In this document: piece by piece, positions 1 to 64,000 of the stretch
Numbering within the stretch: position 1 is the stretch's first letter
How the letters are laid out: each line of letters begins with the position of its first letter
Assembly (NCBI GenBank): GCA_027596075.1
Contig: JADGJC010000225.1
Location: forward strand, 1 to 64,000
Reading direction: 5' to 3'
Source of the DNA: Rhizophlyctis rosea
Taxonomy: Eukaryota; Chytridiomycota; Chytridiomycetes; Rhizophlyctidales; Rhizophlyctidaceae
DNA: 64,000 nucleotides
The notes under the pieces: generated by a model
The model's input: only the letters and a program-made list of their open reading frames with translations
Database searches by the model: none
What the model was told of the DNA's origin: nothing
Position numbers and translations under genes: made by a program

Positions 1-921
1 TGCAGACGTTTTCGTTGGAGGAGGGGGAAGGGTTCTTTTTATTCTCTTTGGTTTGCGTTTCTCCTTTTTTTTCATGTGCAGTACATCTGTACTGTGCTTT
101 TGCAAAGTAATATGAAGCTCATATTGGTGATTGTACTTGCGTTCATGTTTTGCTGTGCTTGTGGAGTTTTTCTGTGAAAACTTGATTGAGATGAGATTTT
201 AGCGGTTGTTGCATTGGATAAGCGTATGGTGTGAACAAAGATGTAAACAAAGGTGGGTAGCTCCCCGGCCCGTATGACTCATATTGAATCATTATCAGAT
301 TGATGATCCGTTTGGTACGGTTTGGATAACAAGTATAACACTCTGCTCGTTCTTGCCACTTTCCGAATTGTTCAACCAAAACTATGGTTTGCATAACTCA
401 AGATAGCACATTTGTACAGTTTGGATTGAACAACCCTTGTGTGAGCTTGAAATCGTAGGGATGAAAGTGTTAGCGGACTGCATAAGGTCTCTAATCTTCA
501 TGTTGCCCAGGTCCGCATTTCCTGTGATAGTTGTGATGAATTTGAACCAAAAAAAAAGAAAGCCAATCAACCTGGATGACGAAATCGGGCGCTTCGGCGC
601 ATATGTTGAGAAGCCTCTAAAACATAGAGCTGTCCATGGAATACTCTCCTTTGACAATACACTAAAAATGCAGGATATGGTTTGGTGGAATTTTGATGTT
701 GCAAAGCCCAACGATGAAGAAACTTTACTTATGAATGAGAACTGCGCATACAAAGTGCACAATGACTCCACCAATTCTCACAATGCTCAGTCGGGTCCTC
801 ATGTTTTAATTCTGTTTTTTTTCTCTCACAGCGAGTCTTATTTGATAAGATTGATCTACAAAAGGCTATCATATGTACTGCTCCCCACACCTTCTGCTAC
901 CCAACCGCCCCCAACTCCGCC
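1..921. other. Flank without a supported gene
   Basis: This is the 3' flank of the minus-strand MRH/CBM1 gene. I see no RNA gene and no repeat. An open frame on the plus strand (437-925) runs into the end of the real gene and has no recognisable domain. Confidence 0.5.
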
Positions 922-2906
922 CTAAAGACATTGGCTGTAATCTGTTGATCAGTGGAGCGAGACAAAAAGGGTCAGTGGTAAGCCGGAAAAAGGGATGATG
1001 GTGATGATTTTGCGCAAGGGATGATTCCACAAGCAAGCACGACAGAAACTCACATTGATTGCTAACCGTACACGTCCACGGACTCTGACAACAGGTAGCA
1101 CCAGTCCAAGTCGCTCCACCACATTGACCATACCTCGCCGCGCACGTCCCAGTGGGGGCAGTCGTCGTAGTCGTAGTCCTCGTCACAACCGGCGAAGTAG
1201 TTACCCCAACACTTGTCGTCGTCGTCGTCGACGCCTTCCCACACCCACTCGGCCCCACAACCTCCAATAAATACGTACAAGTCGGATCCTCCCTCAGATA
1301 GTTGAAGACATTCGCACCAGTACCGCAGCGGAAGGACACAACTGCGGTACGGTTACCCCAATCGCCACAGCTGTCGCCGCCCGTGTAGGTTAGTTTGACG
1401 CCAGAGGAGGGGGCGGTGGAGTCGTAGAGGGAGTAGGTGTAGGAACCGGGGTAGCCTAGGACTGTGAGGGCGCCACCGGATTCTTGGAGACAGGCGCCAG
1501 CGAATGTGTCGGCGCAGGGGATGGTGGTGGGGAGGTAGGAGGCGAGGGAGAAGTAGTAGGTTCTGCGAGTTTGGTTTGACAAATATTAGTTTTTCAGGAA
1601 TCTTTGCGGTACTGTGGATTACACGTTCTTACCCGAGACCGCCGGTGAAGACCAAAGGCGAGTTGGCGGCAAGGGAGGTAAGGTTGTAAGCGTAGCCGCC
1701 GACTGTGACGGTTGCTGGGGCGGGAGGACCGGGAGGTGGGGGGATAGGAGCCCGGATGCCGGTGAAGTTTCCTTGAGGGGAGATGGTCTTCAAGTATGTG
1801 GACATCTAGACCCGACGGATGGTTTGGTCAGTATCTGCAAAAAAAGAACCGTTGGTGGGAACGCTTTGCACGAACCAGCTTCAAGGTATTATCCTGGCAA
1901 CCGCCTCCACGAGCAGCAGAGTTCCAGTTGGATGCCTTTCCGGCCCTATAACATCAAAGCAGGGACGGAATGTCGGATAATATCAGTCTCAAAACTTTTC
2001 ATGTTATGTGCTGGAAACAAAAACGGAAAGGCGTGTCCGAAGTCGAACTTACAGATAGGTGTACAAAACGCCAATCTGCGCAACATGTTCGACACGGTTA
2101 CTCTTCGCATAGTAATCAGTGATACAAGTGTCAGCAAACACGGCAGGACCCCAGACATTGGGAACACTGATGTGGAAGTGCCCGTCAAAAGTGTGGAAGA
2201 TCTCGTGCATCACGACTGAGAGGCCGCTGTCTACAAATTTGATAAAAGTACAAAAATTTTGAGTGTCCGCGGATGGGCCTACGCGGCAAGTAGGCAAGCC
2301 CCAAAGCGCAAGCCTTACCACCAAAGAACGTCAACCTCTGCCCATCAGCATACGCAAAATTCCCCTTCAACGCATCCGCATTGTCCTTATTCGCAACCTT
2401 GTACGTCAAAACATACGCCCGAATCTCCTTCGGAACCTGTCCAATACGACTTGCAACCGCATCGATCGTCATAGCATTGTTGGGGCAAACGCAGACCGTA
2501 ACGCTCGTCGTGTCAGCAAAGGAGACGTTGTAAACCTTCGCGCCGATCGCGGCGGGTGAGAATTGACAAGAAGTGTCATCGCCGGTACAGCAGGTGGGTC
2601 GGTCCGTGCAGGAAGTGTAGTCGGAGGTTTGTTGGGTGTAGGTGTAGTTTTGGGTTGGGTAGAGGGTGTCGTAGTTTGTCATGCAGTCGGAGAGGCCGGT
2701 GGGGCAGACCATGGGCTGTGGAAAAAAGAGGTGAGAGACCGTGGACGGCTGGCAGATGGAATGGAGGTGGGACTCACCATCCAGTCTTCATAGCGCTTGT
2801 GGAGGCTGTGACCGTTCGCCGGGACATGGGTAAGGTTGGAGAGGGTGAGACCGTGTACCAATGGTGCCGCAAGGGCAAGTGAGAGGAGGGTTGCGATGGT
2901 CTTCAT
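922..2906 (-). CDS. Secreted HExxH / MRH-domain / CBM1 protein
   Basis: Seven exons with matching phases: 2906-2778, 2715-2319, 2230-2053, 1945-1876, 1805-1633, 1562-1054 and 941-922, giving 491 aa. Residues 1-20 are a signal peptide. A Cys-rich N-terminal half contains HEIFH at 184-188, a zincin-type zinc motif, followed by a segment with DYYAKSN and EHVAQIG; I do not know the third zinc ligand. Residues about 292-424 form a mannose-6-phosphate-receptor-homology (MRH) domain containing LTYTGGDSCG. Candidate sugar-binding residues are Gln342, Arg387, Glu407 and Tyr413, spaced as I recall for CI-MPR domains. A Thr-rich linker leads to a CBM1 (456-491) with GQCGGATWTG. The last exon is only 20 nt and completes the CBM1 end YYSQCL, which supports the model. 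Known: CBM1 binds cellulose and MRH domains bind mannose-type glycans. Inferred: a secreted wall-acting or glycan-binding protein. Protease activity is unproven. Confidence 0.85.
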
Positions 2907-2984
2907 GGTTGTTAAGAAGTAAGTGCTCTACTGGTAGGTGGTCCGCTTGTGTCGACATGTGGGTGGGCGAGGCTCTTCGCCCAC

Positions 2985-2990
2985 TTTATA
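2985..2990 (-). promoter_or_regulatory. TATA box of the MRH/CBM1 gene
   Basis: TATAAA on the minus strand, about 79 nt upstream of the ATG at 2906. The GH3 gene at 42384 has the same word at almost the same distance. Confidence 0.5.
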
Positions 2991-5900
2991 GTGCGGACCT
3001 CGACAATGCGCATGGGTGATGTCCCTTTGAATTTTCGAGCACGTTGGGTATATCCGATAAGTTCATTCAACACGATCTTTTGGTAAGCCATGGGAAGTTG
3101 AAGATCATTCAGATTGCTAAGTCCATCAATGCGTTATAGGGCAAAATTTTCATACACATGGTAAGGCGCACTACCTATGGATTCCCTGGTTCCTTCATGT
3201 TTTGTTGTGATCGGAAGATGGCTGCAAGAAAAGTCATTTTTGACGACAACATTCCCATCCGCAGATATGATCTTCGTCGATGAGTGCCTTGGCGTCAAAA
3301 CGTCCACGGCCATGTTCTTCTGCGTGGATGCAGGCACAGTGGTGAGAACTGAATCCTGAAAGTGAAGGCACAAGCGGACGTTCTGATATCAAAAATGCGC
3401 GTGGGTCGGGACGACGGAAGATGAGTCTAACCAGCGCTCCCAGAGTTTACCGATATCCTCCTTTGGACCCATCCGCGAATTATGCCTTCTCGCACGTTCA
3501 AAAGATCCATACCAACACCAGATCCTACGCGTTTGTTGGTGGGATGTTGGGAAAATCCCGGAAGGACAGCTCTACCTCCGAGCAGCCCCTCCGGCCATCC
3601 GTCGTTGGGTCTGCTGGTATCATGTTGATCCGCAAACTCTACTTTTTGTTAGCAAGTTTTCATGCACTGGTTACAGTCCCGATCATTACCTCATCTTCCA
3701 CGAAACGTTCCCAAGCCTTGTGGGCATCGAAGGCATCGCTTGGTGACAACATACACGCTTCCTAATCCGAACATCACATAAGTCCCATCCCGTCAAATCG
3801 AGCAGGTTTGTACGAGAAAATCCCATTCAATTGAACGCAAAAACCCAGAAGGGAAGAAAGCCACGAATGGGCGTCCGTGTTTGGGCTCCGCATGGATGAG
3901 TTTGTGTAACATGTTCTTCTCGGAGCCTCGGAGCTGCGCATGTGGCTGGGACACAATCAATGCGATCTGGTGTAAGCCACACGTGTTTGACTCCGTTCAG
4001 ACTCCAGCAAAATCGATGCAATGGTCCAGGGTGGACATCAAGCCTGTCACCTTTATGGATACATGGTCTTATCATACGGATCACTATTTACCTCGGCTCA
4101 TGCTAATGCTCTGCGTTGACTTGCACCTTTGCATTGTCATGGTTTTGATAACTGCCAACAGTGGCATGAATACAGATGCAATGATGGCCAACGCCAAGCA
4201 ATTCAAAAATGTGAGGTGGATGAATCAACATTAAAATAGCGACTGGGCCTGCCCCTGGTAGCGGCTGTCAGCAATTTTGATGGCGACCGAGTTCGATATG
4301 CGCATCTAAGTCAACGGGCTTGTTGAATTAGCGTGAATCGAAGAGATCTTCCGAGTCTGTCATCAATAGCACTGCAAATCGCAATGGCTCAGCCGAAAAT
4401 GCGAAAAAAAGAGGATGAAATGGAGACTGAGCTGGATGACAAGGAGGTTACTTTGTGTATGCTCTTCGGATGGGTTTCAAATTTCATCGTGAGCCCGTCA
4501 AGTCGGAGCCCCGATCAACCGCAAGTCCATCAAGGATCCAGCTCCTAACATGCTTACGAAGGGACTGTGAGGCTGATTGAACTATTGACCATTGTAAGAT
4601 AACAAAGCTATCTGCATTCCTGTCGTTGAAAATCTGGGGTGCAAGAACAATGGTCGTCAACTCCGATCGCAATGCAATCCTCATTTTTTTTCCAATCTAC
4701 AGCCCGTAACAAATTTGGTAGTTCCTCAACCAGAGACGGATCTATATACCATGTACTACTTAATGCATCATAGATTCACTTGCCATAGCGTGCATTTCCT
4801 CCGACGTGTAGCGCTCAGTCCTTGTAATGATGAAACCCTGCCATCTTGAAACGCAACAATGGTTGATCAAGCAATCATCAAGTTTTGCACCGATTACCCT
4901 GTAAGTGAAGGGGAATGTTGCTCAGCAGGAGGTTCTGTGACCATTGCTCTGCATGCAAGTCGTTTTGTGCCAGCCATCATTTTTCCATGCTGCCAGGATC
5001 GCGACACTTTTCTACCAAGTGATCTTGGAATGCGAATGTTCTGGACATCACCTTGACACTCTGCGTTGCAATCTTTGTAAAGTCTCGTGTACTTGAGCTT
5101 ACTTGGCGTACTTGGGGTGCAGCTCATCCCATGATCGCTCCGCACATCATTTTTCATTTCGAGTGCGGAGTTCACTCATATGATGATGTAGACTCACTGA
5201 TGAAGCACCACTTTCGTTTGCGAAAAGAAGAATTGGAGGTAAAGAATTCTTATTCAGGTACATCTGGGTGCACACAGGTGCATAATTGATTGGCGATTTT
5301 GATATCCATCCATGACGGAAACGAATGCTGCAATGATCTTGACGCTTGTGCAGGAATTTCTCGAATGAATATCACTGCCTTTCCCAATTCACGAATGACT
5401 TTCAACACGTGGCCCCCCTCTGTTCCCCCCAATCCACCAAATGCAACATAACTCCTTGAGTCAAGCATAAGTCAAGATGTCGGGTTCATTTCCTTCGTAT
5501 CTGCCGAATCAATTAAAAAAAAATGGCACGCAAATTGGTCAAAAGAAATGAGCATAACCGTCAAGTCAATTCACACGCCATTTTAGACATTGTGAGACCG
5601 TGCAACACTGATAAGTCCTCTTCTGTACCTTCGCGGTTATCATCTTGGTGGAAGTGAGTGACGTACTTGACGTGGCGAGAGAGAGCTGGAAAAAGCAAGT
5701 CATTCGTGGTGAAGGAGGAACCCTCCGATGATGCTCTTTCTTCAAAAGAAGAATGATGGGCAATTGATATTGTACGTCAGAGAAAATAGAAATCGAGACC
5801 AATTCACCCGAAACCGCGCCAGGACGGAACGATATGGTCCCACAACGGTGTAAACAGCAACGATAATTGGATAAACCACCCGGACGATATGGTCTATTCA

Positions 5901-8900
5901 AACTGCACATACCCATTATACCCAAAATGCCCGAAGCACGCATTTGCTTATTGTTCAAGAGGTTGGGGCATGACGGTGACTTTCAGTTGAGTGATACGAA
6001 TCGGCATCAAAAGGACTGCACAGTATGGAGCATCAGATGCATTAATCGCGCAGCACATAGAAAATGGATGACCATTACAGCATCGCATTTTCTTGTTTGT
6101 CTGGGGTAAACGCATTACTGAGCGCAAATGCATCAGCTCCCCATAGGTGCGCCTTCTTGGATCATTCTTTTTCGTCAATCAACCAAAACGTCTTATCCGG
6201 AGATCATCCAAAGATCACATAGTTCAGAATACAATCAACTCTCAGTGGCGGCAAATGCGCGCGCCTCTCATTTGCGGTCGTTTCTGCAACCCTTAACGGT
6301 TCTTCCCTTTCCATCCGGCATGTGCGGCACAACCGTAAGCAACAGTAGCACTCAGACGCAAAAAGAAACCCCTGGCCGAAGAGAACATACTAATAGATTG
6401 GGAGAGGCATTACGACCGTCGCCAAGTAAAATCAGCAAACTGGGATTTCACTCGACTTTATTCCGCCGTAGATTGAATGAAATCTTTTGCCAAGCTATGA
6501 CAAGTGGTCACATGCCTTCTCGCGTATTCTTTGCATCGTGTCTTGCTGTTGTAAGAGGCTGCTGATGGGCATATCAAGATACGGATGTTACATACCAACT
6601 CAGTCTCCAGCCGATACGGGTCCGCACATGTCCGCCAGTGACTAGTGTACGGTGTAGCAAACCTGTGATATTTGGTCTTTTTTTTTGCTTGCACACTTGA
6701 CCAGTTGGAACTGTTCCAATTTGCCCTTGAACGGCACAAACCTCGCATGGAGTGACAAAGCGTACTTCAAATTGCCGTCTCTGCCACGGGGTCTGAGGCA
6801 TTCTTCTCTGCGATCCGAGCAACATCTCTTTTGCTCAAGTCAGAGCATGATGACGGAGTTCACGATGATCATATGGATGTTGATACCGAGTGGTTTACAT
6901 CTGCAATTTCAAGAAGGGGGGAAGAGATCTGTGCGGTCGCCCATTTGGCTGTGACTTGTCCTCGACAAGGGGCAAGAAGTCCGGACGGCATCGTTCTCCG
7001 CTAGCACCGAGACGGAGTCTTCACCTTACCGATGACTACTTGGTTACAACAAACATACATCCTAATGCGCTGCGCTTCGAACAGATAAGCTGCTGGGTGG
7101 TTTTTTTCTCCAATCTCCGAGGGAACATTTGCGTGGTCAAACACACCAGTGAATTCAAGGAGCAAATTGAGAACGCCGGAGTACTTCGGAGTGTTGGACA
7201 GTTCCAAATGGATAATCTGACCGCTCTCGCCTCAGAGGAATCCCAAAGCGCCATTGGCGGCGATAAGACTTGTGAGCACTTGTCCATGAGTCCAAGTGAT
7301 CTTAAAGAGAAAGAATGATGACCAAAGGGGCCTAGGTTGTCGACAGAAAAGAAAAAGCATCATAGTACCTCGACGGGTTTCTCATATGCAGCAAAGATTT
7401 ACGCGATGCTCGCTGCAGGCCTGCTGTAACTCTATCACAACTTTGTGAAGGCAATCTTAGTGCTGGTTCGTTACCTCATCACTTCTGCATGCCACCTAAT
7501 TTTGAGCGTAGCCCAACTCAGCACAAGGTGCATCGGCCAAAATGTTGGCTGGAGCCTCAATTGAACTCGGACTTCGCAGAAAAGGAAACAACGGGGAGAC
7601 TCCGGAAGGGCGTACTTGAAGGCCGGTTGTCCTTGCCACCCGAATTCCCATTCAACGCTGATGCTTTGCAGATTACCAACGAGATCCAGCGGACGCTGCA
7701 TGACAGTCTCACTCTTTTCGGTGATCCGTCCTGTGGATGGGGCAGAATGATCACCGTCCAAGTGAGGAAATGCCCAATGTATCCAACACGGCCGAGACGA
7801 TATACTTCCAGTCCCCGAAAGTCAGTTTAGGTCGTCACTTTGTTGGATGGAAACGATTATCATGTCGTTGCAGGCGAAGCCAACAGTAATCCTGCAGGCC
7901 AATCGGGTCCCCTTCGACCACTTTCTTTGATTTTCTTTTCAAAGGTTTGGACTGTATGTAGACCCATTTGAGGACAATGCGCCCTTCGCTTATTGAATAA
8001 CACCAACCTCGAAGATCCTGCAAGTATATCAGTACAAGAAACATCGCCAAATCCGTTCTTCCCGCTCACGGCATAACGGGTTTGCTGCCTTCGTAGGGCA
8101 GATTATTATCAAATCCTTGTACTACTTGACAAATTTGCCCATTCTTTGCTCCAACTTAAAGTACGTGATCATGGAAAATTGCGTAGAGTACATTAGTAAT
8201 CCGACATGTTGACGCTCAAAATCACCACAGTCCGTACACATTGCTGAGAAATTAACATCACTCGATTTCTGAAAGCAAAGGCTTGAGAAGCGGTGCATAT
8301 GAAGGGATGCGACACCTTCTGTCTCCCTTCCTGCATGCCCGTTGTCTCCTTTGTTTCACCAATATTGCCTGAATCGTTCGTTACCAGCATCAGCTTAACA
8401 GCACACGCACCTGTTCATTAAAGTCGCCATCATACGCGCCATCGCACTATTCTGTGCAAGGCCTCGTCTGGGGATAGCCCCACCATTCTCGTACATTTTT
8501 TCTCTGTCTTCTGACAGATGGATTGAGGCTGTCCGAAACGAAGTTCACCTCGATTCCAAGTGAGGCGCCTGAGCATTTCGTTTGATCTTGAGTAAGTTTA
8601 ACCAACGAAAGGAAAAGTGAATGTGTAAGAACCCTGTCCATACAGAAACGGACCAAACGGGGTGTCGCCCTTGCACAATCAAACAAATCCCTTCGGATCT
8701 CAGTTCCCAGTCATGAAACCATACATGATAAGATGCTCAGTCTGGCCACAAGAAGACAAGAGCAGAATTGCCACTTTTGCCTAGAGTGCCTAGCAGAAGA
8801 CAGTGGCGGCATGAACCAGTAACCCACATACCACCGAAACGGTGAAAATTACAATCCCTATTTGATAACGCTCGCACCCGTTGAACCACGAAATTTGTAT

Positions 8901-9744
8901 TGCTGCTTCTTTTCCGCTCTTTTTCCTCCTTCGAAGTCGGATCTCCATCAGACATTACAAGTGGGACCATTGAAACAGCTGCTCAAAGGGAAGAAACTAA
9001 GCAGACAACTTCCTCCATCTCCGTCACGACTCTGTAGGCCTTCGAGTCGCAAACATCGTTGCCGTGAAAATTCTTTGGACTGAAAGTAATTCCCTCACAG
9101 ATTGAAGACATGGTCGTGGAAGCAGAGTGGGACACATACAATTCAGGCCAAAATCCCATCGAAAAAAGTACGGTGTACCCGGCGGACGTCAAAACGACGA
9201 AGAAAGGGAGAAGTCGTCCTCTACAACTATTGTTTTAACCTCCAGCGCAATTTGCCGAGTTTTGCAGCGTCCATGGAGTAGCGAATAGCATTAACCCATG
9301 TATCACGCTTAAGTTGGATGCGGGCATTTGATGGAGCGAGTTGGCAAATTCCTTTTGGTGAGCCATTCTCTTATCTCATCCATACTGTCCATGCGCTGTC
9401 ATGTTAACATCATGTGCTTTAGGGGCAATGCAGCAGTAAGTTCCGAGCGCCACGTTTTCTCCCAAAAAATACACTGACAACAATGGGATCAATGTATCGA
9501 CAGGCATGAATGCGTGATGATCTGGGATCCTCGTGTTCCGATCGAAGTCCAAATGCGTCTCACCCCTACAACTTGAACGTCCACAATCACCCTCCCCTCT
9601 TACCCTCCAGCTGAAATAGCGAATTCAGGTTTGTTGAAAACATGGTGGTCGTAGCCCTCGCAAACAAGTTTTCACAAAGTGGACAGTATTCATCCTCAGT
9701 ATGAACGTCCGTATTATATCCTTATCTATACAACCCTTTCTAAT
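2991..9744. other. 6.7-kb stretch without a supported gene
   Basis: Open frames here reach at most about 145 aa. None has a domain I recognise, and I could not chain any into exons with consistent splice sites and phases. I found no transposase or reverse-transcriptase motif, tRNA or clear tandem repeat. It may be decayed sequence, but nothing in it shows from what. Confidence 0.5.
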
Positions 9745-11465
9745 CTACCAAACGGCCTGGAAATCCCACTCTGCGATAATATAATCTTCGAATTAGGAAC
9801 AGCAAAAAGGTGAAGACAAGAGGCAAGGACTTGAAATTACCTTCAGGGGTCGCTCCTGTCCACCAGATCAGGCCGGAAATGAGATAGTAATCGGCGTAAT
9901 CCAAATTATGATCCTTGTACTCCGTCTTGCCGTGCAGCGGGTGCGAAAGCCGCCCATAAAGCGTGGAGACGTGGTCGATTGTTTTGCCATGTGTTGTGGC
10001 GATCGTATCGAGATGTTGACGTAGGCCCCAGTACCATTCTTCGAAGCGAGGACTGTTGCGATCTACGACGGTCGGGTCGCGAAGCATTCGGAGCAGCGTT
10101 TGCACTGCCTCCCACATAGGGGTGGTTTCTCCCACTCGGGCGCTCGTTCGTACCGCTTTTTCTATTTGCCAATATATGTCAGCGTGGAGTTAAAGGGCAT
10201 ATGCAAATTTGTGAGGTTATATACTGACCGAATTGGTTGCGCAAATTGCCAGACATCCGGCGCTTCTGCAGCTCCCGCCTGTCCCAATATGTGGCTTCTT
10301 GAAATGCTTGGTATTCCGCTGTCTTCTCCTGCAGTTGCGTGCGCAGTTCTTTATTCTCTGTTTCGAGTTGTGTGACCTTCCCATCAGTCTGCATAGTCTC
10401 GACAAAGTCCTGAACCGCCCGAGTTTCTTCCCACTCTCGCCGTAATTTTGCTTCCCGCGTCTCATACTGCTCTCGTAAGATCTTTTCTCTAGCCATAAAC
10501 TTGATTTCCATATCCTGCTCGATGGTTGAGATAGGTACGCTCGTGTCGTGGGATGCCTTTGAGGAGGAGGGTGACGATGTGGGTGTGGAGGATGGTGACG
10601 GGGAGGATGAGAGAGGAAGGTTCAGAAGATGTGGAGGGCTGGTGCTGCCGGTGCTGGCGCTGTCGGAAATGTTGTCCGTGTCGAGGCTGGTTACGCATGA
10701 GCTCCTCTTTTTCGGTTCAGCTTCACTGCTCCCACCCACACCCCTCAACCCCGCACCATCTCCCTCCTTTTCCTCCTGCTTGTCCACCCCGTCATGCACA
10801 ATAGTCCCCTTCAAATTGCCCACAATCTTCGCCTCAAACAAATCTTGCACCTCACTGGCGATCGCACGCACTTGAGGCGTCATATCCCCCGAGTTCCAAA
10901 TCCGCAATAACGCATCCGTCAATCACTTCTGCTGCGCCTGCAGACTCTCCACCTCTCTCGCTATACTTTCATTCCTCCGCACAGCCTGCTCCCTCTGCTC
11001 CTCCAGCTCGGCCCGCTCGCGCATCCACGCGTCCCGGTCCACGATAAGGGATTCGAGAGTAGAGGACGGTGGGGAGGTGGGTTGGGAGGTGGGTGGGGAG
11101 GCGGGTTGGGAGGTTGAATGGGAGGTGAGTGGGGAGGTGAGTGGAGAGATGAGTGGAGAGGTGGGGTGGACAATGGGTGCGTCGGATGGGACATTCCTCA
11201 ATCGCTTTGCCGGGCGTCAGCGTCTACAGATCCACGGGCTGCGGGTAGATTAGCATCTTCAAATCAAATTCCGTTGAACGCACAGATGACATCCACGTGA
11301 TATTTTTACCATCAACGTCGTCGTCATTGGCATCACGCCTTCTCTTCTCTGCGTCCGCGGCCTCCAAAGTAAAATCCGGTATGCCTTCTTTAGCGGGATT
11401 TCGCGATGGAGAGGTAGGGGTTTGGAGTTTTTGGTGAAGTTTAAGGCCACGGGTTTGTCGCTCAT
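9745..11465 (-). CDS. Coiled-coil protein with two apparent one-base gaps
   Basis: Model: 11465-11310, 11238-10927, 10854-10229, 10161-9841 and 9770-9745. It starts at MSDKPVALNF and ends at EEWDFQAVW. All intron phases fit if one base is missing in the CCCC run near 11423-11428 and one in the AAA run near 11213-11216, giving about 480 aa. The middle has Ser/Pro/Thr-rich low complexity, then strongly heptad-like segments (DRDAWMRERAELEEQ; later EKILREQYETREAKLRREW). The C-terminal 110 residues look globular, with WYWGLRQHLDT and YLISGLIWWTG. I recognise no family. The second intron (10855-10926) is 72 nt, in frame, with a single TGA. Without splicing, translation stops there. The gene is either a real one with sequencing errors or a recent pseudogene. 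The intact exon phases favour sequencing errors. Confidence 0.6.
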
Positions 11466-11745
11466 ATTTCTATCTTATTCTGCCTGAATGATGTGAAAGG
11501 AGAATGTGAGCGGGGCTCCGTATGACACGAATTGATACCAATGATGGAGCTCAAAGGGCACAACATACCTTCTATGAAGAAGTCTGTGGTGGCAGTTTCT
11601 GTTTGTGTGTGTGGGGCCGTGAAGGAAGAGGAAGTCAGTTATGTGAATGAGGAGATGACTGTTTGACAAAGAGATAGGTGTAATCATGGCACATAACGAT
11701 CGCAGCGTTCAACGGTTGCGACTCATTCCTTGCTCACTTCGTCCT

Positions 11746-12390
11746 TCAGATTCCATACAGCTCGCGCCGTTGCCCTGACCTTCGCCTTCCTCTGATGCTA
11801 CGAGAGGCCTCCCGCACATCGGGATCAGAGCATGCTCTGCGCCACCTGTAGAGCGAACAAAGGATGCGCACGCAACCGGCCGATCGCTTCTGACGTCGGG
11901 ACGATCCGTCGAGTGAAGGGATGGCCCTGGCCAAATCGTGGACTGTATCGGCTGGGGTGGCTTAGTATGCGGCAAAGTGGTCGTGCTCGGTGGCACTGCC
12001 AATGGGTTGACCGGTCATCCCCAAGCCCCCGACAATCCCGATGAGCGCTAGCAAAGACAACCCCCTCTGCCCAGACGACTGCTCCAAACTTTCCTTCAAC
12101 TGTCTTGTTGATGACTCTGTGGGGTAAGTATCTCATATGAACATATACTAACCAACTATCGTTTCACACTAGGAGCTCGCACTTCCACTTGACCTCCAAC
12201 CTTCAATCACAACACCCAAAGGCACAACACCAGTAGCAGCCCACTTACACGCTCCATCAGCTAAACACCACCACCAAGGCTGGCTCCAACTCCAGCACAA
12301 GCGGGCGTCGAACTCCAGAAGGGCTAATGTGCTCCGGATGTACAGCTCCCTGGTGATACTGGCTTTTAGCCGGCACGTGGTGATGGAGGC
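11746..12390 (-). CDS. Weak small gene, hypothetical
   Basis: Three exon-like blocks join in phase: one ending at 12201 (start unclear, near 12390), then 12116-11997, then 11942-11746. The splice words are ordinary (donor at 12200, acceptor ccccacag; donor at 11996, acceptor gatacag with a tactaag-like branch site). The middle block carries a hydrophobic stretch, LSLLALIGIVGGLG, that could be a membrane segment. The last block is basic. I recognise no domain, the start is unresolved, and competing frames in the same DNA are also open, so this is a tentative call. Confidence 0.25.
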
Positions 12391-15300
12391 GGGCTGAAAA
12401 TCCCCCTATTCACCTGCTTCCGGAAATCGTTACTGTGCGCTAGCTTTGTAAAGGGTAGCATACGGTTTTGTGACGTGCAGTAACGGTGATGTATATAAAT
12501 GGTAGCTCTGTATAGGTGGTTTTGTATAGTGTAGTTGACCGTTGTTCTGTAGACGGTTTCCATGTAAACAATGCAACCGTCGATTGTAAACGGTATTGGT
12601 GAATGTACAACAATGAAGAGATAAAGCGCAAGCATATTGTGGTGACCCGTTTGTCTGCTGCATTGTCAAAGGCTGCGGAGAAGTGGCATTGCCTTTTCGG
12701 TTCGTAGGTTCTTTGTTCAAGCCGCCAGCTGTTTGCGGCACGCATTTCACCAATCTCGCTATATGAATGCCTCTATCGGCCTCTGCCTACTGCAACTAGT
12801 TACTATATGGCTCTAACCGTGTTTGGTCTTTGATCTAGTCAAACTTTGGACGTTCTGTGCGATACCATTTCACGTGGCTCATCACCGTCGTCTATGGAGC
12901 AATTCAAACCTGCCAACAGCGCGTGTTCCATTCTCCAGCCAGTGTTCCAGCCAACAATTCACACAAAATACTTAGGGAGCGCATGGTTCGCAACACACCC
13001 TAATCCCTTATGACTGATCCGCCACTGGTTTTGAAGGTGAGTGACATTTTGCACCGGGAACGCAACTGTTATGATTGCTCCACTGAAGACCGGCCATTCA
13101 TTTTCTACATCGGGGGACAATTCATCATAATACTCAACATGAAGACATCATTTCTTCAATGCATGTAGACATATTATTGTCATGCAGTATGCCACAATCC
13201 GTATCTGCGGACTCTTCAGTATCTTTGCTTTTCCAACCCCGTCCCGAAACGTTACTCGATTGCTGAATCAATTCCCCGGTGAGGAGATCATGGAACGAAA
13301 ATATATCACACCCAGTCCGATGGCAATGTGGGCATGCGAATGAAAGATTTTACACACGTCATCTGCAGGCAATCACATGTTTTTGACTATCCTCCCTTTT
13401 TGTTCTCTCAGTGCAGGGCATTCTCATGTACATTATGATAAAGCATCACTATGCTCCATAGGCATCTTGGTCCATGGGGATGAAGGGAAAAGTGAATCAC
13501 TCTGAACGAGCGGGCACTGCGCATGCTGGGATGTAGAACGCAGTCATAGCAATTTCATTTTATTGCATCGACCCATTTTGGATAAAAAGGAAAGTTTTCT
13601 GAAGGGTTTTTTGTAACTGCAATGTGAAGTCCTTTCTGATGCCAAAGCTGCGGACGATCATCCAATTGATAGTGTGTCTGGGTCGGGTGTAAAGTGAGAA
13701 TGAACGATCAAAGGTCCGCCGTGGGTTGCCGATACGGCAGTTATCGAACCGATACCGATCTACTCGAATGCACCAGTCAGCAGTGTTTCCATCGGCACTC
13801 GTCATCTGCCATGCATGCCGAACTCAGTCATCATTTTTTGGGTGTTACTTTCCGACCTGGTATCAAGCGCGAAATACATCTGGCTGCTGTGTGTCCTATG
13901 AAGTTGCTCTTTATCATGCAATATCGACGTCAATCAGCATTACCCGCCTCTCTCCAGTGGAACTGCCGAGGACAAGTGAAAATACAGGACAAAAAGGAAG
14001 TCGATTTCATCTCCTGTGCAGCCTACCTCATGGATTCTCATGCGTTGAACGCCTGCCGTAAGTATGACGGACTTGGAGGAAACTTGTTCACTGATTTGTA
14101 GATGGTGGCCTGAATACAAGTTAACTGCATGACTTCAGTACATGAGGGGGCATACTAACAACGCCAGGAGCTGTCGAACCGTAGGTGCCGGATCTCCTTA
14201 TACAAAATATAGAGAAAATCTCTTCACGACCCACCAGAAGGACGCGAAAACCTGCGAGACTCGCAAGCGGGAGTGAGCGCCTTCAAGTAGCAGATACAAG
14301 ATCATTCCGAATTCAACATGTCATTTAATTTTCAGCTATTTTCACTTTGGGATGACAGTGAGCAATAGCGTGTCTTTTTGAGGTGATTTCAAGACATATC
14401 GGGATCGAGTCCACTGTTCTTTGAGATAATGTCAAGAACAAGAAACAAAGAGAAGTGGAAGCCACACCCCATCGAAACCTGATGACCAGGGGTTGCAAAG
14501 CGGTGTCAATTGCTGGTTGTGATTCTGGCCTGTTTTTGTGCATAGGTCAAAGGGGAATGCTAGCAACATCCTCTTTTGGTCTTGATTCCAATGTGCCGGG
14601 TGGTTTAGCTCACAATTTACGTCGGTCATGGAAATTTTGTGTTCTGCTATATAATGAGCAATCTGAAATGGATGATCCACAGCCATAGTATGATGGGTTT
14701 ATTAGGTTTGTTTCTGAGGTCTATCCATACGTGAGCTATGGAGACCTTTCTCGATAATAATAACGAGGAATAAAAAAGAACGGTCGCTTGCCATCGAACT
14801 ACCCGCAACCATGGTTCTACCCAAATCTCTTGCGGATCGCATCGTTCTGTTGGAATTGGTATCCATGAAAGCCAAGTGTCTGACAACCTTGCTCAATCAG
14901 TTCAATCCGTTAGACCTGATGTCACCGACTGATTTCAATATTCGGGAGAAAGAACAGAAGCCTATCAAGGTAATGTTTAGTATGTGGCTATCGCACATCA
15001 AACGACACTTGGTCGGTCTCTATTGAATGTCAAACTGTACTGCATACCCTTGCATCCTGTCCAGGGGAGTTCGGTCGTCGAAAGAGAGGAAAAAATCACC
15101 TACGGCTCGAAGTCTGCATTTGCAGCGAAGATTGCACAATCCTGTCTGCGGCTTCATGAAACCCTATCATAATTTGTAGAGGTATCACGCTTTTTTGAGA
15201 AGCTCACTATCAAGCGACACAAGAAGCGTAGTCCACAAGAAACTTGGATCGAAATGATAGCAGGAGTCTCAATGAACTCAGACACGATTCACCCCAAGCA

Positions 15301-18300
15301 AAAAGGAAAACCGAGTGACTGAAAGTCCAGAGGACGGAGATGAAGACTGTTTGTCATTGCCTTCCAAAAATCGTCAGAGTTCAACCACTCCATGCTCCAT
15401 ATATTCTACTTATTCTTAGCAACGTTTACAGCGTCAACAATCCCATCTTCCATGAACGCCACAGTGCATCAATCATTCCCCGTGATGGCGGGCTGTGTGT
15501 CCAATGCACATCCATTCCGGCAAGGTCGATTGACGTCATCGCGGTTTTTCCAGTGACATATGCTTGAGCCTAAGCAGTTTCAGCAGATTCCGCTGTTCCA
15601 GCTTATGACTCTGATTGGTTCTCTTTTCCATCTTTGGCTTCCTTTTCCACACCGTGAACTGCATGTACACTCATGGTGGGAGTCACTTGCACTCTTCAAT
15701 TTTCACGTGGAGTGATGTCTGGGATGAGAACTGTGACATATTGTACGACTCGAAAGCAGGATACCGCAAAGTCCTTCATTCATCCAGCCTTGCTCATCCT
15801 TTGGACATCACTTGTCTGTGGGCGATTTATACTTTTTGTACCAATTTGAGACATGTATTAGAGGCAGAACATACAGTGTAGACATCGAGGACTGAAAATG
15901 GAACCATTGGACGCTCAGCAATTACCGCAATCATTACATGTCATCTGAAGGCATTATCAATAGCGCTTGAACGCCTGAAAGCAAAGAGTGATGCTTTGCA
16001 TGAAAGCATCCGACACCTTGATCCCTCTCCCCTACCTGAGATTCCGTGCCGCTTTTTCCACCTGACTTACCTAAATCATTATTCGGTACCAGTGGTACCC
16101 ACATCCAAGGCAGTCACAAACATCATCACGTGCTGCATTGCACTGGTATGTGCAAGATCCCGTATGCGGCTATTTCCACATCTCTCCTGAAGTTTAATAC
16201 TTTTATTTGTGCCGTCTAATGTACCATCCCATTCAGTATTTCAGGTCATCCAAGACGCAGTTTTAGAAGTGCTCAAAAAGGAGGGAAGGCGACAGAACGG
16301 ATAGGAATGGATCGTTTGACTGCGAGTGAGTTCAACCCAAATGATTAGTGAGCGTAATTTCCTCTCTACCTCTTTATCGCGATCGGTTGGTCAAGTGGCG
16401 TTCGGCCCCCTAACCCAGTTTGACCCAGTGACCCAGTTGACCCGACAGATCAAATCCCTCATGAGACTACATTACATAAAAAAAAGCGGTCAAACCCCCT
16501 ATGTATACCACATCGATGCTGTTTTCATAACATTTCAGAGTGTCGATGGCTGAACGTGCAAGTGTTGGACAATCGACAAGCTCTTGGTCTGTCACAAAAC
16601 GACAATTGCCGCTTGTGCCTGGCTAGGGCAGAATGGTGGCATGAACACTGGCCAATATATCACTGGAATACCAAAATTTACGACCATAGTTTGACAATTT
16701 TCGCGACTGTTGATTCACAAATTCGTTTTGATGCTTTTGGAACTCCTTTTCTTCCTCGCAATAAGACGCCGCCAGCAAAGAATGATATCAGTCCTTAAAA
16801 AGGAAAGATAGACAAGTTAGACAGACCCCAAAGTGGCTTCTTTGAACGAGCTACAAGTTCGTAATTTTCGAATGGCCCTAACGTCCTTTGACTTCAATTG
16901 CCAATTGTGTGCATGCGTTGCCGTCATTCGTCACAACCTTTTGCGCATTTGGTTCCTGGCAAAAACTCTTCCCCGTTTCATGCATGGGGAGGGACGGCGG
17001 AAGGTATCCGGCACTTACATAGGAAATATGATACTTTCGTCAAATTCCGTGCACTTCCAAATAGCACTTCGCTACATCACGGTCTTCAAGCAGACTAAGA
17101 TGTCAGTCGCCAAGTGCGTTTGCCAAACCGTAGTGGTCTCGAAACATGCAAACTCTTGCGACGGGCCACATCGGGGCCCTCAGATTGAGTTTTTTTTGGC
17201 TCGTGGCTTCAGGTCATATTTTGAGAGAAAATGTTGGGACCAAAAAGGTGTGATGGTTGCCAGATGGAGAGAGTGGAGAGCGAATGTCGAGGCGTTGCCC
17301 CAGCGGCTGTATCGGATGAGTAACAATCGACGTCTGTTGGTCAATGAATGTCAAGCCAAAAAATTGGAGCGCAGATAAGTTGATGTTGGCACCAAATACT
17401 GTGGAAACAGCAACAATCCATTAGACCGCATCGTGAAATTCGAACGGAAAATCTCGTATTCTGATCGCAGAACACTTGGAAAAAAGAGATGTCCTCCGGA
17501 ACTTCACGGAGTGTGTGAACACGCGGCCTTGTTACCCTTGTTAGATCCACTGTGCACTGTTGTGACAACGGTTGAGGGCAGTCCAAACAATGTGAACAAG
17601 ACTTTCTTAATGTAGTCGATGTCTACGGTATTGGAGGCGTCTTCAGAGTGTTCAAATGCAGATTTGACAATCTAACGTTGTTTCAGATGTTTTGCTTCAT
17701 TTGCTGCGGAACTGCCGTGTGTTTCAGACGGAGGAGGAGCGTTGGAAACGTTGAGAGTTTGTCTTTCCTGTTCGCACTCACAGGAAAGCACTTAGCTTAT
17801 TCCATGATTTGAAAAAGAAGATGGCTCGGATCTTAGAGCTTATTGAGTGCAGACCGCAGTGTCAGTCATGTGCATGCTCTTTCAACTCGGTTTACTCATC
17901 GTATTTTAAGCGTCCCGATTTTGTTGGGATCGGATTGAATTGTGATGGCAACAGATCGTGGGGTTTTTGCATACAATGCGATCTACTGCAGAACAAATCT
18001 CACGCTGTTATACCTACTCTGTCCAACCTTCAGCTTTAACACTTCCACGGAGACGTCCCTTCCATCCGGAAGGTTCATTCTGATGTCGCTCCTTTTCCCT
18101 TGTCAACATCGCCGGTTCACTGGCCTAGCATTGTTGTCAAAATCGAACCTTTCCTTGAGGAATCCATATGGAGCAAGAGACAATTGTGCCTCGGTTTATA
18201 AAAGTGGCACTCAGAGCACTCCTGATCTTTGTGTTTCCATCAATTGCTCACTGTCGGGACAGCTGCTTTGCAGTGTGTTCGAATGAGGGCATGATTTTCG

Positions 18301-18977
18301 GTCTACAACATTTGCCTAGTTTACGCTCATCACTTTGTTGCGCCGATTACTTTTTTTTAGCACCACTGACAAAGTGAGACAACCGGCGATGGGGTCAGGA
18401 TTTTGTGAATTGTAATGTTCAGCGGGCGGCAGCATACCTACTTGTCAGGCTCAGAAAAAGAACGGTCTCAGAAGCATGGTCTATTCAGAACTTTGAAGTC
18501 AGAAGATTCATCATACAATATGCTGGTGCACTATGTGTTTTTTGTATGGTATGGATTCCATTGAAACTATTGAAGGGGACAGTCATTCCATTTATCAGTG
18601 ATGCGATCAACAAATGCCAGTGACGCACGATGTGTCACCCAGTTCTGTGATGCCATCCCATTCGATCCACAACCATCACAACCCGACACACGTCATGCAC
18701 ACATCAACACATCATCGCCTGTGCATGGGAAAAAGGCGTGTCGCAGACCAAACCGCCTCCCTGTCTTGACAATACAAAGACCCATTCCCTTGCCTCCTTC
18801 CCCTCTTCCCACGCTTCCATCCGCGGATACTTGGGGAATCTCATCCATATAGGCGCAACACACATACTGCCCTCCTAACTAACCAGCACCTCGAATACCT
18901 TTGTTTACCTATTTCTCCACCTCATAGCCTATCCCACCGCCACCATCCAACGCCATCTGCATCCCTCATCGCCAAAG
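12391..18977. other. 6.5-kb stretch without a supported gene
   Basis: Only short frames occur (longest 181 aa at 16833-17378 on plus). None has a domain I recognise. Minor low-complexity occurs at about 16415-16450, where a GACCCAGT-type word repeats three times. I found no RNA gene or transposon motif. Confidence 0.5.
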
Positions 18978-21900
18978 ATGGCATCCCCATCCTCACCTTT
19001 CCCACTCACGCAAACAGACTGGGTCATAGTATTCAACCCAAAGATCGCATTTCCAAAGTCAAAGCTGGCTGCCACCGTAGAGGGGAAACAGACTATTGAC
19101 CGTGAACGCACTCGTGCCAGGGCCGCTTGGGATGATGTTATCACTAGGTTGCTGAACGTCGGCTTGAAGTTTCAAATCAAAGAGTGGGAAAAGGGTAGAT
19201 TGGCTGTCTTTGTTTGGTGTCCAAAGACGGTTTTGGCGAGAGAGGCTTATCGTTCGAGGTATGTCAGCATGGGCGAAGCCCATCTTTTGGCGCAAGCGCC
19301 TTGCATCCGCGAAGCGGATATTTTTGTTTTTTGGCGCGAAGCGCCTCAGTATTTGCGGAGCGATTGAGGATATTGGTGATTTGGGAGATGGGCGAAGCCC
19401 AGAATGGGCGCGTAAGCGCTTTGCATCCGCGGAGCGGTGATATCGATGTTTTTTGGCGCAAAGCGCCCAGCTTTCGCGGAGCGAATCGCGCGAGCGCATT
19501 GCACCCGCGGAGCGGATGAGATTTCTGGTATTTGGCGCGTAGCGTCTTAGTATTCGCGAAGCGAATCAGGAAATCAATGATTTGAAGATTGGACTTGAAT
19601 GATAAGTTGACTCACATCATGGCCCTCCTCACTATGCAGAGTTCTTGACTGGCTGAACGACTCTGGGAATGCCGCGCTTGGTGAGTGATGCTGCGCAAAA
19701 AATAGCCTAGTGCAAGTATTGATCGCGAAATAACACATCATATGCATATGCAGAACCCCCAACCTTCACATCCGGCCAGTCCGAGGCCGACGTGTCCCTA
19801 GACCTAACCGCCGCTGAGCGCCTCCGTCTCGTACATGAACTGCTCACCACCCCTACCTACGAGGGTGGAGCCGGTTTGACGATGGAGGAGGGCGTGGTGG
19901 GCAAGACGTCCGCCGTGGGCGGGAAATACATTGAGGCCATCTTCGCCCCGCACGATGTTGACTTTGAGACTGTACGTGTCGTGGTGCGGCTGTATCATGG
20001 CTTAGGCCGAAGATTTTTGATAGTTCAGATTGCGTGTTGTATTGGTTCCATGATCTTACAACCCCATCTCTTGTTCCAATAGAAATGGGTCAAAGCGTGG
20101 TCGAAGAAGTCGATTCTTAGCAGCGCGGATATCAATATGATTCGTGATTACGCTGGAGAGAAGGTAAGTCTATAAGTTCTCTGTCACTGATTACCAACTG
20201 CAGTCGATCAACCTCTTGATCTACCCAGGTCGCGATGTACTTCGCTTTCCTCCGTTACTACTTCTTTTCTCTGGCTCCGCCCGCTGCCATTGGTCTTCTT
20301 ACGTATTTGTTGGACGACGACTACAGTCCGTTCTTCGGTCTCTTCATGGTGCGTGCCAATCTCCATCCCCGATGACGAGACATGACGATGACAAGACTTG
20401 AACTTTACACAAACCATACTAATCGCCCCTCCCCAAATCAGGTAATCTGGGGCATCGCCATGATCGCCGGCTGGAACCGCCAAGCCGCACGCTGGGCCGC
20501 CGAATGGGGCACCCGCAACTACAGCAAGCTCGAAAAAGTGCGCCCTGAGTTCCGTCCGCAGTCCTTGTTTTCCGACCCTGTCACTGGCGAGCGCATCCCG
20601 CAGTACCCGTACTGGAAGCGGTGGATTACGGTTGGGAGCGTGACGTTGCCGATTACGCTTGTAATGGGAGTGGTGTTCTTTGCGGTTGTGGGAACGATTA
20701 CTACGAGCGAGATTTATTTCAAGATGTATTATGATGGACCTGGGCAGGAGGTTTTGGTGAGTTTTAGATCAATTTTCAGATTGATGGTTTCTCCGCTTCT
20801 GCTCTCTTTCCTCGTACTCACCTCACCACCCTGCCAAAAGACCTTCGTCCCCACCATCCTCTACGCAGCCTGCATCCCAGCCCTCAACTCCTTCTACATC
20901 TCCCTCGCGCACCGCCTCAATGATTATGAGAATCGTTTGACGGACAGCGACTGGGACTCATCCTTCACACAGAAACTCTTCGTCTTCAACTCCCTCCTGT
21001 CGTTCTTGCCCCTCTTTGCCGTGTCGTGGTTCTTTGTGCCGTTGAGCGATGCGATTGGAGCGAGGTTGAAGAGTCATGGGTTTATTAAGTTGGATTCTGA
21101 GTTTGGTATGTTGTGTGTGGTTTTAGGCTTAGGTTTTGGTGGGATGGTTCGAAGGGAGTGCCAAGCCGAACAATCGGGAAGCTCTGAAAGAGTGGCCTTC
21201 CCTCTCAATCCCCACACTTTCTAACACCATGCCCTTCTCCTTTCCCCACGAATGCAAACTTTCTCACAGCCGTAGGCCCTGACAACCTCTCCACCCGTCT
21301 CTCCTACTTCGTTCTTACCGCGCAGGTTATCAACACGTTCACGGAGACGATTCTACCGATGGTGACGCGCAAGGCCACGCACGTGGTGAACGACTACCGG
21401 AAGGGGATCAAAGGAGATAAGGACGCTAAGGACGAGGAGGAACGGTTTGAGAGGGAGATGAAGAAGGAGTTTGAGCAGCCTGATTATCGGGTTTATGAGG
21501 ATTATGCTGAGATGGTTATTCAGGTTAGTTTTTGTGGAGGGATTGGAAGGGCTTGAATGTGTCTTGTTGATGGGGTTTGTTTCTTGTTTGAGATCGGGTC
21601 TTTGTTCCGGAGTCTATTGGTTGCTCCTGCTTTCGGAGGACTTAAGGCTGATCTGTTTTTTTTTCCTATTTTTTTCAACATATGCTTTAGTTCGGATACC
21701 TAGCACTTTTCTCCGTTGCGTGGCCGTTGGCTCCCGTTGCGTGCTTTGTGAACAACTTTGTGGAGTTGAGGAGCGATGCGATCAAGATGTGTAAGACCAC
21801 TAGGAGGGCTGTTCCGCAGAGGGCGGATAATATTGGGCCTTGGGGTTTTATTTTGGTGAGTTTCTGTTCTCTGGCGTGCATATGAGATGTACTCGGTCAT

Positions 21901-22392
21901 GATGGCAATCTTTTGAGGGCTTTTTGCTATTTGACATCGAATGTTTCACTAACTTTCTTTCTGCAGGGCCTAATCTCCTGGCTCGGCTCCATAACCACAA
22001 CCTCAATCACAACCCTCTACCGAAAATGGAACCCCAAACTCCCGGCATCGATCCAAGCGACGCAGCGTCTTCCTTACATCCTCCTCTTCACCCTCCTCGC
22101 TGAACACGCCTACTTCCTCATCCGCTTTATCATCACTTCGACTGCGAATAGTGTACCTACCAAGGGTGTGGAGAGGAGGAGGCGGGCGGAGTTTGAGATG
22201 AAGAAGAAGTATTTGTTGAAGGCTGGGATTGATGTTGGGAATGGGGAGGGGGGACGGGGAGGGGGGTGGAAGGAGGGTGAGGGTGAGGGGGAAGGGAAAG
22301 TTAGGGGGGTTGGAGGTGGGGAGGGAGAGAGGGAGAAGGCGGTGCTTTATGGGGTTGCGTTGAAGGTTATTCATGGGGTTTTGGAGAAGTGA
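18978..22392 (+). CDS. TMEM16/anoctamin family membrane protein (fungal scramblase type)
   Basis: Ten exons in consistent phase: 18978-19258, 19640-19680, 19754-19971, 20083-20163, 20229-20348, 20442-20756, 20841-21105, 21270-21523, 21691-21855 and 21967-22392, giving 721 aa. This is close to the roughly 735 aa of the Aspergillus and Nectria TMEM16 scramblases. The cytosolic N-terminal domain is followed by about ten membrane segments. Diagnostic stretches are YFAFLRYYFFSLAPPAAIG, LNDYENRLTDSDWDSS, MVIQFGYLALFSVAWPLAP and FVNNFVELRSDAIKM. Calcium-site acids line up as Asp518, Glu521, Glu550 and Asp554, with the same spacing as afTMEM16 D511/E514/E543/D547. Known for the family: Ca-activated lipid scrambling and/or ion conduction; yeast Ist2 instead tethers ER to the plasma membrane. 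The tail (about residues 660-705) is Gly/Glu-rich low complexity. Intron 1 is unusually long (381 nt) because it holds a mini-hairpin array. Confidence 0.93.
19269..19566. repeat. Array of about 14 GC-rich mini-hairpins in TMEM16 intron 1
   Basis: Closely spaced inverted repeats each have a 4-6 bp stem and a loop of GAA, GGA or 2-4 nt. Perfect examples are ATGGGC-GAA-GCCCAT (19269-19283), GGCGC-AA-GCGCC (19289-19300), ATCCGC-GAA-GCGGAT (19305-19319), GGCGC-GAA-GCGCC (19333-19345), TGGGC-GAA-GCCCA (19389-19401), GGCGC-AAA-GCGCC (19455-19467), TTCGC-GGA-GCGAA (19473-19485) and ATTCGC-GAA-GCGAAT (19552-19566). Stem sequences differ but stay complementary, and loops stay purine. T-rich spacers of 5-20 nt separate them. 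GCGAAGC is known as an exceptionally stable DNA mini-hairpin. Origin and function are unknown. Confidence 0.9.
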
Positions 22393-25300
22393 GGGTGTGG
22401 GAGGGTGACTGGAGTGGACGTGGGTTGAGGTGTTCGTTTGGGTTTTTTGGTGGTGTTTTTAGGGAGTTTTTCTGTTTTTAGTTATTGTATTGATTGGAAA
22501 TACGTGTGATCATCATATATGTTGTTGTGTAAGCGTTGGTGGCAAAGTTGGTAAACTTGCGTCGTTAGAATCATGTTTGGGTGTGCGGGACTGTTAAAAG
22601 CGCATGTCTCCCAAGTAACCTTTTCTGCAGTCGCTGGTTTTTTTCCTGGCCTTGATTATGAAAAGGTCTCTCGCCTCCCGAGATTTGGTTGTTAGCTATG
22701 CTCCCAGATGGTTGATTGACGAGATCAAACGGTGGTCATAGATATCAGTCGTTCCATACTGCCATTTCGATTTCATGTTGAGTCGGGGTTGACCCTTTTT
22801 TTTGGGCGAGGGTTTTGCGGGAAGCAGAACGCGACGAATTGGCGATGCTGGTTGGTGGGGAAAAGAAGTTGCGATGGAAGTTCACTTGTGTACTTAGTGT
22901 CAGAGAATGTCATTCGCATAAGTTGAGCGAGACGCCATGTTGCCGGATCCCGTGCCTTTTTGGACACAGCACACTATGCTAGGTATGTAGCTCCAGATAC
23001 AGCCCGATGGAAACACTCACAGCACCTTTGCGGATAAGAAAAAAAGAAGGCCTGAACATTGGCGCATGACTTTGCAATGTTGGCAGGGCCGGTGATATGC
23101 GGGCCAACACCGGAGGTATTGCCCATCGGGATCTGCCCATGGGCATAGCCGTCGGTGAGCTTTTCTTGTAGATTGTAGGCCTCAGTGTCCCAAGTGGATT
23201 TCACACGTCGAGGAGAGATTAAGAAGGAAGGAAAGGGGGGGAAAACAGGCAGTGCTACGCTTAATGGACAGAACTTCATCGGTGAACCGATCCAGGCGTT
23301 CCCAAATGGAGAGAGGTGATTACACTGATCAACGTTTCCATTACCTGCATAACCACTGGAAAACACTTCCTGACAGCTCAACCTGTATCTAACGAGCTGT
23401 TCACTTTCATGACATCTTGTTGCGTGACACTGAAAACTCTTCATCAGGTATGTCATCATATGCCTCAGGCATGTGGCAGCAAACTGGCCATGGTCGGAAC
23501 ACGGGAAGCGAGATGCATTTGATCATTTTTCATGCGTCTTCCCGTTGATCAGCCAGAAGTTTACGAATGTGTGGGGCGTTTCTGACATATGTTTGCTTTA
23601 GAAGACGCATTTTGATGTATCTCATTGATACATTGTGATGAAGCGCAGCGATAGAATCCACACGCTGAAACCAGTCTACAACATGGTAGATATTTCTGAA
23701 AATTCCCTACGTCATTGCATTTGATTGTGACTTCCTTTTTTGTGCTATGCTGACGGATGCTGTTTGGCTCATTTGGCGCAGCACCACTTCCCCCAGTTGC
23801 TAGAAAGCAGAATCAGGACGGGGCGGGACCATCAATTGAGTAGTGCCAAGGGTACTTGCTGTGACCAAGCCGCATACATATGCGTCTGGTATCACTGCCG
23901 GTGTCTGTTCGTGTCTTCTTTTTCAGACGCTCCTTTGGGGTCTGGCCTGGAGTCATTCGGACGGGAGCGCAATCTCAGCATAATGTATGATTGATTTGGA
24001 AGGGCCGAGATATTCTCTAGTCGGCTTTTGCGGCCGGTAAACAGAACTGAGAGAATGGAGATTGGCAGGATCTTCCTTTTCATTCTGGCCAGCGGAGGCC
24101 ATTGCGAGAAGGGTTTTCAGGCGGAAGGAACAAAAATCAAATCACCAGCTTGGAGACGGATGTGGGCTGACCTCGTGCTTTCCTGTGTGCTGTCCATTGA
24201 ATGCAACATGGTTGTATATGTCATATGTCGTGCGGCAATTTGTTGACCACAAGAGAGTTCAGCCATCACCGACATCATTGGATGGCAAGTTTGTCATGCA
24301 AAAGCGCGACCTGAACGCCAACATCTGTTTGAAAAAGAATCCAAGTTCCCGTTTTGAGAGCTCATAATCCTAGCGGGCGTCTACAACAAGCCGTGCAATG
24401 AGTTGAGTTGCCTTGATGTTTTGCGTACATTTGCATCCTCGTGGAGGAACCCTATCTATCAGTGATGCCATCGCGGAGCAACCCGTTGGGGTGGAGGGCG
24501 GTAGCGGTTTAAGGATTGACAACATGTTCATGTAGACTTGTTGTCTTAATGCCCTGCAATGAAGGACTGTTCGCGTTTTCTCGACCGTGCGTTATGTGGT
24601 GTTGTTGTTGAATGAGATTCCTGTTTTAAGTTTTTCGTATTGATTGAAATTATGTAGTATCGTCATATTTGGCGGTGTCGAATGTTTGATATTCAACCTC
24701 CTCCATTTAGCAATGTGTTGGAGACTAGGAAAGTACTGACCAATGATAAACCTTCTGATGAGCCGGCTTCACAGATCACATGGAAGCACAGCTGAGCGTT
24801 CGGTGAAAGTGCACAGTATGGAGCTCAGTTAACTCGTGCCATTTCGAGGATTTCACCAACTCCAATTGATGGGACAGTGGGTTGACAACGAGCTGCTAAG
24901 CTTGTCAGGTTAGACCACGACAACGGAAAAGAAAAGCGGACAAATGGCCAGACTCGTGGAAGAACGGAAGTGACTACGTTGCGTTCATGCTCACGAGGGA
25001 GAGTCATTCATTGCGGAATCCAAGTGTCAAAGGTGTCAACGACTACAGTATTTGCACTGGAAGTACTGAAGGCACTGAAGCCAGTGAGTGCAGCTTAAGG
25101 GTGGGAAAAAAGGAAAGCACTGCGTGAGGATTTCGTGATGGCAGACTTTTAGCATTGCTGCTGTCATCTTCGTCGTAAGTCTTACCTGCATCAGTTGATG
25201 ATAAATTTTTGACTTCTCATGAAATGGTTTGGCAAAAGTTGCAAATGATGATTGGCCTCAGAAGAAAACAAACCGAGACTGACATAGCGGCCAGTCCAAC

Positions 25301-28300
25301 ATTTCGCAGTCATCAAATGAAAGTCGGGTTTAGTTACGGAAACACCGAAATCATGAGGCGGCACGGTGTCGTCAAGCCCACGGTGTCGTCACGCCCTCCA
25401 TGTGACAGGTTCTGAGGCTTCAGAAGGAGCCGAATGAAAATAGCGGGCAGAGCATGGAGATGGAAAGGACAAGCGCTTAGATGAATCTCGGTCAGAGTAC
25501 CTCACTCAAATTTCGTCTTTTTGCCCGCCGCATATGAAATTTTAAGGGGCTGTAAAACTCTTTGAGCCGTTCCCATTGGCACTTCCATTACCAGTTTGGT
25601 AGAAAAAGTAATTGGTATCACTACAAGTTCCCATCGCAGCACATACGTTTCTGAACCATACGGTTTGCTACGGGCAACATGACAGGTGTAATGATTCCGT
25701 GGTTAGGAGACTGGCCAGTTCCGGGCCGAGCGGGCCGTAATGTCCGCGATGAACACATGCTGTCATCACTACAATCAACCATGCGGGAAAGCGCCTTTGT
25801 CTCAAAAGATCATCATCCGCAGTCTCATCTTGAGATCTCCATATTGACTCTCCATCAGTGATAATAGTCAACAGAGGAAAAGGACATGAACGCTGACTCT
25901 GCACTTTGTGCATCAGATTCTGATTGATCCCAGCACAAGACCATATCGGCACGGACCGCCAAATAGGCATATGTTCCAGAGCATAGTTCATGCCATCCAA
26001 CCCTCGGAAAAGAGTTCGGACATGAGATGAAGATTTTGCTACCATCCGCACCACGAGCCATGAGAGCAGTTCATGTCACGATTGACCCAACAGTCAAACT
26101 ATTGGTAACGTCACCAACGTGGTGGCGGAGATGGCGAGCTGATCAGGGAAGAGGTGCAAAGACTAGATGTTCAAGAGTCCATGGAGTTGACAAAATGGAA
26201 CGCTGCTTCTGACATTAATCTGTTCATGTAATCTTCATTTTTCACCATGACGTCACATATGAAGCTTCAGATCGAGGTTATTGGGACAGCGCTATGGTTC
26301 CCAAAAGGGCGTCATCCTAACAGAAGACCACACAAAATGGATGCGGTGGAGCGAGCCTGGAAAGGATGCTATAATGACAGGTGCTGTGAATGAAAAATGA
26401 ATGTGCCTGAAATTTTCAGTGAACTGTGAAGTTTAGTAAATGCGCCGATGTGAGATCTTGCGTGACCCCTCGGTGTTGATTCGATTTTGTCTGCTTCCTC
26501 AACCCCACGGTACGTTAAAGCCTTGATTCTGTTTCCACGCGTTCTGTTTGGACTCCGCCAGGAGGAGATGTCTCCAGAGAGAACTCTTCGGGAACGCTAG
26601 TGTTAGAAAAATTGAGTTGCCGAAAATCATTCAGAATATCCACCTAGCCTTTGGATGCTGGTCATAATTTCAAGCTGCGAAGTCACACATATGTCTGGCT
26701 CTCGAACATCCCTGGATCGCTCGTAAAATGACTGACATTCCCCGGACAAGAGCGTGTCATTCTTGAGATGCCATAAAAGAGAGATCCGTATCCTTGAGGG
26801 TTACAACAAGCCAATGACTCTGCTGGACAGAAGCGTTCCAATGCGGACTTCAACCAGTGGCCCGTTTGATCCTTTCGCAAATATATTTGTCATCCGGTCT
26901 TCTTGACAAGCCCTTCGCCAAGTCCATCGCCGGAACATCCCATGGATTGTCATCACCATCTTGATACACATCTGGTCGCCGCCTGCATAACTCAAACCAT
27001 TGAAACTTCGTCACTTTTTCACTTCCTTCTCCTCCCGTACGTCAGCCCTTACACCTCCAGCAGCCTTCCCAGCCATCACGCCGGCCACGGATAACGTCCA
27101 AAAAGCCACGCCAAATTCTGGTTCATATGTAGCATGCAAGCGGGGGTCTGCGAATGGCCTGGTGGCAATCTGCTTGTTAGCAATCTCGCTCCAGCCCTCA
27201 TGGCTCAGACCATGAAGTCTATCAAATCCCAAGGGTCCCCTAAACGCGTGGTGTCCGCACCACGCACCCTGCCGCACCTCCGTCCCACCCCACGTTGTAA
27301 TGATCGATCGGCTGTACGACAGCTGCGGATGTGACAAGAGTCGCCACCCGATTGAAAGTCAGAAGGAGGACGGGAGTATTAATTGAATCTGCAAGGTGGT
27401 TTGGTTGGGAAACTTTGGAAGGGCCGGATCAACTATAAAAGGTTGTTGAGTGATGACTGTCCAGTTTTTGGTTGGGTCAACTTGCTTCCCATGGGAAACA
27501 GGTCGGTTATCGACAGCCGTGAATACCGTGACTATAAACAAGATGATTAGAAGATCAGTAACGTCCCAAGTATCCCGCAAAACAGTTGCAGCAACAGTTG
27601 CTTTGTCCAAACGTCCCGTAACCGTACGAACCTCTGAGACCACCTCCAAACCCACACATACCGAAGTTAGGTAGTTGAAATCATTCGCCAAATCCACTTC
27701 ACCTCCGAGGGCTCCAACCAGTCCAACATATACGTCCAAGTGTAGGCCGGATGCTGCCCTCCGGACATATTACTAAAAGCGGTAAAGTAGATGATAGCGT
27801 ACCGGTGGTATGATTGTAGTCAAGCGCATTGAAGTCTGCGCGCTCCGATGGGGAATGCGGCAAAGCTTGGCATTGGGCCGCAGTGCATTATCTTGTTTTA
27901 GTATGACGGTGTGCTGGTTTTTGCAGCATTAGGTAAATTTTGGAGGAAATCTGGGTGTCTTCTAAGGGAGGTTGGGGCCGCACCCATGAACGGTGATACC
28001 TATAGCTGTACGACTCCCCAGATCAGGTGGAAGCCAGTAGTGTCTCTTGTATGCCAAGGATTGACGACTTCCACGGGTGGATCTGATGATGAGAAGATGT
28101 TTCTCACCTTTTTTCGCTTCGTTACTTTCGTTATCAGCTTTGAGATAAGGGTCCTTTGCAAAGTGTGACGCGTTCCTTCTTGACGGCGGCGTCTGAGCGT
28201 CTCATACACTTTTCATGCACCCGTGGGTTGTAGTTCTCAAACTTCGACACAAGACCCATACTTCTGATGCGACGCCCAACCGCGCGCACAGGCAACCTCC

Positions 28301-31300
28301 ATGCGTTTTCAACGCATGTGTTCAATTAAGCGTGCGGATTCCTGGTGGAGGATTGACGTCATGGATTGAATTCTATTAAACTTTTTTATTTTGGATCATT
28401 TGGGATTAATGGTAAATCATATTTATTTTGGCAGTTTGACGTGTGTTCCCAATGCCAGAGTTTGATGGGACCCAAAAGGACCCTTGTGTCTCTCAACCCC
28501 CCCAACACGCGCATGAAATCTTGTAATTCACACACGCGCCGCCGGGCAAATCTCACTTGTGGGATTTGGCAAAACAGGTTGGCGAGGTTTCGTGGGTTTG
28601 TGGTGGAGTCTAGGCAAAACCGTTGGTAGGATATGTGCCCGAGGGTCCTTTGGCGAAGGATATTGGCAAGTTTGGCAGTTGGCAGAGTCGACTTGGTTTG
28701 GAGCTGATACCCAGGTAAGCGTTCGATAGGAGATGTGCTTCTCTCAAGAGACAGAGACTGGAAGCACGGGAGGGGTAATTGTGGTCAAGTAGTAACGGCT
28801 CGTCGGTAAAGAATAACGCATGCTGGCTCGTGTTGCACGGTCTTGTTTGAGGGCACAAAGCTCTTGCAAGTTGCGAGTCACTTCCTCACATGCATCGTCG
28901 CAACCAACGGGTTTCGTTGAAATCGTTCTGCAGACCGGAAACATTCGCGATCATCGAAAGGACTTGAAGAATCATCCCTATCTCTCCCCGTCCAACATCA
29001 GAACGAATGAGCCTGCCGCTACTGTGCATTTAATGCCATTCAAGTCATTATCTCCGACCCATTCATGTCGTCACCTTCAACCAACTCGTTCCGTAAGACC
29101 TTCACCGAGAGATTGACGTCGCCAGCAGTTTGGGGGGCAAGTGCCATTGAAACTCCTCTCCACCATGCGCCGGGGGCGTTAAAAGCAATATTCCCGAACA
29201 GGATATACTAAAATCTGCCATTTGATAAAGCCCGCAGGGCTGAGGTGTCTCTCCTCCAATCAGGTCTGAGCCTGCAATGTCTAAGCCTAGAACTGATCGC
29301 GTTGCGCCCCCAAGATGAGGCCCCAGGGGTCCATTTGTGAGCCACCACTGCACAGCGCGCCTGCATGAAAGCTTCTCAATTCCTGGGCCGAAGGGCTCAG
29401 CTCATTTTGCGGAGCCCGCATAACCGAGATTGGGGATTGGCAATAAGAAAGCTTGATCCGAAGAAGCCAGTGCTAGTCATGAAGGGAATACCCCCTTTTT
29501 ACTCCGGCATGGACTTGTACGCACATGCCAAATATTGCAGGAGGGTAGTTGGCGTCGGTAGAGGGTCTGTTGGTGCAAAGCTGACTCCTGGATCTACGGT
29601 TTCTTTCTTAGGGGAAGGGAGCCCAGTCGACCAGAAGGATTTTGCCATCCACTCTATCCGCTCTTTTTTTGCCTGGGAAATTAAATTTGGTTGTCTTTGA
29701 CTATAGTTGCATGGTGCATGTATGTATGCATTGGGCGTGGATATTGCTTTTGCCGGGTGGGTGGGTTTCATGCAGGCGCTGACTGGTCTGGTGCTGTCCC
29801 CGGGGTTCTATGGGAGTACAATGATCACGCCCCCCGAACTCCCCCAGGCGCTGCGCTTCACCTCGCATGATGAGAGGAAGGAGAGGGGCCCTGGGGGGAG
29901 GGCGAGCGGGCAGAGACAACGCGTCTTCCGATCCATCATTCAACAAGGCCCCTCTCGCGCCTGCAGCTAGCCTGCATCTCACTGCTCACACAGCATCCAA
30001 TGCGCAACTGTGAAAGCAATAATGCAAGGGGCAGATCATGCATTCAAAAGCAGGACACGAACGAGATGGCTCCCACCACCGCACCCCGTCCCCTCCCCCG
30101 AGTTGCTGGATCCTGTGTGCGACAGCGTCATTCAAACACCGTCAGCATCATCCGTGTTTCTGCTGTGAAAGCCTCCAGGGGTCTCTGATTTGCTGCTGTC
30201 TTGGGTAAGTGGGTGTTGTCGAAATCGTTGAATGGAGGGTGGGTGCGATCTGGGTGCATCTATTTTGAATTGTTGGCTGGTGAGAAGTGTGAGAACCAGA
30301 CGGACAGATGGTTGCAGGTTTTCATTTATTTTAGGTGGGTGATCGGGGGGTACGCTTCGCCAGGATGCATGTTGCTTGACATATCTGGTTCATGCATAGT
30401 ATATGCATAGTATATGCTCGAGGGTGCAAGGGTGCATAGGGTGCATCTCATATATATGAACACGAACACACATACGCGCTGTGATTGACGATCGGATTCC
30501 TCGTTTCGAGCTTGAAGCTTGTGTCTGCTGTCGAGTGGGTCACTACTGTGCTTCTCCTCCTTTGCCATCTGAGCTCATCTTGCGTGCGAAGAAGGGGGCG
30601 TTGTGTGTATTGCTTCCCCTCCTTATTGCGCATCGATACATCGTCACGGTGACCCTGTCCCCCATCCGGACTAGTCCAGTGGTACACCTGCCTCTTCATC
30701 TTACCGCCACCCATCATCAATTTGTGGTGCACCCTGTCATCATCCATCATCCATCGTGGTGTCCATCCGTCCGCACCCCATCATCTGCTCCATAGTAGTC
30801 AATCATAGTCTGACCACCATCTTTGCTTTCATCCTTTTCCCTCTCTCTCCTTCATACTGTATTTACTATCATAGTGCGCATAATCCACGACTTTCCCACG
30901 GTTCCGTTACATCCTTTTCCTGCACTGCATCTCGATACCACCGCCTACCCTCCGTCAAAGCAGCTTGCATACATAATACCCTGCCGCATCTACCATCATA
31001 CTACATACGCCGTCTATACCCCACCTGCATACTTACGCACCACCTATCCTGCGACCATCTATACCCGTCCTGCACGAGCCTCTGATTCGTGCGACATACA
31101 TACGTACACATACATAATACTGCACCCTTGATACATAATACCCAGTCCCACGGCATCACCCGCCCGCCCCCAGCGAGGGAACTCTGCATCTGTACTTGTC
31201 GTCGTGTCTGCATCTGCTCCTGCATTTGGTGAGTACCGTGGGTTGGTGAAGGTACCATGCCTCCCGAAGAACCAGGCCAATACCAGTGGGAAAGCAATCA

Positions 31301-31539
31301 GTGGAGCCTAGCAGTCAAGGTTTCCATCCCCATGTGGTGCTTATTCTTGTGCACAGCTACCTATCCCCCTCGATCATTTCCCCACCTTCTCAACTCTAAC
31401 GTTTTTGGCCTCTTTGCCCACAGGATCGCACATCCCCGATCTTCTTTGCACACAGGATCGCACATCCCCGATCTTCACACCCGACGTGATTGTTCAAACT
31501 GTAAAAGCATAGTCCACCATCACGCACATCAACGACATC
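22393..31539. other. 9.1-kb stretch without a resolved gene
   Basis: Mostly short frames without recognisable domains. Coding-like patches on the minus strand at about 27010-27840 and 28134-28325 could not be joined into a gene. An 11-bp unit is repeated at 30392-30417. The last 1.5 kb before the APSES gene is pyrimidine-rich and probably includes its promoter and long 5' leader. Confidence 0.45.
31411..31476 (+). repeat. Tandem duplication of about 32 bp in the APSES 5' leader
   Basis: Two nearly identical copies lie head to tail (about 31411-31443 and 31443-31476), differing at one position (TTTGCCCACAG versus TTTGCACACAG). Each contains a pyrimidine tract ending in CACAG, a possible 3' splice site, followed by GATCGCACATCCCCGATC. 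Confidence 0.8.
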
Positions 31540-33755
31540 ATGGAAGAAAACATCAAACTAGAGAATAAAAGTAGTAGCGATCCATTCGCTGAAGCAAATG
31601 GTGCGGAAGGGGCATATGATGCCGCGTCAGCGCCGCCGTATTCCAGTGCTAGCAACCCATACGATTCGCAGCCTTTGGATACCCCGATGCCCGATCGCGA
31701 CCGAGAAGAATCTAATCACTCATCCGCACCGTCATCCGCGGGCGCTGTTGCCTCAGCACATTTTGGTTCGACGACATTCCCACGAGTATCCAGCCACAAT
31801 GCCTTCGACTTTCCCATGAACACCTCGTCCGGCAGCTTCTACCCACCATTGCAACCTCTAGGACCCATGCCAGGCACCTTTCCTTACCTTCCTCCTTACC
31901 CGCCATTACACACCTTGCCCCGCTTTGGTCCGCCAACGGCAACGCTTCCCTCGTTCCCCACGCGCCAACCTTCTTTCCCACCCTACAACAACTGGCCATC
32001 CCTCCCCCTCCCTTCGCCATCATCACATCCTGCTTCCCACCCACACCTGCAATCATTTCACATGAACGACATGATGCGAGCGGGACCAGTCTCTCCATCC
32101 TTACCTCACACCGTGCCAAGAGTCTCACCCATCGAGCCTCCGTCTCCAGATATGGAGATGTTCACACCAGCAGGACCATCCAAGAAGCCCTCTACGCAAT
32201 CCGCTACAAAGTCTACAAAGCCCAAGTCCAAAACCAAATCCACCAAGACAAAAGCAAAGACCAGCCCGCAGCCCGCTCCTGGCGACGACTCCTCGTCTTC
32301 GCCGCTTGTAGCTACGTCGTCACCACGGCCTCCTCCGCAACAACCTATTACGTTTGAGACGACGATTAGCAAGACGTTGTGGGAGGACGAGGTGACGCAG
32401 GTGTATCAGTTGGAACTTAAGCCGATTGATTTGGGAGATCTTAATGATGGTGAGGCTGCAAGGGCGGGTGGTGTGGGCGACGGAGATGCGTCTGGGGGCC
32501 CTTCCATCTTGGCAGTCCCGACTATCGTCACGAGGAGGTTGGATAATGGGATGATCAACGGGACGAAGTTGCTGAATGTTGCGGTAAGTTTCTTGTATAC
32601 AATAGAATAGTCGATTGTTTGAGTAGCGGAATTCCTTATAAATTATCTATGTATTTGCTCAACATCACATTCCTTTGCATTTGCTGCAGAACCTGACACG
32701 AGGTCGACGTGATGGCATTCTCAAAAACGAAAGGCCGCGCTCTGTTGTTCGGCACGGTGCGATGCATCTGAAAGGTGTTTGGTATGTGCGCACCGAAAGT
32801 GATTGCAATTTTCACAATGTACATAACATCTCATCAATGCTACAACGCTTTGCGTATCTTCAGGATCGACCTCAACCGTGCTCGTGCTCTCGCTCAACAC
32901 CATGGCGTCTATCCACTCATGAAATCACTCCTCAGCGAGACACCCGACCGGTACATCGGCATGACGGGCCGGGTAACAGTCATGGGTACGCCCGCCGTTC
33001 CCAACGCCGACATGCTGACTCCGACAACCGAAGTCGCCATGATGGAAATCAGTGAAAACGGACACGATCTAGCCCGCGGCGCTGCTGGCGCAAATTTGCA
33101 ACAACAACAAGGAGTTGATTATCCAGGACTCTACGGTGTAACGCATCATGGTGCTGAGCGGAGTTCGGTGGGAGGCATGGTGGGAGACAACTACCCAGGC
33201 CGTGGCGTCCATCCATGTGGGCACGGGCACGAAGCCTGTTGTCACGGTCATGGCGTTTCCTCCCCGCATGCCGAAAGCTTCCCACCCCTCCCCGCCCAAC
33301 CCGCCCGGTCAAAGAGTTTCACCAAAAAGCCCGCCACGCAGAAGAACGAGAACCACCATTCACAACAAAACCGTGGCGGCGCGCAACCGCAACCCCAACA
33401 ACCCCAACAACAGCAACAACCATCACAAAGACCCGCAGCACCAAAACGTCGCCCATCCCAATCCCACTCCATCCACTCTCAACCCGCCGCACCGTACCAC
33501 CCAATACCCCAATCCCACCAACAACCCGCCAAACCCAAAAAACCCGCCCAACAACCCCAACACCAAGCCCACCACCAACCCCCACAACCCCCACCCCTAC
33601 CCCCGCCCCCCACACACCTTCCACACCCAAAACCCACTCCACCACCAACACCAACTCCCCTCCATCCCACCGACGCCCTTCCCGCCCTTCCCGTTCGACG
33701 ACTTCCACCACCCGCAGCAGGCGTTTCATCCGGGGGCGTACTTTGGCGGTCGTGA
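31540..33755 (+). CDS. APSES-type transcription factor (StuA/Asm1/Efg1 family)
   Basis: Exons 31540-32583, 32690-32781 and 32864-33755, in phase, giving 675 aa as read. Residues 1-270 are a Pro/Ser-rich, probably disordered activation region ending in a Lys-rich patch. The APSES (KilA-N-like) DNA-binding domain begins near 275: SKTLWEDEVTQVYQLE, then MINGTKLLNVA, TRGRRDGILKNERPRSVV and MHLKGVWIDLNRARALAQ. These follow the StuA/Phd1/Sok2 pattern. Odd: about 35 Gly/Asp-rich residues (293-329) interrupt the conserved block between YQLE and VTRRLDN. The tail is Gln/Pro/His-rich and ends at TGA 33755. A shift of one base in the C run near 33606-33612 would open a better-looking tail to 33867. Known: these factors control morphogenesis and sporulation in ascomycetes; the role here is inferred. 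Confidence 0.9.
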
Positions 33756-33867
33756 TGGCGATGCGGGGGAGGGAGCGACGTACGTAACGCCGCCGCCTAG
33801 TCATCCGAATTCGCCGCCTAAGGGGAGTGGGGGGGTGAAGAGGGAGGGGGTTCGGATTGAGGGCTGA

Positions 33868-36142
33868 GGGTGGGGGGGAGTGAGTGGGGGTGAAAGATAG
33901 AGATTTGACATTTTGGGTGGGGGTGAAGGGTGTGGTGTAGAGACGATTTGACGTATTTAGTTTGGGTTACAATGTAATTCGTTTTTTCTCTTGGGTATTT
34001 AGTCGGCGATTATGAACGCGCTGTACTAGTAGTTGTGTGTAGAGTCCGGTAAATGTTGGCGTAAGTGAGGACTTTTGGTTCGGGTTGGACGATGATAGTT
34101 TGGGCCACTACACATGCGCACAGCCTTGTGATTAGGAAGCCTTTGATTTTGTCGTTGGTTTTGTGGTTGTTGTTGTTGTTGTTGTTGTTGTTGTCAACCT
34201 TTATTTCCTTTTTTTTGTAATCAGCTTGTCTTGATGTAAATAGTACTGTTTGTTTATGCTCGCGTGCCGCTTTTGTTCACATCTTGGCTCTGATCGTGAT
34301 GGCTTCTACTATGGGCGTGTAGAAGAAAATGGACTGAGTCTTTACACGATGACATGCGACCTAACATGTCCCGACGATATGATGAGCAGGCTCGCAGCAT
34401 CATTTTTGGTTGTTGTGATTTCTAGTGAGACTACTGATTCAATTATAGCGCCTCGACTGGAGCGATCATTCGTTTCATCAAGGGAAGAGCAAGTGCAAGG
34501 AGGAGATAGAGGGAAAAGGAAAGCGAGTCTGGGAGGTGTTGCCAGTTTCGCAATTCGAGGATCTGCCGTGTCGATGATCGTCCTTGGTTTCCTGCTCATA
34601 TGAAATGATGACGACCACACAAAGAAGTAACTCTATGGGTTCACAGTTTTGTTCTACAAAACCCGATTCTTCGTATTTGGTGGACGGGCCCAGTCACAAT
34701 ATGTGTGCGCTCTCCTGTGATGGAAGCTCCTCCGTCTAAACCCAGCGGACTTAGCGGGTGGTCTGCCAAACTTTGACCTTTCGTGTTTGTATGTTGTTGA
34801 TGGCCATACCAATAGGACATGTGCTGTTCACCACAAAAGTTGGAATCTCTATGGGATGGCTATGGTCGATTTTCAAGAAGGAAGGAGTCCCTCCGTGATC
34901 TTGTTCACATTGGTTGTTTCAATTTTTTTTATATCAAATGTGCTCCCGATGATTCAGATCAAATGTTGGCGGGTCAAAACCTCATCAGCGAATCTTGACG
35001 TCATGACCAGTCTATCAAAATGTCTCTCTGCTCTGCAATTCCCGCAACGATGAGTAGCAGGGTCGTCCGTGCACGCAACTCACTTCACCTTCCAGGTATG
35101 ACGCCATCACTTTTTCTCGTGCTTGAAATGATCGCAAGATTAAACATTGCCTAAACTCCCAATCGCCAACTGACGAATCATTCATTACAACATGCCAAAA
35201 GACAGTAATGAACTTCACACTGTAATGATAGATGCAGTATAGCTTGAATCTCCTTCTCTGTAACTCAAGTCTTTGTGACGGCACAGCACTTGCAGATTAC
35301 GTAATCAGTTTTCGTCAGTTTTCCTGCCGAGCCGACGTTGTTTGCCGAGGAATTGGAAGCTGGCGATTAGATCTGATAGTGGGAGTTGAGGTAATGTACC
35401 GTGCGGCAATTTTTTGATATCTGCTTGTACATTTCGGCTCACGCACTTTCATCGGCATCAGCGTCAGGAGTGCAAAGGCCATCATGGCTTGCATGCTATC
35501 ACAATGGTCACCGGACATGAATGTTTCAAGGATTCCTTCATCTTCTGAACGAAAAAAGAACAGAGAAAAACGTCGGTGAATTTCCATGCACTTTTAGACT
35601 TAAATTCGGTCTTTCTCACTCCAAAAGTGCGTTTCCGCTGCCAAGTGTAACGCCGATGTCTTCGGAACGCCCCGTTCCCTTCCACTCACATCCTGAATCA
35701 CCAGCAGCAGCATCAGTTCCCAAACGGTGGGGCCGATCAATTTACACTGAGGACGCACACATTGCAGAATGCCCATCGTGTCAATGGAAGTGTTTTATTT
35801 CGCACCCATCGATGGATATTCCTGTCGCCATGGGCCCTTGAAGGGTCCCCGCTCAACCTCCAACTCCCCCGAGTCGCGGCAGCACCGCAGACACACATAT
35901 TGCAATCCCCTTCACATCCACACTAACCCACAGCCTTCAGGCTTCCCGAATAGGTCAAACAGTTTGGGAGGACAGGAGGTGCGGCACGACCATAAACAAT
36001 CTCGCAAACACAGCGACCCATTTATCCTAGAGCTCCAGGGGAAGAACAACAGAATCAAGCTGACCATTTCTGCCATATCTAGGTGTAAAAATGAAGAGAA
36101 GGGTGTGAGTATGATGGGGAAGCTTGCCTTCCAAAGTTTCAT
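33868..36142. other. 2.3-kb stretch without a supported gene
   Basis: Downstream flank of the APSES gene and 3' flank of the HET gene. It contains a GTT/TTG trinucleotide repeat at about 34166-34194. No frame has a recognisable domain. Confidence 0.5.
34166..34194 (+). repeat. TTG trinucleotide microsatellite
   Basis: About nine uninterrupted TTG units, outside any predicted exon. Confidence 0.9.
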
Positions 36143-38843
36143 TCAATTCCCCCAAATGGGAGGAAGCGTCAATCCTCTCTTGCACTCACCCTCTTCCCTT
36201 GCCTGGGAGGCATTCCCAATTACTTTTCTATCCGCCTCAGCCAGCGGCACAACCCTATATCCACCCGGCATTGGAATCGCGCCAATGGATCTTGTGCCGT
36301 GGTAAGTTAGAGCCACTTCGTGATAGGTCTTGTAAGATTGGGCGGCAGGCGAAATATACAACTGTATGAGGGACTGGTCGATCTGTAGCGTCTCGTCGGG
36401 GAGCACCGCACTACAGGGTCTGATGCGGACATATCTACGGGAGGGCGATAATTGGGAAGCGGAGTACAAGTGACCAACAGGGCGCGGGCGCTTATGGTCG
36501 GGAGAGGGAATGAATCGACGAGAGAGCCAGCTCAGTATGGATGTGGAATGGCGTGGAAGGTGAGCGGGATGGATGTCAAGGGTGCTGCACAGGTCTCGCA
36601 CAAGAGAGTCAAAATTTTCGAGCGGTTGTTTTGACAATGAATCGGCTGCATCCACCTCCAACGAGTCAATGTTCCCCTCCTCCTGTGTCGAAGTCCTGTC
36701 CTCCTGCAGCATCCATTTGAGCCACAGCAGTACCGTCCGCAAGCCATCTCCATACTGTGGGGCGGTCTTCAAAAAAGCCTTGGGCCCCAGAATAACCCTG
36801 ATACACCCAAATACCTTGTCCTCCTCGAAGTGAGCTTCGCGCAAGAGACACTCCCTCAAAACCTCGCCAAGACTTAAAACGCGCTCCCCAAATACAGCTT
36901 CAATGCGATCCGCTCGAGCTTTATCAACCTGATAGGTAACGTTTATGTCTTTCTTGGGTCGACTGTTTGTCACTGCCTTCAACCACCCTCGAACCTGCAC
37001 CGTTCCCTCCGTCGACCGACGCATGCCCTTATCGAGACGTAAAGTCCTCACCTCGCCCGATTCATTGTGATGAACAATCATTCGCTTCCTATTCAACGCC
37101 CCCTCCTGCAAAGTCCAAGCCCGTTCCCACCACCGAGCATCTTGTCCGGAAAAGCACTCCTCCAACGTAGGCTTGTTCCCAATACCAGCTGGGAAAATGA
37201 GAACCCTTTCCGCGGCAGCATAGAACCATGCCATGCGTTCCACCTCGTGTATCTTTGCCCGTTGGTCATACTGGTCGATGCACCAAAAGTCAACCCATAT
37301 GTACTCTATCCCAAGCTGGACGCAGATGTCCAATAGAAGTTCCTGACCCGCTGTAGTTGTGGCCGTCACTTCAGGGTTGGGTCCTCGAATGAGGGATAGA
37401 GTCGGGTTGCCGTCTAAGTCCCAGACATGAGAAATAGCGACCCAGGAGACGCTTGCACCGCAAGGGATCTCCAAGACCTCTCGCTGTCGTACGTCTACCA
37501 GATATGTGGGATTGTGAGTTGGGCCCGAGGTTGCAGATGCTTTCATGGAAAACAAGGAGGGTCTCCATCCTTCGTGGACCGTCATGCTCGCTTGTATTAT
37601 ACCCGAATATATGACATTAGCTTTCACTTCGTCATCATCAGCACTGCCGGCCATTTCGCGGCGGAGATTCAAAAGTGGTATGAGTACGAAATCAATGTGC
37701 TCTTGAATTGATTGAAGTCTTTGCAGATTGAGTACTGCTTGATCTGTGGTCTTTCGGGCAACAGGTCAATAGCAAGCGGCAAATGATGCTGGAATAGTTT
37801 TGTCGTTACCTGGAGAAAACGATGATCCGGGTTGGAAATCATATCATCAAGTTGTTCATCCTCTACATCGGGGTACACTGTGACTGCATCAGTCACACGT
37901 CGAAACTCTCCGCCTGCATTACGCAATCATACCGGCCAGAGCCAAGGTCTTGGCCTGCCCTTGAAGGGCTTGCTTTGCCGATGTCAAATTCGCCTCGGTT
38001 GCGTCCATATGTTCTTCCATACGTTGTTTGAGCCGACTATTGGGGTTAACTGTTGCAGTAGCTTGATCAAAGGTCATTAGGTTTGGGGAAGGCTCTCAGA
38101 CGCCAAATTCATTATACCTTTGAGATCAGACCAAATGGAGCGGAGGAGAAATGGTTGATATAGCAAGTGGTTCAGCTTCGCCTTGGTCTCTGCAAGAAGG
38201 TGGGTTGAGCATCAAGTTCACAATTGCAGGAAAGTAGGGAAGGAGTGGGTATGAGGTACCCTTTGAAAAAGGGAACGTCTCGCCGTTTAGAAATGTTGAG
38301 CTCAGATTCTCTTTCTCCAGGTCCGCCATTTTTTGGTCTACGTAGTCAAGTCTCTCCCGCAGACGCTCACTCTCCCCAACCGCCTCCCTCAATGGTAAGG
38401 TATGCTCTGTGTCAGAAAGCATTGCTTGACACTACAGATAGAACTCCCTCCTCCACCTATGCGGCGAAATATGGGAGCAGCATGGGGGTTTGAGGGTGAG
38501 GAAGATGGTGAAGGCGTCGAGATTTGACAGGTTTGGCTTGTTGAACACAAAAACTCAGATGGCGGGCTCGGAGCCTCCACCTCGGCTCCGCAAACTTCCG
38601 CGACTGAACCAAGCCACAGCCCCCCTCCTTTCCTTGGGAAGTTGGAAAGAAAGTAACGCAGTCACAATCTAGCTGAATCTTTGAATACCATCGGGCAGGT
38701 TGAAGGGCGCAGTCCGGAAATGTGAGAGGCAAAACCATGGATTTCGATACAATGCAATGGCAGTCTAAGCATAGTTGTGCGTACGCGGCAACGAGCACGC
38801 TTTGTGCCGGGTCTGCTCCTAAGTCTCGTATAATCTTTCCCAT
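36143..38843 (-). CDS. HET-domain protein with N-terminal helical region
   Basis: Model: 38843-38751, 38668-38581, 38406-38260, 38189-38118, 38061-38023, 37913-37810 and 37750-36143, all in phase, about 716 aa. The N-terminal 210 residues are mainly helical with coiled-coil character (SERLRERLDYVDQKMADLEK). The HET (heterokaryon incompatibility) domain follows at about 283-400 with its three signature blocks: SWVAISHVWDLDGNP, YIWVDFWCIDQYDQRAK and RWWERAWTLQEGAL. The remaining 300 residues are not assignable. Known: HET domains trigger cell death after non-self recognition in ascomycetes; they are also common in fungi without proven incompatibility. Uncertain: the intron before 37913. A 109-nt intron is in phase, but the skipped DNA is itself coding-like, and a 19-nt gap (37914-37932) would also be in phase. 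An upstream reading of exon 2 is less certain than the rest. Confidence 0.8.
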
Positions 38844-39180
38844 TCTGTGATACCTACTTGTCACGTCCCCTTTTTCAAGGCAGTCTTATTTGGCTCATGC
38901 CGATATTTCTCGACACCACACTATCATAGACATCACTCCTGTACTCAGGTGCAAAGAAGCCACTACGAGGCAAAATAATGACATATTCTCATTCCGTTTT
39001 GGTATGTTCCATGGTGAGCTCCAAGAAAAGTATGCTATTTTACAGCAATACATTAGTGGAGCAATTCATCGGCATTGACGTGCAACTTGAATCTATTCAG
39101 AAACCTGTGAAAGGTTTAGAAAGCGGGACCAGCCCGATCATCCTATACAAAACATGTAATGTGAGGGAGAGATATAATAT
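38844..39180. other. Intergenic gap between HET and GH3 genes
   Basis: About 340 nt between the HET start and the GH3 stop, both on minus. It presumably holds the HET promoter. I see no TATA box or repeat. Confidence 0.5.
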
Positions 39181-42100
39181 CTAAATGGTGAAGGTAGCAG
39201 TCGACCTAATATCGCTATGGCTAGCCCCAACCCCAACCGTGAACGTTCCCTTCGCCAACGTCCATCCAGACCCAACAACATAAGTGCTCAAATCATGTGT
39301 CGTAAGTTGGAATGTAACAGTGGCGGAGGCATTAGGGTCAAGCGTGACCTTCCGGAACCCTCTCAACAACCCCGTTTTAGGCTCATTGGCGCTGGTGGGG
39401 AAGGTGAGGTAAACTTGAACGACCTCCGCACCGGAGAGGGTGCCGGTGTTTTGGATGGAGACGGTAACGGTGGCAGAGTTGGAGGCTGCGGAGACGGAAG
39501 CGGAAGAGTAGGAGAAGGTTGTGTAGGAGAGACCGTGGCCGAAGTCGAAGAGGGGTGCGGTGCCGGAGACGGAGGCCCAGCGGTAGCCGAGGGTGAGGCG
39601 TTCCGGGTAGGTGATGGTTCCACCGTTCTGCGACGAGCGATGAGGTCAGTTTTTCTCTGCTCTGTCCCAGATGTTCGAAAGTGTATAGACTTACGTAGTC
39701 GACATCACAGCAGTAATCACTCCTGCTGGGGTAGATAGTGAATGGCAATCTTCCACTGGGGTTGACATCACCGAATAGAACATCGGCGATAGCGTTGCCC
39801 GTTTCTTGTCCAGGAAGACCCGCCCAGATGACGGCCTTGACAGCTGAGTTGGACAACCAAGGCATGGTGACGGGACCGACGGTGTGCATCACGACAATCA
39901 CGTTCTTGTTCGCGGCAGCGGCTTGGGTGATCTAGAAGAGTAGGTTCTTGTCAATAACATATGTATATTGTTGCGATTAACTTCGATGAACACATACAAG
40001 GTTGTCGCCGTTGTTCCAGAGGCTGAGATCTTGACGGTCACCAGCGTTGTTGTTGACGGTGAGGTAACCTTCACCAGAGTTCGCCTTGACAAAGACGATG
40101 ACAGTATCGTAGTTGCCAGCATTCGATGGGACAGAGTCGGACGCAGCAACTGTGACGGAGATTCCGGATTGTTGGCCGCGAGATTGGATAGCGCTTCCAG
40201 GCTATGGAGATGATATGCACAGTTAAGAAACCGAAAGGGATGTAGTGATCAAGGGAGATTGAATAGCACTTACAGCAATGATGTACGGGAAGTTGGCCGT
40301 TCCACTTCCCCATCCGATAGCCAATGTTCCAGTGTTGTCATTGTGGTCACCACTTAGGTTGGGGTTCGCAGCAGCATCACTACCAATAACGGCAACAGAT
40401 CCCTTTTTCAAGGGCAATACCCCGCCGTCATTCTTCAACAACACGGTACTAGCAGCCCCAACTTTGCGAATGACCGAAGCATGGTCACTCTGCACATTCT
40501 TACTCAAGTTCGGCGTGGGGAATCCAGAATCCTGTCCCATCAACAACCAAGCCGCCAACACACGTGTAGCCATGTCATCCAAGCGAGTGGAGTTGACAAG
40601 AGAAGGCAAGTTCTGACCGTTCTGGCCCCACCAGAAAGTGTTCAATTGCGATTGACTGCTGCCAGCAGTCGTAGTTCCCGGCATCATCATGTCCATTCCA
40701 TTGTTGGGAGGGTTGTTGGCGGTCTTGGTCGCCCACCAGTCGGACATGACGAAACCTTGGAACCCGAGTTGCTTCTTCAAGACGGTGTCGAGGTAGTAGG
40801 TGTTTGCGCAAGGTTCGACGCCATCAAGCTTGTTGTATGAGCACATGACGGAACCGACACCAGCTTCGATGGAGGCACGGAAAGGTTCAAGGTAAATTTC
40901 GTGAAGGGTGCGTTCGTCAATGTTGGAGCTGGTGGTGGTTTGTCGGCCGTGTTCTTGTTCGTTGCCGATGTAGTGCTTGGCGGTTGCGATGACACCTTGG
41001 GATTGGATACCTTGTACGAGGAGGGACGCGTGGACGGATTGAAGGTAAGGGTCTTCGCCTGCTCCTTCCCAGTTACGACCGGCCTCCGGTGCGCGGAGGA
41101 AGTTCATCATGGGACCGAGGGCAACGTTGACACCCATGCCGCGGAATTCGGCACCAATGGCTTGGGCGTGTGCGAGGATTAGGTCGTGGTCGAAGGTGGC
41201 GGCAACGTTGATGCTAGAACATACCAAGTCAGAAGATTGTAACTGAATCATATTGCTCCGGTCCAAACTTACGCAGCAGGGAAAGCAGAGTTGCCGCTAG
41301 CAGACCGTACACCAGTAGGCGAGTCCTGCAGACACATGCCGGGGAAGTTGATGGTGGAGACGGATCCGATGTTACCAATGCACTTGAAACCGTTGTTCTG
41401 GCCAATGCCAGAAACAACTTGCGCCTTTTGTGCGGATGTGAGTTTGGCAACCAGTGCTTGAGCTTTGGACTTTGCGGATGACCAGTCGACGGCAGGAGCA
41501 GTGGGAGCAGGACCGACAGATGTTCCGGAAGGAACGTTAGTGGTCGTGGTCGTCGTCCTGGTTGTTGTGGGTGGGACAGTGGTGGTGGTAGTACGTGTTG
41601 TTGTTGTGGTGGTGGTTGTGGTGCGGGTAGTGGTTGTGGTGGAAGTAGTGGGAGCAACAGTAACAGTGATAGTCGGAGTTGGAAGGGTTGAGCTAAGGAT
41701 GCAATGAATCAGACAACGCCCCGATGCAGTTACCGGACAGACACGACTCACTAGACAACATCCGAGTTAGTGACAGTGATAGTGCCGCAGTCCTGGGTAG
41801 GAGTGGGCGTTGGGGACGTGGTGGTGCTGGTAGGCCCAAAACAATCGGCGATTCCAACCGCTGTGATGGATGTAAGTTTTTGGTCACTGAACCATCAACC
41901 GGAACGTTTGCTCGGAGCGATCATTGAGTCGCCATCATAACGTCAAGATGGTACCTACCACAGTTGGTTGGCTGACTGGCAGCCGTGAGTGTAGAAACAA
42001 CACACCATTGGTAAGCTGTCGCATGATCGGTTGGGCAAGGAGGACGTGTAGTCAAACTGACAGTGCAGCTGCAAGGCCTTGGAGTAAAAGCCGCCGTTGT

Positions 42101-42384
42101 AATGGTCGTTGTGGTTGTTGTGGTAGTGGTAGGGGCATTGGTTGTTGACGATGCGGCGCCGGGAATGCACTGCCAGTACCTGGTTTTTCACGTCTTGGTT
42201 GGTATCTTGTTCTGGAGCAATGCCATCAGACCGCTTACCAATCATTGTAGTGATTGCAATACCACCCGGAAGGACATGACCCGTCACCACTAAACCCTTG
42301 TCCACCACATTGACCGTATTGCCCTGCAGCCAGAACAGACTGAGCTGCGCAGAAAGCAGACAGGACTGCAAGTGAGAAGCGCAT
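39181..42384 (-). CDS. Secreted GH3 beta-glucosidase with N-terminal CBM1
   Basis: Eight exons in phase: 42384-42239, 42179-41959, 41860-41752, 41692-41273, 41213-40274, 40201-39998, 39931-39695 and 39627-39181, giving 907 aa. A signal peptide (about 1-19) leads directly into CBM1 (GQYGQCGGQGFSG, YWQCIPG). A Thr-rich linker, a short Cys-containing segment (about residues 78-140) and a second long Thr-rich linker follow. The GH3 N-terminal barrel carries the nucleophile Asp457 in VMSDWW. The C-terminal domain carries the acid/base Glu656 in ANSGEGYL. A fibronectin-III-like domain ends the protein (FGHGLSYTTF near its start). Known: GH3 enzymes with this layout cleave cellobiose and short beta-glucans outside the cell. 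CBM1 on a GH3 is less usual than on cellulases and suggests action at the cellulose surface. Confidence 0.93.
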
Positions 42385-42462
42385 GTTGGGTGATCGTCAA
42401 TCGATGCGAGTCGTGGGGTCGGCTTCTTCAACGCTCGTATGGATATGTATGGGACGCTGCTA

Positions 42463-42468
42463 TTTATA
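42463..42468 (-). promoter_or_regulatory. TATA box of the GH3 gene
   Basis: TATAAA on the minus strand about 80 nt upstream of the ATG at 42384, in the same position as in the other CBM1 gene. Confidence 0.5.
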
Positions 42469-43486
42469 AAGGTACCAATACCACAGAAGCGCTGCCGTTA
42501 TGCACTCCCTTCAGCCGTTCCGCACAAGACTCAGAAAACTTGAAGGGACGACGCGAACATGGAATAATGCAAAGCAAAGGGAAATTGGAGTGGGTGGTGG
42601 TTTTTCAATCCTGTGGTTTCCTTGACATGTTGGTGCTGCCAAATTTGTGGGTTGGTCTCACGTGCGACAAGCTTTGTCTTCCCCCACGAATTGAGGTCGC
42701 GGATCGAAGACGCAGTTACGGAGTCGCTCACGCGCAGTGAATCGTGCGCGTCTATGGCCTTCCTGAAAAAGGTATTTTGCCTCCACAAAAGCTTGATTTG
42801 CTCATTCGTACCACCACAGAATGAATGGCGGAATCAAGGAACATCTCCAGTGTCACACCGGCTAAGCGAATTTGGTAGGTTCCGCCTTTCGGAGCTGAAT
42901 ACCCACAACAAGAAGCCATTCTTTTCGAAGCATGAGTCTGTTTGGACCACAACCTCGCTTTTGTCTGGCACGCGTTTTCACCTGCAAATCTCAACTGCCA
43001 ACTGCACAGCACATTCTCGTTATTCCCAATGAACGAAAACTATGCATTTGCCATTCGATGCCATTTGTTGTCAAGTGAAGGTGCCAGAGTAATGGGGCGA
43101 CTGCAAGATGCGTTTATTCTTTTTTTCAAGAGTTTGTTTGAAACCGGGTACAAGCAAAGGGACGGTCTAATAAAAAGAATTGAGGCGCCATGATTGAGGC
43201 CTCTCCCGCAATTTTACTACCGCACCATTTCGAAACACGAGAGGCAGGTCGACATCCTGACGATGGAGACCTTGAAAACCCGGACCCATTGCATATGTTG
43301 ACCATGAAGCAAGGGGATTGTGACAAGCTGGATGATGACGGTATAACTTTCGCCCGGTCGATTCGTCCATGGACTTGGCGTCCTGGTGGTGAAGATCATC
43401 CCTATGTTCGGTCCGCACAACGCAACCATGCGGGAAGCCGGCGACCTGATGAGCCTCTGGAACCACGCATTAGTACGGAAAAGCGC

Positions 43487-43871
43487 TGTAATTCAAAGGG
43501 CTTCCCTCAACCAATACCCAGCAACGCCTGCAGCGCAGCGGGTTCAGAAGCGCTTCCCAGGTCGCTGGTGCAGCGCTTCTACCAGCCTGTACCAGCGCTT
43601 CAAGCATCCATTTCAAACGCTTTCCCCGATGCCTCATTAACCATCTGAGCCAACAAAAAAAAATGGCGGTTGCTGGGATTCGAACTTGCACCCACCAGGT
43701 CTGTAACTAGGCATGCCGCCAATACCCCTGTACCATGGCGGCTGAGTTAAATTGAAAGGAACGCGTCAAAATCAAACAAAGCATTTCCATGATTGTGCCA
43801 CCAAAAACGATTCAGAAGGCGCTGCCCCACCCGCTGCCGAAAGCGTGATGGGAGGCGCTTCATGAAGCGCC
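43487..43871. repeat. Cluster of AGCGCTT palindromes
   Basis: The words AAGCGCT, AGCGCTTC and GGCGCTT recur at about 43487, 43550, 43573, 43597 and 43818. The cluster ends in a perfect 18-nt palindrome, GGCGCTTCATGAAGCGCC, at 43854-43871. The tRNA-like sequence lies within it. Confidence 0.6.
43655..43745 (-). other. tRNA-like sequence (pseudo-tRNA or SINE head)
   Basis: On the minus strand there is a B-box-like GTTCGAATCCC (plus 43675-43685) preceded by an A-box-like CATGGTACAGGGG. Nine T follow immediately after (plus 43655-43663), as in a Pol III terminator. The T-stem and acceptor stem do not pair properly, so this is not a working tRNA. Confidence 0.35.
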
Positions 43872-43959
43872 TAAATGACTGATGCACAGGCGACATGCAG
43901 CCACTAGCGCATCGATGTCTGGTTTCCAGAGGAGGGGCGCTTTTTCCTCGGTCAAAGAG

Positions 43960-44235
43960 CTCAGAAGAAGGGTAGTCGACAGAATGATGCTAAGCACCAG
44001 AAAAGATGGACACAAAGTCACAAAATTCAGGGTGCGATTGGTCAGAGTGGCCCAAGTTGGATATAAATTTGCATCCCCGCATGAGAGTGGTTGCCATCAC
44101 CTACTGTCACTACGACATGCCCTTTCCAATCGACGACGTCGTCCCAGATATCATTGTCAATCCGCACACGATCCCTGGACGTATGAGTTTGGATGTTGGA
44201 CGTACCCAGCGCATGTTCCCGGCTCTATCAAACTG
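43960..44235 (+). pseudogene. RNA polymerase second-subunit (RPB2-like) gene fragment
   Basis: In one frame (about 43960-44070) the DNA reads VVDRMMLSTRKDG, KFRVRLVRVAQVGYKFAS. From about 44075 the next frame continues with AITYCHYDMPF, PDIIVNPHTIPGRMSLDV. These match, in order, the highly conserved RPB2 block that ends in GDKFASRHGQKG, then EDMPFT, then PDIIINPHAIPSRMTI. The HGQKG part falls exactly at the frameshift. No flanking RPB2 exons are visible, and key residues are changed, so this is a decayed partial copy. Paralogue (Pol I, II or III) is not certain; Pol II fits best from memory of the motifs. Confidence 0.75.
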
Positions 44236-45366
44236 GAAATTGGAGAAGAATGATTATGCTTTGCTTTATTGTGAGTGCCAGGAAATAGCGCAGAGCTTGA
44301 CCCGGTGGCGTGGCAGCTGGTGGGGGTTTTTCTTGATTAGGTATTCGCTGCCTGCACCATCCCCAAGAACTTGCCAGCAATGTGCCACAAGGAGGCACAG
44401 TGAGCAATCGCTTGATCAATCATGCGATAAAGTGTGCCGCCACCAAGTGCCCAACTGTTATCATTACCGCATGGCAAAGCAGACAAGAAGAACAACTTGC
44501 CATTTTCAGCAAATGAAAAGCTCTTGACGGCAAGTAAAATGATCGCCAAAGAATATTCAAGACCCGCCGTGTCAATTGGCACTTCGAAGATTGTGGGTTG
44601 CGCCCGTTCCATGTGCCGAATGTGGACAACCGAGCTACTCCCAACCTGGATTATACAATTTTGGCGCCGGTCATTGTTTTTATTCACTTCCGCAAAGCGT
44701 GGACAGTGTTATCTACAAATGAAGAGGCATCTGATATTTCAAGTGAACAAAAGGCCAGGCAGATGGGCGGCAGTGCAGCACGCCGCGCCGAGTCAACATT
44801 AGCAAAGGAACACCAAAGGGCCATTCTTCAACTGCAAGACCATTACCACTGCAGCGACTCAGTGGCGGCATTTTGATTGCAAGCCGCAACTATCTTCGCA
44901 TGGGGTCAGCTGGTCAACCTCCTTTCAATACTCCAAACCCCGCTCATGTTTTCTTGGTGGCACAGTGAGAGAAATGTGGACATAGGAGCCCTCTCCAAAA
45001 CATGAGGCACAGAGAAGATGCTACCTTTTTTGGACAAATTTCGTCCTTGCCAAAGCCTCAAACCATGCACGCGAGGGTTTTGCCCCATTCAGTTGTGCGG
45101 CACCAGCCAGCAAAACAGTCGAAATGTGTAACATCCACATATTTGGAGTTTGTCCGACTGGTAAACAAAACAATCGCAAAGTATGCGGGATCAATTGCTA
45201 TCGCGTGGGCGGTGCATTTGCTGCAAGCTGAGTGGAACTTGTGAGCAGGCAGAGGAGCCAATAACATCGCTGGACAGGGTCCACGCCCAATCATGATGTC
45301 CAACTTTGTTGTGCGAACAGCGATAAGACTAATGTTTCAGCTGGAAATATTAGGTGTCCCAGACTT

Positions 45367-45373
45367 TATAAAA
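45367..45373 (+). promoter_or_regulatory. TATA box of the 188-aa gene
   Basis: TATAAAA about 103 nt upstream of the ATG at 45476, with a pyrimidine-rich leader between them. Confidence 0.5.
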
Positions 45374-45475
45374 GGAGTGCGCTCCCCTGCCCGAATTCCG
45401 CTCGATATCTCAGCTCAAATCTTCTGCTGCATACAAGCTCCCCATCCCTCGTCTCCAACAAACCCCTCAGTTATA

Positions 45476-46280
45476 ATGGCCGCCGTACTCGCCCCTCCTA
45501 TGGCCCCCATGACCCTCGCTGGTCTCAACCCCATCTTCAACCAAGTGCCGGTCCACATTCAGGCCACTACCTTCAACACCTTGCCGGAAGAGCACGATGC
45601 TCTGACCCACCTCAGCTCCGACGACGAGACCGTCCGTCGCACCAACGTTGAGAAGATTGCCTCCATCCTGGCCAAGTATGGCATGGAGAAGGACCTGGCC
45701 ATTGTTGCTTTGCACCGTCATGAAGACATGGCGGCTGACATGTGGTAAGTGATGTCAAGTTTATCAACCCTTTGGTGACCTTGAACCGTCCCAATTCTCA
45801 TCGATGTGCCCTATTACCCGTCCATCCCAGTTTCGTCTACGAGGATCGTGGCGACCACGCCGTTCGCCGTCATCAGCGCGTTAACCCCGTCAATGATCCG
45901 ACTTTGCAAGCCTCGGCGTGGGCGGTAAGTAGATTTGCCAAAAATCTTTCAGTTTCATTAAGGTTTTCTGCTCTTCGCCTTTCGCTGTCCCTTCATTGGG
46001 TTACACTCTCTGTGAACATTTGATCAGAGTTCAAAGTTATCAAAAAGTGGATACAACTGCGTGAAGGGAGCACTATCAGGTCCAAAGTCCAGACCCTCCA
46101 GCGTAACATTCTTTTCTTCCATCTCCAGGCCAGCACGTCAAACGAACACGTCTGGTGGCACGAAATTCCGACCCTACTGTCAAGGTTGACATTGTGTGTG
46201 CCGAGCTTCTTTTTTGGAAGGACCTTTTCCCCCAAGTTGACTCGATTCATCAGAGGTTCTCTACACCCCTATCAGAGTAA
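45476..46280 (+). CDS. Hypothetical 188-aa protein
   Basis: Four exons in phase: 45476-45744, 45831-45924, 46028-46079 and 46129-46280. The protein starts MAAVLAPPMAPMTLAGL and ends HQRFSTPLSE. A helical stretch (KIASILAKYGMEKDLAIVAL) is followed by HRHEDMAADM. I have a loose memory of fungal hypotheticals with a similar 'KYG...LHxH' segment, but I cannot name a family or function. No signal peptide or membrane segment is visible. The strong splice sites, GC-rich third positions in exon 1 and a TATA box argue that it is a real, expressed gene. It is convergent with the PAS/HK gene, with 341 nt between the stops. Confidence 0.75.
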
Positions 46281-46621
46281 CAACTTCCTTTCGGTTTGGC
46301 GCCAAAAAAGAGGTCACAGCCCACCACGCAGGGCCCCGCCAATTGTCAGACAAACAAACTGAATAAAGTGCCTGCTCTCGACTCAGACCACACTCCAACA
46401 CCAAAGTCATACACAACATAGAAGTAAATAAATGATGAAAAACAAATCAAAATGTGCATACAATCTCTTTCGTGCGTAAAATATAAACAAGGTGGAAAAG
46501 AAAAAACCTCCCCGATGCGATACAACACCCCACCCCCCGTTCTTCTGTGAGCCCAAAATCAACCCTCCATCTATCCCTTCCCCTCCTTTCCCCTCTTCCC
46601 CCTAAACATCTTACCCCATCC
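46281..46621. other. Convergent intergenic region
   Basis: 341 nt between the stop codons of the 188-aa gene (+) and the PAS/HK-like gene (-). AT-rich and with no ORF of note; probably shared 3' UTR and polyadenylation sequence. Confidence 0.5.
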
Positions 46622-49600
46622 CTACTCAGCAGCCATTGCAACCCCACTCCCCACCGCACCCGCCGTCGCTCGCGCCCCACAACACCCATCATCCGTCTTC
46701 CGTCTCACCAATACCGCCCCCCTCATCCCAGGCGGTAACCCCACCGCCTGTCGTCCCCTCCTTCCACCACCACCCAAACCAGGCGGCGGCGTCCTCGTCC
46801 GTTTCGGTGCCCCCGTATCGACATCGAAGTTTGTGCGAGAGAAGGAAGGATGTTTCGTTTGTGAGGTTGATTGTGGTTGTGTGTGCGAGGGTTGGTGATG
46901 GTGCTGGTGCTGCGTCAGAGCACCACCACCCCACCCAGAAGAAGAATACTGATGCAAAGGATGTTCAACCAGCATCGCACCGGGACTTAGACTTCGTCTC
47001 TTCATTTCCCTTCCCATTCCCGTGCCTCCCACTCCAACGTTTACAGCATTAGTACTATGCCTCTGCTTCAACCCCGGCCTCCCACCCCTCTCCCGACTCT
47101 TCCTCCGTTCCCTACTAACGCTCCTCTCCCTCCCCCCAACTTTCCCCTCAACTTCCCCCCCAACACCGACCCCAACCTCCCTCCCCGCCTTCCCAACCCC
47201 AACCCCAACCTCAAACTCAAACACACTCCCAATCCCCACAAGACTCCTAACCCTAATCTCCCCACCCATCAACTTAACAAGCTTATCACACACAGAAAGA
47301 CTCAACCTCTCAACCGCCTTCCGTCCCCCCACTCCGTCCTTTTCTCCGCCATTAGCTCCCCAAAACAACCCCCGAACCTCCCCTTCCTCCATCCCAACAC
47401 CCGTATCCGCAACACTAAATAACACCCTCCCTTCCCGTGCACCTTTCCGAACGCCGACGACGACACGGCCACGTTCGGTTCCACGGACGGCGTTGCCGAC
47501 GACGCCGCGGAGGACTTGTCCGCACCGTCCAGAGTCGCCGACGACCCATTCCGGCGTCCCGTCGGCTATTTCGGTAATGAGTTGGATGGATTTATGTGCC
47601 GCTTTGTGTTGGTAGGGCGAAATAGAGGTGTGAATGAGCGTTGGGAGATGGAAAAGTGTTGGGTGGAGGGTTAGGGTTTGGAGGGTTAGGAGGGAGATGT
47701 CGAGCTACATAAGCGCGGAAAAGGGGAGGGTGAGCAAATTGATGACATGGAAACATGAAAACGAGTACACCATCCCGCCGCACAAACAACCCAATAGAAA
47801 ACAAGAGGAAAACTCACCATATCCTCAACAACCCCTTCAACCCCCTCAACCTCCTCCTTAACCTCCCTCACAACTTCCCTAACAACACCCTCCCCCATCG
47901 ACTTCTCCCCTCCTTCTCCCAAAACCGCAACCTCCCCCCTCTCAACCCTCTCACACAACCCAACAGCCCTCTTCAAAGGCCCCCGAATCTCCCTCGCAAC
48001 CGCCGCAACAAACTCTGTCCGCCTCGCACAACTCGCTCTCGTATCACTCAACAACTGCGATAAACTCCGAGATTGACTGGTAAGACGGTGCTCGGTGGTG
48101 TGCCGTGTGGGAAGGGGGGTTGTTAGCCCAAGCATTTTGAGAGACCCGTCTTCGGAGACAATGCAGCGTCCCCGAGTGTGGACCCACGCCCACCGGCCGT
48201 CGGAGAGACGCATGCGCGTTTCGACGTCGTAGATGGGGACGCGGCCTTGGAGGTGGGCGTTGCGGGCTTCGATGACGGCGGGGAGGTCTGTCGGGGGTTT
48301 TGGAAAGAAACGATGAGAAACGGAGATTCGATGAAAACTAAACACCCAAAAGTACATTCCCCCGATCCAACGGCATTTCCAAAGAAACACTATCTCTTCC
48401 ACTCAAAGAGAAAAGCAAACGATAACTCACCATCAGGAAAACACCTCCCCTCCCACTCCTCCACCGGCACATCCACATCCCTCTCTCCCTCCCCTCCTAA
48501 ACCCTCCCCACCTTCACCCCCTTCCTCTCCTCCCTTTAATACCCCATCTCCTCCACCCCCCAAACCAAAACCCCCACCCCCCAAACACCCAAACAACCCA
48601 CCCACAACACCCCCCAACCCAACAAACCAACCACACAACAAAAAAACCAAAAACAAACAAAAAAAAACACAAACAAACCCACCCAACCCCCAACACCCAA
48701 CCACACANNNNNNNNNNCTCCCCACCAACGAAGATAACCGCCAACTGCCGACAAACCCTCACCCTCCCCGTCCGCAAATCCCACTCCCACGCCCCATCGT
48801 CTACGGCGCGGATGGCGTTTAGGAGGAAGCGATTTTCCGAAGAATGTTGTGTTGTTGTGTGCGGTTGGAGTGTGAAGGTGTAGTGGTGTGGGAGCGGGGT
48901 TGGAGTTAGGGTTAGTGTGTGGCGGGTTGCGGTTGGGGGAAGGGGAGAGGAGGAGGGGGTAAGGGGTGTTGTTAGGGAAAGAGGGAATGTAGATGGCTGT
49001 GTTTTAGAATCGGAGGAAGATTAGCTTTAGGATCAATCATAATCCCCGGAAGAAAAACAAACACACCAAAAAAGCACTACTCACATCAACATCAACACTC
49101 CCCTTCCAAAGCCCCTCCCTCCCAGCCCTCTCACACTTCCCCCTCCACCACTCCTCTTCCTCTTGTCCTCCCACCGTCTTCCACTCCCTCTCCCTAAGAA
49201 CAACAACACCCCCATCAGGGCCATCATTAACCCTCACAACACCCACCACCCCATCCCCCTCAACACCCCTCCCACCCTCCCACATACACCTCTCCAAAAC
49301 ACTCCACTCCTCCGCCCGCGAATGAATATCCGAGACGTGTCGTCGTCGGTATCGCTCCACACACCATAGCACGCTGAGGATGACGGCGATCGTCGTTGGA
49401 GTTGAGGGACGGAGGTATGTGTAGAAGAGGGTTAGGAGGATTAAAGGGAGGATGTGGGTTGGCGTTAGGTTTAGGGATGTTTCGTGTTGTTGTTGTTGTT
49501 GGGAGGTGTGTGATGGCCGTGATGATGAAGTTGACGATGACGACGACGACGACAAATAAGGAAGAGACGAAACCGTCTCCCCACTCAAAACCCCACCAAC

Positions 49601-49744
49601 AAAATCCAACACACCCGCGACACCACGGAAAAAGCCATCACATTGTCGTCCGCATCGTGTTAGAAACGTCGTTGTTTCTCCGTCTCCGCTTTCGCCTTCA
49701 TTCGGTTGCACGGGACGGTCCGTTCGGTGTGGTTGTGTGGGCAT
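46622..49744 (-). CDS. Membrane PAS / degenerate histidine-kinase protein
   Basis: Four exons: 49744-49085, 48996-48431 (broken by 10 N), 48287-47818 and 47704-46622. The N-terminus has Ser- and Gln-rich stretches, then two hydrophobic segments (ILPLILLTLFYTYL; TTIAVILSVLWCV) and basic residues. A PAS/PAC domain follows: AIRAVDDGAWEWDLRTG before the gap; YDVETRMRLSDGRWAWVHTR after it. The dimerisation/H-box region reads EFVAAVAREIRGPLKRAVG, where a working kinase has SHEIRTPL, so the phospho-acceptor His is Arg (codon 47992-47994). The ATPase-like domain keeps a D-box (VADTGVGM) but its N-box is altered and its G2 box (usually GTGLGLS) is AVERLSLS. No receiver domain is present; the tail is Arg/Ser/Gly-rich. 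Inferred: a sensor-derived pseudokinase. Confidence 0.8.
48708..48717. other. Assembly gap (10 N)
   Basis: Ten N inside exon 2 of the PAS/HK-like gene, flanked by very A/C-rich low-complexity DNA on the plus strand (48430-48707). The true length is unknown, so the PAS domain cannot be read across it. Confidence 0.95.
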
Positions 49745-49770
49745 TGTTGTGATGTACGGGGGGGTATATA

Positions 49771-52700
49771 GTATGTGAAGTGAAGTGGTGGTGAAATGAC
49801 TGATAATTATGTGTAGTGTGATGCGATATGTAAATGGGATGAGATGTAGCGCTGGTGATGCGGATGGGCGATGTCGAATATCGACAGGAAGCGATATCTG
49901 TAGGTAAAGAATCTCGCCCTTCCCACGACCTTGTTCTACCCTACAAAAAATCGTAACGGCCCCCTCGGAAACCTAAACTCCTCAAGCTATCAAAACCCGA
50001 AACAAACGAAAGAAAGAGAAGATGAGGAAGGGAGGTATCGTCCGTCGAGTATTTCCCCTCCCCCTACGCTATCGAACAAACGGAGAAATGGCTGAGGAAA
50101 GGCCGACAAGGTGGCTCAGACGCAAGGAGATTGTCTAATATTACGGACCAAAAGCAGTAGATGAGGATCCCCCTTTCTCTAGGCTCGTTTCCGCTGTGCT
50201 GGGGCCATTTGTGTGTGTGGAGGATAGGATGGGCGTGCGAGTGTGTGTTCGGTATGTAAGGTAAGGTGCCCGATGAGAAGAATTTTGAAGGTATTACTCC
50301 GGACGAGGACTACTTGACGAAATCTATGATGGAAAGCGAAACGGTAAATGGAAGAAGAGAAGAAAGAGCCCGTGTTTAGAGCCCGGTTTCAATCATCTAA
50401 AGGGGAAAGGTTCCCTTCGGTAAACGAACCCCACAACGGATGGTAAATGAAGAAGAAGATCTACGCTAATATCCTGATGGATGATATGGTTCGCCTTCCC
50501 AACTGACCACCCATCAATGATGTGCAAACGCCAATATACCCGTTACGAAGCAAAAAAGCAGAAAAAAAGCCCCTCCTCTGTCAAGTTCCTCCATCTTCTA
50601 CACCCACTGATCACGACGATCAACCCAATGGAAACACATTCCTCCACACACTCATTGCACGCTTGGCACTGCTCTCCTTCTCCACCTACATCAACAGCGT
50701 CATTCAAATTGACCCAACATCCCCCTCCCAACTCTCCCAACAGCCACTGTCACATGCCGAAATTCCGTAAGCGAGTTGGTATCCTAATAGGCTGTTTGAG
50801 CTTACCTTGTCGGAGGGAGCAGCGCTTTTGTGTCGTGCTTCGTTTGCGTGGGGAGACGCGTTTGAGTGGGGGAAGAGATGGAGGAATGTAGAAAGGCTGG
50901 TTGGTTGAAAATTATGTTATGAGGAGGATAGATGTGATGGTCTAATAGGTTGGAGTATGGGAGTATGTGATGCCTATGTCAACGAGGACGAATGAAGATG
51001 AAAATGATTGCAATGAGAGTTAGATTTGTGTTGATGGAAAGCTACATGTCATACCCCAATGGTTACAAAGGTTTGATGCATGAAACCTTGGGTCTGCCCG
51101 CCACCCATATGTCATTTCGCAAGTTGCAAACGGATAGTGCCCGCGGCGGCCCCTCTTCATGAGCCTCCTCTCCCTCACCAAAATGCTGGTAGCGTAGTTT
51201 CTTGACTGTCCCCATCACTCACCTTGTTCACACACAATGTGGTGTGGGTTCACGTTTCGTAACGTTGACGGTGATTGTCAATGTGGAGGAAGTGTAGCTC
51301 AATGTGGGTTGAAGGGGTGTGAGGTGGATGATCATCTCACCATCCAATGAAATTGTGTCAATGATGATGGATGTTCAATTGAATCGAGTTATCGGGCATG
51401 TGCAAATCACTGATTCAGGGAACAATAACAATGACGATGGAGGAATGGGGAGTGAAATAGACGAAACATTTGTGATGGGCAACCAACGACGAGTGAGCTG
51501 CTCCTCCTTCTTTGAATTTCGCACCCTTCAAGTCCCGATCGCAATGACACTTTGCGGCTGAGCAATCAATCTTTGGTACCGCCGGACCCGGCCAATGCGG
51601 TCCATGACTTTTGCTTACTAGCTCCGGATCCGCAGATTCGGTTCTGACCTCATCCCCACACATTCACAATGACATCAACTTGCGGTCACTGTCACATCCT
51701 GCTATTCCAAATTGCTGGTATCACTCAATTCGTCTCTGTGTTCCCAACAGTGACGCGTCCACGGACTGTAATCATAGCCACATACGTCATTTGTCTCACT
51801 GCCCCGCCACGGTGGCACCCCTTGCCGCTCACACACACTGCACACCCTATGACGCGTGCCCACACCTCGGAGCTGGTAATTGATTGCCATCAGCTTGGTA
51901 AGAAGGGACAAGTGATTGTCAGGAGATCTTTGTTGCTGGCCAATGGGCGGAGGTTGATGCCCGATGAAACACCACATTGGGGCAACAGTCCTTCAAAGGC
52001 CGTCTCCCAATTCTCGAGAGCTCCTATCTGTGTGTGCTTTTCCCAAAGAGTTCCCCCATGAATGTTGACTACAGATGGAATTTATGATGATTATTGAGCA
52101 TTTCTGTGGCAGTACGTTTGCATCATTGCAGTCCCATCCACTGATTATTCTTGCAGGCTATATTTCTTGCAAATTTGGGCCATCCCGCAACAGGCCTCTG
52201 AAACTTTGGCTGTCGGGCTCTCAATCTGAAAGGATCAGTCCCGCGTGTGCAGTTCCAGCTTGCTGTTCAAGTTGTTCATTTGTAAGTCAGGCTTCATAAC
52301 ATTCATGTCTTCACAGACACATCCCTCCATCAAGAGTTCTGTCCAACCTGAACCAAACATTCACCAAATCACATTATGTTTGTCAACCGTGAAATTTCGT
52401 TTAAGCGTGATCACGCTCCATCCTCTCCACTTCAACCTTTTTTGCAACTGGACGAAACGTGTGATCTTCGACCTTCAGTCCGTCTGGTACCAATACGGCG
52501 TTCGATGCATAGATAGCTGCTGAAAATGAAAAAACAAAAGTTTATGGCCTCTTTACAGATACCACTTGTCCCCATACTATTGATGGGGTTGTATGAGTGC
52601 TCCGTTCCAGCAAGCGTATTTTTGAATGCTCAACTTCACCACGTCCCGTATACGTGGTGCTCTGGCGGGGCTCCGCGATGTGGAATCAGATCCTATACCT

Positions 52701-55700
52701 TTCCACTACAATTCTCTGCAGATTACAACCCCACTTGTATTCAAAATTTAATTCACAATGTTGATTTACCGATTCAGGCTGGTGGGATACTCAATTCTTC
52801 GCTTGCTCTTTTTTTTTGTCAGCGACCAAACGCTTTCATTATCTGTAGCCGGCACGAATACGAGACTGACTCAGTGCTGAAGGACTGTGTGTTCTTCTCT
52901 GCGCTCGACTTTGCGCTTGGATACCAGTTCGGAAGTGCAATGTATGATCGTCGCGCATGCTTTAGTTGCTTTGTTTTTGCTTCATCTGACTATTTGCTCC
53001 TTAAGTATGATGTCTCCGTTCTCCCCGCTTCCCCGCCGTATCAGCCGCCCGTGTTGCGTCCAGATTGAATCCGGGCCCTGGGAGCTCCCTTGAATGGGAG
53101 TCCAACCTCTTTCCCCCCTTTCTTCATTCATCCGTCTCACTCATAAAACCATTCACCCAATATTGACTTCCTGAAAACATATCCGATGCCCACCCCCTTC
53201 GTTGAGAAGCAACCATCTCTCGCAACCGAGCTCAATATGCGGTGTTCCGTGAATCTATCATCTTTTTTCTCCTCTCAACGAACCGATCGGCCACATAGTT
53301 TGCCTTTTCCCGATTCTCGCATCCAACTGACTGGCTTTAGGACAAATGAAACAGTGCAGTCAAAAGCAAAATGTGATCAAAAAGGATCAAAGGACGCCGA
53401 CTGACCCTCCACACCCTTCCCTCCCATTCATGCGAAATGGTATCGGGCATCATTGGATGCATCCCTGGCATGCTGATACTTTGAAGCACACCATGGAGAC
53501 GAAGGCCTCCATTGACGCCTTTTTCCATACTTCTTCTTACTTCAGTGCTGCGCAATCATGATTTCGCACATACCACTCTTGGAACCTCAAGTGCAACTCG
53601 CTGTCCACAGAACAGTGCTCCACTGGTAGTCTCATGGCGTGCTTGATTTTAGTCAATCGTTGCCCGTCAAATGGGTTCTCCTCGGCATTGCAAGGTCTGT
53701 CAGGAAACCTCTACACGCATACGAGTCCCCGTCCTTTTTTTTGTTTCGTTCCCTGGGATTGATAACAAAACCGACTACCTGCAGCGACATGCTAACTCTC
53801 ACAATCCCCTGGCTGAACAATCGTATCACCGCCCCCCCGCTTCAGTATCCTGAACCACCATCTGCAGGTGCTGTCAATCCAGCCAGGAAGAACTTCCGAG
53901 CAGGATACTTTCCAACGCCGTCACCCTTCTTTCCTCCCCTCCCCCAATGCAAATTTTGCAAAGGCTCCTCGCCGCACGCCCGTATTTCGCAAATGGCAAA
54001 AAGGTTAGTAACCAAGTGACGGCCAAACATTCGAGAATGTGAGCCTGAGTGCAACTCGTTCTTAAATGTGAGGTATATTACATCGTACTTGGCAACGGCG
54101 AAGTTTTGCTTTCTATGTTAGTCGCTCTCTCCTGATGGTAGGCATTTCAGCCATTAGCCTTTCCATGTAATGGGCGTCCTGAACAAGCGTCGGCATCCGC
54201 TTTACGGGTTCTCAGTCGATCCCCACAGAAGCATGTGCCGATGAAAGTTTGCTTCTCACTTTTGGTTGTTTTGCTATGCGACTAAGCAGTCTGCTCTTCC
54301 CAAATGTACAGTGAACGTGGTAATGAAGTGTCGACATCCCCCTGCATGGGGGTGTGTCAATTCCCATACGAGCGTTCCACGATTGGAATTGCTTTCTCCT
54401 TTCTTCCACGAGGACTGCTTGCCAAAGTTTAGAATCCTCCCGAACATGGTCTTCAGATGTGTGTCGCGGCTTCCGAAGTAATCAAATCAGCTTGGAGTCT
54501 TTTATGCTGATTGCCAACGTGGTATTGGAAGAAATGGATACAATTGGAGTTTGGCTCATATCTGAATCGCATTCGAAGAGACGTGCCAGCCGCTTGCAAC
54601 GTCGACGGCGTGCATATTTTTGCAATCTTTTCATCTCGCTTCGTTTTTATCCCATCAACAGCGTCTTAAATTACTTTGTTTTAATCCGCCGGACCATGAG
54701 AGCAATCCCCATCAGCATTCCGTTCAGGACTTCCAACAGCGCATCTATTCTTTGAGGTCTTCTCACCAACGACAAAAAAGGAAAAAGAACACAGGCGACA
54801 CATGGCAAGGCATAGTAGTATCACTAGGTACCCTTGCACAGCAGTACAATACACAGTAGACAGTTATACAACCGACCTCCCTTTCTATTTCGGTGTTGGT
54901 CTTTCGACTTATGGCCGAACTTGCCATGCCAACTTGGCCACCCTCCGTAACAGCAGTAAGGGCGTCCTGCCATTCACGTTGCATGTGCCACAAAACTGGA
55001 ACAAAGTAATGAACAAATCTCCCTACGAATACTGGCAGCCCGCGTTGTAATGGGCTCCTTTCGGCTCCTCATCTGTCTTTGCGTCCTCCGGGGAAGCGTC
55101 GTGCCAAACAATGTTCGAAAGCAGCGCGTATGGAAAGAATGTGTCCGAAGTATAGACTAGTCAATCCCCGCATTAGGTTTACGAACACTGGAGAGGAACT
55201 GGCCCGTAAGTCTGTGATAATGGAACATAAATATGCTTTGAGATGGATGTCAAATGCTCCTGACATCCAAACTATCCAGCGTCACTGTTGCTTTCTCTTT
55301 TTTTGCCTGTTGAAGCTACGGTATATTGATATATCAGGGGGATCAGTGAAGTGGATAAATCCTCCATTAGCAATAATAAGTAGTTCATTGGAGAACATGA
55401 TGAGCTCTTACATTGCAATCCTGCAATAAGCCGCATGGCGGTTGCACGATGCGCAGGAGATCCGACCATTCTCTTCTTTTTTGTGTTGCGCAATTGTGCC
55501 AATCGTTTGACGTCCCGCCGATGCTCTGACGTACGATTCTATTGTTGGCATCGCCCGGATGTTGATATGCCCGAAAAAACGATGTCCGTCACAATGACTC
55601 GGCATACCATGCAGCGAGGGGCACTATCTGAAAGTCTTATCAACTTCGTTCCCCGTAATCTTGAATTGGAGTCTCGGTCTTTTTTTCTTTCCCAATGCTT

Positions 55701-58700
55701 GGAGTCATGGTGACCCATCCAGCAGAAACCCGACCAAGAGTCCATGATTGATAGAGGCCATTCCTGAACGACGTTCCCTCGCGTCAATCCCGGCAGTTGC
55801 TCTTGAAAGGGTGACGTGAAGTTCGGTACGGCTTAAGGGAATGAGAATTGCTTCCACCATCAGATGTTCAGTATGTTTCGCGGTCAAGTCATTATTGAGC
55901 CTTTCTTGGAGTGTGACAGTTGCCCCCAATCCACGACCGCACTCAGCCTGATCATGTCGGCTTTTGCAGCATGGGCAACACTCCTTTCTTTATCTCGTTG
56001 TCTGCAATCATCCGAGATCCATGCGCAGTCAATCAAGGTGTGAGCGCCATTGGAGGGCTAGCTAGGTATTGAATAGTGCCTAGCTGTACCTGACGCCTCA
56101 ACAGGAACATGTTCAAATAAACAGATTGAATGGGACATACGGAGGCGACGAGCGTGGGCAGCGTGAAAAGTAACGCAGACTACAATGGAATCCGATACGG
56201 GGTTTGACCGTGTAGAGATCTCAGCCTCAAACCAGGCGATGACATCTGGCATGGTCAACTGACCGTACTACAGTCTGTGTACTTGCCAGATACACCACTT
56301 CCACATCAACCTCCGCAGCACTAACAGCTTTCTCCATATTCCACCCCACTGCATATCCTGCCAATGGAGCAAGAAAGACTTATCGGCAGTATCTGAGCTC
56401 CATTTTCGACAGCACCTACTTCTTCCGTCTCCACCATTCTCTTTCCATTCCTTCAGTTGAAGGCAGCAAGTGCGAGTTTCTCAATCTGTTGACCGCCCAA
56501 CAACTGCCGGTAATACAATCCGACTTCAAACTTCAAATGAAGAAGTACCCTCAGTGCGACTATCAATTATCAATGCCTTCTTTTTCGTCAATAGTCTGAG
56601 CGAGTCGTGCGTCATTCGCAGCCCTTTTATTGCATGATACCCGGTCACTAAACGCTTAGGAGACGAACAACGTTGGCTCTGACGGTCGTCAACAATCGTA
56701 TCTCTTAGTTTCACATCCACCCTTCTAGTTATTCAACATTCAACAGAGTGCCTCACAAATCGTATTTGCAGCAGCAATAGTACTTTTTTGTGCGCGGTAG
56801 TTTACTGCCACATATCATGGCTTTAATCCGTCTGAGCGTACAATGCGCCAACATGAAATGTTGAAGTGCGAAAAGGGGTGCTTCGCGGCGAAGTCTTGCT
56901 TCTCCTGCTACCCTCATACTGCCGGTGGGTTTCCAAAAAGTATGAGATGGGCAAGCCTTGGCATTTGAATGTTATTTTGAGGGAGGCCTTGTGGTGAGTC
57001 GCTAGCACACTCACTGGAAACAGTCTAATGGAGGCGTTAATGAGTCACCATTTGTTCGACATAGAGGTTCCCCCCAATCGTAACTTTGACATGCTTTCGC
57101 AAACTCCCGCCCGCGAAATTCGTGGTGTTGATTCGCCATCTGCGGAGGATTGATGTATATACTTGTGCACGGTTCTCTCCCGTATTGACTGATTGCTTTC
57201 TCTTGCACCACCAAGCATCATTCTGATTCTGCAAACAATAAATTCGACGAGTGCGATGCAAAGCACCGGGGCAGGCGACAAGGTGATGACGAATCGTTCC
57301 TTATATCTCAACTGCTGACTGGCACTTACCATAAAAGCCATGGTGACGGCGACACATCACTATGCCTTGAGTAATCACGGATTTTTCGGCCTTCGAGGTT
57401 TGTTTTCTTCATCTTACATAAACCCTTTTCCTATACCACGCTTGGCGGAATGGTTCGTCCAAAAACCCGTAAGATGTATGACTTGGGAAATTGATTGCAC
57501 GAGTGGTTCACCCGTCGCTTTGCCAGTGTACGTTGGTTGTCGGTGTTGATATGGTCCTTTTATACCCTACACGTTAACAGAATCGCCGGCTGTGACGTGT
57601 ACGTACACTGTATTTGCCTGAAGTGAGGAAGGCATGGGGTTAGGCATGAAAGAATTGAAACCATAGGGAAATAGCAGGCATTGGGACCGAATCGATCTCG
57701 ACCTGCTGGTTTACCAGCAAGTTAGCCTTACTTCTCCCTGGCGTGCGTTTTTGTTGCCTTGGTTCTTCCTGATATTTTCGTCAATGTACTCGACCGGAAA
57801 CAAAAAAGATCGGAAAACGCCAGGAAAGAATATGCAGTGCACCTACGATTATCATACTTGTTCGTGCCCAACGCCAAGCATTCATCAATGGACCTTGTTA
57901 ACTGCTACTAGTAGCTCTGGAACCCTCTCTTCCAAGGTTACGATCAACAACTCACCCCACCAGTTACTAGTACAATGCCATAAGCTCGACCAAAATGCAT
58001 GCACTATCATGGCGCGCTCAGATCATGCAACGTCTCACTTCTTACCCTTTTTCTTGCGGCAGAGCGTCCCCAATGACTCTGATGGTTGTACCACTGTTGG
58101 CATTGGAGCGGTGAGCCCTCAAACTGGAGGGCGTAATATGTCAAGGTCTGTAAACTTATACACAATGACGGCAGTGTCCAACAGGGCCCGCGCAACTCAG
58201 TACGTCATGGCGGTAATGAGAAATGATGGTGACATGATGAGCAGTGATGAGTGAGTGATGAGCCTGATGAGCAGTGATGGCCATCTCGGTAATGACTTTC
58301 CAAATGAAGTTCTACTAAGTATCACAAAAGTCATGTTGAGTCACATTTGTCCCTCTGTTTGTCTAGAAAACAGACCCCAGCCACAATTTTCTTCTTCATC
58401 TGTCAATTTCACAAGCGCCACATTTCTGCCAAAATTACCTAGTTACCCGTCAAGCAACTGGCAACCTTCCTCCCATTTACGTACATGGCACAACTACAAC
58501 TACATCATCTATCTAGTTTTATCAACTACAGGTCCTCACAATGAGCAGTGTGTAGATATGGGTGTCCAATCTAAACACTAGCAAGGGTGTTGCTGTTCAA
58601 TGAGCCATTGAGCCGTGTGAAGATATGGGTGTCCAATCTAAACACTGGTGGGGTGGTGAGATTTGCAGTTGGAGTAGCCATCAAAAAGATGCTGCAATAG

Positions 58701-59476
58701 CCATCTAGCCCTATCTCACTCCCAGTGAATTGAGGGTGAGACACACCCGCCAAACTCACCTTCAAACATGTACGGTAGTTCCTCATGAACTTGATGACAG
58801 CAGGGTGGGTATGCAATGGGTGATAATGATGCAAGAAGTGGGAGACATGAATCAATGAATGATGATGTCAAGTAGATGAAAAAGGGGGCTTCAGTTGCCT
58901 GAGCAATGAGGCGCAAGGTGGGTGCACGTCTGTTATCACACACATCACCAGCGTGGCACCACAGTGATGGCCGGTGATGAGCAGGTAATGGTGGGTGATG
59001 AGCAGGTATGGCGGTGATGTGTGCTGAGTTGCGCGAGCCCTTCCAACAGGCGTGGCTCGGATCCGGGCCAAGTGGCGTAGCCAGGTGGGTTGCCGCAGGA
59101 GGGTTTGTGTTCCCAGAGCTCCCAAGGGCAAAAGGCCAGTTCCCCTTTCCATCCTTCCATCATTCCATTTTCACCAGCCCCAACGGCAGGCCTCGAATGA
59201 GCAACGGATAATCAGCTTATGCGATCCGGAGACAAGGTCTGTGTGAGCGGCCAGCGGTCGAATATGTTCCAGAGGCCTTCTCGCTGCTTTTCTCAACAAC
59301 AACAAATACACGCGACCCCCTTGCCTTTGATCTGAGGTCAGAAATTGCTCCATGCGACGTCCATTCCCTGCCGATAAACTTACACCGGGTTTGTCTTTAA
59401 TAGTGCAGCCCATCATTTGTAATTCCAACTTCCAGATTGGTCATCTCATTCAAGCGTTTCCGCGAACAACCTCAAA
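49771..59476. other. 9.7-kb stretch without a supported gene
   Basis: Short frames only; the longest (180 aa, plus 52526-53068) has no recognisable domain and no splice partners I could find. Short direct repeats and GATGA-type repeats occur between 58.2 and 59.0 kb and are listed separately. The last 60 nt are the leader of the TIR-like/TPR gene. Confidence 0.45.
58236..59012. repeat. GATGAGCAGTGATG-type repeats and a 25-nt direct repeat
   Basis: TGATGAGCAGTGATG-like words recur at about 58236-58276 and variants (GGTGATGAGCAGGTA) at about 58972-59010. Between them a 25-nt unit beginning GATATGGGTGTCCAATC is repeated exactly at 58555-58579 and 58622-58646. Confidence 0.7.
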
Positions 59477-61453
59477 ATGAGGGATCGGTTCACATGGCGT
59501 GATCGAGGCAAGCAATTACTTCAACAACTGTCCGTAGCTTCAACACCGGATACCCTCCCCCTGCACGGCGTCCGCTTATCCTTCCTCACATCCTTCATCG
59601 ACAAATCCGGCGGACGCCAACGATTCCAAAACCTGACCACACAAGTAGTCTGCGACACCATCGTGAAGCCACAAACCCACAAATCCAAATCCCTTTGCGA
59701 CCACCTGCAGCTCACCGCCCCTGAATCTGTAGCCCGCGCCAACTGGTTCATCAGTCATTCCTGGCAATACAAGTTCCTCGATGTGGTCGACGCAATCGAA
59801 ATCTTCTTCTTTGAGAAAAAGATACCCGCAGACACCGTCATCATCTGGTTCGACCTCTTCTCACTCTGTCAACATGGGCGAAGAGCGATAAACCCAGACT
59901 GGCTCAAAACAATCTTCATAACAGCTATCAAGGAGTTAGGAAACTTCATTATGGTCATGTCACCTTGGGACAAACCCCAGACGCTAACCCGCGCATGGTG
60001 CATCTTCGAGCTCTACGCCTGCGTTTCAGCAAACTACCAAGTCAACATCGCCATCCCGCCCACTGACGGTCGCGCCTTTCTTGCCTTCAACACGGCGGGC
60101 GATTTGGAACAGATGAGAGTCTCTGTTGGAGGGGTCAGCACCGCCAACAGTAAGGCGACTAAGAAACAAGATCTTGCGGCCATTCACAAAGCAATTCGGC
60201 AGACGGTGGGGTTCGAAGCATTGGACCGTATCGTTCGAGGCGTGCTATTTGATTGGATGGCCACTGCCCATCTGCAGCTTATAAGGAAGGGTAATTCTGA
60301 TCCATATTGGTTCTTATCCCTCGGCAGTATATTTTGTGAGATGGGACTCTTTGCAAAGGGACGGAAAATGATAGTCGAATATGCAGAAAAGCGAAAGGTG
60401 TGGAGACCGCAGGACTGGGAAGTTACCGGGTACGCGGACAAGCGAGTGAAATTATTACAGGCGAAGGGCAAATTTGACGAAGCGGAGCGGTTTGCTCGGG
60501 AATATTTGGCACGGGTGGAGGAGGAGCGGGGGAGGGGGTTGGGAAAGTTATTTGGACATAATGATGTTGTTGCTCCGGTTCGTATGTTGGCGCGGGTGTA
60601 TAGAAGACAAGGACGGTACGAGGATGCTGAGGGACTTCTCCGTAACTATCTGACCTCCTTTGAACGGAAACACCCCAAAAACGATTACGCTTCCTGCTGT
60701 TTCCGTTACGATTTAGCGAGGCTCCATTTGCGACGGGGACACCTTGACGACGCTGAAAAACTCTTCCACGCCTGTCTTGATAACAGACCACCAATCGGGA
60801 AGAGCCGGAGTAGTAATCTAACTCTCGCGCACCCGCTCCTGTACGTAGTCGGTTTAGTAAAGGTGTACGAATTGCAGGGGAGGACAGAGGAGGGATCAGC
60901 ACTGATCCAGCAATACGTAGATAGCGAGAACGGTGCTTCGCAAAAGGAGACGTGGCTTATTGATATGGTGCAAATGTTTCGGGAGTTTGGGTATTTGTAT
61001 GGATCTTGTGAGGATTATAAGAAGGGGATTATGGCATATCGGGACGGGGCGCGACTTATGCGGCAGTGGGACAATCGGAAGAGCGAAGAACAAGCACGCA
61101 TTCTTTCCGGTGACTGGCAAAAAATCGACAATGTGGAAGATGAGGATGAGAGCTTTCGGAACGCTAAGCGGTTGTATCTTGAGGAAGCGGATGGAGCGAT
61201 GAGGGGCAGAACTAGAATTGTCACTCCTCTCCGATTTGTACGAGTTTTGGCGGCATTGTATGGGCGGCTTGGGAACCATGTGCAGGCGGATTTCTTGTAC
61301 GAAGAATGTGTGCAGCGGGCCAGGACTACCTTGATGAACTGGGATGATTTGTCGTATGTGGATGATTTGACGAGGTGGCGGGCGGCAATCAGGGAGGCGG
61401 ACTCGAAGGTGATATGGCCTCGATGGATTCAATATAAATGGGATGAGCAATAA
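59477..61453 (+). CDS. TIR-like / TPR protein
   Basis: Single exon, 658 aa. Residues about 85-215 look like a TIR-type fold. The strand A equivalent is NWFISHSWQYKF (89-100); VIIWFDLFSLCQHG is the central block. TRAWCIFELYACV carries Glu178 in the position of the catalytic Glu of plant TIR domains (SxWCLxEL pattern). After a linker, residues about 280-640 contain seven TPR-like helical pairs, for example GKFDEAERFAREYLAR, GRYEDAEGLLRNYL and GHLDDAEKLFHACL. No nucleotide-binding (NB-ARC/NACHT) domain lies between them, unlike NLR proteins. Known: TIR domains with this Glu can cleave NAD+ or make nucleotide signals. Inferred: the TPRs sense a partner and the TIR-like part signals. Enzyme activity is not shown. 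I cannot exclude a structural TIR-like family without catalysis. Confidence 0.8.
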   Translation: MRDRFTWRDRGKQLLQQLSVASTPDTLPLHGVRLSFLTSFIDKSGGRQRFQNLTTQVVCDTIVKPQTHKSKSLCDHLQLTAPESVARANWFISHSWQYKFLDVVDAIEIFFFEKKIPADTVIIWFDLFSLCQHGRRAINPDWLKTIFITAIKELGNFIMVMSPWDKPQTLTRAWCIFELYACVSANYQVNIAIPPTDGRAFLAFNTAGDLEQMRVSVGGVSTANSKATKKQDLAAIHKAIRQTVGFEALDRIVRGVLFDWMATAHLQLIRKGNSDPYWFLSLGSIFCEMGLFAKGRKMIVEYAEKRKVWRPQDWEVTGYADKRVKLLQAKGKFDEAERFAREYLARVEEERGRGLGKLFGHNDVVAPVRMLARVYRRQGRYEDAEGLLRNYLTSFERKHPKNDYASCCFRYDLARLHLRRGHLDDAEKLFHACLDNRPPIGKSRSSNLTLAHPLLYVVGLVKVYELQGRTEEGSALIQQYVDSENGASQKETWLIDMVQMFREFGYLYGSCEDYKKGIMAYRDGARLMRQWDNRKSEEQARILSGDWQKIDNVEDEDESFRNAKRLYLEEADGAMRGRTRIVTPLRFVRVLAALYGRLGNHVQADFLYEECVQRARTTLMNWDDLSYVDDLTRWRAAIREADSKVIWPRWIQYKWDEQ

Positions 61454-64000
61454 AACCATTTCTCTTTCACATTTGGACATGGAGGTATCAAAATATATTT
61501 AGTGTAAAACCCTGTATTTCCAAAGAGGCTGCTACGCTCAATGATGATATGTTGAGATATAGTCTGTCCATTCATCCTGAGACAGACTTTGTTCACGCTT
61601 TCTTCGCCTCAACAGCACATGCAATATCCTATCGCGCTGGCTTGTAAGTGCCAGAATCGAAAGCGACCACTGCGAGAGCGCATGTTTTGGAGACTCTGAT
61701 TCATTTTTTTGCCCCACAATCGATTGCTCACTTTCCAATTCGACTTCAGCGTTGCTTTCAACACTGCTTGACATCGCTCTCAAACATGTTGAAGTGCATT
61801 TATGACCGGGAGGATTAGGGTTGCTAAAGTCTCACGATTAACCACACAATTTGGATAACCGGTTCCCAGAACCCACTAGTTTGGATTCCACGGAGTGCTT
61901 TGCCTTCGGTGGCAGTTGAGGTTGCAGCAGTTTGGGTGTGATTTTCGTTGAATTGATTTTTTGCACGAAAGTGCATGGACGCTACACGCTTTGGCGTAAA
62001 TGGTCGTTCATATGGATTAGCCAGAATCTTATTGGCACCAATAAACGTTCCATGTTCAAGCAATGTTCGTACTTCCGAACAACTCGATTCTGTTTGACTG
62101 GGTTTGATCATTTTGACCAGGCGTTTATGCCGCATCTCCTGGATACTCTGGCTCTGGCATCGTACTCATCGTACTTATCGGTCAGACAAACACTAGACAA
62201 GTCAACCCCTTACCGCGCAATGATTTTTTAAGTAGTCCACCCGCATTGAGCTTGAGATGTCAGTCTGTCAACGGTTGTCCGTGTCTTCTGACATGTCATA
62301 GCCCTGCACATATATATTCGAAGGACGGATGTGTGGATAGAGGAGTCGGCGCCATCGGGACCCATGACCCATCGACCTTGTGAGGGGCTCAGTTCGGGTG
62401 AGACAAAATTTCGTAGTATATATGCGTTAACTGCGTTCCGAGCCAATGAGGTTTTCCTTGCCACAAAAAGTAATGTGAGACTGTGAGAGACCAAAGGAGA
62501 GGTGAAAGTGGCAGCTGCGCCACTTGGCCCAGATTCAAGCCACCAGTTGGACCCTTTGCAGTGCAGTGCTCTCCATGCCGTCTCTCTCATGACAGCGTGT
62601 GTTCAACCCTCTTGGTTTTTGGCTTACACTCACGAAATCCCAATTTGAGGGAGTTTATGCGAGGGTATGCTGTGTCGTTCGTTGGTCGAGTGTGTTGTAA
62701 ACTCTGCATGAACCATTGCGACTCGACATGAGTGGAATGGACATTGGGCATATGTATCCGCATATAATGACTTTTTTTTTCCAATACGCCAATATGTATT
62801 CGGAGACAACCCTTTTTGGAATCCTCCTTCCGACAAACAGAAGCAAGAAGCAGATGGGAACATCTGCGTAACGTGAGCCCAATCCCACGCTATGGCACAT
62901 CATTTTGTAATTAGCTTCCTGGTATCCCAATTGGCAGCCATCGGACGATATGTGGTTGGAACGGCCAACACCATGTTTGAAGATGCTGCTTATGGACTTC
63001 GTCCAGCAATCAATGCATCAAGGGCTCAAATCTGATGAAGAAAGCCTGATTGAAAAGAACAAGAAAAAGGCAAGCCGTCGAGCCCATTTTGCACTTGGCA
63101 ATCGCTGATTGAAAATCAACTACGAATCAATCAGTTTGCTTTGTGAATGAGATATGATGTATGCTATTCTGATTTGAAGACTGAGCTCAATTTGAGCGCA
63201 ATAGTTACTTTAAACGCACAAAACATCACATACTATACCGCTGCGGTATCAGCATCTAATCTTTTACGCTTAGTAGTACGGAATGGTTGGATTCCTTGAA
63301 ACTTGTTGCCAGCGAAACACACAATTTCCAACATTGGCAGTTTCCACCTTCTTGACTGAACGTTCTGAGGCAACTCAAGTCCGCACAGAACCCATAAAAA
63401 AAGGAGCGATCAAGTGGCGAGATTGAGGCGTGCACCTCTTTCAGGGTTCAAACCTGCAACAAAGACTTCTCTTCCTTCGCATGGGATCCATTGGTCCATT
63501 CGGCCCCTCCTTCATTGAGCCATCCCGCCGCCGAGAGAAAAAAGCTCAAAAAACATAGCGGCTGACCAGAACCTCAATTCACACGCACACGAACGCAACT
63601 CTCTAGGAAGTCATCTGCTGATTACCAGATTCAAAGTCGTTCGGCATTCGTCTGGTATCTGGGAAATGAGTGCTTCCTGCACACATTCGCGTGGGAAGAC
63701 CGCATTACTGAAGATAGAACATATTTTGCAGTTATCTTGTTGCCGAGATGAAAAAAACGGACGTATAGTTCAACCAGAGAAGTTGTATCATCAGCATGAC
63801 GATAAACCCAGTTGGTGGGGTCCAACGGTTTCGGTTACTGCTCGGAAGGAACTGTCGCTCTTTTCGTGTCCAAGCGTCCAAACCTTCGCTGCAAATGGGG
63901 ACCCACAAATGTCTCATATCCAACTTCCAACAACAACAGCTCTCCCACGCGAATGGCCATCCGCAAAATGGGCCAAGTGAGTGTGGTCAACCAGTCGCAT
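61454..64000. other. 2.5-kb stretch without a supported gene
   Basis: Short frames without recognisable domains run to the window end. A tRNA-like sequence at 63390-63500 is listed separately. Confidence 0.45.
63396..63500 (-). other. Second tRNA-like sequence
   Basis: On the minus strand a B-box-like GCAGGTTTGAACCCTG (plus 63442-63457) has a paired CAGG/CCTG stem. A run of seven T follows about 40 nt downstream (plus 63396-63402). The rest does not fold as a tRNA. Confidence 0.25.

Follow-up and report, generated by a model that had tools for sequence, protein, structure and literature searches.

Arrays of GNA-loop mini-hairpins lie in sense orientation in nuclear introns of Rhizophlyctis rosea

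Organelles and bacteria are known to carry short hairpin repeats. Here, we describe many dispersed runs of hairpins of about 15 nt in the nuclear genome of the soil chytrid fungus Rhizophlyctis rosea, built on the core GC-GNA-GC and with a stem-length peak at 6 bp. What looks new is their setting, which is nuclear, intronic and sense-oriented. From the location, orientation, loop rule and covariation observed in the sampled arrays, we infer that transcription of these introns exposes the non-template strand, that DNA hairpins form on it and that self-templated copying perfects them, a mechanism to which we assign a probability of about 40%. Two other readings compete with it most strongly: a repeat family of the introner-like type, and selection that acts on the structure of the pre-mRNA. 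If our reading is true, intronic sense arrays with covarying stems and a DNA loop rule would be a natural record of single-stranded DNA hairpins formed at transcription time, would allow a direct test of palindrome perfection by self-templated repair, and would show one route of intron growth. If the arrays are an introner-like family instead, invasive intron sequence would extend to a chytrid.

Results

A dense hairpin array in a TMEM16 intron

The window, by which we mean the whole stretch of 64,000 nt that was analysed, comes from an assembly of 634 contigs and 44.1 Mb. It carries a TMEM16/anoctamin-family gene on the + strand (18978-22700; ten exons joined, the end of the last being approximate), whose protein shares 99% identity with HDV00_004585 of Rhizophlyctis rosea and matches Pfam PF04547. 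Its nine introns measure, in order, 381, 73, 111, 65, 93, 84, 164, 167 and 111 nt, and the sizes given in the original prediction (381 nt, with the other eight at 65-167 nt) are exactly right. Intron 1 (19259-19639, + strand, GTATGT...CAG, 381 nt) bears the array. Since the protein sequence across this exon join is kept in five chytrid homologues, the array is very likely removed by splicing. The host is a nuclear-type gene with GT-AG introns and not mitochondrial DNA, so the nuclear setting that the prediction presumed holds.

Fourteen non-overlapping hairpins follow one another on the + strand between 19269 and 19566. Nine are plain GC-closed triloops, eight of them with a GNA loop and one with AAA: ATGGGC-GAA-GCCCAT (19269-19283), ATCCGC-GAA-GCGGAT (19305-19319), GGCGC-GAA-GCGCC (19333-19345), TGGGC-GAA-GCCCA (19389-19401, overlapped by the alternative GCCCA-GAA-TGGGC at 19397-19409), CCGC-GGA-GCGG (19427-19437 and again 19505-19515), GGCGC-AAA-GCGCC (19455-19467), TTCGC-GGA-GCGAA (19473-19485) and ATTCGC-GAA-GCGAAT (19552-19566). 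The other five comprise GCGC-GTAA-GCGC with a GNNA tetraloop (19408-19419); GGCGC-AA-GCGCC (19289-19300) and GCGC-GA-GCGC (19488-19497), both drawn with a 2-nt loop that would open further in practice; and two with a wobble in the stem, the weak TTGC-GGA-GCGA (19353-19363, one T.G pair) and GGCGC-GTA-GCGTC (19534-19546, one G.T pair), which were read from the sequence and whose cores are in the computed hairpin list. A diverged tandem structure with a period of 122, 1.8 copies and 80% matches runs through 19269-19484 of the + strand.

A mechanical count over the whole 381-nt intron, which counts overlapping forms and includes a hairpin outside the array at 19571-19583, found 13 triloops with stems of at least 4 bp and 10 with stems of at least 5 bp (shuffle means 1.94 and 0.54). 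GNA loops numbered 9, 7 and 3 at stems of at least 4, 5 and 6 bp, where shuffles averaged 0.136, 0.042 and 0.014, and none of 5000 dinucleotide-preserving shuffles of the intron equalled any of these counts. The dense mini-hairpin array originally claimed for this intron is therefore real, with a density far above that of the shuffles. When 381-nt segments were taken every 50 nt through the 64 kb, three or more GNA hairpins of at least 4 bp occurred only where the segment overlapped the array, and elsewhere there were 0-2.

The folding energy of the whole intron is not unusual (z -0.67 for + strand DNA, -0.58 for RNA and -1.73 for - strand DNA), and we rejected overall stability as evidence for the array. 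The departure from chance lies in the local hairpins and not in total stability. Two database results were taken as chance: plasmid matches to intron 1 in five records (33-38 nt, E 0.3) and an Rfam CRISPR-repeat match in window positions 18900-19800 (26.7 bits against a gathering threshold of 37, E 0.097).

Hairpins of the same kind across the nuclear assembly

A DNA search of the R. rosea genome with the whole of intron 1, by a method that skips common words, returned only the self-match. We then counted pairs of GCGRAGC words spaced 10-40 nt apart, which gave 164 + 162 places. The reversed pattern gave 53 + 65, but as a control it is contaminated, because the reversed word is present within hairpins. 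A cleaner test combined a fixed stem with any three-base loop, again against a reversed control; GNA is expected by chance in 1/8 of triloops when either strand may carry it. GCCAGC-NNN-GCTGGC occurs at 45 genome sites (reversed control 3), and its loops are 26 GAA, 10 GGA, 2 GCA, 4 AAA and 3 others, so that 38 of the 45 are GNA. For GTGCGC-NNN-GCGCAC there were 74 sites against none in the control, with GNA in 45 of the 50 matches listed, and for GGCGC-NNN-GCGCC 67 against 23, with GNA in 28 of the 50 matches listed. The original prediction had proposed looking for further copies in the genome, and many hairpins of this kind are indeed spread over the nuclear assembly.

Stem extension was measured in 260 kb, made up of the window and 20 ten-kb regions hand-picked from about the first 100 of the 326 GCGRAGC-pair places, with preference for places with several hits; the resulting rates are therefore not genome averages. 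In this sample, 23% of 233 GC-GNA-GC cores extend to a stem of at least 5 bp and 17% to at least 6 bp; for the 1658 cores whose loop is not GNA, the figures are 3.0% and 1.0%. The GNA cores have stems of 2 bp in 118 cases, 3 bp in 31, 4 bp in 31, 5 bp in 14, 6 bp in 33 and 7 bp in 6. All four outer pairs form in 48 of 151 cores within 28 arrays, a count that includes the arrays of L037 and L042, against 14 of 1782 background cores. Seven of 26 arrays are poor, with just 0-1 GC-closed hairpins of at least 4 bp.

Two local arrangements were also seen. On contig C162 (44473-44825), the GTGCGC hairpin occurs five times at 83-85 nt spacing, with loops GCA, GCA, GAA, GAA and GAA. In L041 (contig C53), near-copies of a two-hairpin module lie 1.4 kb apart in opposite orientation, at 74268-74297 (-) and 75731-75764 (+), one with GAA in both loops and the other with GGA in both.

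The placed arrays lie mostly in demonstrated or probable introns and point in the sense direction

Many arrays are flanked on both sides by coding-like segments on the same strand, with donors preceding and acceptors following. We placed 21 arrays relative to genes; the placed set leaves out L051, the second + strand array of L041, L053-L055, L012 and L030. Nine lie in demonstrated introns of 250-549 nt (the window, L036, L041, L043, L044, L047, L048, L049 and L052), 11 in probable introns (L033, L034, L035, L037, the second array of L038, L039, L040, L042, L045, L046 and L050), and one, L038 4479-4609, ahead of an ATG that was identified by eye. The 11 probable introns have an adjoining sense exon and donor, without domain proof, and some of their acceptors are uncertain. 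In all 21, the GNA loops are in sense orientation, that is, on the non-template strand. Single reversed hairpins occur inside sense arrays, as 2 TNC loops among 97.

The introns were set by hand because the automatic intron caller could not be relied on: it failed to call the TMEM16 intron already known, and for L040 and L048 the antisense strand outscored the sense strand. The hand-set introns were checked by Pfam continuity and by the TMEM16 alignment. After splicing in silico, a Pfam domain spans the array-intron junction in eight of nine proteins tested, namely NOG1_N (1-160), HSF (1-100), Cu-oxidase_3 (3-118), ArgoN (1-142), Thioredoxin_6, DNA_pol_phi, Cation_efflux and Tim17, the last at 31.3 bits, below its cut-off of 32.7; the ninth protein had no Pfam match. 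A Pfam scan of 20 downstream open reading frames identified WD40, NOG1, PHM7/RSN1 channel-like, HSF, cation efflux, thioredoxin-like, Argonaute, DUF3535/HEAT, multicopper oxidase and DNA_pol_phi families, with no match for 8 of the 20. The reading frames of L035, L037, L038 and L039 are doubtful.

In L038 (contig C156), arrays at 4479-4609 and 5031-5317 flank the apparent first coding exon of one gene, the first array standing upstream of the ATG and the second in the next intron, in a frame read by eye.

Stems change while pairing is kept

We aligned two neighbouring hairpins in 17 rows, chosen for a recognisable hairpin; rows without a recognisable upstream hairpin were left out, the L034 row is shifted by one base, and L049:4942-4963 is a fragment that lacks the first hairpin and duplicates a stretch of a different row. 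Of all cells, 95.9% have the named pair formed, against 89.4% in shuffled alignments; the choice of rows biases this percentage upward, so that two-sided changes are the better measure. Such changes occur in 4 pairs (shuffled 2.0, reached in 20 of 500) and 11 cells (shuffled 3.2, reached in 0 of 500). The alignment has a covariation score of 0.198 (0.094 when shuffled), which none of 500 shuffles reaches and which is lost when the partner is slid. Stem variants of the first hairpin include GTCAGC/GCTGAC, CCGAGC/GCTCGG, GCGAGC/GCTCGC and GCCAGC/GCTGGC. The claim that stems vary while complementarity is kept is borne out by this covariation between related arrays, and by the presence of the same core in arrays that are unlinked at E<1e-5.

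A loop rule that fits DNA hairpins better than RNA

Stable RNA hairpins prefer tetraloops such as GNRA, and the RNA counterpart of the GCGNAGC mini-hairpin is far less stable. The sheared G-A pair in a GNA loop requires positions 1 and 3. In 7553 array bases, from which L037 and L042 (one minisatellite) were left out, stems of at least 5 bp close 83 triloops, 6 tetraloops, 4 pentaloops and 8 diloops. Seventy of the 83 triloops are GNA (GAA 47, GGA 13, GCA 9, GTA 1). Among 97 GC-closed loops with at least three of four outer pairs, counted again without L037 and L042, 85 are GNA. Position 2 of the loop is variable and position 3 fixed (GGA 18, GCA 9 and GTA 2 against no GAG); AAA, a change at position 1, occurs three times.

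Single stem mismatches are G.T in 12 cases, A.C in 7 and others in 18, so that G.T is not in clear excess (p 0.36). With L037 and L042 included, interior mismatches are G.T 14, A.C 6 and others 8, and 7 of these 14 G.T come from that minisatellite. Some RNA-type wobble tolerance may therefore be present; the numbers are small.

In vitro, DNA mini-hairpins are extraordinarily stable when a GNA or GNNA loop is closed by at least two G-C pairs, GCGAAGC having a Tm of 78 C, and a non-canonical G-A pair is mentioned in a figure legend (PMC4686876, from the part of the text available). An RNA structure would match the arrays less well than this d(GCGNAGC) DNA mini-hairpin does, and we take this to suggest that it is the fold of single-stranded DNA, rather than that of RNA, which is maintained.

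A model for the origin of the arrays

RNA that pairs with the template displaces the other strand, and this non-template strand is the sense strand. Our model suggests that in transcribed introns this strand would be exposed, in an R-loop or a transcription bubble, aided by G-rich sequence upstream of many arrays. GC-GNA-GC seeds on the exposed strand would fold into mini-hairpins of great stability. Their stems would then be perfected as repair or replication copies one arm from the other (quasi-palindrome correction). Slippage and gene-conversion-like copying would enlarge the arrays and carry some of them between introns. As exons would not tolerate arrays, these would persist in introns, lengthening them.

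GGTGGG and GGAGGG words on the same strand number 34 in the 300 nt upstream of the arrays against 13 downstream (5 and 9 on the other strand), and 13 of 18 clusters have at least one such upstream word. We count several points against the DNA-hairpin reading: the window array has no upstream G-rich word, and the poor arrays, the two TNC loops, the G.T mismatches as counted with L037 and L042 and the ordinary folding energy do not favour it either.

A broader claim is that the nuclear genome makes or uses a single-stranded DNA architecture, through self-templating mutation or through selection, for example to keep the strand open or to bind a protein, and that the arrays, shaped by folding of the DNA, are a class of intron feature defined by DNA and not by RNA structure. 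We hold this broader claim to be somewhat doubtful.

Kinship among arrays and rival explanations

Sequence similarity at E<1e-5 links 20 of 26 arrays into one family, examples being L036-L053 (78% over 153 columns) and L030-L052 (76% over 154 columns). Some dispersal has therefore happened, which goes part of the way towards the mobile-element idea in the original prediction. The shared ancestry of these 20 arrays alone would explain their shared hairpins through copying, and this counts against the DNA-hairpin reading. The arrays could then be an introner-like or mobile repeat copied between the introns of unrelated genes, with the hairpins as the body of the element; their uniform sense orientation in the nine demonstrated and 11 probable introns would follow if a working intron, or part of one, was copied. 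Among fungi, both introner-like elements and stwintrons that have inverted repeats have been described (PMC8469720, in the part available). Against such a family, the window array is not linked to it at E<1e-5, a threshold at which L033, L040, L046 and the L037/L042 pair also stay outside. The window array joins the main family at E<1e-3, as do L033 and L040, and its best matches to other arrays are 15-30 nt, about the size of a hairpin. Because such arrays are unlinked at the stricter threshold, the core and the loop rule occur in arrays whose common origin is weak or unsupported. The splice-site regions of the array introns also differ by eye, and a search of the R. rosea genome for the Y1 transposase PF01797 gave 0 matches (the search control matched in 5 of 14 genomes). 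We consider an introner-like repeat unlikely, though a serious contender.

Alternatively, the hairpins could be under selection in the pre-mRNA, where they would shorten the distance between splice sites or hide false ones. The intronic location, the sense orientation and the two-sided stem changes would all suit such a role, as would the length of the demonstrated array introns compared with the other TMEM16 introns (250-549 against 65-167 nt). However, triloops dominate over tetraloops by 83 to 6, G.T shows no clear excess (12 against 7 A.C; 14 against 6 with the minisatellite included), and the intron RNA folds no better than its shuffles (z -0.58). Selection on pre-mRNA structure is distinctly less probable.

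Ordinary minisatellites, in which a GC-rich unit duplicates in tandem and drifts, leaving structure as an incidental outcome, would account for the period of 122 in the window, the regular spacing on C162 and the unit of L037/L042. They would not predict the two-sided stem changes, the perfect outer stems (48 of 151 against 14 of 1782 cores) or the identical loop rule in arrays without a sequence link, and we regard this origin as improbable. An entry of mitochondrial hairpin elements into nuclear introns has a precedent in Volvox carteri, with nuclear copies of organelle palindromes (PMC2670323), and double-hairpin elements were first found in the mitochondria of chytrid-type fungi (PMC10085805, both in the parts available), but the sense-only orientation of 21 placed arrays is unexpected of random insertion, and this is the least credible origin of all. 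A COX1 search of the R. rosea assembly gave no match; since introns can interrupt the cox1 genes of fungi, its absence is not thereby proven.

L037 (4695-4992, contig C139) and L042 (4837-5105, contig C155) represent a second array type, a minisatellite with a unit like CCGCGAAGCGGTGGATATGGGTTCCGCG that has the same hairpin core without a sequence link to the main family. Words similar to it also occur on contigs C93, C98 and C146.

Discussion

We found no description of nuclear intronic GNA mini-hairpin arrays in the literature searched, whose coverage is partial and leaves novelty unproven. Several known systems share some of their features; the comparisons below refer to the available parts of the cited sources. 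The d(GCGNAGC) mini-hairpins have a GNA or GNNA loop closed by G-C, and the arrays follow this pattern with their loops GAA, GGA, GCA, GTA and GTAA; the mini-hairpins are in-vitro objects, and natural intron arrays are absent from the available part of their description (PMC4686876). Introner-like elements and stwintrons are related repeats in the spliceosomal introns of unrelated genes, and stwintrons also share an inverted-repeat structure (PMC8469720, PMC4457414, PMC9860276). There, however, the whole intron is the repeat unit, with terminal inverted repeats of 45-55 nt (PMC8469720), whereas the R. rosea arrays consist of many 15-nt hairpins in the body of the intron. A word search of PMC9860276 did not find 'chytrid'.

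The double-hairpin elements of fungal mitochondria are likewise short, GC-rich hairpins dispersed in non-coding DNA. They are mitochondrial, paired and largely conserved in sequence, unlike the nuclear, intronic arrays with changing stems described here (PMC10085805, PMC7218506). In Volvox carteri, short palindromes occur in three compartments, including the nucleus, but they have TAAA/ATTT loops, are conserved in sequence and lie in both orientations, and their nuclear copies are thought to be inert and organelle-derived (PMC2670323).

Beyond R. rosea, GNA mini-hairpins with varied stems turn up in three Clostridia genomes and a few contigs of viral collections, so the hairpin type is not peculiar to this fungus. 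Among IMG/VR contigs, L124 at 6982-7102 (-), L150 at 1341-1489 (+) and L067 at 8249-8431 (-) carry successive GNA mini-hairpins whose stems differ. Viral contigs hold at least 119 stretches with GCGAAGC triplets. In 122 viral and other loci, 8 of 146 GCGNAGC clusters have two or more stems of at least 5 bp, so that clustering of the word alone does not amount to a hairpin array.

Bacterial REP-type palindromes are short, interspersed, extragenic sequences tied to a Y1 transposase (RAYT). As interspersed short palindromes they resemble the R. rosea hairpins, and a GNA mini-hairpin pair is also present in the three Clostridia genomes. All three are metagenome-assembled genomes (L175, L176 and L177), and in each GCCAGC-GAA-GCTGGC is followed by TGCGC-GAA-GCGCA and then by a longer inverted-repeat-like sequence; this pair is possibly a REP-like element.
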